Assembly (NCBI RefSeq): GCF_001039275.2
Contig: NZ_CP030117.1
Location: forward strand, 2,666,001-2,730,000
Source of the DNA: Brevibacillus brevis
GTDB lineage: Bacteria; Bacillota; Bacilli; Brevibacillales; Brevibacillaceae
Reading direction: 5' to 3'
Length of the DNA: 64,000 nt
The translations under genes and the position numbers were made by a program. Below are positions 1-64,000 of the stretch, in pieces (positions within the stretch are counted from its first letter, which is position 1; every line of letters begins with the position of its first letter). The notes under the pieces are model-generated. The model ran no database searches. It was not told the DNA's origin and saw only the letters and a program-made list of their open reading frames with translations.

Positions 1-1
1 G

Positions 2-673
2 CATATTGAACAGGGGCCGATTCTCGACGATGCAAAAGAAGCGATTGGAATCGTGTCGGCGATATCGGGGCCTTTGTGGTGGACGGTCGAGCTGACTGGC
101 TTTGCCGGGCACGCTGGTTCCGTACCGATGCCGATGAGAAAAGATGCACTAGTCGGCGCGGCAAAAGTAATTTTGGCAGTGAACGAGCTGGCAAAGCTCG
201 ATCCACAAGCGCCAACAGTCGGTACAGTCGGTCACTTGGAGGTTTTCCCGGATTCGCGCAACATCATTCCCGAGCGGGTGCGTTTATCGATTGATTTGCG
301 GGATATCGATTTGAAGCGTCGCGATGAGCGCGAACAAGCGTTGCGCGAGGCGATTGAGCTAGCCGCCGTAGAAGGTGGATTGAAATATACCATTACGGAA
401 GATACGAATAGTGACCCGCGTTACTGTGCCGACTGGATAAAGGCAATTATGCATGAGGAGAGCAGCAAGCTCGGTGCCTCTGTACGCGAGCTGATGAGTG
501 GTCCTTTCCACGACGCATTGGCACTCTCCTACGTTTGTGATTACGGGATGATTTTTGTCCGCTGCAAGGACGGTATCAGTCATAATCCGCAGGAATACGC
601 AGCCTATGAAGATGTGGCACTGGGAACAGAGCTGCTCTACAAAACCGTATTGCGGATGAGTATCAATCAATAA
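2..673 (+). CDS. M20-family Zn hydrolase, N-carbamoyl-L-amino-acid hydrolase/allantoate amidohydrolase type (5' truncated)
   Basis: The reading frame is already open at base 2 and yields 223 residues up to TAA. The first visible residues, HIEQGP, are the metal-site motif of the hydantoinase/carbamoylase branch of peptidase family M20. About 190 residues are therefore missing to the left. The dimerisation domain follows (GFAGHAGSVPM, then the RNIIPERV segment typical of the branch), and HDALALSYV and SHNPQEY near the end belong to the second half of the active site. Family members hydrolyse N-carbamoyl amino acids or ureidoglycolate/allantoate in purine or pyrimidine breakdown. The exact substrate cannot be told from this fragment. 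A hairpin terminator follows directly, so it is not obviously co-transcribed with the next gene. Confidence 0.85.
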   Translation, partial: HIEQGPILDDAKEAIGIVSAISGPLWWTVELTGFAGHAGSVPMPMRKDALVGAAKVILAVNELAKLDPQAPTVGTVGHLEVFPDSRNIIPERVRLSIDLRDIDLKRRDEREQALREAIELAAVEGGLKYTITEDTNSDPRYCADWIKAIMHEESSKLGASVRELMSGPFHDALALSYVCDYGMIFVRCKDGISHNPQEYAAYEDVALGTELLYKTVLRMSINQ

Positions 674-681
674 GAGAGAGG

Positions 682-714
682 GTCGCCCGTCTAAGCGGAT
701 AGGCGACTTTTTTT
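682..714 (+). terminator. Rho-independent terminator
   Basis: GTCGCC pairs with GGCGAC across a 14-base loop and is followed by a run of seven T. It lies just after the stop codon of the M20 hydrolase. Confidence 0.8.
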
Positions 715-802
715 CATACAGCCAATGACGAGACTTTACAGGCTGTTTTTGATATATTTTAGTCTGAGAGGTTCTTATCACGTTTGAGGAAGGAAGAATG
801 GC

Positions 803-1660
803 ATGAAAATGCGTGTTTCCGCTGTGCAGTACCATCTGCATACCATACATAGCTTTGAAGACTTTGCCAATCAAGTTGAGCACTACGTGAAAAACGCGCA
901 AGAGTACGACACAGAATTCCTCCTTTTCCCGGAGCTGTTTACGACTCAACTCATGTCAATCGGAGACGAGCAGGGCAATGCGCTGCCAATTACGGCATTG
1001 CCGTCATTCACGGATCAATATGTCGAGCTGTTTCGATCCCTCGCTGCCAAATATGAGATGCATCTGATTGGTGGAACACACATCATCGAGGAAAACGGCA
1101 AGCTTTACAATACGGCTTTTCTGTTTTACCCGGATGGACGTGTAGGGCAGCAGAAAAAAATCCATATCACCCCATGGGAAGTAAAAGGCTGGAACATGGG
1201 GGCTGGCGACTCGTTGCAAATCTTTGAGACCGACAAAGGGAAGGTCGCGATGATTATTTGCTACGACATCGAGTTTCCTGAGTGGGTGCGCATCGCCAAA
1301 GCACGGGGCGCAGACGTCATTTTCTGCCCATCCTGCACGGATGATCGCCACGCATTCCACCGCGTACGTTACACCAGCCATGCCCGGACGATTGAAAACC
1401 AGGTGTATGTCGTGTTGACTGGTACTGTAGGCTCGCTGCCGACAGTTGATTTCATGCGAGCGAACTTTGGACAAGCGGCGATCCTGACGCCAAACGATGT
1501 TCCGTTCCCTCCTCGTGGCGTTCTGGCTGAAGGGGAGATCAACCACGACATGATGGTAACCGCTGACTTGGATATCCAATTGCTATACGACGTACGAGAA
1601 AAAGGCTCCGTCACAACGTGGCGCGACCGCCGCATCGATTTGTATACCGACTGGAAGTAA
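803..1660 (+). CDS. Carbon-nitrogen hydrolase (nitrilase superfamily)
   Basis: The protein has 285 aa, the usual length of a stand-alone nitrilase-fold amidase. The Glu-Lys-Cys triad is visible: Glu in LLFPELF (about residue 43), Lys in QQKKIHITPWE (about 115) and Cys in MIICYDIEFPE (about 153). Such enzymes cleave small amides or N-carbamoyl compounds in the cytoplasm, and the substrate here is unknown. The start at 803 has an AGGAAGG ribosome site 8-10 bases upstream. The next gene is a GNAT acetyltransferase 36 bases downstream. In Bacillus YhcX-type proteins these two domains are fused in one chain, which points to a joint function. Confidence 0.9.
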   Translation: MKMRVSAVQYHLHTIHSFEDFANQVEHYVKNAQEYDTEFLLFPELFTTQLMSIGDEQGNALPITALPSFTDQYVELFRSLAAKYEMHLIGGTHIIEENGKLYNTAFLFYPDGRVGQQKKIHITPWEVKGWNMGAGDSLQIFETDKGKVAMIICYDIEFPEWVRIAKARGADVIFCPSCTDDRHAFHRVRYTSHARTIENQVYVVLTGTVGSLPTVDFMRANFGQAAILTPNDVPFPPRGVLAEGEINHDMMVTADLDIQLLYDVREKGSVTTWRDRRIDLYTDWK

Positions 1661-1696
1661 GCAATCCATCGTGATCTGGACAGCAGGAGGATGAAT

Positions 1697-2368
1697 ATGT
1701 ACAGAAAAGAACTGTATGTATTTGAAGGGAGCAAGCCGCGGAAAGCCGTTATTCGCAACTACAATCGCGCAGATTTCTTCGAATTGATCCAAATACAGGC
1801 GGAGAGCTTTCCCCCACCGTTTCCGTCTGAGCTATGGTGGAACCAGGAGCAGCTGACGAACCATATTACCCTGTTCCCAGAAGGTGCCATTTGTGTAGAA
1901 GTGGACGGTGTTTTGGCAGGTTCGATGACAGGGTTGCTCGTGAAGTTTGATCCGGCTCACCCCGAACATAAGTGGGAAGATGTCACGGATAGCGGTTATA
2001 TCCGTAATCATGATCCTGAGGGTGACACGCTGTACATTGTAGACATTTGTATTCGTCCGAGCTTCCGCAAGCTGGGATTGGGCCAACAGATGATGCAAGC
2101 GATGTATGAGCTGGTGGTACAAAAAGGACTGCGCAGATTGCTCGGCGGAGGTCGCATGCCAGGATATGGACGTTATGCAGACCAATGGACACCTGAGCAG
2201 TATTTGGAGCGTGTTCTGACAGGAGAAGTAAGAGACCCGGTGGTTACATTTCTCATGCGCTGCGGTCGTACGCCTGTTCAGGTCGTGGCGAATTATTTGG
2301 AAGATGAGGAATCTCGCAACTACGCGACGCTCATGGAATGGAAAAATCCATTTCAGCAGCATCTCTAG
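1697..2368 (+). CDS. GNAT-family N-acetyltransferase, YhcX N-terminal-domain type
   Basis: The protein has 223 aa. AGGAGG ends at 1690, leaving 6 bases before the ATG at 1697. The ATG at 1691 touches the ribosome site and is less likely. Motif A of the GNAT fold is visible in YIVDICIRPSFRKLGLGQQM, where the conserved Arg/Gln-x-x-Gly segment binds acetyl-CoA. The stretches GYIRNHDPEGDTLY, GRMPGYGRYAD and RNYATLMEWKN resemble the acetyltransferase half of B. subtilis YhcX. That protein also carries a nitrilase domain, encoded here by the preceding gene. The acceptor substrate is unknown. The coupling with a carbon-nitrogen hydrolase is an inference from gene order plus the known fusion. Confidence 0.85.
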   Translation: MYRKELYVFEGSKPRKAVIRNYNRADFFELIQIQAESFPPPFPSELWWNQEQLTNHITLFPEGAICVEVDGVLAGSMTGLLVKFDPAHPEHKWEDVTDSGYIRNHDPEGDTLYIVDICIRPSFRKLGLGQQMMQAMYELVVQKGLRRLLGGGRMPGYGRYADQWTPEQYLERVLTGEVRDPVVTFLMRCGRTPVQVVANYLEDEESRNYATLMEWKNPFQQHL

Positions 2369-2407
2369 GGTTTATCCGACATAATCGATCGAGAGGGGAT
2401 TTGACTG

Positions 2408-3079
2408 ATGGAATTCGTACGTATTCAACATATCGACAATCCGCTGTTTGCGAAAATGCACCGTTTGATGCAAGAGGTTTTCCCACCTGAGGAAGTATTG
2501 GAGTACGATCTGTGGAAAGAACCGCTGGAAGATCCGGGCATTCGCGTATTTGTAGCTGTACACGAAGGAGAAGTTGTGGGGGCTACCGAATACCGTTATT
2601 ACACGGACATGAACGTAGCCATGACAGACTTCACGATCATCGGCCGAGAAGGACTCGGAGTGGGACGATTCCTCGCCAGAGAGCGTCAAAAGGACCTGCT
2701 CGCTTTGGCTGCTGAAAACGGCAAGGAGCTGTACGGAATGTTTGCAGAAATCTACGACCCGTACCGTGTGGAAGAACACAACTTTGGCGGAATCAAGCCG
2801 ATGGACCCATTTGTACGTCGGGAAGTGCTCTCTCATCTGGGATACAAACGTACGAACTTTGCGTATGTGCATCCGTCCTGGCAAAATGACGGCGAAGCGG
2901 TATCCGGACTGGATCTCGGCTTCATGCCGACAAACGAAGAGCAAACGACCCTCGAAGCGGATCTGATCGTCACCTTCCTGAAGCGTTATTACGCCGTGCT
3001 TCCACAAAAGCCACAAGCATGGCTCGACATGGTGAAAGACTTGGAGAGCAAAGAAACGGTGGAGCTACTCCCTATTTAA
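2408..3079 (+). CDS. GNAT-like acetyltransferase, function unknown
   Basis: The protein has 223 aa, with GAGAGGGG upstream of the ATG. An acetyl-CoA-binding loop is visible around residue 80 (TDFTIIGREGLGVGRFLARE), after a VGATEYRYY strand. The C-terminal half is not one I recognise. It lies 39 bases after the YhcX-type acetyltransferase and before a terminator, so the nitrilase and the two acetyltransferases are probably one transcript. The third member may act on the same substrate, but this is an inference. Confidence 0.7.
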   Translation: MEFVRIQHIDNPLFAKMHRLMQEVFPPEEVLEYDLWKEPLEDPGIRVFVAVHEGEVVGATEYRYYTDMNVAMTDFTIIGREGLGVGRFLARERQKDLLALAAENGKELYGMFAEIYDPYRVEEHNFGGIKPMDPFVRREVLSHLGYKRTNFAYVHPSWQNDGEAVSGLDLGFMPTNEEQTTLEADLIVTFLKRYYAVLPQKPQAWLDMVKDLESKETVELLPI

Positions 3080-3099
3080 TCGCAAGACAACAAGAACCA

Positions 3100-3142
3100 A
3101 CTCTCCTGTGGAGCATTGTTCACGGCTCCATGGGAGTTTTTC
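3100..3142 (+). terminator. Rho-independent terminator
   Basis: An imperfect hairpin (ACTCTCCTGTGGAGC against GCTCCATGGGAGT) is followed by TTTTTCG. It closes the nitrilase-GNAT-GNAT unit. Confidence 0.7.
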
Positions 3143-3198
3143 GTAGTAGGCTAGTCAGATTATTACGAAAATACAAGCTGGATGAAGAGGGAATCAAA

Positions 3199-3534
3199 AT
3201 GAAAATTATCACCCTATGCGGGTCAACCAAATTCAAAAAGGAATTTGAGCAGGCGAATACGTATCTGACGCTCCAAGGAAACATCGTGATGAGCGTAGCC
3301 TTTTTCGAGCAGAGTGAGGGTTTTGCGATATCACAGGAGCAAGTAGATCTACTCACAGACATTCACTTTCGAAAAATCGATTTGTCCGACGAGATTTTTG
3401 TCATCGATGTAGAGGGGTATATCGGTAGCAGTACAAGCAAAGAAATTGCGTATGCAAAAGAACAAGGGAAGCCCGTTTATTATTACTCCAAGAGTGGGAT
3501 CAACGATAACGTGATTGCCGCATTCTTTCTCTAA
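3199..3534 (+). CDS. Small protein of nucleoside 2-deoxyribosyltransferase-like (DUF4406-type) fold
   Basis: The protein has 111 aa. It starts at the ATG at 3199 because homology-like sequence begins there (MKIITLCGSTKF) and an AGAGGGAA ribosome site precedes it. The layout is a Rossmann-like strand with a GS loop at the N-terminus, ending in DEIFVIDVEGYIGSSTSKEIAYAK. It resembles the small nucleoside-deoxyribosyltransferase-like proteins in which Ser/Thr and Glu of the last motif contact the sugar. I see no proof of catalysis. It sits alone between two hairpin-bounded groups. Confidence 0.55.
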   Translation: MKIITLCGSTKFKKEFEQANTYLTLQGNIVMSVAFFEQSEGFAISQEQVDLLTDIHFRKIDLSDEIFVIDVEGYIGSSTSKEIAYAKEQGKPVYYYSKSGINDNVIAAFFL

Positions 3535-3558
3535 CCAGAAAAAACAGAGGTGAAACAG

Positions 3559-3801
3559 GTGAAAGCTCAAAATCTAGCGTCGATCTTCCTCTACATAGCC
3601 GTCATCTTTCACTTGCTGGGCATGAGTGGCTGGACTTCTGCAAAGCTAGCACAACCAATCGAGCTCGCCATCCTCGGGCTGATGCTCCTGTCTATTTTCA
3701 TTTTACGGAAAAAGAAACGAAAAAAGCGTCGGGCAAGTAGACGAGCACCGGAAGTAGCAGTCATGCTTGAGCATGCCGAGGAAGGAGAGCCGGGCAAATG
3801 A
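3559..3801 (+). CDS. Small two-helix membrane protein of unknown function
   Basis: The protein has 80 aa from the GTG at 3559. The in-frame GTG at 3550 overlaps the AGAGGTG ribosome site and is less likely. Two hydrophobic segments (about residues 7-24 and 33-48) are followed by a very basic tail rich in Lys and Arg (about 50-62) and an acidic end. That suggests membrane insertion with the tail in the cytoplasm. The stop codon overlaps the ATG of the sigma-54 activator (ATGA), so the two are translationally coupled. I do not recognise the family. Confidence 0.6.
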
Positions 3802-5096
3802 TCCATGACATCCACATGCAGGCGATTCTGGATGCTTCTCATGACGGGATCATTGCGGTCGATCGGGATTCCATTATTATCGGGGTCAATAAAAATGCGA
3901 TGGAAATACTCGGCCTGCCAGGCAATATCGTTGGACAAAAAATTACCCGTTATATCCCCAATTCAGATATGTTGAGAATTTTGGCAACGGGGAAAAAAGA
4001 GATTGGGGACATCGCAACGATCCTGAATCGACAAATAATCATCAACCGTTTGCCGATTGTCGTAGAGGGTGAAATCGTAGGTGCTGTGTCCACTTTTAAA
4101 GAGATCACCGACATTCAAAAAATGGAGATGCGCATTCGCAAGCAGAGCATGGAGAGCGGCTTGGAAGCCAAATTCCGCCTGGAGGATATCGTTGGAGATT
4201 CTTCTGCGATCCGCGAAGCGAAGGAATGGGCGGAAACTTTCGCACGGACAGATGCGACGGTTCTCATACAGGGGGAGTCCGGGACTGGCAAGGAGCTGTT
4301 TGCCCAAGGGATTCATTTGAGCAGCCAGCGTGCTACCGGGCCGTTCATTCCGGTTAACTGTGCGGCTCTCCCCGGCAACTTATTGGAGAGCGAATTGTTT
4401 GGATACGAGGAAGGAGCATTTACTGGCGCCCGCAAAGGCGGAAAGCCTGGGCTGTTTGAATTGGCACACGGAGGGACTCTGTTTCTCGATGAAATCGGAG
4501 AGATGTCGATCCCGATCCAAGCGTTGCTCTTGCGTATCTTGCAGGAGAAAAAAGTGCGCAGAATCAGCGGGGAGCGTATCGTCCCTGTCGATGTGAGAAT
4601 CATCGCGGCAACGAATCGGGATTTGGAACGACTGGTAGAGGAAAAGCAGTTTCGCTCAGACCTGTACTTCCGATTGAATGTGTTGACGCTTGAGCTGCCT
4701 GCTTTGCGAGAACGAATTGAAGATATTCCGCTATTGGTGGCATCGATCATGGGAGAAATCAAGGAACGGGAAAATAAAAGGCATCTGAAAGTAGAGGAGG
4801 CCGTTTTCCACGTTCTCAAACAATATGACTGGCCAGGCAATGTACGAGAACTGCGCAACGTGGTAGAAAGAATGGTCTTGCTCTGTAAGAATGACGCGCT
4901 TGGCAAGGAGGACACGGCTTTTTTTGCCAAGAAGCTGTATCAGCGACAATCTTACCGTGATCAAGAAGAGAGAGAAGCAGAAGTCATCCGAAAGGTTTTG
5001 GCGGAAACGAAGGGAAACAAGGGAGAGGCGGCGAAAATTTTGGGAATGGATCGGTCCACCCTGTGGAGAAAAATGAAGCGCTACGAAAGATTGTAG
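3798..5096 (+). CDS. Sigma-54-dependent transcriptional activator with PAS sensor domain
   Basis: The protein has 432 aa in three parts. A PAS domain (about residues 5-110) probably senses a ligand. The AAA+ domain (about 130-365) has Walker A GESGTGKE near 159, the sigma-54-contacting GAFTGA near 205 and Walker [13 protein letters not shown] near 230. A Fis-type helix-turn-helix sits at the C-terminus ([18 protein letters not shown]). There is no receiver domain, so it is probably regulated by a small molecule rather than by phosphorylation. A canonical -24/-12 promoter lies 94 bases after its stop, ahead of the ECF operon, which is the obvious target. Confidence 0.92.
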
Positions 5097-5100
5097 AAAT

Positions 5101-5138
5101 TGATGCAAGCGCAACATCAGCGATGCATGTTTGCAACA
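5101..5138 (+). promoter_or_regulatory. Possible upstream activator site for the sigma-54 activator
   Basis: Inverted half-sites TGATGCAA (5101-5108) and TTGCAACA (5131-5138) are centred about 95 bases upstream of the expected transcription start. That is the usual place for an enhancer-binding-protein site. The call rests on symmetry and position only. Confidence 0.4.
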
Positions 5139-5189
5139 GAGTTATTCAGTTTCTTGTTTAATTTACAGAAAATTTAAAACATATTCATC

Positions 5190-5205
5190 TGGCATGGTAG
5201 TTGCT
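5190..5205 (+). promoter_or_regulatory. Sigma-54 (-24/-12) promoter of the ECF-peptidase operon
   Basis: The sequence TGGCATGGTAGTTGCT matches the consensus TGGCAYR-N4-TTGCW. It has exactly 10 bases between the GG and GC dinucleotides. Transcription should begin near 5216, about 43 bases before the first start codon. Confidence 0.88.
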
Positions 5206-5258
5206 TATTGATGGAGAACACAGCACATACGACTTTTACGAAGAGGCGAGGGGAGAGC

Positions 5259-6128
5259 ATGACACCACAACCGATTATTCGTGTAGAAAATGTCTCGTTT
5301 GCCTATCAGGTTAACCAAGATCAACAAATTCCTGTCCTGCAAAATGTCTCCCTAGAAGTGTTTCCAGGAGAGTATGTTGCCATCATCGGTCATAATGGGT
5401 CCGGTAAGTCAACGTTGTCTAAGCATCTCAATGGAATTTTGACTCCAAACGATGGCGATGTCATTGTTAACGGTATCAACACACGTGAAAAACAGCGAAT
5501 TCACGAAGTGAGGAGCCGTGTCGGGATGGTTTTTCAGCATCCGGACAATCAGATTGTCGCGACGATTGTAGAGGACGATGTGGCCTTCGGATTGGAGAAT
5601 ATCGGGACATCTGCGGAAGAAATGAAAACGCGAGTGGATAATGCTCTAGAGGCTGTTGGGATGAGTGCCTTTCGTCATCGTCCGCCTCATCATTTGTCTG
5701 GCGGACAAAAGCAACGGATCGCCATTGCGGGGATATTGGCGATGAAGCCGCAAGTCCTTGTCATGGATGAAGCGACGAGTATGCTGGACAGCTACGGTAG
5801 ACAGGATATACTGGCAGTCGTTCGCAAGCTGCATCGCGAAGGAATGACGATCGTCACCGTGACTCATCACATGTCAGAGGTAGCAGAAGCGGATCGCGTT
5901 ATCGTGATGGAGGGTGGCAAGATCGTATTGGAGGGTACCCCGCGTGAAGTGTTTTCCCATCAGGAAAGACTACGCGAGCTTCATCTGGATGTTCCGGACG
6001 CGAGCCGAATTGCTCATCTCGTTCACTCCGAAAATAGCGAATTTTCACCTGATCTCATCCACAATGAGGAAGTTGTCGCGGAGGTTAATCGTCTATACGT
6101 CAGGCAAGCGGAGGCGAGTGGTTCATGA
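5259..6128 (+). CDS. ecfA1: ECF transporter ATPase, A1 subunit
   Basis: The protein has 289 aa from the ATG at 5259, behind GGGGAGAG. Farther upstream in-frame ATG codons would lie at or before the predicted promoter start. The Walker A loop is GHNGSGKSTLSKHL (about residue 45), the Q-loop VGMVFQHPDNQ, the signature LSGGQKQR and Walker B VLVMDEATSMLD. EcfA1 pairs with EcfA2 and EcfT to energise uptake of vitamins or other trace solutes bound by a membrane S component. The stop overlaps the next start by four bases. This whole module sits in an operon with its own S component and two hydrolases, so it is a dedicated (group I) ECF system rather than the shared housekeeping one. Confidence 0.92.
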   Translation: MTPQPIIRVENVSFAYQVNQDQQIPVLQNVSLEVFPGEYVAIIGHNGSGKSTLSKHLNGILTPNDGDVIVNGINTREKQRIHEVRSRVGMVFQHPDNQIVATIVEDDVAFGLENIGTSAEEMKTRVDNALEAVGMSAFRHRPPHHLSGGQKQRIAIAGILAMKPQVLVMDEATSMLDSYGRQDILAVVRKLHREGMTIVTVTHHMSEVAEADRVIVMEGGKIVLEGTPREVFSHQERLRELHLDVPDASRIAHLVHSENSEFSPDLIHNEEVVAEVNRLYVRQAEASGS

Positions 6129-6985
6129 CGCAACCGATTGTAAACGTAGAAAATCTATCTCATGTCTACATGCAGGGAACACCCCTCGAACATCGGGCTC
6201 TCGACCAGGTAAGCATACAGGTGGCAGAGGGCGAATGCTTGGCGATTATCGGCCATACCGGATCGGGGAAATCGACGTTAATCCAGCATTTTAACGGCCT
6301 GATTCGCCCGCAATCCGGTACAGTCATCATCAATGGAATGGATGTATCTTCACCCAAGATCGATATTCGTACGTTACGCAGACAAGTGGGGCTCGTTTTT
6401 CAAAACCCGGAGGATCAACTGTTCGAAAAACTGGTCGGTGATGATGTAGCCTACGGCCCTTTTCGGATGGGGCTTCCTTTAGAGGAAGTGCGGCGACGCG
6501 TTCAGTGGGCGATGGACTTGGTCGGCCTCTCGTTTCAGGAGATGAAAGACCGTCCCACTTTTGCCTTGAGTGGCGGACAGAAACGCAAGGTGGCATTGGC
6601 TGGCGTCCTTTCCTTGCAACCCAAGGTTCTCGTGCTTGACGAGCCAACAGCAGGGCTGGACCCGCGTTCTCGTCTTGAGCTATTGGAACGCATCCGCCGT
6701 CTCAATCGGGAAGAAAAGCTAACGGTTATTTTCGTCTCACACAATATGGAAGAGGTCGCCAAGCTTGCGGATCGTGTCTACGTCATGGCAAACGGGAAAT
6801 CAGTCTGCGAAGGGACACCGCGACAAATTTTTGGCAATCAGGAATTGCTGCGACAGCATCATATCGGCACACCAGAATCGGTTGATATTTTATACAGACT
6901 CCGTGAACAGGGCTACAGCATCGATCCTAGCGCTTTTTTACCCGAAGAGACAGCGATGGAAATTTTGAAACTGTTGAACCGCTAA
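6125..6985 (+). CDS. ecfA2: ECF transporter ATPase, A2 subunit
   Basis: The protein has 286 aa. Walker A is GHTGSGKSTLIQHF, the Q-loop VGLVFQNPEDQLFEK, the signature LSGGQKRKVA and Walker B VLVLDEPTAGLDP. The QLFEK segment after the Q-loop is typical of the A2-type ATPase. The start overlaps the end of ecfA1 (ATGA), which favours equal synthesis of the heterodimer. It works at the cytoplasmic membrane with EcfT. Confidence 0.92.
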   Translation: MTQPIVNVENLSHVYMQGTPLEHRALDQVSIQVAEGECLAIIGHTGSGKSTLIQHFNGLIRPQSGTVIINGMDVSSPKIDIRTLRRQVGLVFQNPEDQLFEKLVGDDVAYGPFRMGLPLEEVRRRVQWAMDLVGLSFQEMKDRPTFALSGGQKRKVALAGVLSLQPKVLVLDEPTAGLDPRSRLELLERIRRLNREEKLTVIFVSHNMEEVAKLADRVYVMANGKSVCEGTPRQIFGNQELLRQHHIGTPESVDILYRLREQGYSIDPSAFLPEETAMEILKLLNR

Positions 6986-6998
6986 GGAGGGGGTCCAC

Positions 6999-7835
6999 AT
7001 GTCAGCAGAATTTGAATTGACGCGCAATATTACCATCGGTCAATATTTACCCACTGCTTCGGTCGTTCATCGTCTCGATCCTCGCTTCAAGCTTGGTGCC
7101 TTCGTCATTCTCATCCTAGCCATTGCCATCTGCGATACATACGTGGGTAATCTGTTTGCTTTAGCCATTTGTATCTGGATGTTTCAAATCTCAAAAATCC
7201 CCTTGCATTACGGCATATCCGGGATCAAGCCAGCTATCCCCTTTATCATTATTTTGGCGATCATGCAGTTGCTTTTTTACGGGGAGGTTGTGAATGGCGG
7301 AACCGTTTATTTGAAATACGGCTTCATCACGATCACAAGTGAGAGTGTGCGCCTCGTCATCGTGTCTGCCATGCGGTTTGTAGAAGTGATCTTCTTATCA
7401 AGTGTCCTTACGCTCAGCACTTCGACGACGGAACTCACGCACGGCATGGAACGACTGCTGGGGCCTTTGGAAAAAGTAAAGTTTCCCGTTCACGCGTTTG
7501 CATTGATCATCACGATTGCTGTGCGCTTTGTACCTACCTTCGCGATGGAAATGGAAAAAATGATGAAAGCACAAGCGTCCCGTGGTGCAGATTTTGGTAC
7601 AGGAGAATGGTGGCGGATCATCCAGCGAACAAAAGATATGTTTCCCATCATCATCCCGCTGTTTAATGTGGCACTCTCCAGAGCAGAAGATTTGATTTTG
7701 GCAATGGAAGCCAGATGCTACACACCAGGTGCTGCACGGACCAGATACACCCAATACAAGGCAGTAGGCAAGGATTACGTCGCGCTGATCGCAAGCATAG
7801 TCATTTCTGCCGTCATGCTCGCCATACCTTGGTAA
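6999..7835 (+). CDS. ecfT: ECF transporter transmembrane subunit EcfT
   Basis: The protein has 278 aa, with AGGAGGGGG 8 bases before the ATG. Several hydrophobic segments lie in the first 130 residues. The two cytoplasmic Ala-Arg-Gly-type coupling motifs are seen as KAQASRGAD (about residue 190) and MEARCYTPG (about 230). They transmit ATPase movement to the S component. It lies 13 bases after ecfA2. Confidence 0.92.
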   Translation: MSAEFELTRNITIGQYLPTASVVHRLDPRFKLGAFVILILAIAICDTYVGNLFALAICIWMFQISKIPLHYGISGIKPAIPFIIILAIMQLLFYGEVVNGGTVYLKYGFITITSESVRLVIVSAMRFVEVIFLSSVLTLSTSTTELTHGMERLLGPLEKVKFPVHAFALIITIAVRFVPTFAMEMEKMMKAQASRGADFGTGEWWRIIQRTKDMFPIIIPLFNVALSRAEDLILAMEARCYTPGAARTRYTQYKAVGKDYVALIASIVISAVMLAIPW

Positions 7836-7901
7836 GGAAGACTAGCGGGAACTCGCCCGAATAGGGCATTCCACATAAAACTCGTAAAAGGAGGAGTATG
7901 C

Positions 7902-8459
7902 ATGGAAAAAGGCTTGACCGTTCGCAAGATTGTCATTGCAGGCGTTCTGGGCGCGATAGCGATTTTGCTCGGGGTGACACGTCTCGGCTACATTCCGGTT
8001 CCGACAGCAGCGGGCAATGCCACTATTATGCACATCCCGGCTGTTATCGGGGGGATAATGGAGGGCTGGGGCGTTGGTATGATCATTGGCCTTATATTTG
8101 GAGTCTCTTCTTTCTTAAATGCCACGGTCCCGCTGTTTAAAGATCCCCTTGTCGCCATCCTGCCACGGTTGTTCATCGGTGTGACTGCGTACTTGACCTA
8201 TGTCGGTTTGAAAAACGTCAATCAGTACTTGGCGATTGGTGCCGCTGGCTTTATTGGGGCGATGACAAACACGATTTTGGTACTGGGCATGGCCGTTATT
8301 CGAGGATACATGACGCTTGGTGTAGCGACAACAGTCGCAATCACGAGCGGTTTGCCAGAAGCAATTGTTTCTGTCATTGTTACATTGGCTGTCGTTGCGG
8401 CTTGGAAGAAATTGGGCTCAGTGGGCAGACAAAAATCAAAAATTTCAGGAGACTTATAA
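7902..8459 (+). CDS. ECF transporter substrate-binding S component, substrate unknown
   Basis: The protein has 185 aa with about six hydrophobic helices. The ribosome site AAAGGAGGAG precedes two ATGs, and only the one at 7902 opens this frame. The loop after helix 1 (IPVPTAAGNATIMHIPAV) and the glycine-rich GGIMEGWGVGMIIGLIFGV segment are typical of the ECF S-component superfamily that includes riboflavin, folate and pantothenate binders. I cannot assign it to a named vitamin family. The downstream amidohydrolases suggest a ligand with an amide bond. The stop overlaps the ATG of the next gene. Confidence 0.85.
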   Translation: MEKGLTVRKIVIAGVLGAIAILLGVTRLGYIPVPTAAGNATIMHIPAVIGGIMEGWGVGMIIGLIFGVSSFLNATVPLFKDPLVAILPRLFIGVTAYLTYVGLKNVNQYLAIGAAGFIGAMTNTILVLGMAVIRGYMTLGVATTVAITSGLPEAIVSVIVTLAVVAAWKKLGSVGRQKSKISGDL

Positions 8460-9421
8460 TGACCGGAACGATTGTTGACGTACCCGGCGTTCTCGTCGGG
8501 CATGCACAAAACGAAGAAACATTAACGGGATGCAGTGTGATTATGCTGGAAAAGCCGTCTGTCTGCGGCGTGGATGTCCGGGGTTCTGCCCCGGGCACCC
8601 GCGAGACGGACCTTTTGGACCCTATCAATCTGGTGAGTGTCGTCCATGCGATTTGCCTCTCAGGTGGCAGTGCATACGGTTTGGATGCTGCAACAGGTGT
8701 CATGCAGTATTTGGAGGAACAAGGCATCGGGCTAGATGTTGGCTATGGCGTCGTTCCTATCGTTCCAGCAGCCGTCTTGTTCGACCTGGCTGTAGGCGAC
8801 TATCGGGTTCGTCCGGATCGTCATATGGGCTATGAGGCAGCACAGGCGGCAAGCCGAGAGACAGTAGCACAAGGAAACGTCGGTGCTGGTACAGGTGCGT
8901 CAGTAGGCAAGCTGAATGGATTTGCGAATGCGATGAAGAGCGGGTTGGGCACAGCTTCCGTGATTTTACCCAATGGACTCGTCATAGGCGCAATCGTCGC
9001 TGTAAATGCGGTCGGTCATGTCGCAGATCCGCAGTCTGGGACGATCATAGCCGGGCCGAGAGATGAACAGGGAACCATTCGAGATAGCATGGAGATGATG
9101 CGCCAGCAAGCCTTTTCTCCGATCCCACCAGGTACGAACACGACGATTGCCGTAGTCGCGAGTAATGCCCGCTTGTCCAAAACAGAAGCAAAAAAAGTAG
9201 CGCAAATGGCTCATGACGGGCTTGCCCGTACGATCCGTCCGATTCACACCATGTACGATGGCGATACGATCTTTGCTGTAGCAACAGGCGAAGTAGCGGC
9301 GAGTGTAGACCAGGTGGGCGCGTTGTCCGCAGATGTGCTGGCAGAAGCCGTCATCCAAGCGGTTAAGCACGCAGAGGAAGCAGGGGGACTGCCATCTTAT
9401 CGCAGTTACTTCCAGGAATAG
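8459..9421 (+). CDS. P1-family peptidase (DmpA/NylC-like, self-processing amidohydrolase)
   Basis: The protein has 320 aa and starts at the ATG at 8459, which overlaps the S-component stop (TAATG). Family P1/S58 motifs are clear: RGSAPGTRETDLL, CLSGGSAYGLDAATG, GNVGAGTGASVGK and the PPGTNTTIAVVASN segment. Members cut themselves into two chains and use the new N-terminal Ser or Thr as nucleophile. Here the predicted cut is Asn227-Thr228, as in the nylon-oligomer hydrolase NylC, rather than before Ser as in DmpA/BapA. Known substrates are short peptides with beta-amino acids or D-residues and related amides. No signal peptide is seen, so it should act on imported solute in the cytoplasm. Confidence 0.9.
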   Translation: MTGTIVDVPGVLVGHAQNEETLTGCSVIMLEKPSVCGVDVRGSAPGTRETDLLDPINLVSVVHAICLSGGSAYGLDAATGVMQYLEEQGIGLDVGYGVVPIVPAAVLFDLAVGDYRVRPDRHMGYEAAQAASRETVAQGNVGAGTGASVGKLNGFANAMKSGLGTASVILPNGLVIGAIVAVNAVGHVADPQSGTIIAGPRDEQGTIRDSMEMMRQQAFSPIPPGTNTTIAVVASNARLSKTEAKKVAQMAHDGLARTIRPIHTMYDGDTIFAVATGEVAASVDQVGALSADVLAEAVIQAVKHAEEAGGLPSYRSYFQE

Positions 9422-9458
9422 GGGTAACATAATTGGATGCAGAGGAGAGGATTGTCGG

Positions 9459-10676
9459 ATGAATCAGGTGATATCCTTTGTTGACGAGCAGGAAGTTGTG
9501 CGCCTAACGCAGGAGCTAGTTAGAATTCCGAGTGTGTTTCGCCCCGATCAGGCAGGAGCGAATGAAGAGCGGGTCGCACTATTTGTCGCCGATTATCTTC
9601 GCAATATGGGTTTGCAGGTCTTCTATGAAGAGGTTGTTCCGGGCAGACCGAATGTCATCGCTTTTTACGATTCGGGCAGGCCTGGCAAAACGCTTTTGTT
9701 CGAAGCCCATACAGATGTCGTAACAGAAGGGGACCGGGATGCTTGGAGCTACGATCCTTTTGGCGGGACAATATCTGGTGGACGTATCTATGGACGTGGC
9801 TCCTGTGACACAAAAGGAAATCTGGCTGCCGCGATATGTGCCGTCAAAGCTATCCAACGATCCAAACAGTCTTTTACAGGAAAAATTCTCCTGTGCATCC
9901 CTTGTGATGAGGAGAGCATGATGATCGGGATCAAAGATTTCATCCGTCGCGGCTGGGCCAACAACGTCGATGCGGCGATCATCTGCGAACCGGAAGAAAA
10001 TCAGCTCTGCATCACGCAAAAAGGAGCTATGCGAGCCATCCTTCGTACGTTTGGCAAAATGGCGCATGGTGCCATGCCACTGACGGGAATCAATCCAAAC
10101 ACAAAGATGGCACGCGCCATAGTTGCATTAGAGGAGCTGGAGCGCAAGGAAATGGCTCGTCTGGGAGAGCACCCGATGTTGGGGTGGCCGAGTATCACTC
10201 CGACGATTTTGCAGGCACCGGTCAAAGGAGACGCCCAAATTAACGTCGTGCCGGATCAATGCATGACTACACTTGACATTCGCACGGTACCCGGGCAGGA
10301 CCACCAGGAGCTGTACAAAGAAATCAGTGCGATATTAGAAGGTTTAAGCAAAGAAGATGACAAGTTCAAAGCCACCTTGGAAGTCATCGAAGAGCGTCCT
10401 TGGACGTTGACTGGCATGAAGGAAGAAGTCGTGACCGCTGTCGCGAGCGCCTATCGGGAAATCACGAAAAAAGAACCCGTATATAATGGCGTTCCAGGTG
10501 CGACAGATGGAACCTTCCTGCACAAAGCAGGTATTCCAATTTTGACGACAGGCGCAGGCGATCGTCACATCCCTCATCATGCAGATGAGTACGTAACGAT
10601 TGACCAATTGGTAGAATCCACCCAGCTTTTTGCCTTGTCTGCATTAACGTTTTTGACGCAGTCAGTACGAGCTTGA
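9459..10676 (+). CDS. M20-family amidohydrolase/deacylase (ArgE/DapE type)
   Basis: The protein has 405 aa from the ATG at 9459, behind GAGGAGAGG. The metal ligands are visible in order: His in FEAHTDVV, the bridging Asp in GRGSCDTKGN, Glu-Glu in CDEES, an acidic ligand in CEPEE and a late His in RHIPHHADE. A dimerisation domain sits in the middle. These cytoplasmic enzymes remove acyl groups from amino-acid amides or split dipeptides. It is the last gene of the sigma-54 operon, 37 bases after the P1 peptidase, and a terminator follows. The probable role is a second hydrolysis step on the imported compound. Confidence 0.88.
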   Translation: MNQVISFVDEQEVVRLTQELVRIPSVFRPDQAGANEERVALFVADYLRNMGLQVFYEEVVPGRPNVIAFYDSGRPGKTLLFEAHTDVVTEGDRDAWSYDPFGGTISGGRIYGRGSCDTKGNLAAAICAVKAIQRSKQSFTGKILLCIPCDEESMMIGIKDFIRRGWANNVDAAIICEPEENQLCITQKGAMRAILRTFGKMAHGAMPLTGINPNTKMARAIVALEELERKEMARLGEHPMLGWPSITPTILQAPVKGDAQINVVPDQCMTTLDIRTVPGQDHQELYKEISAILEGLSKEDDKFKATLEVIEERPWTLTGMKEEVVTAVASAYREITKKEPVYNGVPGATDGTFLHKAGIPILTTGAGDRHIPHHADEYVTIDQLVESTQLFALSALTFLTQSVRA

Positions 10677-10690
10677 TCGCCTACAAAAGA

Positions 10691-10721
10691 ACTCTGCTTA
10701 AGCTAGTGGCAGAGTCTTTTT
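10691..10721 (+). terminator. Rho-independent terminator of the ECF-peptidase operon
   Basis: ACTCTGC pairs with GCAGAGT and is followed by CTTTTT. Confidence 0.8.
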
Positions 10722-10753
10722 ATTCTCGAAAAAGAAGTTTTCTTAGTAAAAAC

Positions 10754-10783
10754 TTGCAGAATCCATCTAAATTTTTTTACAAT
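10754..10783 (+). promoter_or_regulatory. Sigma-A-like promoter of oligoendopeptidase gene
   Basis: TTGCAG and TACAAT are separated by 18 bases, 36 bases upstream of the start codon. Confidence 0.55.
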
Positions 10784-10819
10784 AGGCTTGTTACATAAGC
10801 GAAAAGGAGGCGCGTGCCC

Positions 10820-12607
10820 ATGAATATGCGCTGGAAATTGGATGTCTTGTATTCCTCGTTTGATGCACCAGAATGGAAACAAGATTGGGAGAAGTTCGTA
10901 CGGGAAACAGAAGAGATCAAAAGCTGGGCAGCGCAAAACTTGCAATCATCAGAAGATGCAGTAGCGAAGATGGAGACATACATCACGATGATGACCTCCG
11001 TTCTGCAAACGCAATTCCGCTTGTACGCCTACGGAGAGCTGACTGCTAGCGTAGATGCCAAGAATGAAGTAGCACTGCTCGCGATTGAAAAAGTACAGAA
11101 TCAGGCTGTGGAATTGGTTGAACCAGGCGTGCAATTCCAAAAATGGCTAGGAGCGTTGAGTAACCTGGACGAGTTGATTAGCCGATCGGAGCTGTTAGAA
11201 ACACACCGCTTTATGTTGACAGAAATGTCAGACAAGAGCAAATACATGTTGAGCGAAAAAGAAGAAATCGTCCTGGCAAAAATGAAAAATACAGGGTCAA
11301 ATGCATGGACAAAGCTCCATGAAATGTTGACTTCCACTTTGCTGGTAGACATTACAATCGATGGGGAGCACAAGCAGCTTCCATTGCCAGTGGTGCGGAA
11401 CATGGCGAACGAAAAAGATCCGCAGCTTCGCAAAACGGCATACGAGGCGGAGCTTGCCGCTTACAAAAAAATCGTTGAAGCTGCTGCTGCCAGCTTGAAT
11501 GGAATTAAGGGCGAGGTTATTACCGTAGCGAAGCTCAGAGGCTATGAATCGCCGCTGGATAAGACGTTACAAGACTCCCGCATGGACCGCGAGACGCTCG
11601 AAGCGATGCTTCAGGCGATGCGTGAGAGCCTGCCATCCTTCCATCAATACTTCCGTACAAAGGCGAGGCTGCTCGGTCATGAGAGTGCTCAGTTGCCGTT
11701 TTATGATTTGTTTGCGCCAGTGGGCGAGGCAGACATGCGGTTCTCGTATGAGGAATCCCGCGACTTCATCGTGAAGCACTTTGGTAGTTTTAGCGAAAAA
11801 CTCGCCAACTATGCAGCACGAGCTTATGACAATCAGTGGATTGATGCTGAGATTCGTGAAGGCAAGCGTGGAGGGGCATTCTGCTACAACCTGCACATCG
11901 TAGGGGAGAGCAGAATTATGTCCAACTACACAGGCAGCTACAGCGATGTGAGCACAATGGCACATGAATTGGGACATGGCTATCACGGTGAATGTCTCGT
12001 AAACGAAGCATTCTTGAATAGCGAATACCCGATGCCAATCGCCGAAACCGCGTCCATTTTGTGCGAAACCATCATTGCCAATGCAGCGCTTGAACAGGCG
12101 ACCTCCGAGGAAGCATTTGCGATTTTGGAACATGATATTAGTGGTGCAAGTCAGGTGATCGTCGATATTTATAGCCGTTACTTGTTCGAGACGGCTGTAT
12201 TTGAGCGCAGAACAGAAGGTGCCTTGTCTGTTTCCACATTGAACGAACTAATGCTGCAAGCGCAAAAGGACGCTTACGGGGATGGTTTGGACCCGGCAGC
12301 CCTACACCCGTACATGTGGGTATGCAAACCGCACTATTATAGCGCGGATTACAATTTCTACAACTTCCCGTATGCTTTTGGGCTTCTGTTCGCAAAAGGC
12401 TTGTACGCAGAGTATCTCAAGCGCGGGGAAGCTTTTGTTGAGCAGTACGACAAGCTCTTGTCTGTAACAGGCAAAATGAGTGTTGCAGATGTAGCAGCTA
12501 TTATGGATGTTGATGTACGCTCAGTCGATTTCTGGCGGAATTCACTCTCTTTGGTTGCAAAAGATATCGACAAGTTCGTTGAGCTCGCGTCTGCACGACT
12601 GAACTAA
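10820..12607 (+). CDS. pepF: Oligoendopeptidase F (M3 family metallopeptidase)
   Basis: The protein has 595 aa. The ATG at 10820 lies 9 bases after AGGAGG, while the GTG at 10814 is too close to it. The zinc site is HELGH in STMAHELGHGYHGE (about residue 385). The third ligand Glu lies in the following helix (AETASILCETII). The C-terminal half shows the PHYYSADYNFYNFPYAFG stretch typical of PepF. It degrades peptides of roughly 7-17 residues in the cytoplasm. It stands alone between two terminators. Confidence 0.93.
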   Translation: MNMRWKLDVLYSSFDAPEWKQDWEKFVRETEEIKSWAAQNLQSSEDAVAKMETYITMMTSVLQTQFRLYAYGELTASVDAKNEVALLAIEKVQNQAVELVEPGVQFQKWLGALSNLDELISRSELLETHRFMLTEMSDKSKYMLSEKEEIVLAKMKNTGSNAWTKLHEMLTSTLLVDITIDGEHKQLPLPVVRNMANEKDPQLRKTAYEAELAAYKKIVEAAAASLNGIKGEVITVAKLRGYESPLDKTLQDSRMDRETLEAMLQAMRESLPSFHQYFRTKARLLGHESAQLPFYDLFAPVGEADMRFSYEESRDFIVKHFGSFSEKLANYAARAYDNQWIDAEIREGKRGGAFCYNLHIVGESRIMSNYTGSYSDVSTMAHELGHGYHGECLVNEAFLNSEYPMPIAETASILCETIIANAALEQATSEEAFAILEHDISGASQVIVDIYSRYLFETAVFERRTEGALSVSTLNELMLQAQKDAYGDGLDPAALHPYMWVCKPHYYSADYNFYNFPYAFGLLFAKGLYAEYLKRGEAFVEQYDKLLSVTGKMSVADVAAIMDVDVRSVDFWRNSLSLVAKDIDKFVELASARLN

Positions 12608-12616
12608 TATAAAAAG

Positions 12617-12650
12617 AACGTCCGCTATGTCATTAGCGGACGTTTTTTAT
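12617..12650 (+). terminator. Rho-independent terminator of pepF
   Basis: AACGTCCGCTA pairs with TAGCGGACGTT, with T residues continuing after the stem. It is an 11-bp stem. Confidence 0.9.
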
Positions 12651-12728
12651 TCATGATGCAAAGCGTTTTTGTGCGCATAGGGAACAGAGGGGAAGGAGAA
12701 AGTAAGAAAAAACAGATGAGGTGATTAC

Positions 12729-12971
12729 GTGGTAAACGGATTGCAGTTACTCGACCTATTACGGGAAACGGAGAACAAGATGCTGCATTTACATAGAGCC
12801 ATAGACAGAGTAAGCAGCGAGCCGGATTTCAAGGAGTCTGTCAGTGTTCTTACTGTAGTCGTTCGTGATTATCAGCTTCAGCTCGACAAAATGAAGCAAG
12901 CGTTGGGCAAAATCGAAATCGGAGGGCAACAACAGCAGCAACAGCAGGCCCATAATACCGAAATACATTAA
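12729..12971 (+). CDS. Small helical protein with C-terminal polyglutamine tract
   Basis: The protein has 80 aa from the GTG at 12729, with GAGGTG upstream. The heptad-like pattern of hydrophobic residues across about residues 5-62 suggests a helical hairpin or short coiled coil. It ends in GG, seven Gln and an AHNTEIH tail. The Gln run is encoded by mixed CAA and CAG codons, so length variation by slippage is possible. The function is unknown. Confidence 0.65.
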   Translation: MVNGLQLLDLLRETENKMLHLHRAIDRVSSEPDFKESVSVLTVVVRDYQLQLDKMKQALGKIEIGGQQQQQQQAHNTEIH

Positions 12972-12985
12972 GCACACAGAAAGAC

Positions 12986-13026
12986 AAACAGCCCTCGAAC
13001 TGCTGTAAAGGCAGATAGGGCTGTTT
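12986..13026. terminator. Bidirectional terminator between convergent genes
   Basis: AAACAGCCCT pairs with AGGGCTGTTT. A-rich and T-rich flanks let it serve both strands. Confidence 0.8.
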
Positions 13027-13050
13027 GTTTGCTTTTATGTGTAGGAAAGC

Positions 13051-13959
13051 TTACTGGAAATTAGCGTAACGCTTCACTCCGTAAAACGGGTAGAGCTTAT
13101 GCATGTATTCTACTTTGCCATAGCGAACATCTTCGCCATTCGCATGCACGATTGCTCCATTACCCAGATAGATCGCTACGTGGGACACGCGTCCTTTTCC
13201 AAGCGCATCGTAGAACAAGAGGTCACCAGGTTGTGCTTGATCCAGTGATACTTCTTGACCGCCACGGAATTGATCTTCAGAAGTGCGCGGAAGTGTAACC
13301 CCAAGCTGCTCAAAAACGTATGAAGTAAAGCCACTACAATCAAAGCCATTCGGAGTAGTTCCGCCTAAGACGTATGGTGTATTGAGCAATGGCTCAAAAA
13401 TTTCCTTCATCCGACCCAGATCTTCTTCATTTATCTCGGCAGGCAGCGAAACGGTAGAAGTGAGGTTTGGACTTAGGAACTCTGTAGCAACGTATGCTTC
13501 ACGATCTTCGAATTCGATTTTCGTCCATTCACTACCCGTTTCTACGACTTCTACAATGGAACCGAATCTTAGCTTGCCTAATACTTTTGCGTCAGTCGAA
13601 GGCTTTTTACGCACATTCAGCACATCACCAGTGACGCGGGCTTTTTCCCCAGCGGTTAGTTCTTTCGACTCACTGGTAGCGTTGTCATTCTGATCGACAG
13701 CTACATCGGAAGGAAGGTCAGTCTCAATGGAGCCAGAAGTGCTTGCACCATGAATAGACAAAGTTTGTCCAATTGACAATCTATCATCGTTCAGTTGGTT
13801 CCATTGAATGATTTGATCCACCGTTACTTGATGCTCGCGAGCGATCTTGCTCAGCGTATCACCTGCTGATACCACATATGCCGATGAGGATGCATGGGCA
13901 GCAGTAGGCAGCAGAGTGAAGAGCGCGAGGAAGGTGAGTAGCCTTGAAGTCTTTTTCAT
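13051..13959 (-). CDS. Secreted LysM-SH3b-NlpC/P60 cell-wall endopeptidase
   Basis: The protein has 302 aa. It has a signal peptide (Lys-Lys, then a hydrophobic run ending AAHAS) and a LysM peptidoglycan-binding domain (about residues 28-70, VSAGDTLSKIAREHQVTVDQ). A linker and an SH3b domain follow (about 105-160). The C-terminal NlpC/P60 domain (about 175-300) has Cys in NGFDCSGFTSYVF and His in GRVSHVAIYLG as catalytic residues. It should cleave peptide stems in the wall. Transcription converges on the polyGln protein gene. Confidence 0.93.
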   Translation of the reverse strand: MKKTSRLLTFLALFTLLPTAAHASSSAYVVSAGDTLSKIAREHQVTVDQIIQWNQLNDDRLSIGQTLSIHGASTSGSIETDLPSDVAVDQNDNATSESKELTAGEKARVTGDVLNVRKKPSTDAKVLGKLRFGSIVEVVETGSEWTKIEFEDREAYVATEFLSPNLTSTVSLPAEINEEDLGRMKEIFEPLLNTPYVLGGTTPNGFDCSGFTSYVFEQLGVTLPRTSEDQFRGGQEVSLDQAQPGDLLFYDALGKGRVSHVAIYLGNGAIVHANGEDVRYGKVEYMHKLYPFYGVKRYANFQ

Positions 13960-14070
13960 GTCATCGTCTCCACCAATCTACTAAAATCTGCATATCTAGC
14001 TAAAATTCTAGCGGATTTTGCTTGGTAAATCTATGAAAAAAATAATCTTTATTTTATTTTTTAAAAACTA

Positions 14071-14100
14071 TTGCATCAAGAGACAGGAACGTGCTATATT
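14071..14100 (+). promoter_or_regulatory. Promoter of the tRNA cluster
   Basis: TTGCAT and TATATT are separated by 18 bases, 35 bases before the first tRNA. Confidence 0.6.
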
Positions 14101-14135
14101 ACAGAAGTCGCCGCAAGCTGGAGACAAAACTACAT

Positions 14136-14212
14136 GGAGCTGTGGTGAAGTTGGAGTTCACGCCGGTCTGTCACACCGGAGGTCGCGGGTTCGAGTCCCG
14201 TCAGCTCCGCCA
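14136..14212 (+). tRNA. tRNA-Asp (GTC)
   Basis: A complete cloverleaf with encoded CCA. The acceptor stem is GGAGCTG/CAGCTCC. The anticodon stem CCGGT/ACCGG encloses the loop CTGTCAC, giving anticodon GTC. The T-loop is GGTTCGAGTCC. Confidence 0.97.
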
Positions 14213-14255
14213 TTCTTTTACTAGAATGTGCGAATTACATAGTTTCTCGTAATGT

Positions 14256-14331
14256 GCCGGTATAGCTCAATTGGTAGAGCACCTGACTTGTAATCAGGGG
14301 GTTGTGGGTTCAAGTCCTATTGCCGGCACCA
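14256..14331 (+). tRNA. tRNA-Thr (TGT)
   Basis: A complete cloverleaf with encoded CCA. The anticodon stem CCTGA/TCAGG encloses the loop CTTGTAA, giving anticodon TGT. The acceptor begins GCCGGTA. Confidence 0.97.
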
Positions 14332-14338
14332 TTTTTAT

Positions 14339-14425
14339 GCGGTCGTGGCGGAATTGGCAGACGCGCTAGATTCAGGTTCTAGTGGTGGCAACACCGTGGA
14401 GGTTCAAGTCCTCTCGACCGCACCA
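14339..14425 (+). tRNA. tRNA-Leu (CAG)
   Basis: A class II tRNA of 87 bases with a long variable arm (GGTGGCAACACC) and encoded CCA. The anticodon stem CTAGA/TCTAG encloses the loop TTCAGGT, giving anticodon CAG. Confidence 0.97.
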
Positions 14426-14439
14426 TATGGTAAACAACA

Positions 14440-14487
14440 GGTTCGTAAATTGGCTGATGAAGCTAATTACGAGCCTTTTTATTTTTT
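14440..14487 (+). terminator. Terminator of the tRNA cluster
   Basis: GGTTCGTAA pairs with TTACGAGCC (one G-T pair) and is followed by TTTTTATTTTTT. Confidence 0.75.
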
Positions 14488-14531
14488 CTTGAATGTTGAA
14501 TCCTCCTCCATTTTCCATTACAATCACAATG

Positions 14532-14552
14532 TGATAATGAATCTCATTTTCA
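14532..14552 (+). promoter_or_regulatory. Fur-box-like operator
   Basis: TGATAATGA and TCATTTTCA flank a 3-base centre, close to the Fur consensus of inverted TGATAAT half-sites. It lies 54 bases before the reductase start and contains a possible -10 (GATAAT). Iron-dependent repression is inferred. Confidence 0.55.
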
Positions 14553-14605
14553 ATGTTGTTTTTGATGTTTCATAAACAAACATGAGAGACGGTGGAGGGG
14601 TAGTT

Positions 14606-15652
14606 GTGGCAAAACAGTTGGAGCTGTTTGATGTAACCATTATTGGCGGTGGCCCTGCGGGTATGTACGCTGCCTTTTATAGCGGAATGCGCGATATGAA
14701 GACGAAACTCATTGAAGCGAAAGAAGAGCTCGGTGGACGAATGTTGATCTATCCAGAAAAGATGATCTGGGATGTGGGCGGTGTACCCCCACAACTATGT
14801 GAAAAGCTGGTTGCCAATCTGGTGGAGCAAGCAAAGACATTTGATCCCACCATCGTGCTAGGCGAGGCGATTATTGGACTGGAGCCACAAGAAGATGGCA
14901 CGTACATACTCGTTGCAAAATCGGGGAGACGACATTGGACTCGCACGATCATAATGGCTTTGGGCCGAGGCATTTTGAAAATGGCAAAGCTGGAGATCGA
15001 AGGAGCCGAGCGCTACGAGGTGACAAATCTTCATTATACGGTGCAGGAATTGGAGCCATTCCGTGGGAAGCACGTCCTCATCTCAGGGGGCGGGGACTCC
15101 GCGGTCGATTGGGCAAACGAACTGGTGCAAATCGCAGCGTCCGTAACTGTCGTGCATCGCCGTGATGTATTTGGTGGACATGAGCGGAATGTAAAGCGCA
15201 TGAAAGAGTCATCTGCGATCGTTCGCACCCCATATGCGGTCATGCAATTGCAAAGCTCAGACAAAGAAACGATCGATAAAGTGACGATACGTCATTTGGA
15301 GACAGACGAGACGGAGCAAATCGATGTAGACGCCATCATCGTCAATCACGGATTGAAGGCCGATTTCACCGGGATTAAAGAGTGGGGCTTGGACATGGAT
15401 GAGTGGAACGTGTTTGTCAGTCCTCGCCTGGCAACGAATCTGCCAGGTATTTTTGCGGCGGGAGATTTTGCGAGCTTCGACAGTAAGATTACGTTGATCG
15501 CGGGAGCATTCACAGATGCTGCTGTGGCTGTAAACAGTGCCAAATTGCACATAGACCCGGTAGCAGATCGGATGGCCTATGTTTCTTCCCATAACCAGCG
15601 CTTTAAGGAAAAGAACAAAGCCCTTGGGGTTATGGATGAGGACGACGAGTAG
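14606..15652 (+). CDS. Ferredoxin/flavodoxin-NADP+ reductase, thioredoxin-reductase-like type (YumC/IruO family)
   Basis: The protein has 348 aa from the GTG at 14606, five bases after GGAGGGG. The in-frame ATG at 14582 precedes the ribosome site. The FAD-binding [14 protein letters not shown] lies near residue 13 and the NADPH-binding [15 protein letters not shown] near 160. The C-terminal FAD motif is [14 protein letters not shown]. There is no CxxC redox pair, which separates it from thioredoxin reductases and fits the YumC-type reductases. These pass electrons to ferredoxin or flavodoxin, or to haem oxygenases in the case of staphylococcal IruO. A Fur-like box upstream supports a link with iron supply. 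Confidence 0.88.
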
Positions 15653-15790
15653 AACTGCTGTAGGCCAAAAAGCCCAACATTTGCAGGTTGATTGTCGCTT
15701 TCCCCATACGTTACATTGTTAGTGGCAAGGTGTAATAACAATGACAGGCTATATATAAATCGATCAACAAATGTGGGAGAGGAAGTAGAA

Positions 15791-16414
15791 ATGAAGAAAG
15801 TTCGGCATTGGCCGATAGCGACAGTGGCACTTGTGTTCTCACTAGGTATGAACTACGCGCCTGAGCATGCAATGGCGTTACAAGTAGACCCGTTATCTCC
15901 TGCGATCGACTTGCAGGAAAAGTTACAGGAAAAGTATGTGGAGAAGATGGACCTCAAGGAAGAGGAGGTTCTCGGGTTTTATTACTCTTCGATGAAAAAC
16001 AGCACAGATGCGCGTAAACATAACATCAAGCAAGCATTGAGCAAGATTCATAATGAAAAAATCAAGCCGCAACAGGTGTTTTCTTTCAATGAAATAGTGG
16101 GAAATTCGAATTTGTCTGAGGATGGTTGGCAAAAGGCCGGCGTTATTCAGAATGGCCAGCTCGCCGATGACTATGGAGGCGGGATTTGTCAGGTTTCCAG
16201 CACGCTTTACAATGCCGCTGCTGAAGCGGGGATGATCATGGTGGAACGGCATAACCACAGCAAATCAGTAGGATACGTACCTCTGGGTCAAGATGCTACA
16301 GTAGCCTATGGTTATAAGGATTTTAAATTCACCAACCTGTATGATTTCCCTGTGAAAATTAAAGCAAAATCATACGATGACGAACATATTGTGATTGCGA
16401 TCATACGTGCGTAA
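15791..16414 (+). CDS. Secreted VanW-family protein
   Basis: The protein has 207 aa from the ATG at 15791, behind GGGAGAGGAAG. A signal peptide covers about residues 1-31, cutting after AMA. The VanW domain fills the rest: FSFNEIVGNSN, DDYGGGICQVSSTLYNAA and ERHNHSKSVGYVPLGQDATVAYG are its hallmarks. The GGGICQxS segment makes it resemble the YoaR/VanW group of cell-envelope proteins, whose biochemical role is not settled. It is a single gene followed by a terminator. Confidence 0.88.
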   Translation: MKKVRHWPIATVALVFSLGMNYAPEHAMALQVDPLSPAIDLQEKLQEKYVEKMDLKEEEVLGFYYSSMKNSTDARKHNIKQALSKIHNEKIKPQQVFSFNEIVGNSNLSEDGWQKAGVIQNGQLADDYGGGICQVSSTLYNAAAEAGMIMVERHNHSKSVGYVPLGQDATVAYGYKDFKFTNLYDFPVKIKAKSYDDEHIVIAIIRA

Positions 16415-16428
16415 CTTAGAAGGAATAA

Positions 16429-16461
16429 AGGGGGCATCCTATGGATGAACCCTGTTTTTTT
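16429..16461 (+). terminator. Rho-independent terminator
   Basis: AGGG-CATCC pairs with GGATG-CCCT and is followed by GTTTTTTT. Confidence 0.7.
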
Positions 16462-16547
16462 CGGTATTTTGTCAGGAAAAAAATGGATGTTGCCTTGGTT
16501 TTGAGTCATGCATTCCTGACCATACTGTTTTAGAGGGAGGTGCCGTG

Positions 16548-17093
16548 ATGTTCGTTCAGGTGACAGGTGATTCACACAATCAAGAGGTTCTCGTCATGGG
16601 AGAACGGTTAGATCGCCAACAGGATGGGTGTTATCTTTTGCCTGGGAGACTTGTCCACGCATTGAAGCCACATGATTTGCCGGTAGGAATCCCATTTAAG
16701 CTCTCAGGTGCGCTGCCCTCTGGCTACGGGTTTTATCGGGAGGACTCTGTTATTTTCCGGCGGACGAATGATACTCCCTCCCTGTGGATTGATGTTACTT
16801 CTACATATATAGTTGCTGAATGGGATGGTTTGTTCTCGGTAGAAGCGACGGTTGAAGCCAGAAAGTATGTCGTGGAACAACAACAACGGTTTGCCTTTGT
16901 CCTCTCCGAAGCGACAGAGCAGCAAGTGATTTTCCATTACGAATTTTCCTGGAGCTCTGAGCAAGAGCTGGATTTGGAGAGTGCGTTGGAATCTATTTGT
17001 GATACCGTGATTGAAGTAGAAGCGCGAGGAAATGCCCGTCTTTGGCCTGGCTATGGAAACTGCATGGAAGAGGACGAACAAGACAAGCTGTAA
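16548..17093 (+). CDS. Hypothetical protein
   Basis: The protein has 181 aa from the ATG at 16548, 7 bases after GGGAGG. The GTG at 16545 is possible but closer. The composition is soluble and acidic at the end (MEEDEQDKL). It appears beta-rich, with no signal peptide or membrane segment. I do not recognise a domain. It lies 58 bases upstream of the FAH-family gene on the same strand, so the two may be co-transcribed. Confidence 0.65.
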   Translation: MFVQVTGDSHNQEVLVMGERLDRQQDGCYLLPGRLVHALKPHDLPVGIPFKLSGALPSGYGFYREDSVIFRRTNDTPSLWIDVTSTYIVAEWDGLFSVEATVEARKYVVEQQQRFAFVLSEATEQQVIFHYEFSWSSEQELDLESALESICDTVIEVEARGNARLWPGYGNCMEEDEQDKL

Positions 17094-17151
17094 TACGCCA
17101 TGCAGCCATGATATAGTGAAAAAAGAGACAGCCGCCAAAGGAGAGGACAAA

Positions 17152-17778
17152 ATGGAGTCAGTCAAAAATATTTACTGTATCGGTCGAAACTATCGATTGC
17201 ATGCTGCAGAGTTGGGGAACGATGTGCCAACCAAGCCAATGATCTTTGATAAGCCAACACATGCGCTTGCAATGGCAAATGGCGAGGCGATTGAGCTTCC
17301 GGCATCTCGTGGAGAGCTCCATTATGAGGCGGAGCTAGTGATTCACATCGCGAGACCGTATGAGGCTGGGGTTACACTTGACGAAATGATTGACAAAATA
17401 GCACTCGGAATCGACTTTACTTTGCGGGATGTTCAGAGCGAGCTGAAGAAAGCAGGGCATCCATGGTTGTTGGCAAAAGGGTTTAAAAATTCAGCAATTT
17501 TGACGCCGTTTCATCCTTTCCCTGGTATCCATGAGCTGCACCAAACGGATTTCTCCTTGCTGAAAAACGGAGAGCAAGTGCAACGCGGCAATCTGCGTGA
17601 TGTGATTTTTGATTTGCAAACCATTATGGCCTATATTTCCGAAAATCTAGGTCTGGATCAAGGGGATATCATTTACACGGGTACGCCAGCGGGGGTAGGC
17701 CCAGTTACGGATGGAGATGTCCTGACTCTCAAGTGGGGAGAAGAGACCTGGGGACAGTTTACGGCGAACATGAAATAG
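17152..17778 (+). CDS. Fumarylacetoacetate hydrolase (FAH) family protein
   Basis: The protein has 208 aa from the ATG at 17152, behind AAAGGAGAGG. The family core is present: IYCIGRNYRLHAAELG at the N-terminus, the metal-ligand region LHYEAELVIHIARP (Glu-x-Glu) near residue 60, the GIDFTLRDVQ segment and GDIIYTGTPAGVGPV at the end. FAH-fold enzymes cleave or decarboxylate beta-diketo acids (fumarylpyruvate, oxaloacetate, 2-oxohept-3-enedioate) using Mg or Mn. The short length fits the YcgM/FAHD1 group of acylpyruvase and oxaloacetate-decarboxylase type. The exact substrate cannot be inferred. Confidence 0.88.
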   Translation: MESVKNIYCIGRNYRLHAAELGNDVPTKPMIFDKPTHALAMANGEAIELPASRGELHYEAELVIHIARPYEAGVTLDEMIDKIALGIDFTLRDVQSELKKAGHPWLLAKGFKNSAILTPFHPFPGIHELHQTDFSLLKNGEQVQRGNLRDVIFDLQTIMAYISENLGLDQGDIIYTGTPAGVGPVTDGDVLTLKWGEETWGQFTANMK

Positions 17779-17790
17779 GTACAAATAGAG

Positions 17791-17828
17791 AACCATCTTC
17801 TGACAGAAACATGCAGAAGATGGTTTTT
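17791..17828 (+). terminator. Rho-independent terminator
   Basis: A 12-bp perfect stem, AACCATCTTCTG against CAGAAGATGGTT, followed by TTTGTTT. Confidence 0.85.
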
Positions 17829-18079
17829 GTTTGGAGTTCGAGCCAGCAATATAGCGGGTTTTTGCGAAGAAAATCATCTTTGATACCGTTTTGTAACTTT
17901 TATGGTTCCATGGAACTAAGAAGTAGCAACCGCCTACATTACACCTTGTTTTCTGACTAGTCCCATGCTACCAATTCCATCATTGGAAAATTTTACGGTC
18001 TTATCCTCCTGTTTCCTCCTGCGCTATTCTGTCCATGTACCCAAGACGGGTGCCACAACATGACATGGAGGAAAAGAAA

Positions 18080-18982
18080 GTGACGAAACGAGATTGGGTA
18101 ATGAAGTCAACAGTAGCAGTCATGCTGAGTACGTCCCTGTTAATGGGTGGTCAAGCTGGAGTAGTGGCCGCTAAGACACAAGATTCAAAACAGTCAGAGG
18201 TTGCAAATATTGCTACTTCTTTGATCGGGAAGGATTACGAGTACAAAGCAAAGGGACCGAAGCAATTCGGATCAGCGGAGCTGGCTACGTATGCTTACAA
18301 ACAAGTAGGGATTTCCATCGGGAGCACAATCTCTAGCCTGTACAAGACTGGGACGAAAGTATCCGAAAAAAGCGTGGTGCCAGGAGATTTGGTGTTCTTC
18401 GCTTCTAGCGGAAGCGGCAGCCCAACCTTTATGGGAATATACATAGGCAGTGATCAATTCGTTTATTCTTCGAAAGGGGAAGACGAGGTAGTTGTAAAAA
18501 AATATTCGGAGTACAGCAACAAATTTGTAGGGGCTCGTCGTGTTATTGATAGCAATTCCTCAGAGAATACGCCTAGCAAGCCAGAAAAGCCGGTAAGCAA
18601 TATTGCCGACCAAGTCATTAAAAATGGCGAAAAGTATATGGGCACAAAATACAAATACGGGTCTAGCAGCAGTACGACCAAAACATTCGATTGCTCTTCC
18701 TTTACACAACGCGTGTTTAAAGAAGCGGGCATTACATTGCCGCGCGATTCCCGCCAGCAATCTACTGTGGGGAAATCTGTTTCCAAGAGCAATCTGCAAA
18801 AAGGTGATCTGATCTTCATGAAGGCATCGGTAACCAGTTCTTCTGATCGGATTACACACGTAGCTATTTATGCAGGCGATGGGAAAATCCTGCACACGTA
18901 CGGTAGTCCTGGTGTGACTTATTCCAAGTACGATGGTACGAATTGGGAAAAGCGCACAGTTAAAATCAAGCGCGTCATTTAA
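18080..18982 (+). CDS. Secreted protein with two NlpC/P60 domains, the first catalytically degenerate
   Basis: The protein has 300 aa from the GTG at 18080, which follows TGGAGGAAAAG. An ATG at 18035 precedes that ribosome site and would spoil the signal peptide. The signal peptide runs to about residue 31. Domain 1 (about 38-165) keeps the fold (PGDLVFFAS, MGIYIG) but has Ser-Ala-Glu where the catalytic Asp-Cys-Ser should be and Met-Gly where Ser-His is expected. Domain 2 (about 185-300) is intact: KTFDCSSFTQRVF and RITHVAIYAGDGK. It is probably a wall peptidase whose first domain binds rather than cleaves. Confidence 0.87.
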   Translation: MTKRDWVMKSTVAVMLSTSLLMGGQAGVVAAKTQDSKQSEVANIATSLIGKDYEYKAKGPKQFGSAELATYAYKQVGISIGSTISSLYKTGTKVSEKSVVPGDLVFFASSGSGSPTFMGIYIGSDQFVYSSKGEDEVVVKKYSEYSNKFVGARRVIDSNSSENTPSKPEKPVSNIADQVIKNGEKYMGTKYKYGSSSSTTKTFDCSSFTQRVFKEAGITLPRDSRQQSTVGKSVSKSNLQKGDLIFMKASVTSSSDRITHVAIYAGDGKILHTYGSPGVTYSKYDGTNWEKRTVKIKRVI

Positions 18983-18998
18983 GCATCAAATCCATTTC

Positions 18999-19027
18999 AG
19001 CTCTCGTGCATTCGCATGGGAGCTTTT
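18999..19027 (+). terminator. Rho-independent terminator
   Basis: AGCTCTCGTGC pairs with GCATGGGAGCT through G-T pairs and is followed by TTTT. Confidence 0.65.
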
Positions 19028-19130
19028 GTAATATATATGACGTTTGTTCGTACAGATCGTTTCGCGTCAATTTCTGCCAATGGGAATCATACCGTTTTCC
19101 GTTCGCTGAAAATGAACATCGAGAAATGTG

Positions 19131-19158
19131 TTGTAATATTTTGAATTATACATATAAT
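19131..19158 (+). promoter_or_regulatory. Sigma-A-like promoter of the TetR-led cluster
   Basis: TTGTAA and TATAAT are separated by 16 bases, 21 bases before the GTG start of the TetR gene. Confidence 0.6.
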
Positions 19159-19179
19159 AAAAACTGAGAGGTGATTCAG

Positions 19180-19785
19180 GTGTCAGAAAATAGTCTGCCT
19201 ACCCCTGTTTTAACCAAAAAAGGACAGGAGACCCGCAAAAAAATACTGGATGCCGCAGAGCATGTGTTTGGTGAGCTGGGCTATTATGATGCGTCTATCG
19301 TCTTGATCACACAGCATGCACAGGTGTCCCAAGGAACGTTTTACAATTATTTTGAGTCGAAGAAAGCGATTTATGATGAATTGATCAGGCAGCTGAGCAG
19401 AGAGCTTCGTTCAACGATCAAAGAAGCGATCATGGGTGCGACCACACAAGAAGAGAATTTGCGCCTGGGATTTCTGGCCTTTTTTCGTTGGATTAAACAT
19501 CATCGCAACATGTACAGCATTATTCAACAGGCTGCCCTCGTCGATCAGGAGCTGTATCGCTGGTATTACGCCAAATTGGCAGCGGGGTACGTACGAAGTC
19601 TGAAAAACGCTATGAACGAAGGTGCGTTTCGGGAGATGGATCATGAGACGCTGGCTTATTGTCTCATGTCGATCGGACAATTCATCGGGATGCGTTGGGT
19701 TTACTGGGAAAATGAAGACGTACCGGAAGAGGTGTTAGAAACAGCCATGTCGATGATTATGAAAGGGATTGCTGCCAAGCCGTAA
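19180..19785 (+). CDS. TetR/AcrR-family transcriptional regulator
   Basis: The protein has 201 aa from the GTG at 19180. The GTG at 19171 overlaps the GAGAGGTGA ribosome site. The N-terminal DNA-binding helices are typical: TRKKILDAAEHVFGELGYYDAS, then VSQGTFYNYFESKKAIYDEL (about residues 14-67). The C-terminal ligand domain is helical and rich in aromatic residues, as in TetR proteins that bind acyl-CoA or fatty acids. It sits 33 bases upstream of an acyl-CoA ligase on the same strand. The likely role is control of the whole acid-activation and import cluster in response to a pathway intermediate. Confidence 0.9.
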   Translation: MSENSLPTPVLTKKGQETRKKILDAAEHVFGELGYYDASIVLITQHAQVSQGTFYNYFESKKAIYDELIRQLSRELRSTIKEAIMGATTQEENLRLGFLAFFRWIKHHRNMYSIIQQAALVDQELYRWYYAKLAAGYVRSLKNAMNEGAFREMDHETLAYCLMSIGQFIGMRWVYWENEDVPEEVLETAMSMIMKGIAAKP

Positions 19786-19818
19786 CCGATCCATTTTATA
19801 GGCAAAGGAGTAGAGTTC

Positions 19819-21345
19819 ATGCACGGAATTGCTTATTGGATTGAAAAGCGAGCCCGAATCACTCCGACGCGGATCGCAGTGATTGCCAACGATCAATCAC
19901 TTACGTATCAGCAAATGAATGAGCAGATCCAACGTCTTGCCAACTATTTACGGCATGAGCTACAGGTCAAAAAGGGAGACAGGATCGGCATTTTGTCCCA
20001 GAACAGTTTGGAGTATGTGCTCTTGCTGTTTGCCATCGCCAAACTCGGTGCGATTGCCGTCCCCTTTAATATCCGCTTGACCCCTGCCGAATTAGACTAT
20101 CAGTTTGAGGATAGTGGTATCCGTGTGTTATGTGCCCAGCCGGAATTCGCTGCCACGATTGAGCTGATCAAGGCGAAGGCCAGTATTGCGCACATGATAT
20201 GGCTGGAACCGGGAGAGCTCCCTTGTAACCAGGATGACCCGAGTGAGTCATCCCAGCACAGTAGGACCGAGGCAGATGACGGCAGTGGAGATGATCCATA
20301 CATCATTTGCTATACATCAGGAACGACAGGAAAGCCAAAGGGAGCAGTGCTCACCCAAGAAAATATGTTTTGGAACGCCGTACACAATGTAGCCGCGCTT
20401 GATCTCACCTCAGAAGACTGCTCGATTGTCTTATTGCCACTCTTTCATATCGGGGGAATCGGACTGTTTGCCTTCCCAACATGGCTTGCTGGCGGTCGCG
20501 TTGTTATCGCCGGGAAGTTCGACCCTGATAGAGCAATTCAATTAATGGAAACACACCGAGTCACCATCGTGATGGGTGTGCCCGCCATTCATGAAGCCAT
20601 TCGTCAAAGTCCCTTATTTGCTACCACATCATTCGATTCCGTCCGTTGGTTTTACAACGGCGGCGCTCCATGCCCCATGGAACTCATCCAGCATTTTCAG
20701 GAGCGAGGCCTCCCTTTTGGACAAGGATACGGCCTAACAGAAACATCCCCCACCGTGTTTATGATTGCGAAGGAAGATGCAAAAAGAAAAGCCGGCTCAA
20801 TCGGCAAGCCCGTTATGTTTTGTGAAGTCCGCCTGATCTCGGATGACGGAAAAGACGTGGGTCAGGGCGAAATCGGAGAACTGCTCGTCAAAGGTCCGAA
20901 TGTGATGAAGGAGTACTGGAACAGACCAGAAGAAACAGCCAAGACCATCCGGGATGGCTGGCTGTACACAGGGGATTTGGCGCGTTTTGATGAAGAAGGG
21001 TTCGCCTATATCGTAGGCAGGCGCAAAGATATGATTATCTCAGGCGGGGAGAACATTTATCCGTTGGAGCTGGAGCAGGTCATCGGTGAGCTGGATGGCG
21101 TTCAGGAAGCCGCAGTCGTCGGTATACCCGATGAAAAATGGGGAGAGGTCGCGAAGGCGTTTATTGTGCCCAAATCAGGTGCAGTCATCACGGAAGCACA
21201 CATCAAAGTACACTGTGAGCAAAGACTGGCGAAGTATAAAATCCCGAAGTCATTCGTGTTTTTAACCGAGCTGCCACGCAATGCAACAGGGAAAATCGTC
21301 AAGCAAGCATTGACCAGATTGAAGAGCGATTCCATTACGCAATGA
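19819..21345 (+). CDS. Acyl-CoA ligase / AMP-binding long-chain-fatty-acid-CoA ligase type
   Basis: The protein has 508 aa. The adenylate-forming motifs are in order: YTSGTTGKPKGAV (P-loop, about residue 164), GYGLTETSPT, YTGDLARFDEEG, GRRKDMIISGGENIYP (hinge) and the C-terminal Lys in RNATGKIVKQ. These enzymes make an acyl-AMP and then the CoA thioester. The size and motifs fit medium- or long-chain and aromatic-acid ligases. It is the first enzyme gene of the cluster and is followed directly by the MaoC gene. Confidence 0.9.
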   Translation: MHGIAYWIEKRARITPTRIAVIANDQSLTYQQMNEQIQRLANYLRHELQVKKGDRIGILSQNSLEYVLLLFAIAKLGAIAVPFNIRLTPAELDYQFEDSGIRVLCAQPEFAATIELIKAKASIAHMIWLEPGELPCNQDDPSESSQHSRTEADDGSGDDPYIICYTSGTTGKPKGAVLTQENMFWNAVHNVAALDLTSEDCSIVLLPLFHIGGIGLFAFPTWLAGGRVVIAGKFDPDRAIQLMETHRVTIVMGVPAIHEAIRQSPLFATTSFDSVRWFYNGGAPCPMELIQHFQERGLPFGQGYGLTETSPTVFMIAKEDAKRKAGSIGKPVMFCEVRLISDDGKDVGQGEIGELLVKGPNVMKEYWNRPEETAKTIRDGWLYTGDLARFDEEGFAYIVGRRKDMIISGGENIYPLELEQVIGELDGVQEAAVVGIPDEKWGEVAKAFIVPKSGAVITEAHIKVHCEQRLAKYKIPKSFVFLTELPRNATGKIVKQALTRLKSDSITQ

Positions 21346-21355
21346 GGTGATTCAC

Positions 21356-21772
21356 ATGGCGAGATTTGCAATAGGGGAACAAGCATCTTTTAGTAGAACG
21401 ATTACGGAAACAGATATCGTCCTATTTGCGGGAATGAGTGGGGATTACAATCCGGTGCACATCGACCAACAGTACGCAAAAGACACGCGGTTTGGCCAGC
21501 GTATCTCACATGGACTGTTGACGGCGAGCATGTTGTCCAGATTGCTCGGGATGCAGTTGCCTGGCATCGGTTCCATTTACAAGGAGCAAACCATTCAGTT
21601 TACGGCTCCGGTATTGATTGGAGACACGATCACTGCGACCGCCACCGTGTTGGAATATCAGGAAGAGCGGGGGATAATCCGCTTGCTTACGGAATGTGCG
21701 AATCAACATGGAAAAGTAGTTCTGACTGGAACAGCGACGATGCTCGTACCGAGGGAAGGAGCGAAAGTATGA
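21356..21772 (+). CDS. MaoC-family (R)-specific enoyl-CoA hydratase
   Basis: The protein has 138 aa. The ATG at 21356 is preceded by GAGGTGA, which also contains a GTG at 21347. The hydratase-2 motif with the Asp/His pair is clear: FAGMSGDYNPVHIDQQYA (about residues 24-41), followed by FGQRISHGLLTASM. Single-hotdog MaoC proteins such as PhaJ hydrate trans-2-enoyl-CoA to the (R)-3-hydroxyacyl-CoA, or do the reverse. Four-base overlap with the next gene (ATGA) couples it to the KAS III-like enzyme. Confidence 0.88.
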   Translation: MARFAIGEQASFSRTITETDIVLFAGMSGDYNPVHIDQQYAKDTRFGQRISHGLLTASMLSRLLGMQLPGIGSIYKEQTIQFTAPVLIGDTITATATVLEYQEERGIIRLLTECANQHGKVVLTGTATMLVPREGAKV

Positions 21773-22815
21773 ATCATTTTGATGCAAATACGATTCACGA
21801 GCAGACCATCGGAGTGGAAGCGACGTCCGTATTTTTTCCAGAGGGAGTAGAAACAGCCGAGCGATTGGCTGAAAAGACAGGAATCCCCACAAGAGTCATT
21901 ATCGAAAAATTCGGTCTTTATCAAAAGCATGTCGCAGATGATACCCTTCATGCATCAGACCTCGCTGTGCTCGCTGCCCAACAGCTAACCGAATCGGTGA
22001 TTGATCCATCTGAGATTGACGTGATTATTTACTTCGGCAGTCCGCACAAAGATTACTATGTATGGTCCAGCGCACCGAAGATTACATACGAACTTAAAGC
22101 AACAAACGCATACGGTTTCGAGATGATGAACGTCAGCTCGTGCTTTCCAATCGCCTTGAAGGTTGCCAAAGATATGCTGACGGCAGATGCATCCATTGAA
22201 AACATCTTGCTGGTTGCTGGCTGTAAGGAATCACAAATCGTCGATTACGACAATCCTCGCTCACGCTTCATGTTTAATTTTGCAGATGGGGGGACAGCGG
22301 CTCTCGTAAAGCGAGGTGCGACAAAGAGCAAAATTCTCCACAGCTGTGTCATTACCGATGGTTCTTTTCACGATGATATAAGGGTTCCCGCAGGCGGCTC
22401 GAGGCACCAACCTAGTCATGAAACGGTGGAAAACAGACTCCACTACATCGATGTGCCGAATCCGGTCGATATGAAAGAACGACTTGATCCCATCTCGATA
22501 CCGAATTTTGTTCATGTAGTAGAGCAGGCATTGGCAAAAAGCAACCGTTCCTTGCAGGATTTGAAGCTGCTGCTTCCTTTGCACACAAAGCGTTCGATGT
22601 TCTTGGAGCTGTTGGAACGTTTGCAACTTCGCGAGGAGCAGGCTGTCTATCTCGATCATTACGGGCATTTGTCTGCACTCGATCCGTGTATTGGACTACA
22701 TGTCGCACAGCAAGAGGGACGTCTGGCTCCAGGGGATATTGTCGTAGCTGTCAGTGCTGGAACTGGCTATACGTGGGCTGCAACGGTACTGGAATGGTTA
22801 GCCGAATCGCAATGA
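21769..22815 (+). CDS. 3-oxoacyl-ACP synthase III-like condensing enzyme (thiolase fold)
   Basis: The protein has 348 aa from the ATG at 21769, overlapping the MaoC stop. Thiolase-fold features: an active Cys in MNVSSCFPIAL (about residue 125), a His in LLPLHTKRS (about 267) and the C-terminal YGHLSALDP (about 295). In FabH the last motif is GNTSAA, with an Asn that helps decarboxylation. Here that position is His, so normal malonyl-ACP condensation is not assured. It could form or break a carbon-carbon bond on the CoA ester made by the neighbours. An HMG-CoA-synthase-like or acyl-transfer reaction is another possibility. Confidence 0.82.
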   Translation: MNHFDANTIHEQTIGVEATSVFFPEGVETAERLAEKTGIPTRVIIEKFGLYQKHVADDTLHASDLAVLAAQQLTESVIDPSEIDVIIYFGSPHKDYYVWSSAPKITYELKATNAYGFEMMNVSSCFPIALKVAKDMLTADASIENILLVAGCKESQIVDYDNPRSRFMFNFADGGTAALVKRGATKSKILHSCVITDGSFHDDIRVPAGGSRHQPSHETVENRLHYIDVPNPVDMKERLDPISIPNFVHVVEQALAKSNRSLQDLKLLLPLHTKRSMFLELLERLQLREEQAVYLDHYGHLSALDPCIGLHVAQQEGRLAPGDIVVAVSAGTGYTWAATVLEWLAESQ

Positions 22816-22843
22816 ACAGTTTGACTCTTGAGGAGGAACGGAC

Positions 22844-24049
22844 GTGAAAAGAAGAGGATGGAAAATGTTGCTCCCGCTAGCGATGTCAGTCGTGCTTGTT
22901 GTTGGTTGCAGTCAAAATGAAAGCGCTTCATCTGGTAGTAATACGATCAAGGTAGGTGTACTCGCTTCCCTTACGGGGCCATTGGAGAGCTACGGCAAGC
23001 AGACGGCAAGAGGTTTTGAGCTCGGACTCGATTATGCAACTGAGGGCAAGCGAGAGATCGCTGGTAAAAAGATCGAGTTTGTCGTGGAAGATACGGAGAC
23101 GAAGCCGGATGTTGCCGTCCAAAAAGCGACGAAGCTTTTGGAGACGGACAAGGTAGATTTTCTCGTAGGCTCCTCGAGCTCAGGCGATACGCTAGCTGTC
23201 CTTCCCCTGGCAGAGGAGTACAAAAAAATCATGGTTGTAGAACCGGCTGTAGCAGATAGTATCACCGGGAAAAACTGGAACAAGTACATTTTCCGCACAG
23301 GTCGAAATTCTTCGCAGGACGCAGTTGCTGGTGCTGCGGCGATTGCTTCCAAAGGAACGAAGATCGCGACGATGGCCCAAGATAGCGCCTACGGTCGAGA
23401 AGGGATCGAAGCCTTTAAGACCGCGTCTGAAAAATTAGGGGCTGTCATCATCGAAGAGCAATACGTGGACACGAACACGACTGATTTTACAGCCAACATC
23501 CAAAAAATCATCAGCGCCAAACCCGAATATGTGTTCATCACGTGGGCAGGCTCGAACTCCCCGTGGAAACAGCTTCAAGATATGCAGGTTCAGCAAAAAG
23601 GCATCAAGGTATCTACGGGAGCACCTGATATCGCTGCCTTGAAAACGATGGAGGCTATGATCGGAATGGAAGGTTTCTCGGTGTATTACCATTCGCTCCC
23701 GAAAACGAAAATGAACGATTGGCTCATCGATGAGCACAAGAAGCGTTTTCATGGCGAGATTCCAGATTTATTTACGGCAGGTGGGATGACAGCAGCCGTA
23801 GCGATTGTGGAAGCACTGAAAAAGACCAACGCTGATACAGATTCGGAAAAGCTGATTGCTACGATGGAAGGCATGACCTTTGATACGCCGAAGGGCCAGA
23901 TGCAGTTCCGGGCGGAGGACCATCAGGCACTGCAAACGTTGTACGCGATCAAACTGGAGAAAAAAGACGGAGTCGATCATCCTGTGCCTGTACTCGTCCG
24001 GGAGATGACGATGGAAGAGACAGCACCACCTGTCAGGAACCAGAAGTAG
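22844..24049 (+). CDS. ABC transporter substrate-binding lipoprotein, branched-chain amino acid (LivK) type
   Basis: The protein has 401 aa from a GTG behind GAGGAGG. The signal peptide ends in a lipobox VVGC (Cys near residue 22), so it is membrane-anchored outside. A periplasmic-binding type I fold follows: IKVGVLASLTGPLESYGKQ, VVEDTETKPDVAVQ and a SAYGREGIEAFKTA segment. This family binds amino acids but also aromatic acids, amides and urea. With acyl-CoA ligases on both sides, an organic acid is a plausible ligand. It is 28 bases after the KAS III-like gene. Confidence 0.9.
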   Translation: MKRRGWKMLLPLAMSVVLVVGCSQNESASSGSNTIKVGVLASLTGPLESYGKQTARGFELGLDYATEGKREIAGKKIEFVVEDTETKPDVAVQKATKLLETDKVDFLVGSSSSGDTLAVLPLAEEYKKIMVVEPAVADSITGKNWNKYIFRTGRNSSQDAVAGAAAIASKGTKIATMAQDSAYGREGIEAFKTASEKLGAVIIEEQYVDTNTTDFTANIQKIISAKPEYVFITWAGSNSPWKQLQDMQVQQKGIKVSTGAPDIAALKTMEAMIGMEGFSVYYHSLPKTKMNDWLIDEHKKRFHGEIPDLFTAGGMTAAVAIVEALKKTNADTDSEKLIATMEGMTFDTPKGQMQFRAEDHQALQTLYAIKLEKKDGVDHPVPVLVREMTMEETAPPVRNQK

Positions 24050-24061
24050 AGGAGGTGTGTG

Positions 24062-24832
24062 ATGAGTTACTTGTTGGAAACGGTTGACCTCAGCGTAGCA
24101 TTCGGGGAGCAAACAGTCATAAACAAGGTATCGCTACGAATACCGAAGCAGCGATTTACGTCGATCATCGGACCAAATGGAGCAGGAAAGACGACATTGT
24201 TTAACTTGTTAAGTGGGCAGCTTACTCCATCGCAAGGAACGATCAAGTACAAGGGGCAAGATATTACACACTTGCCTCCAGCAGCACGAACGAGATTGGG
24301 TATTGGCCGTTCGTTTCAATTGACAAACCTATTTCCCAAGCTAACGGTGCGGGAAAATATTCGATTAGCAGTGCAAGCCGCACAGGGCGTTCGGTTTCGT
24401 TTATGGATTTCCCAAGGAGATCAGATGCGACAGACTGAGGAAGTCGAGCGATTGCTGCATCTGGTATTGCTGGAAAAAAAGGCGGATGTGCAGGCAAGCT
24501 TACTGGCGCATGGGGAGAAACGAAAGCTGGAGCTAGCCATGCTCCTTGGACTGCGTCCGGATGTTCTCTTACTCGACGAACCGACGGCGGGGATTTCATT
24601 GGAAGAAGTCCCCGCTGTATTGAAGGTGATCGAATCGATTAAGGAAAGCCATTCTTGTACGATCATCCTAATTGAACACAAGATGGACATGGTCAAATCA
24701 CTCTCCGATCACATGGTCGTTCTCTTTCATGGAGAGCTATTGGCTGAGGGGACACCGACTGACATGATGCGAAATGAACAGGTGCAGTCAGCCTACTTGG
24801 GAGGGTTGTATAAGCATGATGCTGCAACTTGA
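24062..24832 (+). CDS. LivG-type ABC transporter ATPase
   Basis: The protein has 256 aa from the ATG at 24062, five bases after AGGAGGT. Walker A is GPNGAGKTTLFNLLSG and Walker B VLLLDEPTAGIS. The usual LSGGQ signature is altered to LLAHGEKRKLELAML, a known variant in LivG-like proteins. The GRSFQLTNLFPKLTVRENI segment is typical of the family. It pairs with the LivF-type ATPase that overlaps its end. Confidence 0.9.
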   Translation: MSYLLETVDLSVAFGEQTVINKVSLRIPKQRFTSIIGPNGAGKTTLFNLLSGQLTPSQGTIKYKGQDITHLPPAARTRLGIGRSFQLTNLFPKLTVRENIRLAVQAAQGVRFRLWISQGDQMRQTEEVERLLHLVLLEKKADVQASLLAHGEKRKLELAMLLGLRPDVLLLDEPTAGISLEEVPAVLKVIESIKESHSCTIILIEHKMDMVKSLSDHMVVLFHGELLAEGTPTDMMRNEQVQSAYLGGLYKHDAAT

Positions 24833-25517
24833 TCAGATCGAAACGTACCTCGACCAGTTTCACATCTTGCAGGGTGTCTCGCTATCCGTGCAAGCGGGCA
24901 GTATTACCGTTTTGTTTGGTCGAAACGGAGCGGGTAAAACAACGACGCTTCGTTCCATCATGGGGCTTGCCCCGATACGTCATGGCCAAATCCGCTATCT
25001 AGGAGAAGAAATCGGACATCTGCCGACCTATTCCATTGCGCGTAAGGGGATTGGCTATGTGCCCGAGAATCAAGGAATTTTTCATGATTTTACGGTAGAA
25101 GAGACGTTCCGGCTCGCCATGCAAAAGAATGACGACGAACAAAAAGAAAAGCTCGCTTGGATGCTGGATCTATTCCCTGATCTGCGTCACTACTGGAAAA
25201 AGAAAAGTGGGCACTTAAGCGGTGGTCAAAAGCAAATGCTGGCGATTGCACGAGCTTATGTGAACAGCAACGGACTCTTGTTAATTGACGAGCCGAGCAA
25301 GGGACTGGCGCCCATCATGGTGGAAAAGCTTATGTTCCACATCGATTCGATGAAGCAGAAAACGACCGTACTTTTAGTTGAGCAAAACTTTATGATGGCG
25401 AGCATGATCGGCGAGCAGTACTACTTGATGGATGAAGGGAAAATTGTCCGCGGTGGCGCGATGCAGGAGTTGAAGGATGATGCAGATACACGACAAAAGT
25501 ATTTGGGCATTGCCTGA
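24816..25517 (+). CDS. LivF-type ABC transporter ATPase
   Basis: The protein has 233 aa and starts at the ATG at 24816, inside the end of the LivG-type gene (17-base overlap), with GGGAGGG upstream. Motifs: FGRNGAGKTTTLRSIMG, a GYVPENQGIFHDFTVEE Q-loop region, LSGGQKQMLAIA and LLIDEPSKGLAP. It forms the ATPase heterodimer of the importer. Confidence 0.9.
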   Translation: MMLQLDQIETYLDQFHILQGVSLSVQAGSITVLFGRNGAGKTTTLRSIMGLAPIRHGQIRYLGEEIGHLPTYSIARKGIGYVPENQGIFHDFTVEETFRLAMQKNDDEQKEKLAWMLDLFPDLRHYWKKKSGHLSGGQKQMLAIARAYVNSNGLLLIDEPSKGLAPIMVEKLMFHIDSMKQKTTVLLVEQNFMMASMIGEQYYLMDEGKIVRGGAMQELKDDADTRQKYLGIA

Positions 25518-25544
25518 GCGTATAACAGGGAGGGGGAGGATGAA

Positions 25545-26405
25545 ATGGATGTCGCGACTAATTTGCTTGTAAATGGACTGGCGACAGGCACACTCATTTT
25601 CTTGCTCGCTTCCGGGCTCACGTTGATCTTTGGCTTAATGAGTGTATTGAACTTTGCTCACGGTGGTTTGTTTGCCTGGGGAGCTTTTGCTGGTGTATGG
25701 CTTTTCGGATTGACGGATAGCTTTCTTCTGGCCATCGTAGGGGCTGTAGTCATTGGGATGCTGCTTGGCTTCGTGTTAGAGCGCGTGCTGATCCGTCCCG
25801 TGTACGGTGATCACATTCAGCAACTGCTCGTGACATTGGGCGGGATGCTCGTAATAAGTGAACTGCTCAAGGTATTTTGGAGCCCCAATCCCATTCGGGC
25901 GGTATTACCAGATTATTTGCAAGGGAGCATCGAGCTTGGCGACATCATATTGATCACATATCGCTTGTTCGTCATCGCAGTGGGAATAGTTGTGTACGTC
26001 GGGTTGCACCTGTTATTGACGCGAACCAGACTAGGCTTGATCGTCAGAGCGGGTGTCATCGATAAGGAAATGGTGCAGGCACTCGGCATCAATATTAAAC
26101 GAGTGTTTACTTTCGTCTTTTTGCTGGGGGCAGGCATGGCCGCGCTCGGAGGAAGTCTGCTGGCCCCGTATTCGGGGGTTATTTTTGCGGAAATGGGTAT
26201 GCAGTATGCGATTCTGGCATTCATCGTCGTCATTGTCGGAGGGATGGGAAGCGTTCAAGGCTCTATGATTGCGGCGCTTTTAGTAGGGGTGCTTGGCTCG
26301 TTTATGGCTTACTTCGTTCCAGAGCTTTCACTGGCAGTGAATATGCTGCTGATGCTGGCAGTGCTGCTTATCAAACCATCCGGCCTGTTTGGAGCGAAGG
26401 GGTGA
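25545..26405 (+). CDS. LivH-type ABC transporter permease
   Basis: The protein has 286 aa with about eight hydrophobic segments. The family sequence GLTLIFGLMSVLNFAHGG lies near residue 25, and an ATPase-coupling GIVVYVGLHLLLTRTRLG region and AGMAALGGSLLAPYSGV follow. It forms half of the membrane channel with the next gene product. Confidence 0.9.
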   Translation: MDVATNLLVNGLATGTLIFLLASGLTLIFGLMSVLNFAHGGLFAWGAFAGVWLFGLTDSFLLAIVGAVVIGMLLGFVLERVLIRPVYGDHIQQLLVTLGGMLVISELLKVFWSPNPIRAVLPDYLQGSIELGDIILITYRLFVIAVGIVVYVGLHLLLTRTRLGLIVRAGVIDKEMVQALGINIKRVFTFVFLLGAGMAALGGSLLAPYSGVIFAEMGMQYAILAFIVVIVGGMGSVQGSMIAALLVGVLGSFMAYFVPELSLAVNMLLMLAVLLIKPSGLFGAKG

Positions 26406-26412
26406 TCATGCG

Positions 26413-27411
26413 TTGACTACGTCCGGATTGTTGAACCATCGATTTATTGTTTTTGTCTTTCTATCCTTGGCGGTTTTGCCGTTTCTTTCTGACTCGCGAA
26501 GCATGTACATCTTGTTCACCCAAATCTTTATCTTTGCGATTTTTGCGATGAGCTTTGATTTGTTGCTCGGCTATACGGGGATCGTCTCGTTCGGACACTG
26601 TATGTTTTTCGGAATAGGTGCGTACTCCGTGTCTTTATTCCTGAAAAATTTTGAGGCGACGATCAGTTATTTCTTGCTTGGCGTACTCGTTGCCATCGTG
26701 CTCTCCGGTTTTCTCAGCTATGTGATCGGGATGCTGTCCTTGCGATTGAAAAGTCACTTTTATGCGATGCTGACCTTGGCGATTTCCCAACTGCTATTCG
26801 TGTTGGCAGAAAAATGGCGCTCGCTGACGATGGGTGGCGATGGCTTCACCTTCCCGGTGCCTGAGCTGTTTCGTGATCGTTTGTCCTTTTACTATGTATG
26901 CCTGATCCTAATGGTCATGCTGTTCGTCATCTTGCGGGCGTTTACGCGCTCTCCACTCGGAAAGGTACTGAAAGCCATCGGTCAAAATGAACAACGCGCG
27001 GAAGCGTTAGGCTATCAAATTCTTCATTATAAGGTAATCGTCAGCATTGTCGCTGGAGTGGTTGCTGCAATTAGTGGAGGCTTGTACGCGGTCATGCTGC
27101 GATTCGTAAACACCCAGGTATTTTCGATTGAAACGACGCTGGATGCGCTCTTAATGAGCATGATCGGTGGGCTGGGAACGCTATTTGGCTCTATTTTGGG
27201 GTCGGGGATCGTGGAGCTGGCGCATCACGGGCTGACTGAGTTGGCGAAGCTTCACCCCATATTCGAGAGATGGGTCATCTTCCTTGGCTTGCTCTATATT
27301 TTGGTCGTGCTCTGCTTTCCGAGCGGAATTGTCGGCAGCTTTCAAGAGTGGAGGGAAAAAAGAAAACAGCGTTCTGGGCAGGCTGCAACGATCACGGAGC
27401 AAGTAGAGTGA
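26413..27411 (+). CDS. LivM-type ABC transporter permease
   Basis: The protein has 332 aa. I chose the TTG at 26413 because GGGGTGATC ends 8 bases upstream. A TTG at 26389 would overlap the LivH gene by 17 bases. About eight membrane segments are present, with family motifs LLLGYTGIVSFGHCMFFGIG and TRSPLGKVLKAIGQNEQRAEALG. A terminator closes the transporter operon just after it. Confidence 0.88.
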   Translation: MTTSGLLNHRFIVFVFLSLAVLPFLSDSRSMYILFTQIFIFAIFAMSFDLLLGYTGIVSFGHCMFFGIGAYSVSLFLKNFEATISYFLLGVLVAIVLSGFLSYVIGMLSLRLKSHFYAMLTLAISQLLFVLAEKWRSLTMGGDGFTFPVPELFRDRLSFYYVCLILMVMLFVILRAFTRSPLGKVLKAIGQNEQRAEALGYQILHYKVIVSIVAGVVAAISGGLYAVMLRFVNTQVFSIETTLDALLMSMIGGLGTLFGSILGSGIVELAHHGLTELAKLHPIFERWVIFLGLLYILVVLCFPSGIVGSFQEWREKRKQRSGQAATITEQVE

Positions 27412-27427
27412 CAGGAATAAAGAAGGG

Positions 27428-27461
27428 AGGTCAACCCCATGCAAAAGGTTGGCCTTTTTTT
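27428..27461 (+). terminator. Rho-independent terminator after the ABC importer
   Basis: AGGTCAACC pairs with GGTTGGCCT (G-T pairs allowed) and is followed by seven T. Confidence 0.8.
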
Positions 27462-27470
27462 GTCCCATTT

Positions 27471-27500
27471 TTGTCGAAAGAAAAAGGTAAGAATTATAGT
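27471..27500 (+). promoter_or_regulatory. Possible promoter of the second acyl-CoA ligase
   Basis: TTGTCG and TATAGT are separated by 18 bases, directly after the preceding terminator and 48 bases before the ligase start. Confidence 0.45.
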
Positions 27501-27548
27501 TATGTCGAATTATTATTCATCACTCTTAGAAAAGGTGGAGATGTGCCT

Positions 27549-29132
27549 ATGGAACTAAACATGCCAGTGAACTATAACTTCGCTGCCCAGGTGGACGAAT
27601 GGGCGAAAAAACATCCGGAGAGACGAGCGGTTTGGGAGCTAGATGAACAAGGTCAAGAAAGTATCCTTACGTACGAAGATTTGCGCCAATATTCAAATAA
27701 AATCGCAAATGGTCTAGGTTCCATTGGAATTGAGCATGGGGATCGGGTACTCGTCCTGGTTTCCCGAGGAACATTGGCTTATGGTCTCTATTTGGCACTG
27801 CTGAAGCTGGGGGCAGTGATTTTGCCAGGGTCAGAGATGCTGCGTTCCAAAGATATCGAGTACCGGATCAATCATGCAAAAGTCAAGGCTGTGATCAGCT
27901 TCGCGGGAGCAATGAGTGAGGTTGATCTGACGAGAGGTAACTGTTCTACACTGCAACACTACATCACGACTGGCGAAGAGAAAGAAGGGTGGATTTCGCT
28001 TGAGGGGTTGCTCCAGGGGCAGGACACAGAATTTGAGGTAGTAAACACGAAGTCGGATGAGCTGGCCTTCCTGTCTTATACATCAGGGACGACTGGGGGA
28101 CCAAAAGGGGTTATGCACGTTCACGGTTGGCCGTTTGCGCATTTGGCTGTGGCCGCTACGCAGTGGCTGGACGTTCGTGAAGGTGACGTCGTTTGGGCAA
28201 CGGCTGGGCCTGGTTGGGCCAAGTGGATCTGGAGCCCGTTTGTCTCTACGTTAGGGCTGGGAGCGACTGCGTTTGTCTATAAAGGAAAGTTTTCTGCGGA
28301 AAATTATTTGACAATTCTGCAAAAGTATCCGGTTTCTGTCTTGTGTGCGACGCCAACCGAGTATAGAATCATGGCAAAAGTAACGGATTTGGAACAATAC
28401 AAGCTGTCCGCTTTGCGCTCCGCATGTTCCGCCGGTGAACCGCTCAATCGGGAAGTGATCGACACATTCCGCCGCGTATTCCATTTGACCGTGCGAGACG
28501 GATACGGACAGACAGAGAATACTTTGCTGGTGGGTACCTTTGTCGGCATGGAGCCGAGGCCAGGTTCGATGGGCAAGCCATCGCCAGTTGTAAGGATCGC
28601 TATTATTGACGAAGAAGGAGCCGAGCTGCCGGTAGGTAAAGTGGGCGATATTGCCATTGATCGCCATATGGTAGCGCTGTTCAAAGGCTATCTGGATGAT
28701 CCCCAGCGAACAGCCAGAGCGTTTCGCGGCGACTGGTACGTGACGGGTGACCAAGGTCGCATGGACGAAGATGGCTACATCTGGTTCGAAGGACGTTCAG
28801 ACGACATTATCATCTCAGGTGGATATACAATTGGTCCGTTTGAAGTCGAGGATGCGTTGGTGAAGCACGCGGCAGTAGCGGAATGTGCGGCGGTTGCTAG
28901 TCCAGATCCAGAGCGTGGTCATGTGGTAAAAGCCTTTGTCATCCTGAAAAAAGGGAATGAGCCATCCGAAGCGTTGATCGGGGAATTGCAAAACCATGTG
29001 AAGCAATTAACAGCTCCGTATAAATACCCGCGCAAAATCGAATTTGTACAGGAACTGCCGAAGACGACCTCCGGTAAAATCAGACGGATCGAGCTGCGAC
29101 AGCAGGAGGCACAGCAAGATCAGCATTCGTAA
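27549..29132 (+). CDS. Acyl-CoA synthetase (AMP-forming, medium-chain/acetyl-CoA-synthetase-like type)
   Basis: The protein has 527 aa from the ATG at 27549, behind AGGTGGAG. The motifs are YTSGTTGGPKGVMHVHGW, DGYGQTENT, VTGDQGRMDEDGY, GRSDDIIISGGYTIGP and KTTSGKIRR with the acyl-adenylation Lys. It belongs to a different subgroup from the ligase at 19.8 kb. The YTIGPFEVE hinge and the WATAGPGWAKW segment are typical of medium-chain acyl-CoA synthetases. Its own promoter suggests it can be made separately from the importer, though its substrate may be the same acid. Confidence 0.9.
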   Translation: MELNMPVNYNFAAQVDEWAKKHPERRAVWELDEQGQESILTYEDLRQYSNKIANGLGSIGIEHGDRVLVLVSRGTLAYGLYLALLKLGAVILPGSEMLRSKDIEYRINHAKVKAVISFAGAMSEVDLTRGNCSTLQHYITTGEEKEGWISLEGLLQGQDTEFEVVNTKSDELAFLSYTSGTTGGPKGVMHVHGWPFAHLAVAATQWLDVREGDVVWATAGPGWAKWIWSPFVSTLGLGATAFVYKGKFSAENYLTILQKYPVSVLCATPTEYRIMAKVTDLEQYKLSALRSACSAGEPLNREVIDTFRRVFHLTVRDGYGQTENTLLVGTFVGMEPRPGSMGKPSPVVRIAIIDEEGAELPVGKVGDIAIDRHMVALFKGYLDDPQRTARAFRGDWYVTGDQGRMDEDGYIWFEGRSDDIIISGGYTIGPFEVEDALVKHAAVAECAAVASPDPERGHVVKAFVILKKGNEPSEALIGELQNHVKQLTAPYKYPRKIEFVQELPKTTSGKIRRIELRQQEAQQDQHS

Positions 29133-29237
29133 TGGTTTGTCTTACGAAATTGTAAGATTGCTGTAAGTGGATTCGATGGGACGAAATGCGCGCATCCCCT
29201 ACAATGTGAGTAGAAGCAAGGCAAGGGGGAATGCAGC

Positions 29238-30053
29238 ATGAACCACCTTCCAATCCCATTAGGAAGAAACACCGACTTGTATGAAGCGGCAAGCATGCCC
29301 AAGAGCATCAAGAATCTCGGTGTTCGTTGGAAAAAACGACTGCGTATCAGTTTTCTCGTGATCATGATGGTAGCCATCCTGGCACCGATCGTGCTCGCGT
29401 GGACAGGGAATATATGGATAGATGAAAAAAAGCTGGCTGCTGTACAGCAATCCAATAGCTATGTAAAGCTGGACGAAATGCCCGACCATGTGTGGAAGGC
29501 GTTCGTTGCGATAGAGGATCATCGGTTTATGCAGCATCCAGGGGTTGACCCGATTGGATTGAGCCGGGCAATCTGGGTGGATATCAAGGAAGGTGCCTAC
29601 GTGCAGGGCGGAAGTACGATTACCATGCAGTTGGCGCGGAACCTGTTTCTGACGAACGATAAAACGATGACCAGAAAAGGGAAGGAAATCGCGATCGCTT
29701 TGCAATTGGAACAGCGATACAGCAAAAAAGAACTGCTCGAAATGTACCTCAACGTTATTTATTTCGGGCACGGAAAATACGGGATTGGCGAAGCTGTTCC
29801 CTTTTACTTCGGAAAAAAAGCAACAGAAACAGGGGATCGAGCGGTAACACTGGGAGAAGCGGCAATGCTGGCTTCTTTACCAAAAGGACCAGAGCGTTAC
29901 TCCCCGATAAAGAACTGGGACCGAGCCAAAGAACGGCAAGCGGTTGTGTTGGACCGGATGAAAGAGTTAGATGTGATTGATCAAACGGAAAGTACGTTGG
30001 CGAAAAAGGAGCAAATCGCAGTAGTTCCCGCTGTCAAACGTGTAGCAAATTAA
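29238..30053 (+). CDS. Monofunctional peptidoglycan glycosyltransferase (GT51)
   Basis: The protein has 271 aa. A single N-terminal membrane anchor (about residues 35-56) follows a basic cytoplasmic stretch. The GT51 motifs are AIEDHRFMQHPGVD with the catalytic Glu (about residue 93), GGSTITMQLARNLFL, KKELLEMYLNVIYFG and the second acidic region. It polymerises lipid II glycan strands at the outer membrane face. There is no transpeptidase domain. A perfect 8-bp hairpin without a T run follows the stop. Confidence 0.92.
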   Translation: MNHLPIPLGRNTDLYEAASMPKSIKNLGVRWKKRLRISFLVIMMVAILAPIVLAWTGNIWIDEKKLAAVQQSNSYVKLDEMPDHVWKAFVAIEDHRFMQHPGVDPIGLSRAIWVDIKEGAYVQGGSTITMQLARNLFLTNDKTMTRKGKEIAIALQLEQRYSKKELLEMYLNVIYFGHGKYGIGEAVPFYFGKKATETGDRAVTLGEAAMLASLPKGPERYSPIKNWDRAKERQAVVLDRMKELDVIDQTESTLAKKEQIAVVPAVKRVAN

Positions 30054-30068
30054 ATAGAAAGCAAGAGA

Positions 30069-30093
30069 ATCCCCTGTCTGGTTGGCAGGGGAT
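30069..30093 (+). terminator. Terminator-like hairpin without T tract
   Basis: ATCCCCTG pairs perfectly with CAGGGGAT, but no T run follows, so termination strength is doubtful. Confidence 0.4.
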
Positions 30094-30097
30094 AGTT

Positions 30098-30256
30098 GGT
30101 ATTGGAATCGAATTACCTCAAGGCGTTCAGGACTATAGAAGGTCAACTAATGATATTGTGTTTGTTCATGCGGCTGGAACAATTGGAACTCTTTACAACC
30201 TAAATTTGGTAATTCAAACCCTGATGCTGGGTAAGATTATTTTGAAAGAAGAATAA
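30098..30256 (+). pseudogene. Possible decayed coding remnant in a gene-poor stretch
   Basis: Between 30054 and 30515 I see no intact gene. One frame stays open for 52 codons from 30098 to TAA at 30254, with protein-like composition (LPQGVQDYRRSTNDIVFV and so on) but no start codon or ribosome site. The rest (30257-30515) is AT-rich and holds nothing I recognise. It marks the left edge of the accessory island. Confidence 0.25.
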
Positions 30257-30515
30257 CAGAAAACCCCAGCTAAGAATCGAATCAAAACCCCTGTAGGAAA
30301 TACCGTTTTCTTACAAGGATTTTAATGCGCATCCCTCACTTGTACTAAAAATGGTCTTTAAAATTAATCTTGAAGCTCCTTAAGTAATACCTCTACACTA
30401 ATATAGCTGCCAATTTGTTGTATTTACTGGAAGGCTGGATTCCTTTTTATCGTAATCAAATTTCTGCATTAACCAGTCTACACGAGCCTGTATTAATTTT
30501 TAAGGTATTTCCAAG

Positions 30516-32087
30516 TTAGAACTTAGACAAACCGCTCAGCATGGCGGCATGACCGAATGTGACCATAGGCACGGATTGATGAATATCTTTCGCGTTCCAA
30601 AACGCTGGAGCAATCGTGGGAGAGCCTGTTGTATGTTTCAAATATCCATGACCGAAATAAACCAGGGAGCAGCGGTCGTCTGAGTGTCGTTCTGTCGCAA
30701 TCAACCCATTTTTAGGACTCAAGGGTGGTCCTGATGTGAATTTGACCAGTGGGCTTTTGTCAATCCAACCTTCCGATCCGGTGTAAGCGGTTTGGTAGCA
30801 GCGCGCCATCCGCTGAGAATCCCGTCTTAACCATTCGGGGAGGTATTTATCCAGGGCATCTCGAGCGTCGGCTTCTCCATCGTGGTTCCAAACCTCCTTC
30901 CAAGCATTAAGAAACGGAGCCACATCCGCGCCGAAGAGGGTGTGCCCGTTGAGTCCATTGATGTTGATATTGAAACTCCGATCGTCTATTTTCTGACCGA
31001 TCTGGGTTGGAATCATGTTTGCTATTGGTTTCATACCAGAACTAAAACCGCTTAAAACGACTCGTTGTACCGAGGGGGGTGGTTGGTGGATACGGTTGAA
31101 GCGAAAACGCGGAGGTATGGGAGCACGATCCTCATCATGGTTAGTATTACCTCCTGACGTGTAACCTGAACGATGAAGGAAGTGAGTGACCTCGGCTAAA
31201 AGCCGAGATAGACCTGCGGCGTGAGCTAACGGGCCCCAATCCCCGGATGGTTGGATTGGAACCACCACCACTGCTTGACGCTTAGCTGCAAGCAATTGGT
31301 AGACAAGCCATTTATCGCGGAACAAGAAACGATGAGCCTCCGCTGGGTACGGCTGAACAAGGGTATTGTTAATTTTCCAGGCCTTGTAAGGATATTCATT
31401 TAGTGGAGGATAGTGTTCGGGTTTGTCGGTGTTAGTTGGGAAGAAGATAACGAAATCGAGTTTGCTCGGAGTGACACCACGCCAGCGCGGCACCCAAATA
31501 GCTACGAGAAAACGGGGACTTTTCTCGCCGATTCCCCATTCCAACCAAACTAGATCACTGGTTCGACTCGGTTCGATCTTGACTGGTTCACCGTGATTGA
31601 ACCTCCCCCACCCTTCCGTAGGGTTAGTGGGTAATAGGGGGTGTTTCACTGGAATAAAGGGTTCCTCGTTGTTAAACGTTGCCAAGTAACGACCAGTAGG
31701 ATTCCCAGCATGGTCGATCCAGGTAAAGATTCCCTTCGGATTGAATGCATTACGTTGCTTCAATTCTTTATCGGAGATCGGAAAAAGAGGAGCGGCACGG
31801 ATTCGTGACAAGCGGACGATGACGGTTGTGGGAGGTGATACAGTACACACCGGATTGCCCCAAATAAAAGATCCGCCTCCGTTTGGCGGGATGACCTCGA
31901 CTTCTTCCTCTAAATATAAGGGGTGAGTTACTTCGACTTTGAAGAGTCCGTCCGGCAGTGGTCGAAAAACGGCCTGGCCTCGCTCGTCCGTTTTACCGGT
32001 CTTGCGGTCCTCCGACACGACGACAGAAACATCAGCTTCGCTGATTGGTGCACCTGCGGCATCCTTGACTTCGATAATTAGGTCCAT
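30516..32087 (-). CDS. Unknown protein: N-terminal carboxypeptidase-regulatory-like domain plus alpha/beta-hydrolase-like region
   Basis: The protein has 523 aa, with AAGGGAGGG 7 bases before the ATG. Residues 1-85 look like a small beta-sandwich of the CarboxypepD_reg type (IEVKDAAGAPISEADVSVVV, then KTDERGQAVFRPLPDGLFKV). The rest has strands and helices like an alpha/beta hydrolase, with a nucleophile-elbow-like GFSSG near residue 355 and late His residues (HGYLKH, FGHAAM) that could complete a triad. There is no signal peptide, so action is likely cytoplasmic or via an unusual export route. It lies downstream of the 905-aa gene in the same orientation and probably works with it. Confidence 0.7.
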   Translation of the reverse strand: MDLIIEVKDAAGAPISEADVSVVVSEDRKTGKTDERGQAVFRPLPDGLFKVEVTHPLYLEEEVEVIPPNGGGSFIWGNPVCTVSPPTTVIVRLSRIRAAPLFPISDKELKQRNAFNPKGIFTWIDHAGNPTGRYLATFNNEEPFIPVKHPLLPTNPTEGWGRFNHGEPVKIEPSRTSDLVWLEWGIGEKSPRFLVAIWVPRWRGVTPSKLDFVIFFPTNTDKPEHYPPLNEYPYKAWKINNTLVQPYPAEAHRFLFRDKWLVYQLLAAKRQAVVVVPIQPSGDWGPLAHAAGLSRLLAEVTHFLHRSGYTSGGNTNHDEDRAPIPPRFRFNRIHQPPPSVQRVVLSGFSSGMKPIANMIPTQIGQKIDDRSFNININGLNGHTLFGADVAPFLNAWKEVWNHDGEADARDALDKYLPEWLRRDSQRMARCYQTAYTGSEGWIDKSPLVKFTSGPPLSPKNGLIATERHSDDRCSLVYFGHGYLKHTTGSPTIAPAFWNAKDIHQSVPMVTFGHAAMLSGLSKF

Positions 32088-32195
32088 CTGGACCCTCCCT
32101 TCTCAAACTATACAATCTGCCCATAAAATCCATTGACAACATTCGCCTTTTTTACATCTGAATCGTCTCTGCTAAGGTAACGGCACCAATGTATT

Positions 32196-32221
32196 GGGCG
32201 ATGGCATGAGAGCCATCGCCC
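32196..32221 (-). terminator. Strong intercistronic hairpin
   Basis: A 10-bp perfect stem, GGGCGATGGC against GCCATCGCCC, lies between the 905-aa and 523-aa genes. On their strand there is no T run, so it may act as a processing or attenuation structure rather than a full terminator. Confidence 0.5.
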
Positions 32222-32227
32222 CTTTTC

Positions 32228-34945
32228 TCAAAGTTGCTGGCCCGTCCTGGGGTCGTAGCGTACGGCTACGGCAGCCACTTGATCAGTCGGTAGGATCTCG
32301 ACCCATTGGTCGAAAATCTGGTAGGGCTCGGCAGGGCGGAAGCCGCCGGCCAAGGGATCGAATCCGGTTTCAAAGACTTTTTCCGCTGCTAAAGTATTGG
32401 CGACTACTGTATTGGACTCCTTGAGTTGTTGCGCGACGATCTGCAGGACCTCACCGATCTTCTTACCCTGGAAAATCTCAGGGTCCCCTTGTTGGTAGGG
32501 GTAGGGGAGGCCAAGGGCGATCTCTCCTTCGACTTGTGTAAGCCAAGCAAGGGCTGCGACCTCCTGTCCGGGCCGAATCGGCAAGATCGCCTTCACCCAC
32601 GCGGCGTTAAGGAATTCATTGCGTCGCTCATCGCCGTCGATTTGGATCAGCCACCCCAGAGAACTGCCCAAGGGCGCGGGTTGGGTCTGTTCGGTGATGA
32701 GGTAGTTCACCCGCCACTCGGGTTGCCCGTTGATCGCCTTGTACTCGTCCGCTCTGGAGTACCATCCAGCCACGGTCTGCCCTGCGAGCGGCAGCGGCTT
32801 GGTCCCGACCAGCGGGTCCTCCTTCTCGGGGGGCACTGGATATCTGCCAACGCTATTTCTGCTTGGGGGAGGGGGAGACACCGGTCCGGGACGCCAGAAG
32901 TCGGGGGCGACGAAGTACAGCATCTCTTCCACATCAAAGAATTGCTGGATTTGCTGCGATTCCAGATACGGGAGTGGATTCGGGCTCTGGGGGTAGAGAT
33001 TGAGTTCCTCTAGCCGACGGATTAGTCTGCGGAACACCCCCCGGCGTTCTTCACTGCGCAGGTCCTCAGCAGATCGGGGGCGAATTGAACTAACCAGTCG
33101 CAGTCGCTCGCGGACGGCCTTCCCGTACGCCTCGTGTTGCAGCTGTGATACCTCCTTCTGATAGGCAGCTTCAGCATCAGCGTTGGCCTGGATAACATCC
33201 TGCTTGGCCTGCTCCGTCGGGATGTAGAGTAAGATAAAGTCTATGGGTAGGGACTTTTTGCCTTGAAAATTGGCGTAGGTCAACTGTAGCTTTATTTTGT
33301 TAAGTTCAGTCAGCAGATCGCACTTGTACTCAATCTGGGCGCCGTGATGGTCTTTAGAAACGATCTGGCTAAGGGAATAGCCCTGCGGAGGTGGTGGCAA
33401 TTGTATATCAAAGCAGAACTGGATGGTGTTGTCTGTGCCGACAAGAGGCTTACTCAGCCCGCGACAAACGTTGTCGGGATGTGGCGTATAAGTATTAACG
33501 GCTTCATCGTCCTCTCCCGCGTCATGGAGGAACGGAAGATCAAAGTGGAATGGCACCTGCTTGTCCGCCGGAAGTGGCAACTTCTCGGGTTTACTGATTG
33601 CAGTAAGATCCGGGGCATCTACCACATGAACCATGTCTCCCAGTCCGAGGTCCTTGCCAGGCTCGCCGATATACACCTGCCAGCACAGCCGTGTACCGAC
33701 GTGCTGCAGCTGTACACCGATCTTGCGCATCTTGCGCCGAAGTTCGTAGTTAACCAGTTCCGTGGTGATGTTTTGCAGGACATAGCGGCGGCTAGATGTG
33801 TCGGTGGTCTCGGTCACCGTCTTGAAGCTAGTCTTGAAATTCCGCCTGATCTCGCTAGTGACCTTGGCGGTTTGCGTACGAGTTTGTTTGTGTACCGCTT
33901 CTGAGGCCCGCTTGATTGTGTTTTGAGTGCTGAAGCTGGCGCTTGCATCGGCATGGTAAATAGGGGCGTTCACACCACCAGTTGCACTGACGCCAAGTTT
34001 GGTGTCTCTGGAGTTCTCCTCCTTGACTGAGTCCGCGACATCGTCCTGATCCGTGAGGGTATCCTCTGTCTTGCGGGAAATCTCCTCCGTTTGCTCGGCA
34101 ACCTTCTCAACCAGCGTGCGTCGGGTACTGGTCTCAATCACCTCCACGGTGCCCCCAGGGCTGACCCAGATGTGACCCGCAGGTGCGCCAAGGAAAGTAT
34201 CGAATTCAAAGAAGTACTCCCTGAAGAGGTTCACAAGCCCCACCGGGGACAGTACACCAGCAGTGAGGGACTCGTAGCGCTCTGCTAGGGCTGCTAGGGC
34301 CTCATCGCTCAAGGTACTGGCGCTGTCCCCCCAGAACCGCTCACGGGTCAACCCCGCAAACACAGTCTCGGGATGCACCGCGGCGGCTGACATCGCAGAC
34401 AGTGAGCTAAACCAACCGGCCAGGGGCTGGTAGACGCCGAAGAGCTCACTGGCGTATGGGAGGGTACCGACGAAATCGTACACAGGTCGACCGGTGTATG
34501 CAGGTGCACCGGGAGCTGGCAGGGGGAGGAGCTGAGTTTGGCTGGGAGTACCGTCCGATGTGGCGGCGAATGGCATAGACACCCACGCATTACCGGGTGT
34601 TGACTTGAAAAGTTGCACATTACCAGAGGACGTGCGGGCAGGGGCAACGAAAGCGATGGTCAGATTGCCGGTAGAGCTGGCAGTACGACCCACGTACTGT
34701 AGACCTGACGCAAGATCTCGCGAAACGAACGTCCCCTCCAAAGCGGTCACGTTAGGGAAGAAGCTCGGGTCCTGCACATTAACATTACCCGGCAGCGCAA
34801 GAGCCCACCGCTGCCCCTCCTTTATATCTGAACCTGGTCCTGATCCTGATATGCTATCAATCTTGTAAGACCAAATCTTGAACATGGTACCAGCCCCCGG
34901 TATTGCGATTGCCGACGTACCAACGTGTGTGACCAAAAGAGCCAT
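32228..34945 (-). CDS. Large protein of unknown function (905 aa)
   Basis: It is read from an ATG behind AAGGAGGAG. I do not recognise the family. Residues 1-180 are beta-rich and Gly/Pro/Ser-rich. A long helical, charged section covers about 275-400 (Thr, Glu and Lys rich, coiled-coil-like) and contains a small glycine-rich patch (GVSATGGVNAPIYHADAS). A conserved-looking block RRKMRKIGVQLQHVGTRLCW follows. A second helical section lies near 590-650, then a Pro-rich linker (PVSPPPPSRNS) near 695 and a compact C-terminal domain. There is no signal peptide and no clear membrane segment. The gene is visibly GC-richer than its flanks, which suggests acquisition. Confidence 0.7.
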   Translation of the reverse strand: MALLVTHVGTSAIAIPGAGTMFKIWSYKIDSISGSGPGSDIKEGQRWALALPGNVNVQDPSFFPNVTALEGTFVSRDLASGLQYVGRTASSTGNLTIAFVAPARTSSGNVQLFKSTPGNAWVSMPFAATSDGTPSQTQLLPLPAPGAPAYTGRPVYDFVGTLPYASELFGVYQPLAGWFSSLSAMSAAAVHPETVFAGLTRERFWGDSASTLSDEALAALAERYESLTAGVLSPVGLVNLFREYFFEFDTFLGAPAGHIWVSPGGTVEVIETSTRRTLVEKVAEQTEEISRKTEDTLTDQDDVADSVKEENSRDTKLGVSATGGVNAPIYHADASASFSTQNTIKRASEAVHKQTRTQTAKVTSEIRRNFKTSFKTVTETTDTSSRRYVLQNITTELVNYELRRKMRKIGVQLQHVGTRLCWQVYIGEPGKDLGLGDMVHVVDAPDLTAISKPEKLPLPADKQVPFHFDLPFLHDAGEDDEAVNTYTPHPDNVCRGLSKPLVGTDNTIQFCFDIQLPPPPQGYSLSQIVSKDHHGAQIEYKCDLLTELNKIKLQLTYANFQGKKSLPIDFILLYIPTEQAKQDVIQANADAEAAYQKEVSQLQHEAYGKAVRERLRLVSSIRPRSAEDLRSEERRGVFRRLIRRLEELNLYPQSPNPLPYLESQQIQQFFDVEEMLYFVAPDFWRPGPVSPPPPSRNSVGRYPVPPEKEDPLVGTKPLPLAGQTVAGWYSRADEYKAINGQPEWRVNYLITEQTQPAPLGSSLGWLIQIDGDERRNEFLNAAWVKAILPIRPGQEVAALAWLTQVEGEIALGLPYPYQQGDPEIFQGKKIGEVLQIVAQQLKESNTVVANTLAAEKVFETGFDPLAGGFRPAEPYQIFDQWVEILPTDQVAAVAVRYDPRTGQQL

Positions 34946-35328
34946 AGAAACTCCTCCTTCTCTATAGATTTATACATAGAAATTACCTTTTTCTATTTCA
35001 TCAAAAGATATTTTGGCTGTTAGACATGAGATTATCCAAAAAACGTTACTTTAATGAATGAATGTAAATAAACCATTAGATGATTGTTACGTCAAAAAAG
35101 ACAGTTCGGGACTCATCCCATGGAAAAATGCTTGCACAATAAAACAGCCCAAGACATATTCTTTGTAAATTTTGAAAGAGGGGGCCTCACACCAGAAGTA
35201 AAAAAGACTCTCAAAGCCCTCCAATCAGCGCAATTCAAGCATAAATGTGGGCGATAGAAACCGAAACAAAAGCCAAAGCCACTTCTAAAAACGCTGAGGT
35301 TTGTATAACTTTAGAAGCTATACTTTGA

Positions 35329-35817
35329 CAAGGACTCCTTAGTTCAAGAATATTTGGAATATCAGTTAGGTCGGAACTCGCAAAAAGCCTCAGCTTAGAT
35401 AGGATACAACGAGTTGTTTCCGGAGAAGCGGAAGTATCAGAAGGGACAGGAAATTTATACAGTTCGGAAATAGGGAGGGATTATACTCGAATATTTAACC
35501 CATCCGTTGAGGAACAACTAGAAGCGGGTATAGACACCGGCGAGGAATTGGAGTCGATCATTGAAACAAAGTATTTTGCAGAGCTAGTTACGATTTGGAT
35601 GGATGCTCTAAATGAGCATAGACAACAACGCGATTCTACGAAATGATTTAATAGCGTTAGAAAAAAACGGATAGTATTAAAAAAGACAGAAGTAGATAGC
35701 TACAAAAAGCCGCTTGTTCCGGACTTAGATGAACTGCCAGAAGAATTTGCGCCAGGTGTATCGCGGGAAGACTTTATGAAAATCGCGGAACGCTTGCAAA
35801 GGTCAGCGGAGATGTAG
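35329..35817 (+). pseudogene. Decayed gene interrupted by an in-frame TGA
   Basis: One frame runs from 35329 to TAG at 35815-35817 with a single TGA at 35644-35646. Both halves are protein-like. The first contains GEAEVSEGTGNLYSSEIGRD and KYFAELVTIWMDALNEHRQQ, the second KKPLVPDLDELPEEFAPG. No usable start is visible for either. A further fragment (EVKKTLKALQSAQF) lies upstream near 35195 in another frame. Otherwise 34946-35911 holds no intact gene. It looks like the residue of a mobile or phage-like gene next to the recombinase. The family was not identified. Confidence 0.5.
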
Positions 35818-35911
35818 AGTGAAGGGGAAAAATGATCGTAAAAAAGTGACCAGTCGGCAGTGGCACATGTGTGCTTGCAGATTTGGTCACTGGTTTTTGT
35901 TGACGTATTGC

Positions 35912-37024
35912 TTAAGTAGTTCGGTTCACAGCCTTGCCCAAAGCATCTTCTAATACATGGGCATACTGCATGGTCGTTTCAATTTTGGAGTGCCCCAGTT
36001 GTGCTTGGAGCTGATGGGGGTCAGGGTTCAACCGGAGAAACTGTGTAGCAAAGCTGTGACGAAGCTTATGGACAGACAAATCGGGGATGCCGAATGCTTT
36101 GGCATACTTTTTGACCAGCTTTTGGACAGACCGCACTTCAATGCGATGCCCATTTGGATTGGTAGGGGAAACAGCGAGAAAAACAGCGTCCTCTTGCGGT
36201 TCGGGATTGTATTTGTCACGCACCTGCAAGTATTTGGCTAAGTACTCCTTGCCCCAATCACTGAAAAAAGGAGCGTCCTCTTTCTTTCCTTTGCGAATCA
36301 ATTTCAACTGGTTTTTTTCCATAATAATGTCGGATAGATCGAGACTGACGATCTCTGACACTCGGAAGCCACCGGAGAGAATCATCGCGATCAAGGCAGT
36401 ATCCCGGTCGCGGTTTTGCATGTGATACTGCTTCTTTTTCTCCGTATCACAATGGGCTAGATAGCCGTTGTAGACAAAATCGACGAACTGATAGATTTCG
36501 TCGTCAATCAGGATTTTTGCCCGAATGGCATGGGCGCGCGCGAGGGGAGTCAGCTCCGTGATCTCCAGCTCGATTTTGGCGAGTACATTCCGCGTCAAAT
36601 ACGATTCCCCATTCTCGTCTTCAGCGAGAGCGGATAAGTAATGAAAAAGCGATTTCAGGCTCGATATTTTTCTGCTGATCGTACGGTCGCTGTACTCTTT
36701 CTTCGCGCTTTTGGTAGGGTTCGAGAGCAAAGCAGATCGCTCATACAAATGCGACTCCTGCAAGTATAAGATGTAGCTTTCAACCGTTTCCTTCTTCAAG
36801 TCATTCAAGTCGCTTAACGGAATGTCCTTCATATCCGCTGCGGTACTTAATCCTTCTGTCATCATCCAGCGAAAGAAAAAAGAGAAATCGCGAAGGTATC
36901 CAAGCAAGGTGGAGGGGGAATTCTTTTTTGCTTTTTTATGCTCAATAAACTTTTCGACATACCATGGGTAGGAGCCGACTGTCTGCAAAAGCTGCAAGGC
37001 ATCGCGCTGTTTGGTAACGGACAT
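35912..37024 (-). CDS. xerS: Tyrosine recombinase XerS
   Basis: The protein has 370 aa from the ATG at 37024, with GGTGGTGAAAG upstream. Longer in-frame starts lack a ribosome site. An N-terminal SAM-like core-binding domain (about residues 18-140) is followed by the catalytic domain. Its residues are Arg in GGFRVSEIVSLD, Lys in LIRKGKKE, HKLRHSFAT, His in LGHSKIETT and the nucleophile Tyr in MQYAHVL. Length and sequence fit XerS, the single-recombinase system that resolves chromosome dimers in streptococci and some bacilli. It is divergent from the ferredoxin gene. It could also be the integrase of the neighbouring remnant. Confidence 0.82.
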   Translation of the reverse strand: MSVTKQRDALQLLQTVGSYPWYVEKFIEHKKAKKNSPSTLLGYLRDFSFFFRWMMTEGLSTAADMKDIPLSDLNDLKKETVESYILYLQESHLYERSALLSNPTKSAKKEYSDRTISRKISSLKSLFHYLSALAEDENGESYLTRNVLAKIELEITELTPLARAHAIRAKILIDDEIYQFVDFVYNGYLAHCDTEKKKQYHMQNRDRDTALIAMILSGGFRVSEIVSLDLSDIIMEKNQLKLIRKGKKEDAPFFSDWGKEYLAKYLQVRDKYNPEPQEDAVFLAVSPTNPNGHRIEVRSVQKLVKKYAKAFGIPDLSVHKLRHSFATQFLRLNPDPHQLQAQLGHSKIETTMQYAHVLEDALGKAVNRTT

Positions 37025-37170
37025 GCTTTCACCACCAACATCTTTTTGTAAATCGTATACGAACATATATTCTATCAAAAACCAAACGTTCTGGGAATTG
37101 CAAATTGAGCAAGAAACCGTCATGATGGGGAGTGTGGATGGATATTGGACAAGAACGGAGTGGATATGAA

Positions 37171-37548
37171 GTGGCAACATGGGACTTATCTCAGACAAAG
37201 CATCACGTGCTGATTTGTAATGGTGGAAGCTGTATGCGCAAGGGTGGCGAAGAGGTTACGGTAGCGATACGCGAAGCGATTACCAACGCAGGCTTGGATG
37301 ACTATGTACATACAACTCGCACGCGCTGCAACGGGCGATGTGAGGACGCATGCGTGATGATCGTGTACCCTGAGGGAATCTGGTATGAAAACGTGACGCC
37401 AGAGGATGCACAGATGTTGGTGGAAGAGCATTTTCAAAATGGCAGACCAGTAGAGGCCTTGATGACGCATCGCTTCGAAACAAACGGTTTTGTGCGTACG
37501 ATCGACACCAAGCCTGGTATCTTAAAATCACAAAAGGCAAAAAAATGA
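37171..37548 (+). CDS. (2Fe-2S) ferredoxin domain protein, thioredoxin-like fold
   Basis: The protein has 125 aa if started at the GTG at 37171 behind GGAGTGG. ATG 37138 and GTG 37132 are upstream alternatives. The four cluster cysteines are visible in CNGGSC and CNGRCEDAC, the spacing of the NuoE-like thioredoxin-fold ferredoxins. These carry electrons or act as cluster-containing subunits. No partner gene adjoins it. Confidence 0.85.
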   Translation: MATWDLSQTKHHVLICNGGSCMRKGGEEVTVAIREAITNAGLDDYVHTTRTRCNGRCEDACVMIVYPEGIWYENVTPEDAQMLVEEHFQNGRPVEALMTHRFETNGFVRTIDTKPGILKSQKAKK

Positions 37549-37554
37549 AGAAAA

Positions 37555-37597
37555 GGCCACGATCTGCTCATAGGAAGCTAGAGAGTGGTTTTTTCAT
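37555..37597 (+). terminator. Weak terminator
   Basis: GGCCAC faces GTGGTT with a long loop, followed by six T. Confidence 0.35.
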
Positions 37598-37841
37598 TTT
37601 CAGGAGTCTACGAATTACGACAAAAGGAGAAAGTAGGAGAGATGACAGCATCGAAAGGAAAATGATTGAAAGCGTCAACAATATGTCTTTGTGATGTGGA
37701 CGTTTTAAGTGAATGGTGGTAAAATGTTTGTAGATTAAGTTGATTTTATGCGAATTTTATCAAAATGATGTGTCCATACAGCGTGAACAATTGTTTTTGT
37801 GGAACTTACTAATCGATGGCTGAATAATGGAGGGATTCTCG

Positions 37842-39035
37842 TTGGCGAGCAAAACACTTGAACATTTTTTACATGAAAATCTGACAGATTTGAAGAGCAA
37901 GGGACTGTACAACGTCATTGACCCCTTGCAAAGCGCGAACGGTCCTGTCATTACGATTGCAGGAAAAGAACTGATCAACCTCTCCTCCAATAACTATCTG
38001 GGCTTGGCTACTGATCAACGCCTTGTGGACGCTGCGATCGCAGCAGCAAGCAAATACGGCGTAGGGGCAGGGGCTGTACGTACAATTAACGGAACCTTGG
38101 ACTTGCATGTGAAGCTGGAAGAAAAGCTCGCTGCCTTCAAGCACACGGAAGCAGCTATTGCTTACCAATCTGGTTTTAACTGCAACATGGCTGCGATCTC
38201 TGCTGTCATGGACAAGGATGATGCGATTCTTTCTGACGAGTTGAACCACGCTTCCATTATTGATGGATGCCGCCTGTCTCGTGCACAAATTATTCGTGTG
38301 AATCACTCCGATATCGATGACTTGCGTGCGAAAGCGAAGGAAGCGAAAGAATCCGGCAAATATAAAAAGCTGATGGTCATTACAGACGGCGTATTTTCGA
38401 TGGATGGTGATGTCGCCAAGCTGCCGGAAATCGTAGAGGTAGCCGAACAATATGACTTGATTACGTATGTAGACGATGCCCACGGCTCTGGTGTTCTCGG
38501 TAAAGGGGCAGGAACGGTTAAGCATTTTGGCTTGTCTGATAAAATCGACTTCCAAATCGGAACACTTTCCAAAGCAATTGGAGTAGTCGGCGGTTATGTA
38601 GCGGGACGCCAAGAGTTGATCGACTGGCTCAAAGTGCGCAGCAGACCGTTCCTGTTCTCGACGTCGTTAACGCCAGCGGATGTGGCTGCTTCCATTGCGG
38701 CTATCGATATTTTGATGAACAGCACCGAGCTGCACGACAAGCTGTGGGATAACGGACATTACCTCAAAAAAGGCTTGAAAGAACTCGGCTTCAATATCGG
38801 GGAGAGCGAGACGCCTATCACTCCTTGCATTATCGGAGACGAACAGCAGACCCAGGAGTTCAGTAAGCGACTGTATGAAGAGGGCGTGTACGCGAAAGCG
38901 ATCGTGTTCCCGACTGTACCAAAAGGAACGGGCCGTGTACGGAATATGCCTACAGCGGCACATAGCAAAGAAATGTTGGATCGTGCCCTCAGCATCTACG
39001 AAAAAGTTGGGAAAGAAATGGGGATCCTGAAATGA
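37842..39035 (+). CDS. kbl: Glycine C-acetyltransferase (2-amino-3-ketobutyrate CoA ligase)
   Basis: The protein has 397 aa. The TTG at 37842 lies 7 bases after GGAGGG. An ATG at 37827 overlaps that site. It belongs to the alpha-oxoamine synthase family of PLP enzymes: [42 protein letters not shown] and the PLP Lys in [14 protein letters not shown] (about residue 241). It converts 2-amino-3-ketobutyrate plus CoA to glycine plus acetyl-CoA. The four-base overlap with tdh completes the two-step threonine-to-glycine pathway. Confidence 0.95.
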
Positions 39036-39994
39036 AAAAAATTCTGGTAACCGGGGCGTTAGGACAAATTGGTTCCGAGCTCATCATGAAATTACGCGAT
39101 ATTTACGGAGCGGATCAAGTCATCGCCACAGATATCCGGAAAAACGAAGATGATCCTGTCGTACAATCGGGTCCATTCGAAGTTCTTGATGTCACAGACG
39201 GGAACCGGATGTTTGAGCTGGCGAAGAAACATGGCGTAGATACCATCATGCATTTGGCTGCCCTGTTGTCTGCAACTGCTGAAGCAAAGCCTCTCTTGGC
39301 ATGGAACCTGAACATGGGCGGGCTGGTAAACGCTCTGGAAGCAGCGCGTGAGTTGAACTGCCAGTTCTTTACACCGAGCTCGATTGGTGCATTTGGTCCG
39401 ACAACACCAAAGGACAACACGCCGCAGGACACGATTCAACGCCCTACGACCATGTATGGTGTCAATAAAGTATCCGGTGAGTTGCTCTGCGATTACTATT
39501 ATCAAAAATTTGGGGTAGATACGCGTGGTGTACGCTTCCCAGGTCTGATCTCGTATGTAGCGCCTCCAGGTGGTGGTACGACCGATTACGCGGTAGATAT
39601 TTACTACAAGGCGATCCAGCATGGAGCATATACGTCCTACATTGGCAAAGGAACGTACATGGATATGATGTATATGCCTGATGCGCTGAATGCGATTGTT
39701 TCCCTTATGGAAGCAGATGCCTCCAAGCTCATTCACCGCAATGCGTTCAACGTGACTGCGATGAGCATTGAGCCAGAAGATGTAGCAGCAGCAATCCGTA
39801 AACACATTCCTGAGTTTACGCTCTCTTATGAAGTCGACCCTGTGCGTCAGGCGATTGCCGATAGCTGGCCGAACTCGATTGATGCTACGGCTGCCATGCA
39901 AGAGTGGGGCTTCAAAGCGGAGTACGACTTGGACAAAATGACTGAGGACATGCTCGCAAAACTGCGGGGAAAGTTGCTCCAGCAAGTCGGATAA
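39032..39994 (+). CDS. tdh: L-threonine 3-dehydrogenase, NAD-dependent epimerase type
   Basis: The protein has 320 aa, a short-chain (SDR extended) type rather than the zinc alcohol-dehydrogenase type of E. coli. The NAD-binding [16 protein letters not shown] is at the N-terminus and the Tyr-x-x-x-Lys pair lies in [14 protein letters not shown] (about residue 137). The substrate-site region is [20 protein letters not shown]. It oxidises threonine to 2-amino-3-ketobutyrate, which Kbl then cleaves. ATGA overlap with kbl. Confidence 0.95.
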
Positions 39995-40015
39995 ACGAAT
40001 AGGGAAAAGGAAAAC

Positions 40016-40062
40016 GGCCACTTCTTCTTGTACGTGATGCGAGAGAGGTGGCAGTTTTTTTG
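40016..40062 (+). terminator. Rho-independent terminator of kbl-tdh
   Basis: GCCACTTC pairs with GAGGTGGC (one mismatch), followed by AGTTTTTTT. Confidence 0.7.
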
Positions 40063-40127
40063 AATACCTTTCCTGTTCTATGGGCACATTAACAAAGGAT
40101 GCTTGGAGGAAAGGATGAACGAGATCG

Positions 40128-40463
40128 ATGAGCAAAAAGGATTACATCCTTACGATTATTGAAAAATTCGAGAAACACAACGATATGATGCCAGAACGGT
40201 TGCAGGCTGTGATAAAAGAGGTGAAGCAGGATATTGAAATTGTCCCCGCAGAAACCTTCTATTTGCAAACGAATGGGGTAGTGACACATTCTGCAACGAG
40301 TGGTGGTTCTGAGCGTAACAACCCTCTATTTCGATTATCAGAAGTGTATTTCGATCTGAAAAAGCTCGCTGAGACAAATAGAGATACTCATCCAGATTTG
40401 ATTTCAGCCATTACCCAGTATGAGGGTTTGCTGAACGAATCCGAGGGGTATTCTCCAGAGTAG
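40128..40463 (+). CDS. Hypothetical protein, 111 aa
   Basis: A soluble, mainly helical protein with no recognised domain. The ATG at 40128 has only a weak ribosome site. The good one (GGAGGAAAGG) lies ahead of a 15-codon ORF at 40115 that overlaps this start in another frame. Translation may therefore be coupled to that leader. It belongs to a run of small genes around a spore coat gene. Confidence 0.6.
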   Translation: MSKKDYILTIIEKFEKHNDMMPERLQAVIKEVKQDIEIVPAETFYLQTNGVVTHSATSGGSERNNPLFRLSEVYFDLKKLAETNRDTHPDLISAITQYEGLLNESEGYSPE

Positions 40464-40498
40464 CTAGCTCAAGCCACGAAAAAGAGAGGGGGAGAGCC

Positions 40499-40657
40499 AT
40501 GGACATGCAAAAAAAACTACATGGCAACCATTCGAAGCACGACGAAGAAGGACAGGTCATCCAAAATCTACCGGATGCGAAGGGCAGTAGTCCTGAGGAA
40601 CAAGCAATAGAAAGCTGGGGCTGGTCTAATAATACAGAGACCGTTCGAGAACGCTGA
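40499..40657 (+). CDS. Small acidic protein, 52 aa
   Basis: It starts at the ATG at 40499, 5 bases after GAGGGGGAGA. It has mixed charge and is rich in Gln, Glu and Asn. It contains EGQVIQNLPDAKG and ends SNNTETVRER. There is no known domain. The strong ribosome site and following terminator make it likely to be translated. It lies in the small-gene cluster around the coat protein gene. Confidence 0.55.
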   Translation: MDMQKKLHGNHSKHDEEGQVIQNLPDAKGSSPEEQAIESWGWSNNTETVRER

Positions 40658-40672
40658 CACATCGTAACAAAT

Positions 40673-40701
40673 AAAACCTTCCGGAAGCGGGAAGGTTTTT
40701 C
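40673..40701 (+). terminator. Rho-independent terminator
   Basis: AAAACCTTCC pairs with GGAAGGTTTT and a T run continues. Confidence 0.85.
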
Positions 40702-40733
40702 TTATTCCAAGATGCCATGACACGCATAATATG

Positions 40734-40761
40734 AAAACCGTCCAAACGAGGACGGTTTTTT
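40734..40761. terminator. Terminator of the CotF-like gene, usable on both strands
   Basis: AAAACCGTCC pairs with GGACGGTTTT. The A-rich side becomes the T run for the reverse-strand coat gene that ends at 40765. Confidence 0.8.
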
Positions 40762-40764
40762 GAC

Positions 40765-41319
40765 TTACAGGAGCATTTGCTGTTGAGGCTGGTAGGCGTT
40801 AATCATCGTGTTCATCGTGTGATCGGCAAGCTGCGGAGCTTGGTAGTAGCCTTTGGCATTCATGTATTGCCAGGTTTCATAAGCCATTTGCTGGCAAGCA
40901 TTTGCGCCATTTACATGATATTGCCGGATACCTGGATCTACGCACTCAGCCGCCCAGAGCATGCCAATTGCCGAACCCGCTTTATGCCAGGTCAGCATCA
41001 GGGTAGCAATCGTCATATCTGACAAGCGTGTCGGGTGTGGGTTGGGAGCAGCCATCTGCGGATTATTAAGACCAACTGCTGTAGGTTGTGCTACACGCAA
41101 TTGAATAGGAGCTGGTGCAATGTTGAAGCCTTTTCCCTGCAAGAGGCTAATCCCTTGCTGGTAGGCGTTCATGATCATTTGCTGATGTCTGTTAATGATG
41201 CCTGTTAATTGAGGGTCCTGTGCCATCTCGGCAAGCACTCCGTGCATTTCAATCGCGGCGTGTTTGGAGCGGAGTGCTTCTTGTGTTTCCAAAAACTCAT
41301 GAGCAGCAAATCGTTGCAT
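40765..41319 (-). CDS. Spore coat protein, CotF-like
   Basis: The protein has 184 aa. It is helical and rich in Gln, Met, Ala and Asn, with a Pro-rich linker around residues 68-95. The N-terminal FLETQEALRSKHAAIEMHG and the C-terminal ANACQQMAYETWQYMNAKG followed by YYQAPQL are typical of Coat F-domain proteins. These have a ferritin-like helical bundle and coat endospores. The ribosome site is AGGAGG. Expression is presumably late in sporulation in the mother cell, although no promoter was assigned. Confidence 0.82.
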   Translation of the reverse strand: MQRFAAHEFLETQEALRSKHAAIEMHGVLAEMAQDPQLTGIINRHQQMIMNAYQQGISLLQGKGFNIAPAPIQLRVAQPTAVGLNNPQMAAPNPHPTRLSDMTIATLMLTWHKAGSAIGMLWAAECVDPGIRQYHVNGANACQQMAYETWQYMNAKGYYQAPQLADHTMNTMINAYQPQQQMLL

Positions 41320-41377
41320 AATGGCCTCCTGTAATCGAATTGGGTTACTGTCAACCTTTGATAGTGTTTGTATAGAA

Positions 41378-41524
41378 TCAATGGATATTCAGGAAAAAAA
41401 TAGAGAAAAGATTAGCCGGAGATATCAACCGAGCTTTAAAACATGTTTTCGTAGCCAGTGCGTGGTATCTCGATGTTCCGACTACCCCGGCTGCCTGAAG
41501 CAAATCTTCATCCTTGTTTTGCAT
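41378..41524 (-). CDS. Possible small protein, 48 aa
   Basis: The ATG at 41524 follows GGAGGG by 7 bases. The product begins MQNKDEDLLQAAGVVGTSRY and ends with a hydrophobic stretch (ANLFSIFFLNIH). There is no known domain. The support is only the ribosome site and its place beside other small genes. Confidence 0.4.
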   Translation of the reverse strand: MQNKDEDLLQAAGVVGTSRYHALATKTCFKARLISPANLFSIFFLNIH

Positions 41525-41579
41525 CGTGTTTCCCTCCTCGAGCTACAAGATAATCCAACGGACATTTTGCAAAGTGGTA

Positions 41580-41948
41580 CTAACTCAGATATTCAGCCGA
41601 GTACGAATTGAAGCCTGCATGTACCGAAAGCAACGTATTTGCATAGCCCACCAGACGATTGACGGCTTCATCTACCACTGCGTAGACCAGTGGATGCAGA
41701 GTAGGGTCATACAGTTTGGGGTCATCGAAAATCACGGTGGTGTTGATGAACACATCCCGATTTCCAATCAAATCGTAATGAATGAATACTTTCCCGCAAG
41801 CCCCTTCTGTTTGCGGATCTCGGTATCCTGGCAAAAACAGATACCATTCCTCGGCTGTTGCAGAACGGAAATTTTTCGTGAATGTGAGACCTTGGATAGC
41901 TTCTTCTGTTTTTCTTTGTAATTCAGGGCTCATCAAAATATCCGGCAA
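41580..41948 (-). CDS. Hypothetical protein, 122 aa
   Basis: The best start is the TTG at 41948, 8 bases after AAGGAGG. A longer form from the ATG at 42002 would add 18 residues without a good ribosome site. The protein contains EEWYLFLPGYRDPQTEGACG and ends in FNSYSAEYLS, mixed alpha/beta in appearance. I do not recognise a family. It is in the spore-coat small-gene cluster. Confidence 0.55.
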   Translation of the reverse strand: MPDILMSPELQRKTEEAIQGLTFTKNFRSATAEEWYLFLPGYRDPQTEGACGKVFIHYDLIGNRDVFINTTVIFDDPKLYDPTLHPLVYAVVDEAVNRLVGYANTLLSVHAGFNSYSAEYLS

Positions 41949-42077
41949 GAACCTTTCCTCCTTCTGCTCCCTTTCAGTATGAAGAAAGGAGGACAATCCC
42001 ATGCAGAACACCAAAGATTGTCTAATAATCGTTAAAAGGAGACAAACTACTGCTAACTTGCATTTGGGGGGATCACA

Positions 42078-42242
42078 TTGACTGAACAAAACAATCAGGA
42101 AGTGGAAAATAAAGAACTGAAAGTATTGGGGACGCATGCAGCAGGAAGCATCGATTTATTTGAGACCCGGAAAGCATCGAAGGACGAAGTCGTCGAGGCG
42201 CCCAAACATCCTGGAGGCGCAGGCTCATCCGGGACTTATTGA
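42078..42242 (+). CDS. Small protein, 54 aa
   Basis: The TTG at 42078 follows GGGGGG by 6 bases. The product runs from MTEQNNQEVENKELKVLG to a glycine-rich end (HPGGAGSSGTY). A strong hairpin follows. There is no known domain. Confidence 0.5.
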   Translation: MTEQNNQEVENKELKVLGTHAAGSIDLFETRKASKDEVVEAPKHPGGAGSSGTY

Positions 42243-42263
42243 GAAGTGCCTCGCTTAAACAAA

Positions 42264-42310
42264 AAGAAGCGCCTCTGCCATGGTTGTAGCCGGACGAGGG
42301 CGCTTCTTTT
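42264..42310. terminator. Bidirectional terminator between convergent genes
   Basis: AAGAAGCGCCTC pairs with GAGGGCGCTTCTT (one bulge), with A and T runs on either side. Confidence 0.75.
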
Positions 42311-42318
42311 CATGATTC

Positions 42319-43923
42319 TTACAGTTTTTCACGTGCATGTTTTAAGGTGATAGAATTGGCAATGGCTGTCCACATATCAGTTGATTCAGAACCAATGTAC
42401 CAGTACGCGAGCCCTCCAATTTGCCATTGCAGACTAGCCTGAGCTTTCAGCCCAATCGAGCGGCTTTCTTCCAGCCAAATCGTGTGCGTGACGCCTTGCT
42501 TTTGATACGTCGACCGGTATTGTCCAACTTTATCATCCCACACTGTTTTTGCTCTGTATTGCGAGAGCAACTGGTAAGACTGAGGGATGCTGATATCTGT
42601 CGATTTCAATGTCCCATTCGATTGGTACCAGTCACGTGTGTAAAGAGGCATTCCGGCGATCAGCTTTTGGGTCGGAACCTCGTCAAGCAGGTCGGTAATG
42701 ACTTTCGTAAACCAAGGCAGGGATGCCACGGAGCCTGCTTGTGACCCGCCTACCCAATGTTCTTCATAGGCCATTACTACTAAATAATCCGCATGCTTTG
42801 CTAATTTAGCAAAATCAAAAGGGTCACTCCAGTCTGAATCACCATCAGGTGGAATATCTACAGATAGGACAGCGCCTTTTGCGTGAAGAGCAGTCGCCAG
42901 CTCCTGAATAAACAAGGTGAAGTTGTTACGATCCGCAGGGGAGAACCCTTCGAAATCGATGTTAATCCCATCTAGCTGGTACTTATCAATAAACGAAGTA
43001 AGCTTTTGCACGGCTGCTTTTCGTTTATTGGGATCGGACAGCATGGTGTGGGTAGCAGCGGGATCAAATTTATTCCCGAATAGCGGCCATATCTGTTTGC
43101 CATTCGCATGTGCCCATTGGACAAGTGAAGTATCCGTAGAGTCACTGATCGTTCCGTCTTTTTGCAGGAAGTACCAACGCGGGGACAGCGTGTTGACTCC
43201 GCTTTTCTTTACTTGTGCAATGAACTCCTCTGTCGTGGATTGGTATTGCCATCCGAGAGAGACAAGCGGTTTTGCTGTAACGTTTTGCTTCTTCAGATTC
43301 TCCTGAATTCGATACAAAATAACAGCAGTTTCTTCTCTCGATAGTGCTTGAGTCGGCCGGAAGTAGCCATTGTAGCCAACCAACCATTTTTTCTGCATGG
43401 CGTGGCTCACAGAGGCGCGTGCCCAGCTCGATATCGCATTGGCATCCTTCACGGGCAACTGGTAAGAAGGCGAAATGCTTTGTTCCAGTGCGCGTACGAG
43501 AAACGCAGCGGCCTCTTCGCGAGAGATCGTCCGCTTCGGAGCAAACGTAGTAGGACCGATGCCATTCGCGATGTTAAGTCCAGCAGCAGCTTGTACATAC
43601 CCGTATGCCCAAGAGCTTTTCGGGACATCCGAATAGGCTGCGACGTTGCTGGCCACCGGTTTCATACCGAGCGTTCGTGTGAGCATCGCGACAAACTCAG
43701 CACGCGTCACCGGGCGAGTCGGGTGAAAATACCCGTTTTCATCCCCAGCGATGACACCTGCCGCTTGTAGCGAACGGATTTGCTCTTTCGCATAGCTGTT
43801 TGCGATATCTTTTAAATTTTTCGTCGATGCTGTGGATGCAGGGACTCCGATGGCAAAAGAGAGACCGTACACCAAAAAAGCAAAGGAGACTAACCAGATA
43901 TGTATGTTTTGTTTTTTCATCAT
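42319..43923 (-). CDS. SLH-domain glycoside hydrolase family 18 protein
   Basis: The protein has 534 aa from the ATG at 43923. A signal peptide (about residues 1-32) is followed by three S-layer homology domains (about 36-85, 95-145 and 160-205; for example GYFHPTRPVTRAEFVAML) that bind secondary cell-wall polymer. The C-terminal GH18 barrel has the catalytic DGINIDFEG (DxxDxDxE pattern, Glu as acid). This architecture fits surface-anchored muramyl- or chitin-type hydrolases akin to YaaH/YdhD spore enzymes. The gene is divergent from ypdA. Confidence 0.92.
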   Translation of the reverse strand: MMKKQNIHIWLVSFAFLVYGLSFAIGVPASTASTKNLKDIANSYAKEQIRSLQAAGVIAGDENGYFHPTRPVTRAEFVAMLTRTLGMKPVASNVAAYSDVPKSSWAYGYVQAAAGLNIANGIGPTTFAPKRTISREEAAAFLVRALEQSISPSYQLPVKDANAISSWARASVSHAMQKKWLVGYNGYFRPTQALSREETAVILYRIQENLKKQNVTAKPLVSLGWQYQSTTEEFIAQVKKSGVNTLSPRWYFLQKDGTISDSTDTSLVQWAHANGKQIWPLFGNKFDPAATHTMLSDPNKRKAAVQKLTSFIDKYQLDGINIDFEGFSPADRNNFTLFIQELATALHAKGAVLSVDIPPDGDSDWSDPFDFAKLAKHADYLVVMAYEEHWVGGSQAGSVASLPWFTKVITDLLDEVPTQKLIAGMPLYTRDWYQSNGTLKSTDISIPQSYQLLSQYRAKTVWDDKVGQYRSTYQKQGVTHTIWLEESRSIGLKAQASLQWQIGGLAYWYIGSESTDMWTAIANSITLKHAREKL

Positions 43924-44069
43924 ACATCCAGTATAAGGAGAGAGAACCATTCTTTCATTGGTCAGATATTGGTAGAAACCTTGCAGAGGTGCCCGAACTC
44001 TTTTTCTGGAAATGCGATATGATATGATGGAGGAATGAGAATAGAGAGAATGAAGCGAGGCGGAGAGAA

Positions 44070-45044
44070 ATGGAAGACGTACTGATTGTAGGCGGTGGGC
44101 CTTGTGGACTGGCAGCGGCAATTGCCTGCAAGCGAGCTGGACTTGATCCCATCATTATTGAAAAAGGGTCGCTTGTCCATTCGATTTATCGCTACCCGAC
44201 CTATATGATTTTTCATAGCACACCTGATTTACTGGAGATTGGGGGCGTCCCTTTTGCAACGGCGAACGACAAGCCGACCAGACAGGAGGCACTCAATTAC
44301 TATCGACTGGTAGCAGCGCGAGAAAAATTGCGCGTGAACGTATACGAAATGGTGACGGAAGCGAAGAAGACGCCAGCTGGCTTTCAAGTCACGACAACAG
44401 ACCGATTCTCCAAAACACATACGTACGAAGCGAAAAACTTGGTGATCGCCACAGGTTACTTTGACAATCCGAATCGGCTGCATGTATCAGGCGAGGAGCT
44501 GCCGAAGGTTTCGTCCTTCTACAAGGAGGCACATCCGTATACAGGACTGAAAGTAGCGGTAGTAGGGGGGAACAACTCTGCTGTAGACGCGGCGATGGAG
44601 CTGGAGCGGGCAGGAGCAGAAGTAACGGTGATTTGCCGCCGAACGGAGCTATCTGACAAGGTTAAGGCATGGACAAGACCTGTTTTTGAGAGTCTGATCA
44701 AAAAAGGACGTATCCGCATGCTATTCGGTGCAACAATCGAGAGCATTGAGGAGCGTTCCATCAAGGTGAAAACAGGGGAGGAGGTCATTACGCTTGCCAA
44801 TGACCATGTGTTTTCTTTGATTGGATATCGTCCGGATCGTACCTTCCTTCATTCGTTAGGGGTCATGATTGAAGAGGAAACGGGAATCCCTGCGCATCAT
44901 CCTGAGACGATGGAGACGAACATTCCGGGTCTCTATATAGCGGGAGTTATTGCGGCGGGCCATCACGCAAACGCCATTTTTATCGAAAATGGAAGGTTTC
45001 ACGGTGAAGGTATCGCCCGCCACATTGCCTCTCAAAGGGAGTAG
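44070..45044 (+). CDS. ypdA: Bacillithiol-disulfide reductase YpdA (Bdr)
   Basis: The protein has 324 aa and is FAD- and NADPH-dependent. It has IVGGGPCGLAAAIACKRAG at the N-terminus, with the Cys next to the dinucleotide loop that is a hallmark of the YpdA family. Also seen are YPTYMIFHSTPDLLEIGG, AVVGGNNSAVDAAMELERAG (NADPH site, about residue 167) and GLYIAGVIAAGHHANAIFIE (FAD site). It reduces oxidised bacillithiol and keeps the bacilliredoxin pathway running. RBS GAGGCGGAGAG. Divergent from the SLH-GH18 gene. Confidence 0.93.
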   Translation: MEDVLIVGGGPCGLAAAIACKRAGLDPIIIEKGSLVHSIYRYPTYMIFHSTPDLLEIGGVPFATANDKPTRQEALNYYRLVAAREKLRVNVYEMVTEAKKTPAGFQVTTTDRFSKTHTYEAKNLVIATGYFDNPNRLHVSGEELPKVSSFYKEAHPYTGLKVAVVGGNNSAVDAAMELERAGAEVTVICRRTELSDKVKAWTRPVFESLIKKGRIRMLFGATIESIEERSIKVKTGEEVITLANDHVFSLIGYRPDRTFLHSLGVMIEEETGIPAHHPETMETNIPGLYIAGVIAAGHHANAIFIENGRFHGEGIARHIASQRE

Positions 45045-45057
45045 TCGCTGCTATTGA

Positions 45058-45396
45058 TTAGAACTGCCACTCCAATTGTCTGCCTCCGATGAGGTGGTAG
45101 TGCAGATGGAAGACGGTTTGTTGTCCGTGTTTGCCAATGTTGGTCACGATACGGAAGCCATCCTCGTTCACGCCCATTGTCTCTGCTACTTTTTGCAGCG
45201 ACAGATGAAGGTGACCGATCAACTCCTTGTCCTCAGGCTCGATAGCCAGAACGGATTGAATATGCTTTTTTGGAATCATCAGGACGTGCACAGGGGCAAC
45301 TGGATTAATGTCGTGAAAAGCCAAGACATGCTCGTCCTCATACACTTTTTTAGAGGGAATGTCTCCGTTTACAATTTTGCAAAATAGGCAGTCCAT
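45058..45396 (-). CDS. HIT-family (histidine triad) nucleotide hydrolase, Hint type
   Basis: The protein has 112 aa from the ATG at 45396. The ATG at 45408 touches the GAAAGG site. CLFCKIVNGDIPS at the N-terminus carries the CxxC zinc pair, and the triad VFHLHYHLIGG lies near residue 100. Members hydrolyse AMP-N-linked compounds such as aminoacyl-adenylates. It converges on ypdA with only 13 bases between stops. Confidence 0.92.
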   Translation of the reverse strand: MDCLFCKIVNGDIPSKKVYEDEHVLAFHDINPVAPVHVLMIPKKHIQSVLAIEPEDKELIGHLHLSLQKVAETMGVNEDGFRIVTNIGKHGQQTVFHLHYHLIGGRQLEWQF

Positions 45397-45466
45397 AGGG
45401 CGATACATCCTTTCTAAAATGATAGATAAAGCCTACTTCGTCATGCGAGTAGGCATTCCCTGTTTT

Positions 45467-46756
45467 TTACGCTGGAAAAGTCCGTTCCAAAAACTGAAGA
45501 ACCTCACGCCAAGAGTGCTCGGATGCGTAGGCGTTGTTTTTGGGCGTACCACCATTGAGCTGTGTGCGGGTAGTAGGGATGTAAGGAAAGCGGATTCCAT
45601 GTCCTGTATCCGCGTAACGTAAATGCACCACTGAATGTGCAAACTGATACTCCTTGAGCCGTCGTACTATTTGCTCGCAATGCTCTGCCGCTGGCCACCA
45701 ATGATCGTCATCCGAGGAGAGGAGGAGGATCGGGCCATTGATTTTTTCTACCGGGATTTCGGCATCTTCTAACCACTCACAAGCAGCCCAGGCTTCGGCA
45801 TGGATGTGATCAATCCGTTGACCTGCGTCGAGCCGCTCCTGTGAGACTTTTGTCTGCTCCTCTGTCCATGGCACGAAAGGAAGAGGCTCTCCCTGAAACG
45901 ACCAAGAGGATTGCGGGGAGAACGTGTCTGATCCAGCGAATGCCTTGTCGGTCCCGATAGAAACCGCAGAGCTGGGACTCGAAGCAATAACAGCATGTAC
46001 GTGTTGATCGATCGATGCTGTGACTAATGCCAATTCTGCTCCTTTGGAACGTCCGAATAACGTAATTTTATCAGGATGTACGGAGGGCTGCTGCTGTAGC
46101 CAATGAATGGCGCGTTGAACATATTCAATCGGGATCTGGCGAATATCGTCAGGAAGATCATTGCATTGGAAATAAGCGAGTGCTAGCGCCGGATAGCCGT
46201 GAGAGGCGAACAAAGCAGCGAATTGTGAGCAGGAACCAATTCCACCTTCGCTTCCACCAAGTACGACAATGGCGGGTCTTTGCTCTGTGTGGGGTTTTGA
46301 AAAAAACAGACCGACCAAGCCATGGTCTGTCACTTTCTGTATCGAGACGTCGCGGGAGACAAAAATACGTTTCACGACTGCTTTCGCTACGGGTTTATCG
46401 TAGACTTCTGCCGTTAATTCTATCTCGGTGGAGCGTGGGGTGAACTGAAAGTCGTCCAGGGAATAAGCATGATAAAAACGCATGGTCTGTACATTCATCG
46501 ACCAAAACAACCCCATCGGATCAATTCCTTCATAAGTACCAAACAAAGGGGCTTGAGAAACCAGATCGACTGAGCCATTTTCGTCCGCTTGAAAGATAGC
46601 ATGGGAGGATGCAGTCAAATCTCCTCCAGGTAACCCATTTTTCAGAGTGGCATGAAGGGTGATTAATTGATTCGGGACAAAACCGCTAAGTGTAATGTGG
46701 ACGGGAACATCTATTAAGGCTGTAGCAGGCGTAACTTCAATTTGTGGAAGCATCAT
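45467..46756 (-). CDS. Acyl-CoA thioesterase / BAAT-family hydrolase
   Basis: The protein has 429 aa from the first of two ATGs at 46756, about 10 bases after GGAG. Residues 1-140 form the thioesterase N-terminal (BAAT) beta-domain (IEVTPATALIDVPVHITLSG, then GTYEGIDPMGLFWSM). The C-terminal alpha/beta hydrolase has the nucleophile in LFGRSKGAELAL (Ser, as in thioesterases; Cys is found in the amino-acid transferases), the Asp region SSDDDHWWPA and His in DTGHGIRFPY. It should release fatty acids or other acyl groups from CoA. The gene is divergent from the Rrf2 regulator. Confidence 0.9.
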   Translation of the reverse strand: MMLPQIEVTPATALIDVPVHITLSGFVPNQLITLHATLKNGLPGGDLTASSHAIFQADENGSVDLVSQAPLFGTYEGIDPMGLFWSMNVQTMRFYHAYSLDDFQFTPRSTEIELTAEVYDKPVAKAVVKRIFVSRDVSIQKVTDHGLVGLFFSKPHTEQRPAIVVLGGSEGGIGSCSQFAALFASHGYPALALAYFQCNDLPDDIRQIPIEYVQRAIHWLQQQPSVHPDKITLFGRSKGAELALVTASIDQHVHAVIASSPSSAVSIGTDKAFAGSDTFSPQSSWSFQGEPLPFVPWTEEQTKVSQERLDAGQRIDHIHAEAWAACEWLEDAEIPVEKINGPILLLSSDDDHWWPAAEHCEQIVRRLKEYQFAHSVVHLRYADTGHGIRFPYIPTTRTQLNGGTPKNNAYASEHSWREVLQFLERTFPA

Positions 46757-46856
46757 TTTTGTCAACACTCCTTCCAGATTACGGGAACACTTGACACAGT
46801 CATTATAGTAGAATGAATAAAAGTTCGACGAGACGAAATGTGACGGTATGGTTAAC

Positions 46857-46886
46857 TTGACTTCTTGCATGGGGTGTAACTATAAT
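46857..46886 (+). promoter_or_regulatory. Sigma-A promoter of the Rrf2 gene
   Basis: TTGACT and TATAAT are separated by 18 bases. The -10 is perfect and sits 26 bases before the start codon. Confidence 0.8.
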
Positions 46887-46911
46887 CATTACAACGAAAG
46901 GGTGACAACGT

Positions 46912-47352
46912 ATGAAAATCAGCAGCCGTTTCTCCATTGCGGTCCACATCTTATCACTGCTTTCCATTGATTCTAATTCGCATTGTACTTCCGAATGGAT
47001 CGCAGGTAGTGTGAATACGAATCCGGTCGTGATCCGACGTGTGCTGGGGCTGTTGAAGAAGGCTGGGCTCGTGAACGTACGTGCCGGAGCTGGCGGCGCT
47101 TCTCTCGCCAAGGAACTGGATCAAATCACGCTTCTGGAGATTTACCGTGCAGTTGATGTCGTGGAAGAAGGGCAACTTTTTCACATCCATGAGCAACCGA
47201 ATCCCGATTGTCCAGTGGGAGCGAATATACAGTTTGTGTTGGAGTTGATTCTGACCCGTGCGCAGCATGCCATGGAGGAGATTTTGGGCGGAGTGAAAAT
47301 GTCCGAGCTCGTAGATAACCTACGTCAAAAAATAACGGAAAAAGCGCAGTAA
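46912..47352 (+). CDS. Rrf2-family transcriptional regulator (YwnA-like)
   Basis: The protein has 146 aa. A winged helix at the N-terminus (SSRFSIAVHILSLL, SEWIAGSVNTNPVVIRRVLG, LVNVRAGAGGASLAKELDQI) covers residues 1-80. A C-terminal helix with LRQKITEKAQ follows. The three-Cys iron-sulfur loop of IscR or NsrR is absent, with only one Cys (NPDCPVGA) at that place. It therefore probably senses something other than through a cluster, as in the YwnA/HypR group. Divergent from the thioesterase gene. Confidence 0.9.
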   Translation: MKISSRFSIAVHILSLLSIDSNSHCTSEWIAGSVNTNPVVIRRVLGLLKKAGLVNVRAGAGGASLAKELDQITLLEIYRAVDVVEEGQLFHIHEQPNPDCPVGANIQFVLELILTRAQHAMEEILGGVKMSELVDNLRQKITEKAQ

Positions 47353-47356
47353 GAAC

Positions 47357-47388
47357 AAAAATGCCCTTGCGTAAGCGAGGGCATTTTT
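47357..47388. terminator. Rho-independent terminator
   Basis: An 11-bp stem, AAAAATGCCCT against AGGGCATTTTT, usable on both strands between rrf2 and ada. Confidence 0.88.
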
Positions 47389-47478
47389 GCGTGTAAGGAG
47401 TGTCGGCATCCATTTGGACGAGAGGCACTGCTCATCCGGACTGACGGGCTATTTTCTTCTCTTTCCAGCTATCTTTCT

Positions 47479-48534
47479 TTAATTGCGGCAGAGTGTTTCT
47501 TTTTCATGATGAAGCAGCCAGCGCTTGCGTGAAAGTCCTCCTCCGTACCCACCCAAATCACCATTGGAGTTGATGACACGGTGACAAGGAATGACAATCG
47601 CCAACTGATTCGCACCATTTGCTTGCGCGACAGCACGAAAAGCGCTTGGTTTCCCAATAGCTGCTGCAACATCGGAATAGGATGAAGTTTGACCGGGGAG
47701 GATCGTTTGTAAATGCTCCCAGACCATTCTTTGAAAAGGCGATCCGCTCAAAAACAAAGGCGTTGTAAATTGAGTTAGCTTTCCGTCAAAATACTCCTCT
47801 AATTCACGCTCAATGGAACGGATTGGCGCTGTGGAACCAGGGATGATCGCAGACTTCGTTCTTAGTCTAAGTCGTTCAACTTCTCGTTCCAAGCCGCGGC
47901 GGTCAACGAATTCAAGTAGATAGAGCGCTTCTTCATCCGCGATGGCTATCATCGGACCGAGTCTTGTATCCAGCCACGATGCTTTTAAGACATGATGATC
48001 GCCAAGAAGAGTAGGTGCTGCCCCCATGATTCGTGCAAATGCGTCTCGAAAACCACTGCTGGACTCGTACCCGGAGGATAGTTGGGCATCGATGATTGCT
48101 TTTCCTTCTCTGATTTCTTTCAACGCAATTCCCATACGTCGCGCCCTTGCATATTCGACAAACGTCATACCAAAACGCTTTTTGAATTGGCGACGCGCTG
48201 TTACAGCGTCCACGGATAATCGTTGAAAGTCTTTTTCCGTCCACCGTTGCTCGGGGTTCTCTTCTACAGCGTTTACTAGCAGACGCACGAGCTCTGAAAC
48301 ATGATTGGGATGTGAAAGCGGACGGCAGCGCTGGCAGGGCCGGAATGAGGCCAGAAGTGCTTGTTTGGCATGATCAAAAAACTCGCAATTAACAAACTTA
48401 GGTTTTCTTGCTGGACATGTCGGTCGACAGAATACGCCGGTAGTCTTGACTCCAACAAAAAAGACACCTTCATATTCTGAATTTTTATCCAGTAATGCCT
48501 GATAATACTCGGACTTCATCTCGGCCGATATCAT
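47479..48534 (-). CDS. ada: Bifunctional Ada: methylphosphotriester-DNA and O6-methylguanine-DNA methyltransferase/transcription activator
   Basis: The protein has 351 aa from the ATG at 48534, behind GGAGGGGG. Residues 10-80 are the zinc Ada domain with the methyl-acceptor Cys in GVFCRPTCPARKP and PCQRC. An AraC-type helix-turn-helix follows (about 90-180). The C-terminal AGT domain (about 265-350) has the acceptor Cys in AIVIPCHRVI and GGYGGGLSRK. It repairs alkylated DNA and activates its own regulon when methylated. It is divergent from the eut genes. Confidence 0.95.
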   Translation of the reverse strand: MISAEMKSEYYQALLDKNSEYEGVFFVGVKTTGVFCRPTCPARKPKFVNCEFFDHAKQALLASFRPCQRCRPLSHPNHVSELVRLLVNAVEENPEQRWTEKDFQRLSVDAVTARRQFKKRFGMTFVEYARARRMGIALKEIREGKAIIDAQLSSGYESSSGFRDAFARIMGAAPTLLGDHHVLKASWLDTRLGPMIAIADEEALYLLEFVDRRGLEREVERLRLRTKSAIIPGSTAPIRSIERELEEYFDGKLTQFTTPLFLSGSPFQRMVWEHLQTILPGQTSSYSDVAAAIGKPSAFRAVAQANGANQLAIVIPCHRVINSNGDLGGYGGGLSRKRWLLHHEKETLCRN

Positions 48535-48754
48535 TCTTTTCCCCCTCCATTTTTCTATTTTCATTGTATCGCTCACCCAAAATGGCTGCAGCCGAAAATC
48601 GTACATTGATTTTTAAAAAGCGGAGACAGGCACAGTCGAGAAGCGTACCGTAAGAGGGGCGGTTTTAGGAGAAACGAATGGCTCTTGGACTGGATTTAAG
48701 CTGGAATTAGCCAGAAAATATAGATATAATAGACGTATTCAGAAATATGCGATA

Positions 48755-48774
48755 AGCCGACAACGGCGTCGGTT
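48755..48774 (+). promoter_or_regulatory. Hairpin with ANTAR-type hexaloop upstream of the receiver gene
   Basis: AGCCGAC pairs with GTCGGTT around the six-base loop AACGGC (A at position 1, G at position 4). The loop is identical to the one in the hairpin before eutB. It may be one half of an ANTAR RNA-binding site. No terminator follows it closely. Confidence 0.4.
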
Positions 48775-48833
48775 GCGTATGGAAATGATGAGCAGTTGGC
48801 ACGTCCGTTCAATGGTGATCGGGAGGTGGAGTA

Positions 48834-49208
48834 TTGCGTCAGCATTATCGAGTCATCATCATAGACGACGACCCCATAACGCGTATGGACCTGGTCGAAA
48901 TGTTGCAAGAGCAGGGATATAACGTCGTAGCTGAAGGAAAAAACGGCAAAGAGGCCGTTCGATTGACGCAAATGTGGAACCCGCATCTCATTATTATGGA
49001 TGTCAAAATGCCAATTATGGACGGTTTGACAGCGACTGGGATTATCCGAGAGCATTCGGACGCGGCTATTCTTCTCTTGACTGCTTACAGTCAAAAGGAC
49101 ATGGTCATGCAAGCCAAAGCGAAAGGGATATGTGCCTATCTGGTCAAACCCGTCATGGAAGAAGAACTGCTACCGGCAGTGGAGTTCGTGCTTACGGGCA
49201 AACAATGA
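48834..49208 (+). CDS. Receiver-only response regulator, EutV-like but lacking the ANTAR domain
   Basis: The protein has 124 aa from the TTG at 48834, directly after GGGAGGTGG. The receiver domain is complete: DDDP near residue 11, phospho-acceptor Asp in LIIMDVKMP (about 55), LTAYS and Lys in YLVKPV (about 104). The sequence is like receivers of ANTAR regulators such as EutV and AmiR. The protein stops where the ANTAR helices should begin, and none of the frames to 49346 encodes them. It precedes eutB by 138 bases, suggesting ethanolamine control. No cognate kinase gene lies nearby. Confidence 0.85.
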   Translation: MRQHYRVIIIDDDPITRMDLVEMLQEQGYNVVAEGKNGKEAVRLTQMWNPHLIIMDVKMPIMDGLTATGIIREHSDAAILLLTAYSQKDMVMQAKAKGICAYLVKPVMEEELLPAVEFVLTGKQ

Positions 49209-49233
49209 ACGCAAAAAAGTGAATCGTAGGAAG

Positions 49234-49246
49234 AGCAACGGCGCTT
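49234..49246 (+). promoter_or_regulatory. EutV/ANTAR-type antiterminator hairpin before eutB
   Basis: AGCAACGGCGCTT matches 12 of 13 positions of the EutV target AGCAANGRRGCUY as I remember it. It folds as AGC-AACGGC-GCT. Its 3' half (GCGCTT) is also the 5' arm of the following terminator, so the two structures exclude one another. Confidence 0.6.
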
Positions 49247-49290
49247 GGACCAAGGCGAGCATTTCGTCTTATGTTTCGAAGCGCTTTTTT
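49241..49290 (+). terminator. Regulated intrinsic terminator upstream of eutB
   Basis: GCGCTT (49241-49246) pairs with AAGCGC (49279-49284), followed by six T. The loop is long, with an inner CGA/TCG pairing. It should stop transcription before eutBC unless the overlapping hairpin is stabilised. Confidence 0.6.
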
Positions 49291-49346
49291 ACGTTCCATG
49301 AGATAGAGTTTACGGAAAGTTGAAAAGAAAGTGAGTGAAGCTAGAG

Positions 49347-50708
49347 ATGAAATTGGCTTGCATTGTACGTAAACAGCATTACCAGTTTACTTCGGTTCGT
49401 GATGTATTGGCAAAAGCGAGTGAAGAAAAGTCTGGCGATCACATGAGTAAACTAGCAGCCAATTCCGCACTGGAGCGAATGGCGGCCAAAGTCGTATTAA
49501 GCGAAATGCAACTTCGTGATATCTATGAAAATCCAGTCATTCCGTACGAAAACGACGAAGTGACACGGATCATTTATGATGATATCAATCTCTCTATTTA
49601 CGATGAGATTAAAAATTGGACAGTAGGGGAGCTACGGGAGTACATCTTGTCGTTTTCCACAGGAATGCCTGAGCTCACAAGAATTAGCCGTGGACTCACT
49701 AGCGAGATGATTTCCGCTACGGCCAAGCTGATGTCCAGCATTGACCTAGTCATGGCCTCACAAAAAATGAAGCATCAAGCCTACTGCAATACACTAATTG
49801 GCGAGCCGGGAAGACTGGCGTTCCGTTGCCAGCCGAATCACCCCATCGATGATCCCGATGGCATTTTGGCTTCGATGAAGGAAGGCTTGTCTTATGGATC
49901 AGGCGACGCTGTCATTGGAATTAACCCCAATAATGATTCCGTTGAAAGCGTTACCAAGCTCTTGAAAATGACACATGATTTTATGCAAAAGTGGGAAATT
50001 CCTACGCAAAACTGCGTACTGGCGCATATCACGACACAGATGCAGGCTCTTCGCGGCGGTGCACCTATTTCCTTGATGTTCCAAAGTTTGGCAGGTTCAC
50101 AACGGGCGAATGATGCGTTTGGCGTGAACAAGGAGATTTTGGATGAGGCAATGGATTTGATGCTCCGAAAAGGTACAGCATCGGGACCAAACGTCATGTA
50201 TTTTGAGACAGGGCAAGGCTCTGAAGTGTCACTGGATTCCCATGAAGGGGTCGATATGCAGACGCTGGAAGCGCGTACGTACGGTTTTTGCCGTCACTGG
50301 AAGCCGTTCATGGTCAATAACGTTTCTGGCTTTATCGGACCAGAAACCCTTTATGATGGCAGACAGATGATTCGTGCCGATCTGGAGGACTTGTTCATGG
50401 GCAAGCTGCATGGTTTGCCGATGGGAATCGCTCCGACTTATACGAATCACATGTATGCAGATCAGAATGACCAGGAAATTGCAGGGATGCTGACGACCTT
50501 GGCTGGGGCGAATTTTTATATGGGCGTACCCGGTGGGGACGATGTCATGCTCAGTTACCAAGATACGAGCTATCATGATGACGCCAGCTACCGCGAGCTA
50601 TTGGGACTGCGACCTCTCCGGGAATTCGAGAAATGGTTGGAAAAAATGGGCATTATGGAAAATGGTCGTTTGACAGAGCGTGCAGGCGATTTAACCATTT
50701 TTGACTAA
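49347..50708 (+). CDS. eutB: Ethanolamine ammonia-lyase large subunit
   Basis: The protein has 453 aa from the ATG at 49347, the length of E. coli EutB. The in-frame GTG at 49335 would add four residues. Sequence hallmarks are FTSVRDVLAKASEEKSGD, GEPGRLAFRCQPNHP, INPNNDSVESVTKLL, FETGQGSEVS and PTYTNHMYADQNDQE (substrate-binding region). It is the catalytic TIM-barrel subunit of the adenosylcobalamin enzyme that converts ethanolamine to acetaldehyde and ammonia. eutC follows after 20 bases. No microcompartment genes are present. Confidence 0.96.
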   Translation: MKLACIVRKQHYQFTSVRDVLAKASEEKSGDHMSKLAANSALERMAAKVVLSEMQLRDIYENPVIPYENDEVTRIIYDDINLSIYDEIKNWTVGELREYILSFSTGMPELTRISRGLTSEMISATAKLMSSIDLVMASQKMKHQAYCNTLIGEPGRLAFRCQPNHPIDDPDGILASMKEGLSYGSGDAVIGINPNNDSVESVTKLLKMTHDFMQKWEIPTQNCVLAHITTQMQALRGGAPISLMFQSLAGSQRANDAFGVNKEILDEAMDLMLRKGTASGPNVMYFETGQGSEVSLDSHEGVDMQTLEARTYGFCRHWKPFMVNNVSGFIGPETLYDGRQMIRADLEDLFMGKLHGLPMGIAPTYTNHMYADQNDQEIAGMLTTLAGANFYMGVPGGDDVMLSYQDTSYHDDASYRELLGLRPLREFEKWLEKMGIMENGRLTERAGDLTIFD

Positions 50709-50728
50709 CGAGTGGGGAGGGAAGCAAG

Positions 50729-51562
50729 ATGAAACAGATCAATATGGACGACTTGGTTCAGCGCGTAATCGATGAGCTATCCAAAAAAGGTCAAGGAGTT
50801 ATTCATTTTCCTGAGCAAAAGCAATGCGGAGTCATGAACCCAAACAATCCAGAAGCATTGGAGCTAGCGATGAAACGAACACCGGCTCGCATCGGAATCG
50901 GGCGGGCGGGGACCCGGATGAAGACGGGAAGCTACCTCCAATTTCGGATTGATCAGGCAGCAGCACGCGATGCGGTCATGAAAACCATCAGTCCGGAGCT
51001 GATCGAGAGCCTGCAGCTACCTGTCCTTCATTCAAGAGCGACGAGCATGGAGGAGTATTTAATGAACCTCGACTCCGGACGGATGCTATCAGATGAATCC
51101 GCTCGCTGGCTGGAGCAGAATGGGGATAAAAACAAAGACGTGCAAATCGTCATCTCGGACGGACTGAGCACCTCTGCATGTGAGGCGACCATTCCAGACC
51201 TATTGCCTGCATTGATGCAGGGATTGTCCATGCGAAACATCAGTGTTGGGAAACCAGTGTTTATTCATAAAGGCCGCGTTTGGATTCAGGATCAGGTCGC
51301 GTCCATCGTCAATTGCAAGGTTGTCATTTCCTTGATCGGGGAAAGACCGGGGCTTGCGACGGCAGAAAGTCTCAGTGCTTACATGATTTACAAACCGGAT
51401 GCTAATACGGTAGAATCGGATCGTACGGTTATTTCTAATATTCATAAGGGCGGCACACTACCGATTGAAGCGGGTGCTTACCTTGCAGAGCTTTTGGAGG
51501 AAATTTTGAAGTACCAGGCGAGTGGAGTGAAATTATCACAGCTTCGGGCAATTAACGGGTAG
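50729..51562 (+). CDS. eutC: Ethanolamine ammonia-lyase small subunit
   Basis: The protein has 277 aa, somewhat shorter than the enterobacterial form. Hallmarks are RTPARIGIGRAGTRMKTGSY, FRIDQAAARDAV, VISDGLSTSACEATIPDLL, LIGERPGLATAESLSAYM and the end IHKGGTLPIEAGAYLAEL. It binds cobalamin with EutB. Start ATG behind GGGGAGGGAAG. With no eutA gene nearby, the reactivase must be encoded elsewhere or be absent. Confidence 0.95.
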   Translation: MKQINMDDLVQRVIDELSKKGQGVIHFPEQKQCGVMNPNNPEALELAMKRTPARIGIGRAGTRMKTGSYLQFRIDQAAARDAVMKTISPELIESLQLPVLHSRATSMEEYLMNLDSGRMLSDESARWLEQNGDKNKDVQIVISDGLSTSACEATIPDLLPALMQGLSMRNISVGKPVFIHKGRVWIQDQVASIVNCKVVISLIGERPGLATAESLSAYMIYKPDANTVESDRTVISNIHKGGTLPIEAGAYLAELLEEILKYQASGVKLSQLRAING

Positions 51563-51638
51563 ATTCCCACTGGCGCTTCCTCCTGTCTTGCACTAGAATA
51601 CATAGAAGATAACCAATTTCTATGAGGAGTTGCTACGC

Positions 51639-51848
51639 ATGACGGAGCCAAACCAAAACGAAAAAGAAACCACTGAGCAAAAGCCTGGGAAGATCAGCCT
51701 GCAAGAGGCGATGAAGCGCAAAATGGCGGAAAAGAAACAAGCGCAAGCACAGGCTAATAACCCAATGAATCAAAAGGCGAAAAATCAATCGATGAAAAGC
51801 CAGCTCACAAAAAAACCAAACAATCAACGCAGACGTATGGGCGTATAG
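51639..51848 (+). CDS. Small Lys/Gln/Asn-rich protein, 69 aa
   Basis: The ATG at 51639 follows GAGGAG by 9 bases. The product is highly charged and low in complexity: repeated Lys, Gln and Asn with Ala (KKQAQAQANNPMNQKAKNQS) and a basic end RRRMGV. It is probably disordered. A strong hairpin follows. No family was recognised. Confidence 0.6.
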   Translation: MTEPNQNEKETTEQKPGKISLQEAMKRKMAEKKQAQAQANNPMNQKAKNQSMKSQLTKKPNNQRRRMGV

Positions 51849-51867
51849 CTTCGAATGAAGCAAGGCA

Positions 51868-51910
51868 AAAAGGGAATGTGCAGCAAGATCAGGCTGCAGA
51901 TTCCTTTTTT
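51868..51910 (+). terminator. Rho-independent terminator
   Basis: AAGGGAAT-TGCAG pairs with CTGCA-ATTCCTT, followed by a T run. Confidence 0.8.
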
Positions 51911-51976
51911 GTATGATCATTTATACAGATTGCTCTTCAAATTTTTTAAAGGTATCGATGAACCAACAAAGCTGGC

Positions 51977-52187
51977 GAGAAGAAAAAGCACAGGGCTCGT
52001 AGACCTTGACAACGCCTACCCAGTCGGAACTTCAAAAAGGGGACCACGTTTGTCGAACACGTCTCCTCTGAGAAACTTCCGCCCGTAGGGTGGCTTTGGC
52101 TCGACGGTCCCCTTTTTGAAGTGGAGACGTCCAGTCAATCCCCCAACTGGCGTGTCAATGTCGTAGAGACTTGTGCTTTTTCTTCTC
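51977..52187. repeat. Nested imperfect inverted repeat of about 210 bp
   Basis: The outer arms GAGAAGAAAAAGCACA (51977-51992) and its exact complement (52172-52187) enclose inner arms CTTCAAAAAGGGGACC (52030-52045) and complement (52106-52121). Between them lie further partly matching segments (TTGACA-ACGCC against GGCG-TGTCAA). No gene lies inside. It could be a MITE-like element or a large RNA structure upstream of the WYL regulator. Confidence 0.75.
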
Positions 52188-52222
52188 CTCCACTATGTTG
52201 ACTCAAAAAAACGGAGGAGATC

Positions 52223-53152
52223 ATGAAGGTAGAACGACTACTCGCTATTGTCATCATGCTGTTGAATAAGCGTCGTGTGAGTGCTCGTGAGCTATCCGAC
52301 CACTTTGAAGTATCCTTGCGTACGGTCTATCGGGATTTGGAAACCATTAACGCAGCAGGGATTCCGATCGTAGCTTACCCCGGGGCAAGCGGCGGATACG
52401 AAATCATGGAGAATTTCACGATCGATCGGCAATACTTATCCTTGGACGAGCTGGTCGCGGTTATTGCTGCCCTAAAAGGGGTTCATTCCTCCACAGACGA
52501 TAAGCAAATCGGACAGCTTCTGGAAAAAATAAAAGCGTTGCTCACCACTGCACCATCCTCTCTGCAAGGAAGTGCACATCCCGTTGTTTACGACTTTAAT
52601 CCGTGGGGCAGTACACCTGCGATCGCCGAAAAAGTAAACAAGCTGCGGGAAGCCATCGAGAAGAGACTTCGTGTGCGGATCACCTATACGAAAATACAAG
52701 GCGATGCGACAGAACGCACCATTGAGCCTGTCACACTAATTATCAAGGGGTATGTGTGGTACGTGTATGGCTATTGTTTACAGCGCCAGGAGGATCGGCT
52801 GTTTCGCTTGTCACGGATTGCAGACATGTCTGTGCTGACAGAGGAGTTTTCGCCTCGCCCGTATCATGTAGATAAACTGGAATGGCTCGAAGAATGGTAT
52901 ACAGCAGAGCGCATTTCTCTTGTCCTCGAATTTGCGTCGCGTGTACATGTAAGAGTACGGGATATGTTTGCGCCAGAAACAATAGAGACCATGCAGGATG
53001 GCTCGATGCTGGTACGAACGAAGATGCCAGACGATGAGTGGTTAACGGGTATGCTGCTTAGCTTTGGCGATACCTTGTGTGTACATGAGCCTCCCCATGT
53101 AAGACAGCGAATTGGTGATGCTGTAAAAAGAATGGCGAAACTTTATGAATAA
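52223..53152 (+). CDS. HTH-WYL domain transcriptional regulator (YobV-like)
   Basis: The protein has 309 aa, with GGAGGAG 4 bases before the ATG. A DeoR-like HTH lies at residues 1-60 (LNKRRVSARELSDHFEVSLRTVYRDLETI) and a WYL domain at about 140-215 (WYVYGYCLQRQEDRLFRLSRI). A C-terminal WCX extension follows. WYL domains bind small ligands or nucleic acids. The next gene is an effector-binding-domain protein, the same pairing as yobV-yobU of B. subtilis. Confidence 0.9.
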   Translation: MKVERLLAIVIMLLNKRRVSARELSDHFEVSLRTVYRDLETINAAGIPIVAYPGASGGYEIMENFTIDRQYLSLDELVAVIAALKGVHSSTDDKQIGQLLEKIKALLTTAPSSLQGSAHPVVYDFNPWGSTPAIAEKVNKLREAIEKRLRVRITYTKIQGDATERTIEPVTLIIKGYVWYVYGYCLQRQEDRLFRLSRIADMSVLTEEFSPRPYHVDKLEWLEEWYTAERISLVLEFASRVHVRVRDMFAPETIETMQDGSMLVRTKMPDDEWLTGMLLSFGDTLCVHEPPHVRQRIGDAVKRMAKLYE

Positions 53153-53235
53153 TCGTTGGAACGTTGACAGATAGTTGTCAGGGTATGGTCGTTATACTAA
53201 GTCATGTAAACAAACTTCTTACAGGAGCGTGGTTA

Positions 53236-53730
53236 ATGATGAACCCAACGATTGTCAAACTGGATGAAATGCGTATAGCAGGCTTGCAAATCCGGACAAC
53301 TAATGAGGCGGAATGCGGACCGAATGCGAAAATTGGGGCACTGTGGCAGCGTTATTATCAAGAAGAGCATCCCTTCAAAACTCCCCATCAAAAAGAGCCG
53401 GGTGTTGTGCTGGGCGTGTATTGCGATTACGAAAGTGACGAGAAAGGCGAGTACTCCTTGTTAGTAGGAACCGTTGTAGAAAAGAACGGTGAGCTTCCTG
53501 CTGAGCTCACTGTCAAGACTCTGCCGGCTTCTACCTACGCTGTATTTACGAGTCGCGTAGGCCCGATGGTAGAGGTTGTGATGGAAGCGTGGGCGAAGGT
53601 GTGGGAGTGGTCCAATCAACCGGGGAACAAGCGGACTTTTACCGGAGATTTCGAACGATATGACGGAGTGCGCTGCGCTGATCCCAACAACGCGCAAGTG
53701 GATTTGTACATCGCGATCGCACAAGAATAA
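53236..53730 (+). CDS. GyrI-like/effector-binding-domain protein (YobU-like)
   Basis: The protein has 164 aa from the first of two ATGs at 53236, 8 bases after AGGAG. It looks like a stand-alone AraC-type effector-binding (GyrI-like) domain: LDEMRIAGLQIRTTNEAE, then LPASTYAVFTSRVG, then FERYDGVRCADPNNAQVDLY. Such proteins bind bulky ligands and may act as ligand carriers, toxin modulators or hydrolases. It pairs with the preceding WYL regulator. Confidence 0.82.
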   Translation: MMNPTIVKLDEMRIAGLQIRTTNEAECGPNAKIGALWQRYYQEEHPFKTPHQKEPGVVLGVYCDYESDEKGEYSLLVGTVVEKNGELPAELTVKTLPASTYAVFTSRVGPMVEVVMEAWAKVWEWSNQPGNKRTFTGDFERYDGVRCADPNNAQVDLYIAIAQE

Positions 53731-53751
53731 CCATGCAACAAATCATACACG

Positions 53752-53790
53752 CAGTCGTAGTCGATCAGGCTACGACTGTTTTGCTTTTTT
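53752..53790 (+). terminator. Rho-independent terminator
   Basis: CAGTCGTAG pairs perfectly with CTACGACTG, followed by TTTTGCTTTTTT. Confidence 0.88.
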
Positions 53791-53854
53791 CCATGATTTC
53801 TTCACAAGTTTCGTTTACTCTAGAGAGAGTGGCAGAGGGGAGTCATACAGACGG

Positions 53855-54439
53855 ATGGATTGGATAACAAATATAGAAGCCCTGGCAGAGTGGATTCGTT
53901 CTTTGGGGATGCTGGGGATTATCGGTAGTATTTTATTGAACATCGTGATCAGCGTGGCAGGTGTATTGCCGTCCATTTTTTTATCGGGTGCGAATGCGGT
54001 CGTATTTGGCTTGTACGGAGGGTTCTTGATTTCTTTGACGGGAGAGGTGGCTGGTGCTTGCATTGCCTTCTACCTTTACCGCTACACGATCAAAAAAGCA
54101 GATCGGCGCGAAAAGATGAAATCGTTCAAATGGGTACATGCCATCAATGGAACGACGAGTTTTCGCAAATGTGTTGCCATCGTTTTGCTCCGATTGAATC
54201 CGATGATGCCTTCCGGACTAATCAATTTAGGTGCGGCTTTGACGAATATCACCTTCGCGCAATTTTTAGTAGCGACCTTGCTTGGAAAAATACCGTCAAT
54301 GGTTTTTGAAACATTCGTCGGTCATGATCTGATTACTTTTAGTGAAAACAAGTTTCGCTTGCTTTTTGCCTTGCTGGCAGGTGCTCTCGTCTTTTTGCTT
54401 TTCTGGAAAAAAGGAAAGGGTCAAACACAAGAGGAGTAG
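53855..54439 (+). CDS. VTT (DedA/SNARE-associated) domain membrane protein
   Basis: The protein has 194 aa. The start at 53855 is chosen by sequence, since the GAGGGGAG site lies 12 bases away. About five hydrophobic segments are present with the VTT signature: SIFLSGANAVVFGLYGGFLIS, GEVAGACIAF and the RLNPMMPSGLINLGAALTN re-entrant region. The family handles lipid scrambling or flux across the membrane. It is 11 bases before the response regulator, so membrane stress may be sensed and answered in one operon. Confidence 0.85.
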   Translation: MDWITNIEALAEWIRSLGMLGIIGSILLNIVISVAGVLPSIFLSGANAVVFGLYGGFLISLTGEVAGACIAFYLYRYTIKKADRREKMKSFKWVHAINGTTSFRKCVAIVLLRLNPMMPSGLINLGAALTNITFAQFLVATLLGKIPSMVFETFVGHDLITFSENKFRLLFALLAGALVFLLFWKKGKGQTQEE

Positions 54440-54450
54440 GGAGGATTCAC

Positions 54451-55140
54451 ATGTCTACCATTTTGCTAGTCGATGATGAGCCGCAAATCTTAGAAATATT
54501 GTCCTCCTATCTGCAAAAGGAAGGCTATCATGTTCTGACCGCCCAAACAGGGAAGGAAGCAGTGGAAATGGCCACGACGATTTCATTGACCTGTATCATT
54601 TTGGACCTGATGCTTCCTGATCTGAGCGGGGAAGAAGTCTGCGTCCAAATTCGCAAAGAGTCGCGTGTCCCGATCTTGATGCTAACGGCGAAAAGTGGAG
54701 AGGCGGATCGGATTCGCGGGCTTACAATTGGTGCTGATGATTATTTAATCAAGCCCTTTAGCCCGAGAGAACTCGTAGCACGTGTTCGAGCTGTCATGCG
54801 TCGTGCAGGCGATTATTCAACACTCTCCGATTTCATCGAGGTGGGCGACTTGACCATATCGATGAATGAGAAGAGAGTCACGAAAAATGGAGTCGCTTTG
54901 GAGGTTACGCCAAATGAATACCGCTTGCTTACAACGCTTGTCCGTTATCCGGGGAGAACGTGGGGCAGGGAGGAGCTTGTGCGTGAAGTCATGGGCTTTG
55001 ATTTCGAAGGGTACGACCGAACCATTGATACACATATCAAAAATCTTCGCCAAAAGATCGAGGCAGACCCGAAGCAACCGGAGTATATCAAGACGGTGTA
55101 TGGATTGGGCTATCGCTTTGACGATCCCATGAAGAAGTGA
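54451..55140 (+). CDS. OmpR-family response regulator
   Basis: The protein has 229 aa. A receiver domain (phospho-acceptor Asp in CIILDLMLPD, about residue 52; Lys in LIKPFSPREL) is followed by a winged-helix DNA-binding domain (VTPNEYRLLTTLVRYPGRTW, YDRTIDTHIKNLRQKIE). The ribosome site is AGGGAGG. It pairs with the kinase 7 bases downstream. Confidence 0.94.
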   Translation: MSTILLVDDEPQILEILSSYLQKEGYHVLTAQTGKEAVEMATTISLTCIILDLMLPDLSGEEVCVQIRKESRVPILMLTAKSGEADRIRGLTIGADDYLIKPFSPRELVARVRAVMRRAGDYSTLSDFIEVGDLTISMNEKRVTKNGVALEVTPNEYRLLTTLVRYPGRTWGREELVREVMGFDFEGYDRTIDTHIKNLRQKIEADPKQPEYIKTVYGLGYRFDDPMKK

Positions 55141-55147
55141 GGCCACG

Positions 55148-56500
55148 ATGAAGCATATTTGGGTAAAGCTCGCCTTTGTGATCATGGCAGTCGGCGCATG
55201 CGCTGTTCTTTTTTCCTCGTTGTTATCCGTAAAGGAAATGGATGTTCATTTTTCCATGTATGCCAATGAAGTGAGAAATCAGCATAACCAAGAAATATCC
55301 CGTGTCGCACTCCAGGCGTATCAGGACAATCAAGGCTGGGGACCGGAAGCCTATCATAAGCTTGAAGCGGTATCTGAGGTCTTGGGATTGCACATCACAC
55401 TCCTCGATCAACAACAACAAGTGAAGAACGAGTGGGGCAAACGTCCAGTCCATACGAGCAATTACAGTGTAGACAAGATTCCCCTTGTCAGTAAGGGGGT
55501 CATGATTGGGCAACTGGTGATTAGCCACGATGATCGCGGTGCGTATATGACCTTGGAAAGTCATTTTCAATGGGCGCATAAAAACACAACGTCATGGACG
55601 ATGGCTGTGCTGCTCATCCTGGTCATTATCATCAGTATACCGCTCGCTCGAACCATGGTGCGTCCCGTCGTACAAGTGAGTACCGCAGCCCAACGAGTCG
55701 CGCGAGGCAATCTGTCGATACGCGTACCGGAGCCTCGTGGCATGGATGAGGTTACGTCATTGGTCGCTGCTTTTAACAACCTGGTCCAAAGCCTTGAGCA
55801 CCAGGAGGAACTGCGCAAGCGACTGACCTCCGATATTGCCCATGAATTGCGAACACCATTGAATACCTTGCTGGCGCAAGTAGAGGGAATGATCGACGGC
55901 ATATGGGAAGCAACTCCCAAAAATCTCGAAAGCACAAGGTCTGAGGTACTGCGTTTGAGCCGTCTCGTCCGCGATTTAGATCAGGTGATCCAGGTGGAGT
56001 CGGGCTCCTTGCAAATGCGCAGTGAAGAAGTGGAACTGCGTGAGGTTGTCAAAGAAGTCACGGAGTCCATGAGTGCTACGTTTGCCCGTGCGCAAGTGAA
56101 TTTTCACTTCAAAGGCGATCACGCTGTCTGGATTAAAGGGGACAGGCAGAGACTGGCACAAATCGTTGCCAATTTGTTGACGAATGCCTGCAAGCATACG
56201 CCAGCGGGAGGAGAAGTCGTAGTCACGGTAGACAAACCGAGTACGATGGTCCGTTTGCAAGTGAAGGACAGCGGCACGGGCATCGATCAAAAGGACCTCC
56301 CGTACGTCTTTGAGCGCTTTTATCGGGGAGATCGCTCGCGAGCAAGGGAAAGCGGTGGAGCAGGATTGGGGTTGACGATTGTGAAAGGGATTGTGGAGGC
56401 GCACAAGGGAATCATCTCGTTGGATAGCAGAGTGGGGGAGGGAACGTCCATCACGATTTTGTTTCCGCCACAAGCTCATGAAGGCGAAAAGAAAGCCTAA
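55148..56500 (+). CDS. Sensor histidine kinase
   Basis: The protein has 450 aa. Transmembrane helices lie near residues 7-27 and 148-168, with an extracellular sensing region between them. A HAMP domain (RPVVQVSTAAQRVARGNLSI) and the H-box DIAHELRTPLNTLL (about residue 238) follow. The ATPase domain has NLLTNACKHTP, DSGTGIDQKD and GGAGLGLTI. Its 3' end (from 56314) is repeated in degraded form at 60824-60947. Confidence 0.94.
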   Translation: MKHIWVKLAFVIMAVGACAVLFSSLLSVKEMDVHFSMYANEVRNQHNQEISRVALQAYQDNQGWGPEAYHKLEAVSEVLGLHITLLDQQQQVKNEWGKRPVHTSNYSVDKIPLVSKGVMIGQLVISHDDRGAYMTLESHFQWAHKNTTSWTMAVLLILVIIISIPLARTMVRPVVQVSTAAQRVARGNLSIRVPEPRGMDEVTSLVAAFNNLVQSLEHQEELRKRLTSDIAHELRTPLNTLLAQVEGMIDGIWEATPKNLESTRSEVLRLSRLVRDLDQVIQVESGSLQMRSEEVELREVVKEVTESMSATFARAQVNFHFKGDHAVWIKGDRQRLAQIVANLLTNACKHTPAGGEVVVTVDKPSTMVRLQVKDSGTGIDQKDLPYVFERFYRGDRSRARESGGAGLGLTIVKGIVEAHKGIISLDSRVGEGTSITILFPPQAHEGEKKA

Positions 56501-56530
56501 ACCGTATCGTTCTCGCTGCACATCGTTTAT

Positions 56531-56604
56531 GCGGTCGGCTTATCCGCGATTTTGATGACATCTGCATGGGCATTCAATCACGTCAAATTTGTGGGAGCCG
56601 CTTA
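56531..56604 (+). repeat. Degraded copy of the interior of the lysE gene
   Basis: These 74 bases match 61165-61238 inside lysE with only a few substitutions, and both end at GGGAGCCGCTTA. They are joined directly to the sequence that follows the kinase gene. They mark the left flank of the 4.2-kb insertion. Confidence 0.88.
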
Positions 56605-57198
56605 ATAACACAATTACCCACGGGGGAAGTTTCCACAACATAAGTAAACCGAACGCAGCGATAGCAAGACAAAAATCGTAAGGCGTATGAATCGCCTTCA
56701 TCCAAACGGGATTAAACAGCGTAGCAAGCAAAATGCCAACAACAGCAGCGTTTATCCCTTTTAAGATCGATTGAAAATTTGGGAGGCGGCGAATTACATC
56801 CCAAAACGGTAAAACACCTGTAATCAACAGAAAAGACGGAAGAAACATCGCGATTAAGGCGACCAATGCTCCGGTCCATCCGTTCATTACAGTTCCCAAG
56901 TAAGCAGAGAAGGACAGAGGCCCTGGTACGGCTTGAGCTGCACCGTAACCTGCAAGAAATTGAGAATCCGTCAGCCAATCTGAAGGCACCACTGTACGAA
57001 TAGAGGCAATCCAATCAACAATCCAAAAAACAAAATCCAGGCGACAACTGCTGTACTACGGCTGATCGATATGCCCATATGAGGAGTTTCCGGGATTTCG
57101 GACTTTGCCAGAAAATATCGGCCAAATAGCCCCACAGCAGCAATGACTATCAATTGACCGTAAGCGGTTGGCCATAATAAGGTAATGATAGCGGTCAA
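56540..57198 (-). pseudogene. Broken chromate transporter (ChrA family)
   Basis: Two reverse-strand frames encode neighbouring parts of one ChrA-type permease. The first (57198-56971) has LLWPTAYGQLIVIAAVGLFG and a membrane segment ending LPLFVQ. The second (56992-56540) has SDSQFLAGYGAAQAVPGP-like family sequence (TDSQFLAGYGAAQAVPGPLS) and the C-terminal helices. They are in different frames. The segment normally between them, with its GGGH motif, is missing, so an out-of-frame deletion lies near 57000. The N-terminus is also absent. The last residues read into the lysE-like fragment. Confidence 0.85.
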
Positions 57199-57245
57199 TA
57201 TTGCTATGGTTCCACGAGTACAAGTGCTGGCGAATTAAGCAACCT

Positions 57246-57290
57246 TTAATCGCAAATGGGAGGGGAGTGCCCCCTCCCATTTGCGATTAA
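57246..57290. repeat. Perfect 20-bp palindrome with 5-base loop
   Basis: TTAATCGCAAATGGGAGGGG (57246-57265) and its exact complement (57271-57290) enclose AGTGC. It lies 10 bases after the M14 gene end. There is no T run on the reverse strand, so it is either an unusual terminator or an element end. Confidence 0.8.
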
Positions 57291-57299
57291 TCAGCAAGA

Positions 57300-58682
57300 C
57301 TACCGATTCTTGCTGATGTGATTGGAGACTAGTAAACCGCATTCCAACTGAATACGTACCAATTTCTGAATGGGAATAACTGTATAGTTTAGTTCTCGTT
57401 CCAGCTCATCCGTATACTGTCGCAATTGGCGAAGCCCTTCTTGCAGCACTGCTTTCAGTTTTGTAATTGCCTCTTGGTCCTTTGAGCCTTCCTTTGCTAG
57501 CCGCTCTAGCTCAAATTCGCAAGTGCGGACCGCTAGTCCTAAGCTCAATCCTCGATAAAACTTCGATACCACGAAACTGCTGAAAACTTGGGAACCCTTT
57601 GCCGGCTTTTCAAATTCAGGATCGCTCATTGCCCATTTTCTCTGTACTTCGTTCCTTTCTTTGCGTGCCGGGGAAGAGGGGTCCATCAACTTGAAAAACG
57701 GGTTATCCTGCGAAATATAGGACCGTATGCCACCCACAAGTCCCTCCAGCATTTCAAAAAAAGCCTCACTTTGATCTGCTTCGGTCAGAAGTGCCTCTCT
57801 GCGGGAGATATCTGAGTCACTCTGATCCTCTATTCGTGGATCGAAAAAATATGGCAGCTCGGTAATTAATGTTACACAATCCGCTTTCGAAGAGGCGTAT
57901 GTGTGGCTGTCTGCCCCCACATCAAGTGTCGGGGGTTTTCCTGTATGTTTCTCCATATAATCATAGTATTCGTCTTGCCCGTTTAAACTGAAAATGGCCG
58001 GAGCAAACTCTGTCGCAAATGGCGTCTCTGGTTCTCCTAGATCTAAAGGCACGTCTTCCTTCCTTGCTGAATTGTGAAATCCCTCGTATAATTCTGGAAA
58101 ATCGTGCGAAATATACCAATAAGCACCGCATAACCCCCCATTGTGTAGAGAATACATAAACTCAGGTCTAGTCTCGTCTATGATTTTCATGAGCACTTGC
58201 GTTTCAGGCAATGGTTCGTCAAAGCGATATTCTTTATATTCAAACGGAAAAGTCCATTCAACCTGCTCGTAGCCGACAGGTCTATAGTAATTTCTAATGT
58301 AGTTAAAAATATTGTATGGTCCTTTAAACCAATTTTCATTTAGTCGCGTACCATCAGGGTCAGCACATTTGATGATGTACCACGTGAAGCCCAGCTCGTC
58401 GCGCAGAGCCTTGTCCTCTGCCAATGCGCGGGAGAGATATTCCATCGTCATCGCGCCAATTGGCTCGTTAGGATGCGGGCAGGCAAAGCATAACGCATTT
58501 TTGGGCCCGTCTCCGATTTTGATACATTGAATGGGGTGTCCATCGCGGGACTTTCCCGCCTCAAATACGGTTACAGCATCAGGAAACTCTTCGGCCAGCT
58601 TTCTGGTGCTTTCATCCATTTCATCTACTGTTAGAAAAACCTTGTAGTCTGGCACCTTATCAATCACATGTTGAAAATTCAT
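57300..58682 (-). CDS. M14-family zinc carboxypeptidase
   Basis: The protein has 460 aa. The zinc motif HPNEPIGAMTMEYL (His-x-x-Glu) lies near residue 72, a late His in YSLHNGGLCGAYW near 180 and the catalytic Glu in LITELPYFFDP near 280. No signal peptide is seen, so it probably acts inside the cell on imported peptides or amino-acid conjugates. The start ATG follows GAGGGGGAATG. The oligopeptide-binding protein gene lies upstream on the same strand. Both are in the inserted block. Confidence 0.88.
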   Translation of the reverse strand: MNFQHVIDKVPDYKVFLTVDEMDESTRKLAEEFPDAVTVFEAGKSRDGHPIQCIKIGDGPKNALCFACPHPNEPIGAMTMEYLSRALAEDKALRDELGFTWYIIKCADPDGTRLNENWFKGPYNIFNYIRNYYRPVGYEQVEWTFPFEYKEYRFDEPLPETQVLMKIIDETRPEFMYSLHNGGLCGAYWYISHDFPELYEGFHNSARKEDVPLDLGEPETPFATEFAPAIFSLNGQDEYYDYMEKHTGKPPTLDVGADSHTYASSKADCVTLITELPYFFDPRIEDQSDSDISRREALLTEADQSEAFFEMLEGLVGGIRSYISQDNPFFKLMDPSSPARKERNEVQRKWAMSDPEFEKPAKGSQVFSSFVVSKFYRGLSLGLAVRTCEFELERLAKEGSKDQEAITKLKAVLQEGLRQLRQYTDELERELNYTVIPIQKLVRIQLECGLLVSNHISKNR

Positions 58683-58811
58683 CGATCATTCCCCCTCGTC
58701 TGATGCAATATTTTAATCTTGTCTCGGTTCCAATCTTCCAAGTCATTCTAAAAAAGATGCTATTCCTGTAACGTATCGATTAGGTTCTTGACGTAGACGT
58801 AAAGACTCCGT

Positions 58812-60446
58812 TTATTTTTCTACCCAGCTATCTTGGAAATTGGGGGAATAAGACGTCCATTTCACGCCTTTTACTCGCGAGCTTACTACCACAAAGAGCT
58901 TGTCACTATAGATGGGAACAACGTATGCTTGCTCAAGGAGATGTTTTTGGGTATCTACATATACCTGTTTTCTGGCTTCTGTTTCAGCGGTTGCACGTCC
59001 TTTTGTTAATAAGGCATCCAGCTTGCCGTCTTTTAGACCACTTATGTTAAAGCCAGCACCAATTTGGCTAGAGTGGAAACTTTGGTATAAAGCATCAGGG
59101 TCATCGTAACTATATGTAACCATCGTCACATCAAAATTTCCTTTCATTTGTCCATCACTAAACGCTGACTCCTCTAAATTTTGAATGGTAGCTTTGATAC
59201 CCACCTCGCCCAGCATAGCTTGCAACAACTGAGCCTGCATCTCAAACCTAGCCGAACTCAAAAAGGAAAGGGTAAATACTTTTCCATCCTTTTCTCTCAG
59301 GCCTTCTCCGTTTAGCTTCCATCCAGCAGCGTCAAGGAGTTTCTTTGCTTCTTCCACATTGTATTGGTACCCGTATTTTTCCAATGACTTATCATACCCC
59401 AATGTTGAAGGGGATAACAACGATTGGGCAACTTCTCCTTCACCCATCAAAACCGCATGGACCATTGCTTGTTTATTAACCAGCATATTGAATGCTTTTC
59501 GGACTTGGATATCCTGGAACTCCGGTTTTGTCAAGTTCATATATAAACTAAGAGGTATCCCAGCCCGTAAGAGTTCCAGAACCTGATATTTTGGGTTATT
59601 TCGATACTTCTTGATATCTTTTGCGGGTACATCGAATGCAACATCGATGGTACCGTTTTCCAAAGCGGCCAACATAACACTTTTATCTGGAATTGTTTTG
59701 ATCACCAGTTTATCAGCTCTTGGCGGTCCTTGATTTTCATCGAGCGGCATGGCCCACTTAAAGGCTTCATTGCGAACCAATGTAACCCCCTCGCCAGCCT
59801 TCCAGCTCTCAAACTTCCATGGACCCATTCCCACAGGATTTCGTCCATATTCCTCACCATATTTTTCAATGGCCTTCATGGATAGCGGTTGAGTTACACC
59901 AGTGCCTAAATCTTCAAGAATCGACACATTGGGTTCATGTAATTCAAGGATGAGGGTTTTATCATCAGGGGCACTGACGGTCTTCACCGGCATCATAACT
60001 ATTCCCGCCAGTTTTGCTTTTGTTTTCGGATTCTTAATGCGTTCAAAGGTATCTTTAAAACTCTTGGCAGTCAGAGGTGTCCCATCGTGAAACGTAACAC
60101 CAGAACGAATGGTAAAGGTGTACGTTTTTCCATCCTCTGAAATCTTGAATTCACTTGCGAGATTAGGTTTGAATTCTTTTGTAACAGGATCCTTGTAGAC
60201 CAGCGATCCACCCATATTCCAAGTAACACCCATATCGTTGCCAACTGACTTGTGAACATCTAAGGTATCTGCTTCACTTGCGTAAGCCACAGTGATGGTT
60301 CCGCCTGTCTTTGGTTTGTCAGCCTCTGGCTGTTGATTTGGTTCAGGTGTGGTTGATTGTGTGCTGCATGCAACCACCAACGACGTACATATCATAATTA
60401 TTAATCCTAAAATAATGCCATGAAATCTCTGTTTCTTCTTTACCAT
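58812..60446 (-). CDS. Peptide ABC transporter substrate-binding lipoprotein (SBP family 5)
   Basis: The protein has 544 aa. The lipoprotein signal ends in LVVACST (Cys near residue 27). Family 5 features include GGTITVAYASEADTLDVHKS, FTIRSGVTFHDGTPLTAKSF and VGMGPWKFESWKAGEGVTL. It would capture peptides or similar solutes at the cell surface. No permease or ATPase genes accompany it, so it must use a transporter encoded elsewhere. RBS AAGGGAG before the ATG at 60446. Confidence 0.92.
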   Translation of the reverse strand: MVKKKQRFHGIILGLIIMICTSLVVACSTQSTTPEPNQQPEADKPKTGGTITVAYASEADTLDVHKSVGNDMGVTWNMGGSLVYKDPVTKEFKPNLASEFKISEDGKTYTFTIRSGVTFHDGTPLTAKSFKDTFERIKNPKTKAKLAGIVMMPVKTVSAPDDKTLILELHEPNVSILEDLGTGVTQPLSMKAIEKYGEEYGRNPVGMGPWKFESWKAGEGVTLVRNEAFKWAMPLDENQGPPRADKLVIKTIPDKSVMLAALENGTIDVAFDVPAKDIKKYRNNPKYQVLELLRAGIPLSLYMNLTKPEFQDIQVRKAFNMLVNKQAMVHAVLMGEGEVAQSLLSPSTLGYDKSLEKYGYQYNVEEAKKLLDAAGWKLNGEGLREKDGKVFTLSFLSSARFEMQAQLLQAMLGEVGIKATIQNLEESAFSDGQMKGNFDVTMVTYSYDDPDALYQSFHSSQIGAGFNISGLKDGKLDALLTKGRATAETEARKQVYVDTQKHLLEQAYVVPIYSDKLFVVVSSRVKGVKWTSYSPNFQDSWVEK

Positions 60447-60528
60447 GTGACAGCTCCCTTGTTCTGTATTGTTTAAAAAATCTACATGACGACATAATTT
60501 TGAAAGATATCTGACCTCCTTTACGTTT

Positions 60529-60553
60529 AAAGCGCCGATTTGGCAAGCGCTTT
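60529..60553 (-). promoter_or_regulatory. Inverted repeat upstream of the peptide-binding protein gene
   Basis: AAAGCGC and GCGCTTT flank an 11-base centre, 83 bases before the start codon. It could be an operator. Confidence 0.35.
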
Positions 60554-60670
60554 AAAAAATATTTTGCAAGTGAATCCAACGCATCAGCCCCCTAGGTCCC
60601 GATTATAAAACCTCCAGCAAGAGGAGATTCAATCGTTAGTTTTCGACAATATGTTTCTTCAAAAGAATAA

Positions 60671-60691
60671 GGAGCTTGTTTAAGAAGCTCC
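60671..60691. repeat. Short hairpin in the gene-free stretch 60447-60990
   Basis: GGAGCTT pairs with AAGCTCC, with no T run. Apart from this, the operator-like repeat and the kinase-derived copy, I see nothing in 60447-60990. Confidence 0.45.
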
Positions 60692-60823
60692 CTGCGCATG
60701 CTGAAATTCCAGCTCAGTCTCATTTCATTATCGTATTGTTCGAGTGATCGGAGCGTTGTAGATGGGACCTTTATTCGATAAAGACTTCCTGACTACTGTA
60801 GATCTGTTCCATACGCTCCTGCC

Positions 60824-60947
60824 GCGTTTTTATCGGGGAGACCGCTCGCGAACAAGGGAACGACCATCATGATTTTGTTTCCGCCACAAGCTCATGAAGC
60901 CGAAAAGTAAGCCTCAACCGTATCGTTCTGGCTGCACATCGTTTATG
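60824..60947 (+). repeat. Degraded copy of the 3' end of the histidine kinase gene
   Basis: This matches 56314-56351 joined to 56437-56531. About 85-90 bases are deleted at a shared AGGGAA. The copied part ends at CATCGTTTATG, just before lysE. It marks the right flank of the 4.2-kb insertion. Confidence 0.88.
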
Positions 60948-60990
60948 ATAGGATGAGAATTTGAATATTCGATACAAAGAGGGAGAGTAC

Positions 60991-61617
60991 ATGTTTGATT
61001 GGACTACCATGGGAGCATTTTTGGCTGTTGTGATCGGCCTCTTTTTAATTCCGGGACCCGCTGTCTTGTTAACTGCCACGCGTACCGTACAGGGAGGGCG
61101 TAAAGCAGGGATCATGGCAGGGCTGGGCATTGCCACCGGTGATTTCATTCATACGATTTTTGCAGCGGTCGGACTATCCGCGATATTGATGACATCTGCA
61201 TGGGCATTCAATCTCGTAAAATTTGTGGGAGCCGCTTACTTGGTCTATTTAGGGGTTCGGGCCATGCTTGAAAAACCGGTTGACCCAGAACTGCCAAAAG
61301 TAACACCGTTGCCACCGCTGCAATCGTATGGGCAAGCCATCCTCGCAGAACTACTGAACCCAAAGACGGCGTTGTTCTTTCTGGCGTTTCTGCCGCAATT
61401 CGTACATCCGGAGCGTGGGGGAGCCATTTTCCAATTCCTTGTCCTGGGACTGATTTTCGCCATCTTGGGATTCTTTTACACCGCGCTGATTGCGATCAGT
61501 ATCAGACCATTAGGGCATCTGGTGAAACGAATTTCCTGGCTGGGCCGCTGGAGTGGCAAAATCGTAGGTTCTGTGTACATCTTATTGGGATTAAAAGTAG
61601 CGCTGCAAGAGAGATAA
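60991..61617 (+). CDS. LysE/RhtB-family amino-acid exporter
   Basis: The protein has 208 aa from the ATG at 60991, behind GAGGGAGAG. About six membrane helices are present. The family N-terminus is clear: FLIPGPAVLLTATRTVQGGRK and AGLGIATGDFIHTIFAAVGLS. AELLNPKTALFFLAFLPQFV is seen in the middle. It exports amino acids or related metabolites. Part of its interior is repeated at 56531-56604. Confidence 0.92.
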   Translation: MFDWTTMGAFLAVVIGLFLIPGPAVLLTATRTVQGGRKAGIMAGLGIATGDFIHTIFAAVGLSAILMTSAWAFNLVKFVGAAYLVYLGVRAMLEKPVDPELPKVTPLPPLQSYGQAILAELLNPKTALFFLAFLPQFVHPERGGAIFQFLVLGLIFAILGFFYTALIAISIRPLGHLVKRISWLGRWSGKIVGSVYILLGLKVALQER

Positions 61618-61625
61618 GGTAATGA

Positions 61626-61654
61626 GTCGGGGAGTAGTCTTCCCGGCTTTTTTT
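61626..61654 (+). terminator. Rho-independent terminator
   Basis: GTCGGG pairs with CCCGGC (one G-T pair), followed by seven T. Confidence 0.75.
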
Positions 61655-61832
61655 ATTGCCTAATGACAGGTGTAAGGTACTTTTTAGTGCCTATGATACT
61701 TGAAAGTACGTACTTCCTATCAAGTGAGGCATGAGACATAATAGCATTCAGATGCAACATATTCGCCAATCATGTTAAGTAAGGGCCCTGCTTTGTGAAT
61801 GGCAAGAAAAAATAAGGGAGGATACACCTCAG

Positions 61833-63044
61833 ATGAGCACAATTACATCCAATGTGAAGCAGCAAGCAACTGGTGCGAAAAACTCCACTCTTGCTTTACT
61901 TGCTCTCGCAATCAGCGCATTTGGTATCGGAACTACTGAATTCGTTATCGTCGGTTTGTTGTCTACAGTCGCACAGGATTTGAAAGTAACCATCACCTTA
62001 GCAGGACTTCTTATTTCTGGATATGCATTAGGAGTAGCAATTGGAGCGCCGATTATTACAGCACTTACAAGTAGAATTCCACGCAAAATGCTGCTCATGC
62101 TTTTGATGATTGTCTTTGTTGTCGGCAACAGTGCGGCAGCCTTGTCGAGTAGTTTTACGCTTTTAATCATTGCCCGTTTCTTTACCGCGTTTTCTCATGG
62201 AGTATTTTTCTCCATCGGTTCGACGATTGCAGCCGATCTGGTGCCAGAAAACAAGCGTGCCAGTGCGATTGCGACAATGTTTACTGGTCTGACTGTCGCA
62301 ACCGTTACAGGCGTACCTTTGGGAACGTTTATTGGACAAATGTTTGGATGGAGAGCGACTTTTTGGGGTGTGGCCATTCTTGGCGTGATTGCACTTATCT
62401 CGACAGCGATTCTGGTACCAAGCAATTTGAAAAAAGCCAAGCCTGCTTCTATTAAAGACCAAGTGAAAATAATCACAAACGTGCCACTGTTGCTTGTCTT
62501 TGCGATTACGGCACTTGGCTACGGCGGTACCTTCGTAACCTTTACGTTCTTAGGGCCGATTCTGGAAGAAATCACGGGTTATCAGGCAAGTGCTGTCAGT
62601 CTGATTCTTCTCGTCTATGGGATTGCAGTAGCGATTGGAAATACGGTCGGAGGAAAAGCGGCTGACAAGAATCCGATAAAAGCGTTGCGCTGGATGTTCA
62701 TCATTCAGGCGATCATTCTGATCCTGTTAACATTTACTGCTCCTTTCAAATGGGTGGGAACCCTGACGATTATGCTGATGGGCCTCTTGGCTTTTATGAA
62801 CGTACCGGGTTTACAGGTATATGTCGTGCAGTTGGCTGAAAAATACGTGCCAAGTGCTGTTGATGTAGCTTCTGCCATTAACATTGCGGCATTCAATCTC
62901 GGCATTGCGATTGGAGCCTTTGTGGGAGGAATCATCGTCGATACCATTGGACTGATTCATACACCATGGGTGGGTGGAGTAATGGTGTTAGGTGCAGCAT
63001 TACTCACGGTGATCAGCAGCAAGCTGGAAAAAGCTCGTCATTAA
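61833..63044 (+). CDS. MFS transporter, DHA1 family (AraJ/YdhP-like)
   Basis: The protein has 403 aa with 12 predicted membrane helices. GIGTTEFVIVGLLSTVAQDL lies at helix 1 and SRIPRKMLLMLLM at the loop 2-3 motif A region. ARFFTAFSHGVFFSIG and GVPLGTFIGQMFGWRATFW (antiporter motif C region) are seen in the first half. This subgroup exports sugars, purines or drugs. AGGGAGG precedes the ATG. Confidence 0.9.
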   Translation: MSTITSNVKQQATGAKNSTLALLALAISAFGIGTTEFVIVGLLSTVAQDLKVTITLAGLLISGYALGVAIGAPIITALTSRIPRKMLLMLLMIVFVVGNSAAALSSSFTLLIIARFFTAFSHGVFFSIGSTIAADLVPENKRASAIATMFTGLTVATVTGVPLGTFIGQMFGWRATFWGVAILGVIALISTAILVPSNLKKAKPASIKDQVKIITNVPLLLVFAITALGYGGTFVTFTFLGPILEEITGYQASAVSLILLVYGIAVAIGNTVGGKAADKNPIKALRWMFIIQAIILILLTFTAPFKWVGTLTIMLMGLLAFMNVPGLQVYVVQLAEKYVPSAVDVASAINIAAFNLGIAIGAFVGGIIVDTIGLIHTPWVGGVMVLGAALLTVISSKLEKARH

Positions 63045-63054
63045 TTGTAAAAAG

Positions 63055-63086
63055 ACGGCGGATGGATGAATGCATGAGTCCGCCGT
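63055..63086 (+). terminator. Terminator-like hairpin
   Basis: ACGGCGGA pairs with TCCGCCGT. The T run is weak. Confidence 0.5.
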
Positions 63087-63122
63087 TGATTTCCATATAC
63101 ATCACGTAAGGAGAGAGCATCG

Positions 63123-64000
63123 ATGAGCAAATTCGACGGTCATTATGGATTTCAGCGAATGTTCCAAGAAGGCAAGATGACCTTGGGATTTCACATTCCG
63201 TTAGAGGCATACGAATGGGAAGCACCGACAATGGAGCGCCAGGTTGAACTCGTCCAAGCGGCAGAAGACTATGGCTTTACCGGAATCTGGCTGCGGGATG
63301 TGATTTTGCAGGACCCCGCTTTTGGTGACCCTGCAACCGGGCAAATTTATGACATGATGATTTATTTAACGTATTTGGCTGCGCAAACCAAAAAAATCGC
63401 TTTCGGTACCTCAAGTATCGTTCTTCCACTGCGGCATCCGCTACGAGTGGCAAAAGAGACAGCGACCATCGAAAATTTGTTTCCCCAACGTTTGATGATG
63501 GGGATTTCTTCCGGGGACAGACGGGCTGATTTTCATGGATTGAATGTACCACATGAACAACGTGCAGAGCTGTTTCGCGATGGCTACGACTATTTGCAGA
63601 AGGTCATGGCAGAGGATTTCCCAAAAATCAACTCCCCATATGGCATGATTGACGGAGCGAATCTGGTACCAAAATCGACCGCGCCCATTCCTACTTTTAT
63701 CACGGGGTACAGTCAACAAACAATGGACTGGTTTGCGCAAAACGGAGATGGCTGGATTTATTACCCGCGTGATCCATTCAATCAAGCACATGCCATCCAA
63801 GAATGGAGAGAGCTTGTCCAGAAATATCATCCAGGTGTATTCAAGCCGTTTATTCAGCCTCTTCACTTGGATCTTGCGGAAAATCCGGATGAGTCGGTCA
63901 CGCCGATTCGATTAGGCTACCGAGTTGGTAGAAAAATGCTTTTGGAACTACTGGCCATGTATCAAGAGGTCGGTGTCAATCACTTGTTTTTCGCCCTGTT
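63123..64000 (+). CDS. LLM-class (luciferase-like) oxidoreductase, 3' truncated by the window
   Basis: The ATG at 63123 follows AAGGAGAGAG, and the frame is open to the last base (292 residues visible). The TIM-barrel begins FQRMFQEGKMTLGFHIPLEAY. WLRDVILQDPAFGDP, TSSIVLPLRHPLRVAKETA and MMGISSGDR are typical of the BA3436-type luciferase-like oxidoreductases, which use reduced flavin. The substrate is unknown. Confidence 0.9.
   Translation, partial: MSKFDGHYGFQRMFQEGKMTLGFHIPLEAYEWEAPTMERQVELVQAAEDYGFTGIWLRDVILQDPAFGDPATGQIYDMMIYLTYLAAQTKKIAFGTSSIVLPLRHPLRVAKETATIENLFPQRLMMGISSGDRRADFHGLNVPHEQRAELFRDGYDYLQKVMAEDFPKINSPYGMIDGANLVPKSTAPIPTFITGYSQQTMDWFAQNGDGWIYYPRDPFNQAHAIQEWRELVQKYHPGVFKPFIQPLHLDLAENPDESVTPIRLGYRVGRKMLLELLAMYQEVGVNHLFFAL

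What the first reader, a model, noticed from the sequence alone, without database searches (positions are those of the whole stretch)
30516..34945. Uncharacterised two-gene unit: 905-aa protein plus 523-aa hydrolase-like protein
Both genes have strong ribosome sites, share orientation and are separated by a strong hairpin. They are flanked by decayed DNA and differ visibly in base composition. The first has long charged helical sections and a Pro-rich linker. The second joins a CarboxypepD_reg-like domain to a GFSSG hydrolase core. Neither has a signal peptide. A particle component or scaffold with a cargo enzyme, or an effector pair, would fit. This is the strongest candidate here for an undescribed system.
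Basis: partly seen in the sequence, partly recalled or inferred. Interest (0 to 1): 0.66.

Follow-up and report, generated by a model that had tools for sequence, protein, structure and literature searches.

The report
Conserved protein with swappable enzyme partner
Two neighbouring genes, acquired as a block between conserved chromosomal genes, belong to a rare and so far unnamed module in which one conserved large protein is paired, in many unrelated bacteria, with an exchangeable hydrolase or toxin-like enzyme, which suggests an undescribed way of carrying or controlling such effectors.

Summary
Both ORFs are intact, co-directional and preceded by strong ribosome sites. They sit on a ~5.6 kb block absent at this site from five sister species. 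P1 (905 aa) has no significant Pfam, NCBIfam, PHROG, PADLOC or PDB match. P2 (523 aa) is a CarboxypepD_reg domain plus an alpha/beta-hydrolase (AlphaFold pTM 0.80; nearest solved folds are feruloyl/glucuronoyl esterases, Z about 14) with conserved Ser349, Asp403, His503. The pair is real: in 299 Streptosporangiales genomes every P2-family gene (8/8) lies beside P1 (p about 1e-10). P1 also occurs with other partners: other GxSxG hydrolases, a PLD enzyme, a beta-helix protein, an AstE/AspA-like protein. Remote P1 relatives neighbour patatin phospholipases, a Tlde1-like domain and a weak Ntox4 match. On the P1 tree the partner changes at least 15 times. The window's P1 is actinomycete-like (69%), whereas its P2 is 66% identical to a congener's P2 whose P1 is only 36% identical. 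Best reading: conserved carrier or activator of exchangeable effector enzymes. Mechanism and target are not shown.

The parts
32228..34945 (-). P1, 905 aa: conserved, unannotated protein; N-terminal beta-sandwich (1-145), family core (226-442), beta domain plus long helices (460-647), highly conserved C-terminal region to the last residues
   Evidence: ORF; no family; alignment A1; model
30516..32087 (-). P2, 523 aa: CarboxypepD_reg-like domain (7-65) plus alpha/beta-hydrolase; candidate triad Ser349 (GFSSG), Asp403, His503
32088..32227 (-). 140-bp intergenic gap with a 10-bp G+C-rich stem-loop; P2 ribosome site at its end
30108..35712 (.). Block inserted between a conserved transglycosylase gene and a conserved tyrosine-recombinase gene; missing here from five sister species
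33620..34270 (-). Most conserved core of P1 (residues about 226-442), shared with remote relatives; candidate alternating beta-hairpin at residues 317-341 (33923-33997)

Best explanation
A horizontally acquired two-gene effector module. P1 is the conserved half: a large protein that carries, assembles around, inserts or activates a partner enzyme. P2 is one of many exchangeable effector enzymes, here a serine esterase/lipase-type alpha/beta-hydrolase. Shown: the two genes are linked, P2-family genes were not found without P1 in the genomes sampled, the partner is swapped while P1 persists, and P2 has the fold and conserved candidate triad of a hydrolase. Inferred: P1 and P2 bind; P1 oligomerises and delivers P2 across a membrane (possibly through the alternating hairpin of its core) or switches it on there; the substrate is an ester or lipid of a target cell. 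As neither protein has an evident signal peptide, release by lysis or an unidentified export route is assumed.
For: Linkage: 8 of 8 P2-family genes in 299 Streptosporangiales genomes sit next to P1 (hypergeometric p 1.4e-10), and the pair recurs in congener G419 at another locus. Exchange: partner class needs at least 15 changes on a 36-protein P1 tree; window and G419 have P2 66% but P1 36% identical, while the window's P1 is 69% identical to Embleya's, whose partner shows no full-length similarity to P2. Partner repertoire: GxSxG hydrolases, PLDc 3e-11, Beta_helix 2e-12, AstE_AspA 0.0045 below cut-off, and beside remote relatives Patatin 5.6e-22 and 1.1e-28, Tlde1_dom 1.4e-5 just below cut-off and Ntox4 0.015 weak. 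P2 fold. Remote P1 kinship: hhalign 97.8% and 97.1%. Candidate hairpin: alternation above permutations in A1 and A5.
Against: No signal peptide evident, no secretion apparatus and no immunity gene next door. The neighbours of 29 P1 loci are ordinary metabolic and regulatory genes. The P1 core could not be folded (pLDDT mostly under 45), so pore or carrier function has no structural support. The hairpin segment was picked after seeing it, is only marginal in A4 (p 0.07), and a general beta-moment scan did not single it out. The Tlde1, AstE and Ntox4 matches are below curated cut-offs. Binding of the two proteins is untested.
Confidence: 0.5

Rival explanations
1. Intracellular defence module: P1 is a sensor of invasion and P2 an interchangeable killing effector that damages the cell's own membrane, like the variable effectors of CBASS-type systems.
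For: No signal peptides; patatin and PLD partners resemble known abortive-infection effectors (general knowledge); sparse distribution and horizontal transfer.
Against: No significant PADLOC match for P1 or P2; scattered PADLOC matches among 111 neighbouring genes, none in more than 3; a Tlde1-like peptidoglycan-type partner is hard to fit to a cytoplasmic effector.
Confidence: 0.25
2. Polymer-handling pair: P1 binds a polysaccharide or storage polymer through its CBM-like N-terminal beta-sandwich, and P2 is a feruloyl/glucuronoyl-type esterase acting on it.
For: Nearest folds of P2 are CE1 and CE15 esterases (Z 12-14); top matches of P1 1-141 are carbohydrate-binding or beta-sandwich domains.
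Against: The P1 matches are Z 6.9 or less, in the range of common arrangements; the fold of P2 is shared by many esterases; no signal peptides; PLD, patatin and Tlde1-like partners are not polymer esterases; the N-terminal domain is replaced in the G419 branch.
Confidence: 0.12
3. P1 is a tail, baseplate or effector-chaperone component used with extracellular contractile injection systems encoded elsewhere in the genome.
For: Ntox4 is listed as a PVC-associated toxin (PMC3482391) and matches weakly beside a remote relative; G000 and G419 carry Pvc16_N.
Against: Pvc16_N in 11/28 P1-positive against 8/28 P1-negative genomes (Fisher p 0.57), so 17 of 28 P1 carriers lack it; within the genus it is in 8 genomes, of which 6 lack P1.
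Confidence: 0.07

Closest known systems
Polymorphic toxin systems and T6SS effector sets (lipases of the Tle type, PLD, Tlde1)
   Same: Conserved delivery or trafficking part with recombining, interchangeable enzymatic toxins; overlapping enzyme types (patatin, PLD, Tlde1-like)
   Different: The effector is a separate gene, not a C-terminal domain; P1 resembles no known trafficking domain in the libraries searched; no immunity gene and no secretion cluster seen
Alpha/beta-hydrolase esterases of CE1/CE15 type (feruloyl esterase, S-formylglutathione hydrolase, glucuronoyl esterase) and mycoloyltransferases
   Same: P2 fold over about 220 residues (Z 12-14) and Ser-Asp-His order
   Different: Only 5-14% identity; extra N-terminal CarboxypepD_reg domain; strict linkage to P1; no sequence match in Pfam hydrolase families
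CBASS-type defence systems with variable phospholipase effectors
   Same: Conserved component with interchangeable killing enzymes, patatin included (general knowledge)
   Different: P1 has no significant match to a PADLOC model; no cyclase or other signalling enzyme next door

Membership tests
Alpha/beta-hydrolase superfamily (P2) | Alpha/beta-hydrolase fold | tested here: met
   Model pTM 0.80; the best 50 structural matches are alpha/beta-hydrolases by their titles (one uncharacterised entry among them), best Z 14.1 over 222 residues
Alpha/beta-hydrolase superfamily (P2) | Nucleophile in GxSxG, acid and His in that order, conserved | tested here: met
   S349, D403, H503 invariant in 11 sequences; activity not tested
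CE1 feruloyl esterase | Sequence membership of a curated esterase family | tested here: not met
   No Pfam or NCBIfam esterase match for P2
Polymorphic toxin / T6SS effector system | Known trafficking domain or secretion cluster | tested here: not met
   No family for P1; neighbours ordinary
Polymorphic toxin / T6SS effector system | Recombining, diverse toxin enzymes with one conserved partner | tested here: met
   At least 15 partner changes on the P1 tree; partner domains. That the partners are toxins is inferred
Polymorphic toxin / T6SS effector system | Adjacent immunity gene | tested here: not met
   No third gene conserved beside the pair; none in the window
Extracellular contractile injection system effector | Co-occurrence with the injection system | tested here: not met
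   Pvc16_N 11/28 with P1, 8/28 without; 17 P1 genomes lack it. Only this one marker was used
Known anti-phage defence system | Match to a PADLOC model | tested here: not met
   No match with E below 0.01 for either protein
Pore-forming protein | Amphipathic membrane hairpin and oligomerisation | tested here: inconclusive
   Alternating segment 317-341 above permutations in two of three branches, not in a general scan; core unfolded
Encapsulin-type particle with cargo | HK97-fold shell protein and cargo-loading peptide | tested here: inconclusive
   No Pfam or PDB sequence match for P1; the P1 model is too poor to judge the fold

The most novel reading that the evidence does not exclude
P1 is the founding member of a widespread, undescribed protein superfamily (Actinomycetota, Bacillota, Pseudomonadota, Cyanobacteriota, Bacteroidota, haloarchaea) that serves as a stand-alone, single-protein delivery or membrane-activation device for separately encoded, freely exchanged effector enzymes.
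Probability: 0.3. Interest if true: 0.88.

Novelty: new variant of a known kind. Interest (0 to 1): 0.67.

Why it matters
If right, it adds an unrecognised protein superfamily, without a Pfam family, that goes with lipases, phospholipases and toxin-like enzymes in several bacterial phyla and an archaeon. It would give a direct handle for finding new effectors by their P1 neighbour and a compact two-protein system for testing how an effector without a signal peptide reaches its target. It also shows cassette exchange between Actinomycetota and Bacillota.

Tried and rejected
Weak PHROG match 'head maturation protease' (0.035) and PADLOC HEC-06 (0.011) of P1: single weak hits in a charged, Ser/Thr-rich stretch, not followed. 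Viral-contig scans with P1 or P2 alone found nothing; with the P1 profile one contig; phage records none: no evidence for a phage structural protein. Defence-island test by PADLOC scan of 111 neighbours: no recurrent system. Injection-system co-occurrence: not enriched. General beta-moment scan for a membrane hairpin: below the shuffled maximum; the segment test was significant but chosen after the fact. The fold comparison of P1 listed only the N-terminal beta-sandwich and a 460-577 beta domain, at Z 6.9 or less; carbohydrate-binding is thus not claimed. Second hydrolase cluster (A7) against P2 (A3): no profile kinship beyond the nucleophile motif. Paper searches on variable effectors, polymorphic toxins and Tlde1/Ntox4 did not surface a description of this pair, but the library is partial.

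Full report
What is there. The window lies in a 6.44 Mb single-contig Bacillota genome (the phylum is inferred from gene content). The two ORFs are real and intact: P1 at 32228-34945 and P2 at 30516-32087, both on the minus strand, with P1 upstream of P2. Each has a strong ribosome site. The 140-bp gap has a 10-bp hairpin that folds better than 197 of 200 shuffles; its T-run is on the other strand, so it is more likely an mRNA element or a terminator for the opposite direction.

Acquisition. In five sister species the DNA left of 30107 and right of about 35713 is adjacent, or within about 1.2 kb, at 90-96% identity. The pair therefore sits on a ~5.6 kb block with A+T-rich flanks. Only one of 25 other sampled genomes of the genus, G419, has the pair, at a different place between other genes.

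P1 family. No match in Pfam, NCBIfam or PDB; only insignificant ones in PHROGs and PADLOC. A scan of genome contigs gave 18 loci in actinomycetes, 17 of them close to full length at 48-65% identity, and a Streptomycetaceae plasmid gives 67%. It is patchy: 9 of 346 Streptomycetaceae and 21 of 299 Streptosporangiales genomes, some as fragments. The alignment shows an invariant core around 232-434 and a highly conserved C-terminus. The N-terminal ~160 residues are replaced in the branch that includes G419. Profile comparison links it to cyanobacterial/actinomycete proteins (A4: 97.8%, E 7.5e-13) and to rhizobial, burkholderial, bacteroidetal and haloarchaeal ones (A5: 97.1%, E 5e-11). These E-values are for one pair and rest on few sequences.

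P2. The model (pTM 0.80, pLDDT 71) is an alpha/beta-hydrolase whose nearest solved structures are CE1 feruloyl esterases, S-formylglutathione hydrolases, CE15 glucuronoyl esterases and mycoloyltransferases (Z 12-14). Ser349, Asp403 and His503 are invariant in 11 homologues. A shared fold does not tell the substrate.

The pair. P2 homologues lie directly beside P1 in about ten of the actinomycete loci. In 299 Streptosporangiales genomes, all 8 with a P2-type match have it next to P1 (positions; p 1.4e-10). The reverse does not hold, since P1 also has other partners. Of 33 P1 loci with an assigned partner (the window, G419 and one remote relative, L097, included), 21 partners form one blastp-linked hydrolase cluster, 5 a second GxSxG-type cluster, 3 more carry a similar motif, and the rest are a PLD enzyme, a beta-helix protein, an AstE/AspA-like protein and one unclassified protein. 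Profile comparison confirms kinship of P2 with the 'YSxSG' subgroup but not with the second cluster. No other neighbour is conserved, and neighbours are ordinary genes.

Exchange. On a tree of 36 P1 proteins the partner class changes at least 15 times (10 classes, four rows without an assigned partner counted as one class). The window's P1 nests with Streptomycetaceae at 100/100 support, G419's P1 in a distant branch. Yet their P2 proteins are 66% identical and their P1 proteins 36%. The simplest account is replacement of one gene of the pair.

Remote relatives. Beside them lie patatin-like phospholipases in Natronorubrum (downstream, across a 72-codon ORF) and Chryseobacterium (upstream), a Tlde1-like domain in Nonomuraea (1.4e-5, 25.9 bits against a cut-off of 30.1) and a weak Ntox4 match two genes from P1 in a Streptomyces plasmid. 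Tlde1a is a peptidoglycan-targeting T6SS effector (PMC9638812).

Mechanism. The pattern of one conserved protein and many exchangeable hydrolases or toxins is that of a carrier or activator with its effectors. Delivery is my leading guess over intracellular defence; the data separate them poorly. P1's core could not be modelled with 17 sequences. A segment at 317-341 alternates like an amphipathic beta-hairpin in two of three branches, a post-hoc lead only. Co-occurrence with Pvc16, a marker of contractile injection systems, is not enriched.

Verdict. A real, apparently undescribed, mobile two-gene module with exchangeable enzymes; function inferred, not shown.

Noticed in passing
L098:8013-12439: P1 relative (39%) with an AstE/AspA-like partner on an IMG/VR contig that carries IS transposases and chromosomal-type genes, so it may be bacterial rather than viral.
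   Followed up: partly
L007:8196-9284, L084:8877-9911, L085:8612-9640: A 343-363 aa family without any Pfam match directly follows remote P1 relatives in Aulosira and two actinomycetes: another candidate effector family.
   Followed up: no
L018:10733-13021: 803-aa ORF with a weak OmpA-like C-terminus follows P1 in Amycolatopsis regifaucium in place of a hydrolase.
   Followed up: partly
L121:8639-10756: 705-aa protein after a remote P1 relative in Cupriavidus has a hydrophobic stretch and C-terminal region that recall polymorphic toxins by eye; no significant Pfam match.
   Followed up: partly
L025:8001-8792 and L096:6540-7385: Broken P1 genes (Nonomuraea jabiensis; an unnamed Streptosporangiales genome), showing decay of the module in some hosts.
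   Followed up: no
window 35912-37198: Tyrosine recombinase gene next to the block lies inside the stretch conserved in sister species, so it is probably not part of the acquired block.
   Followed up: partly
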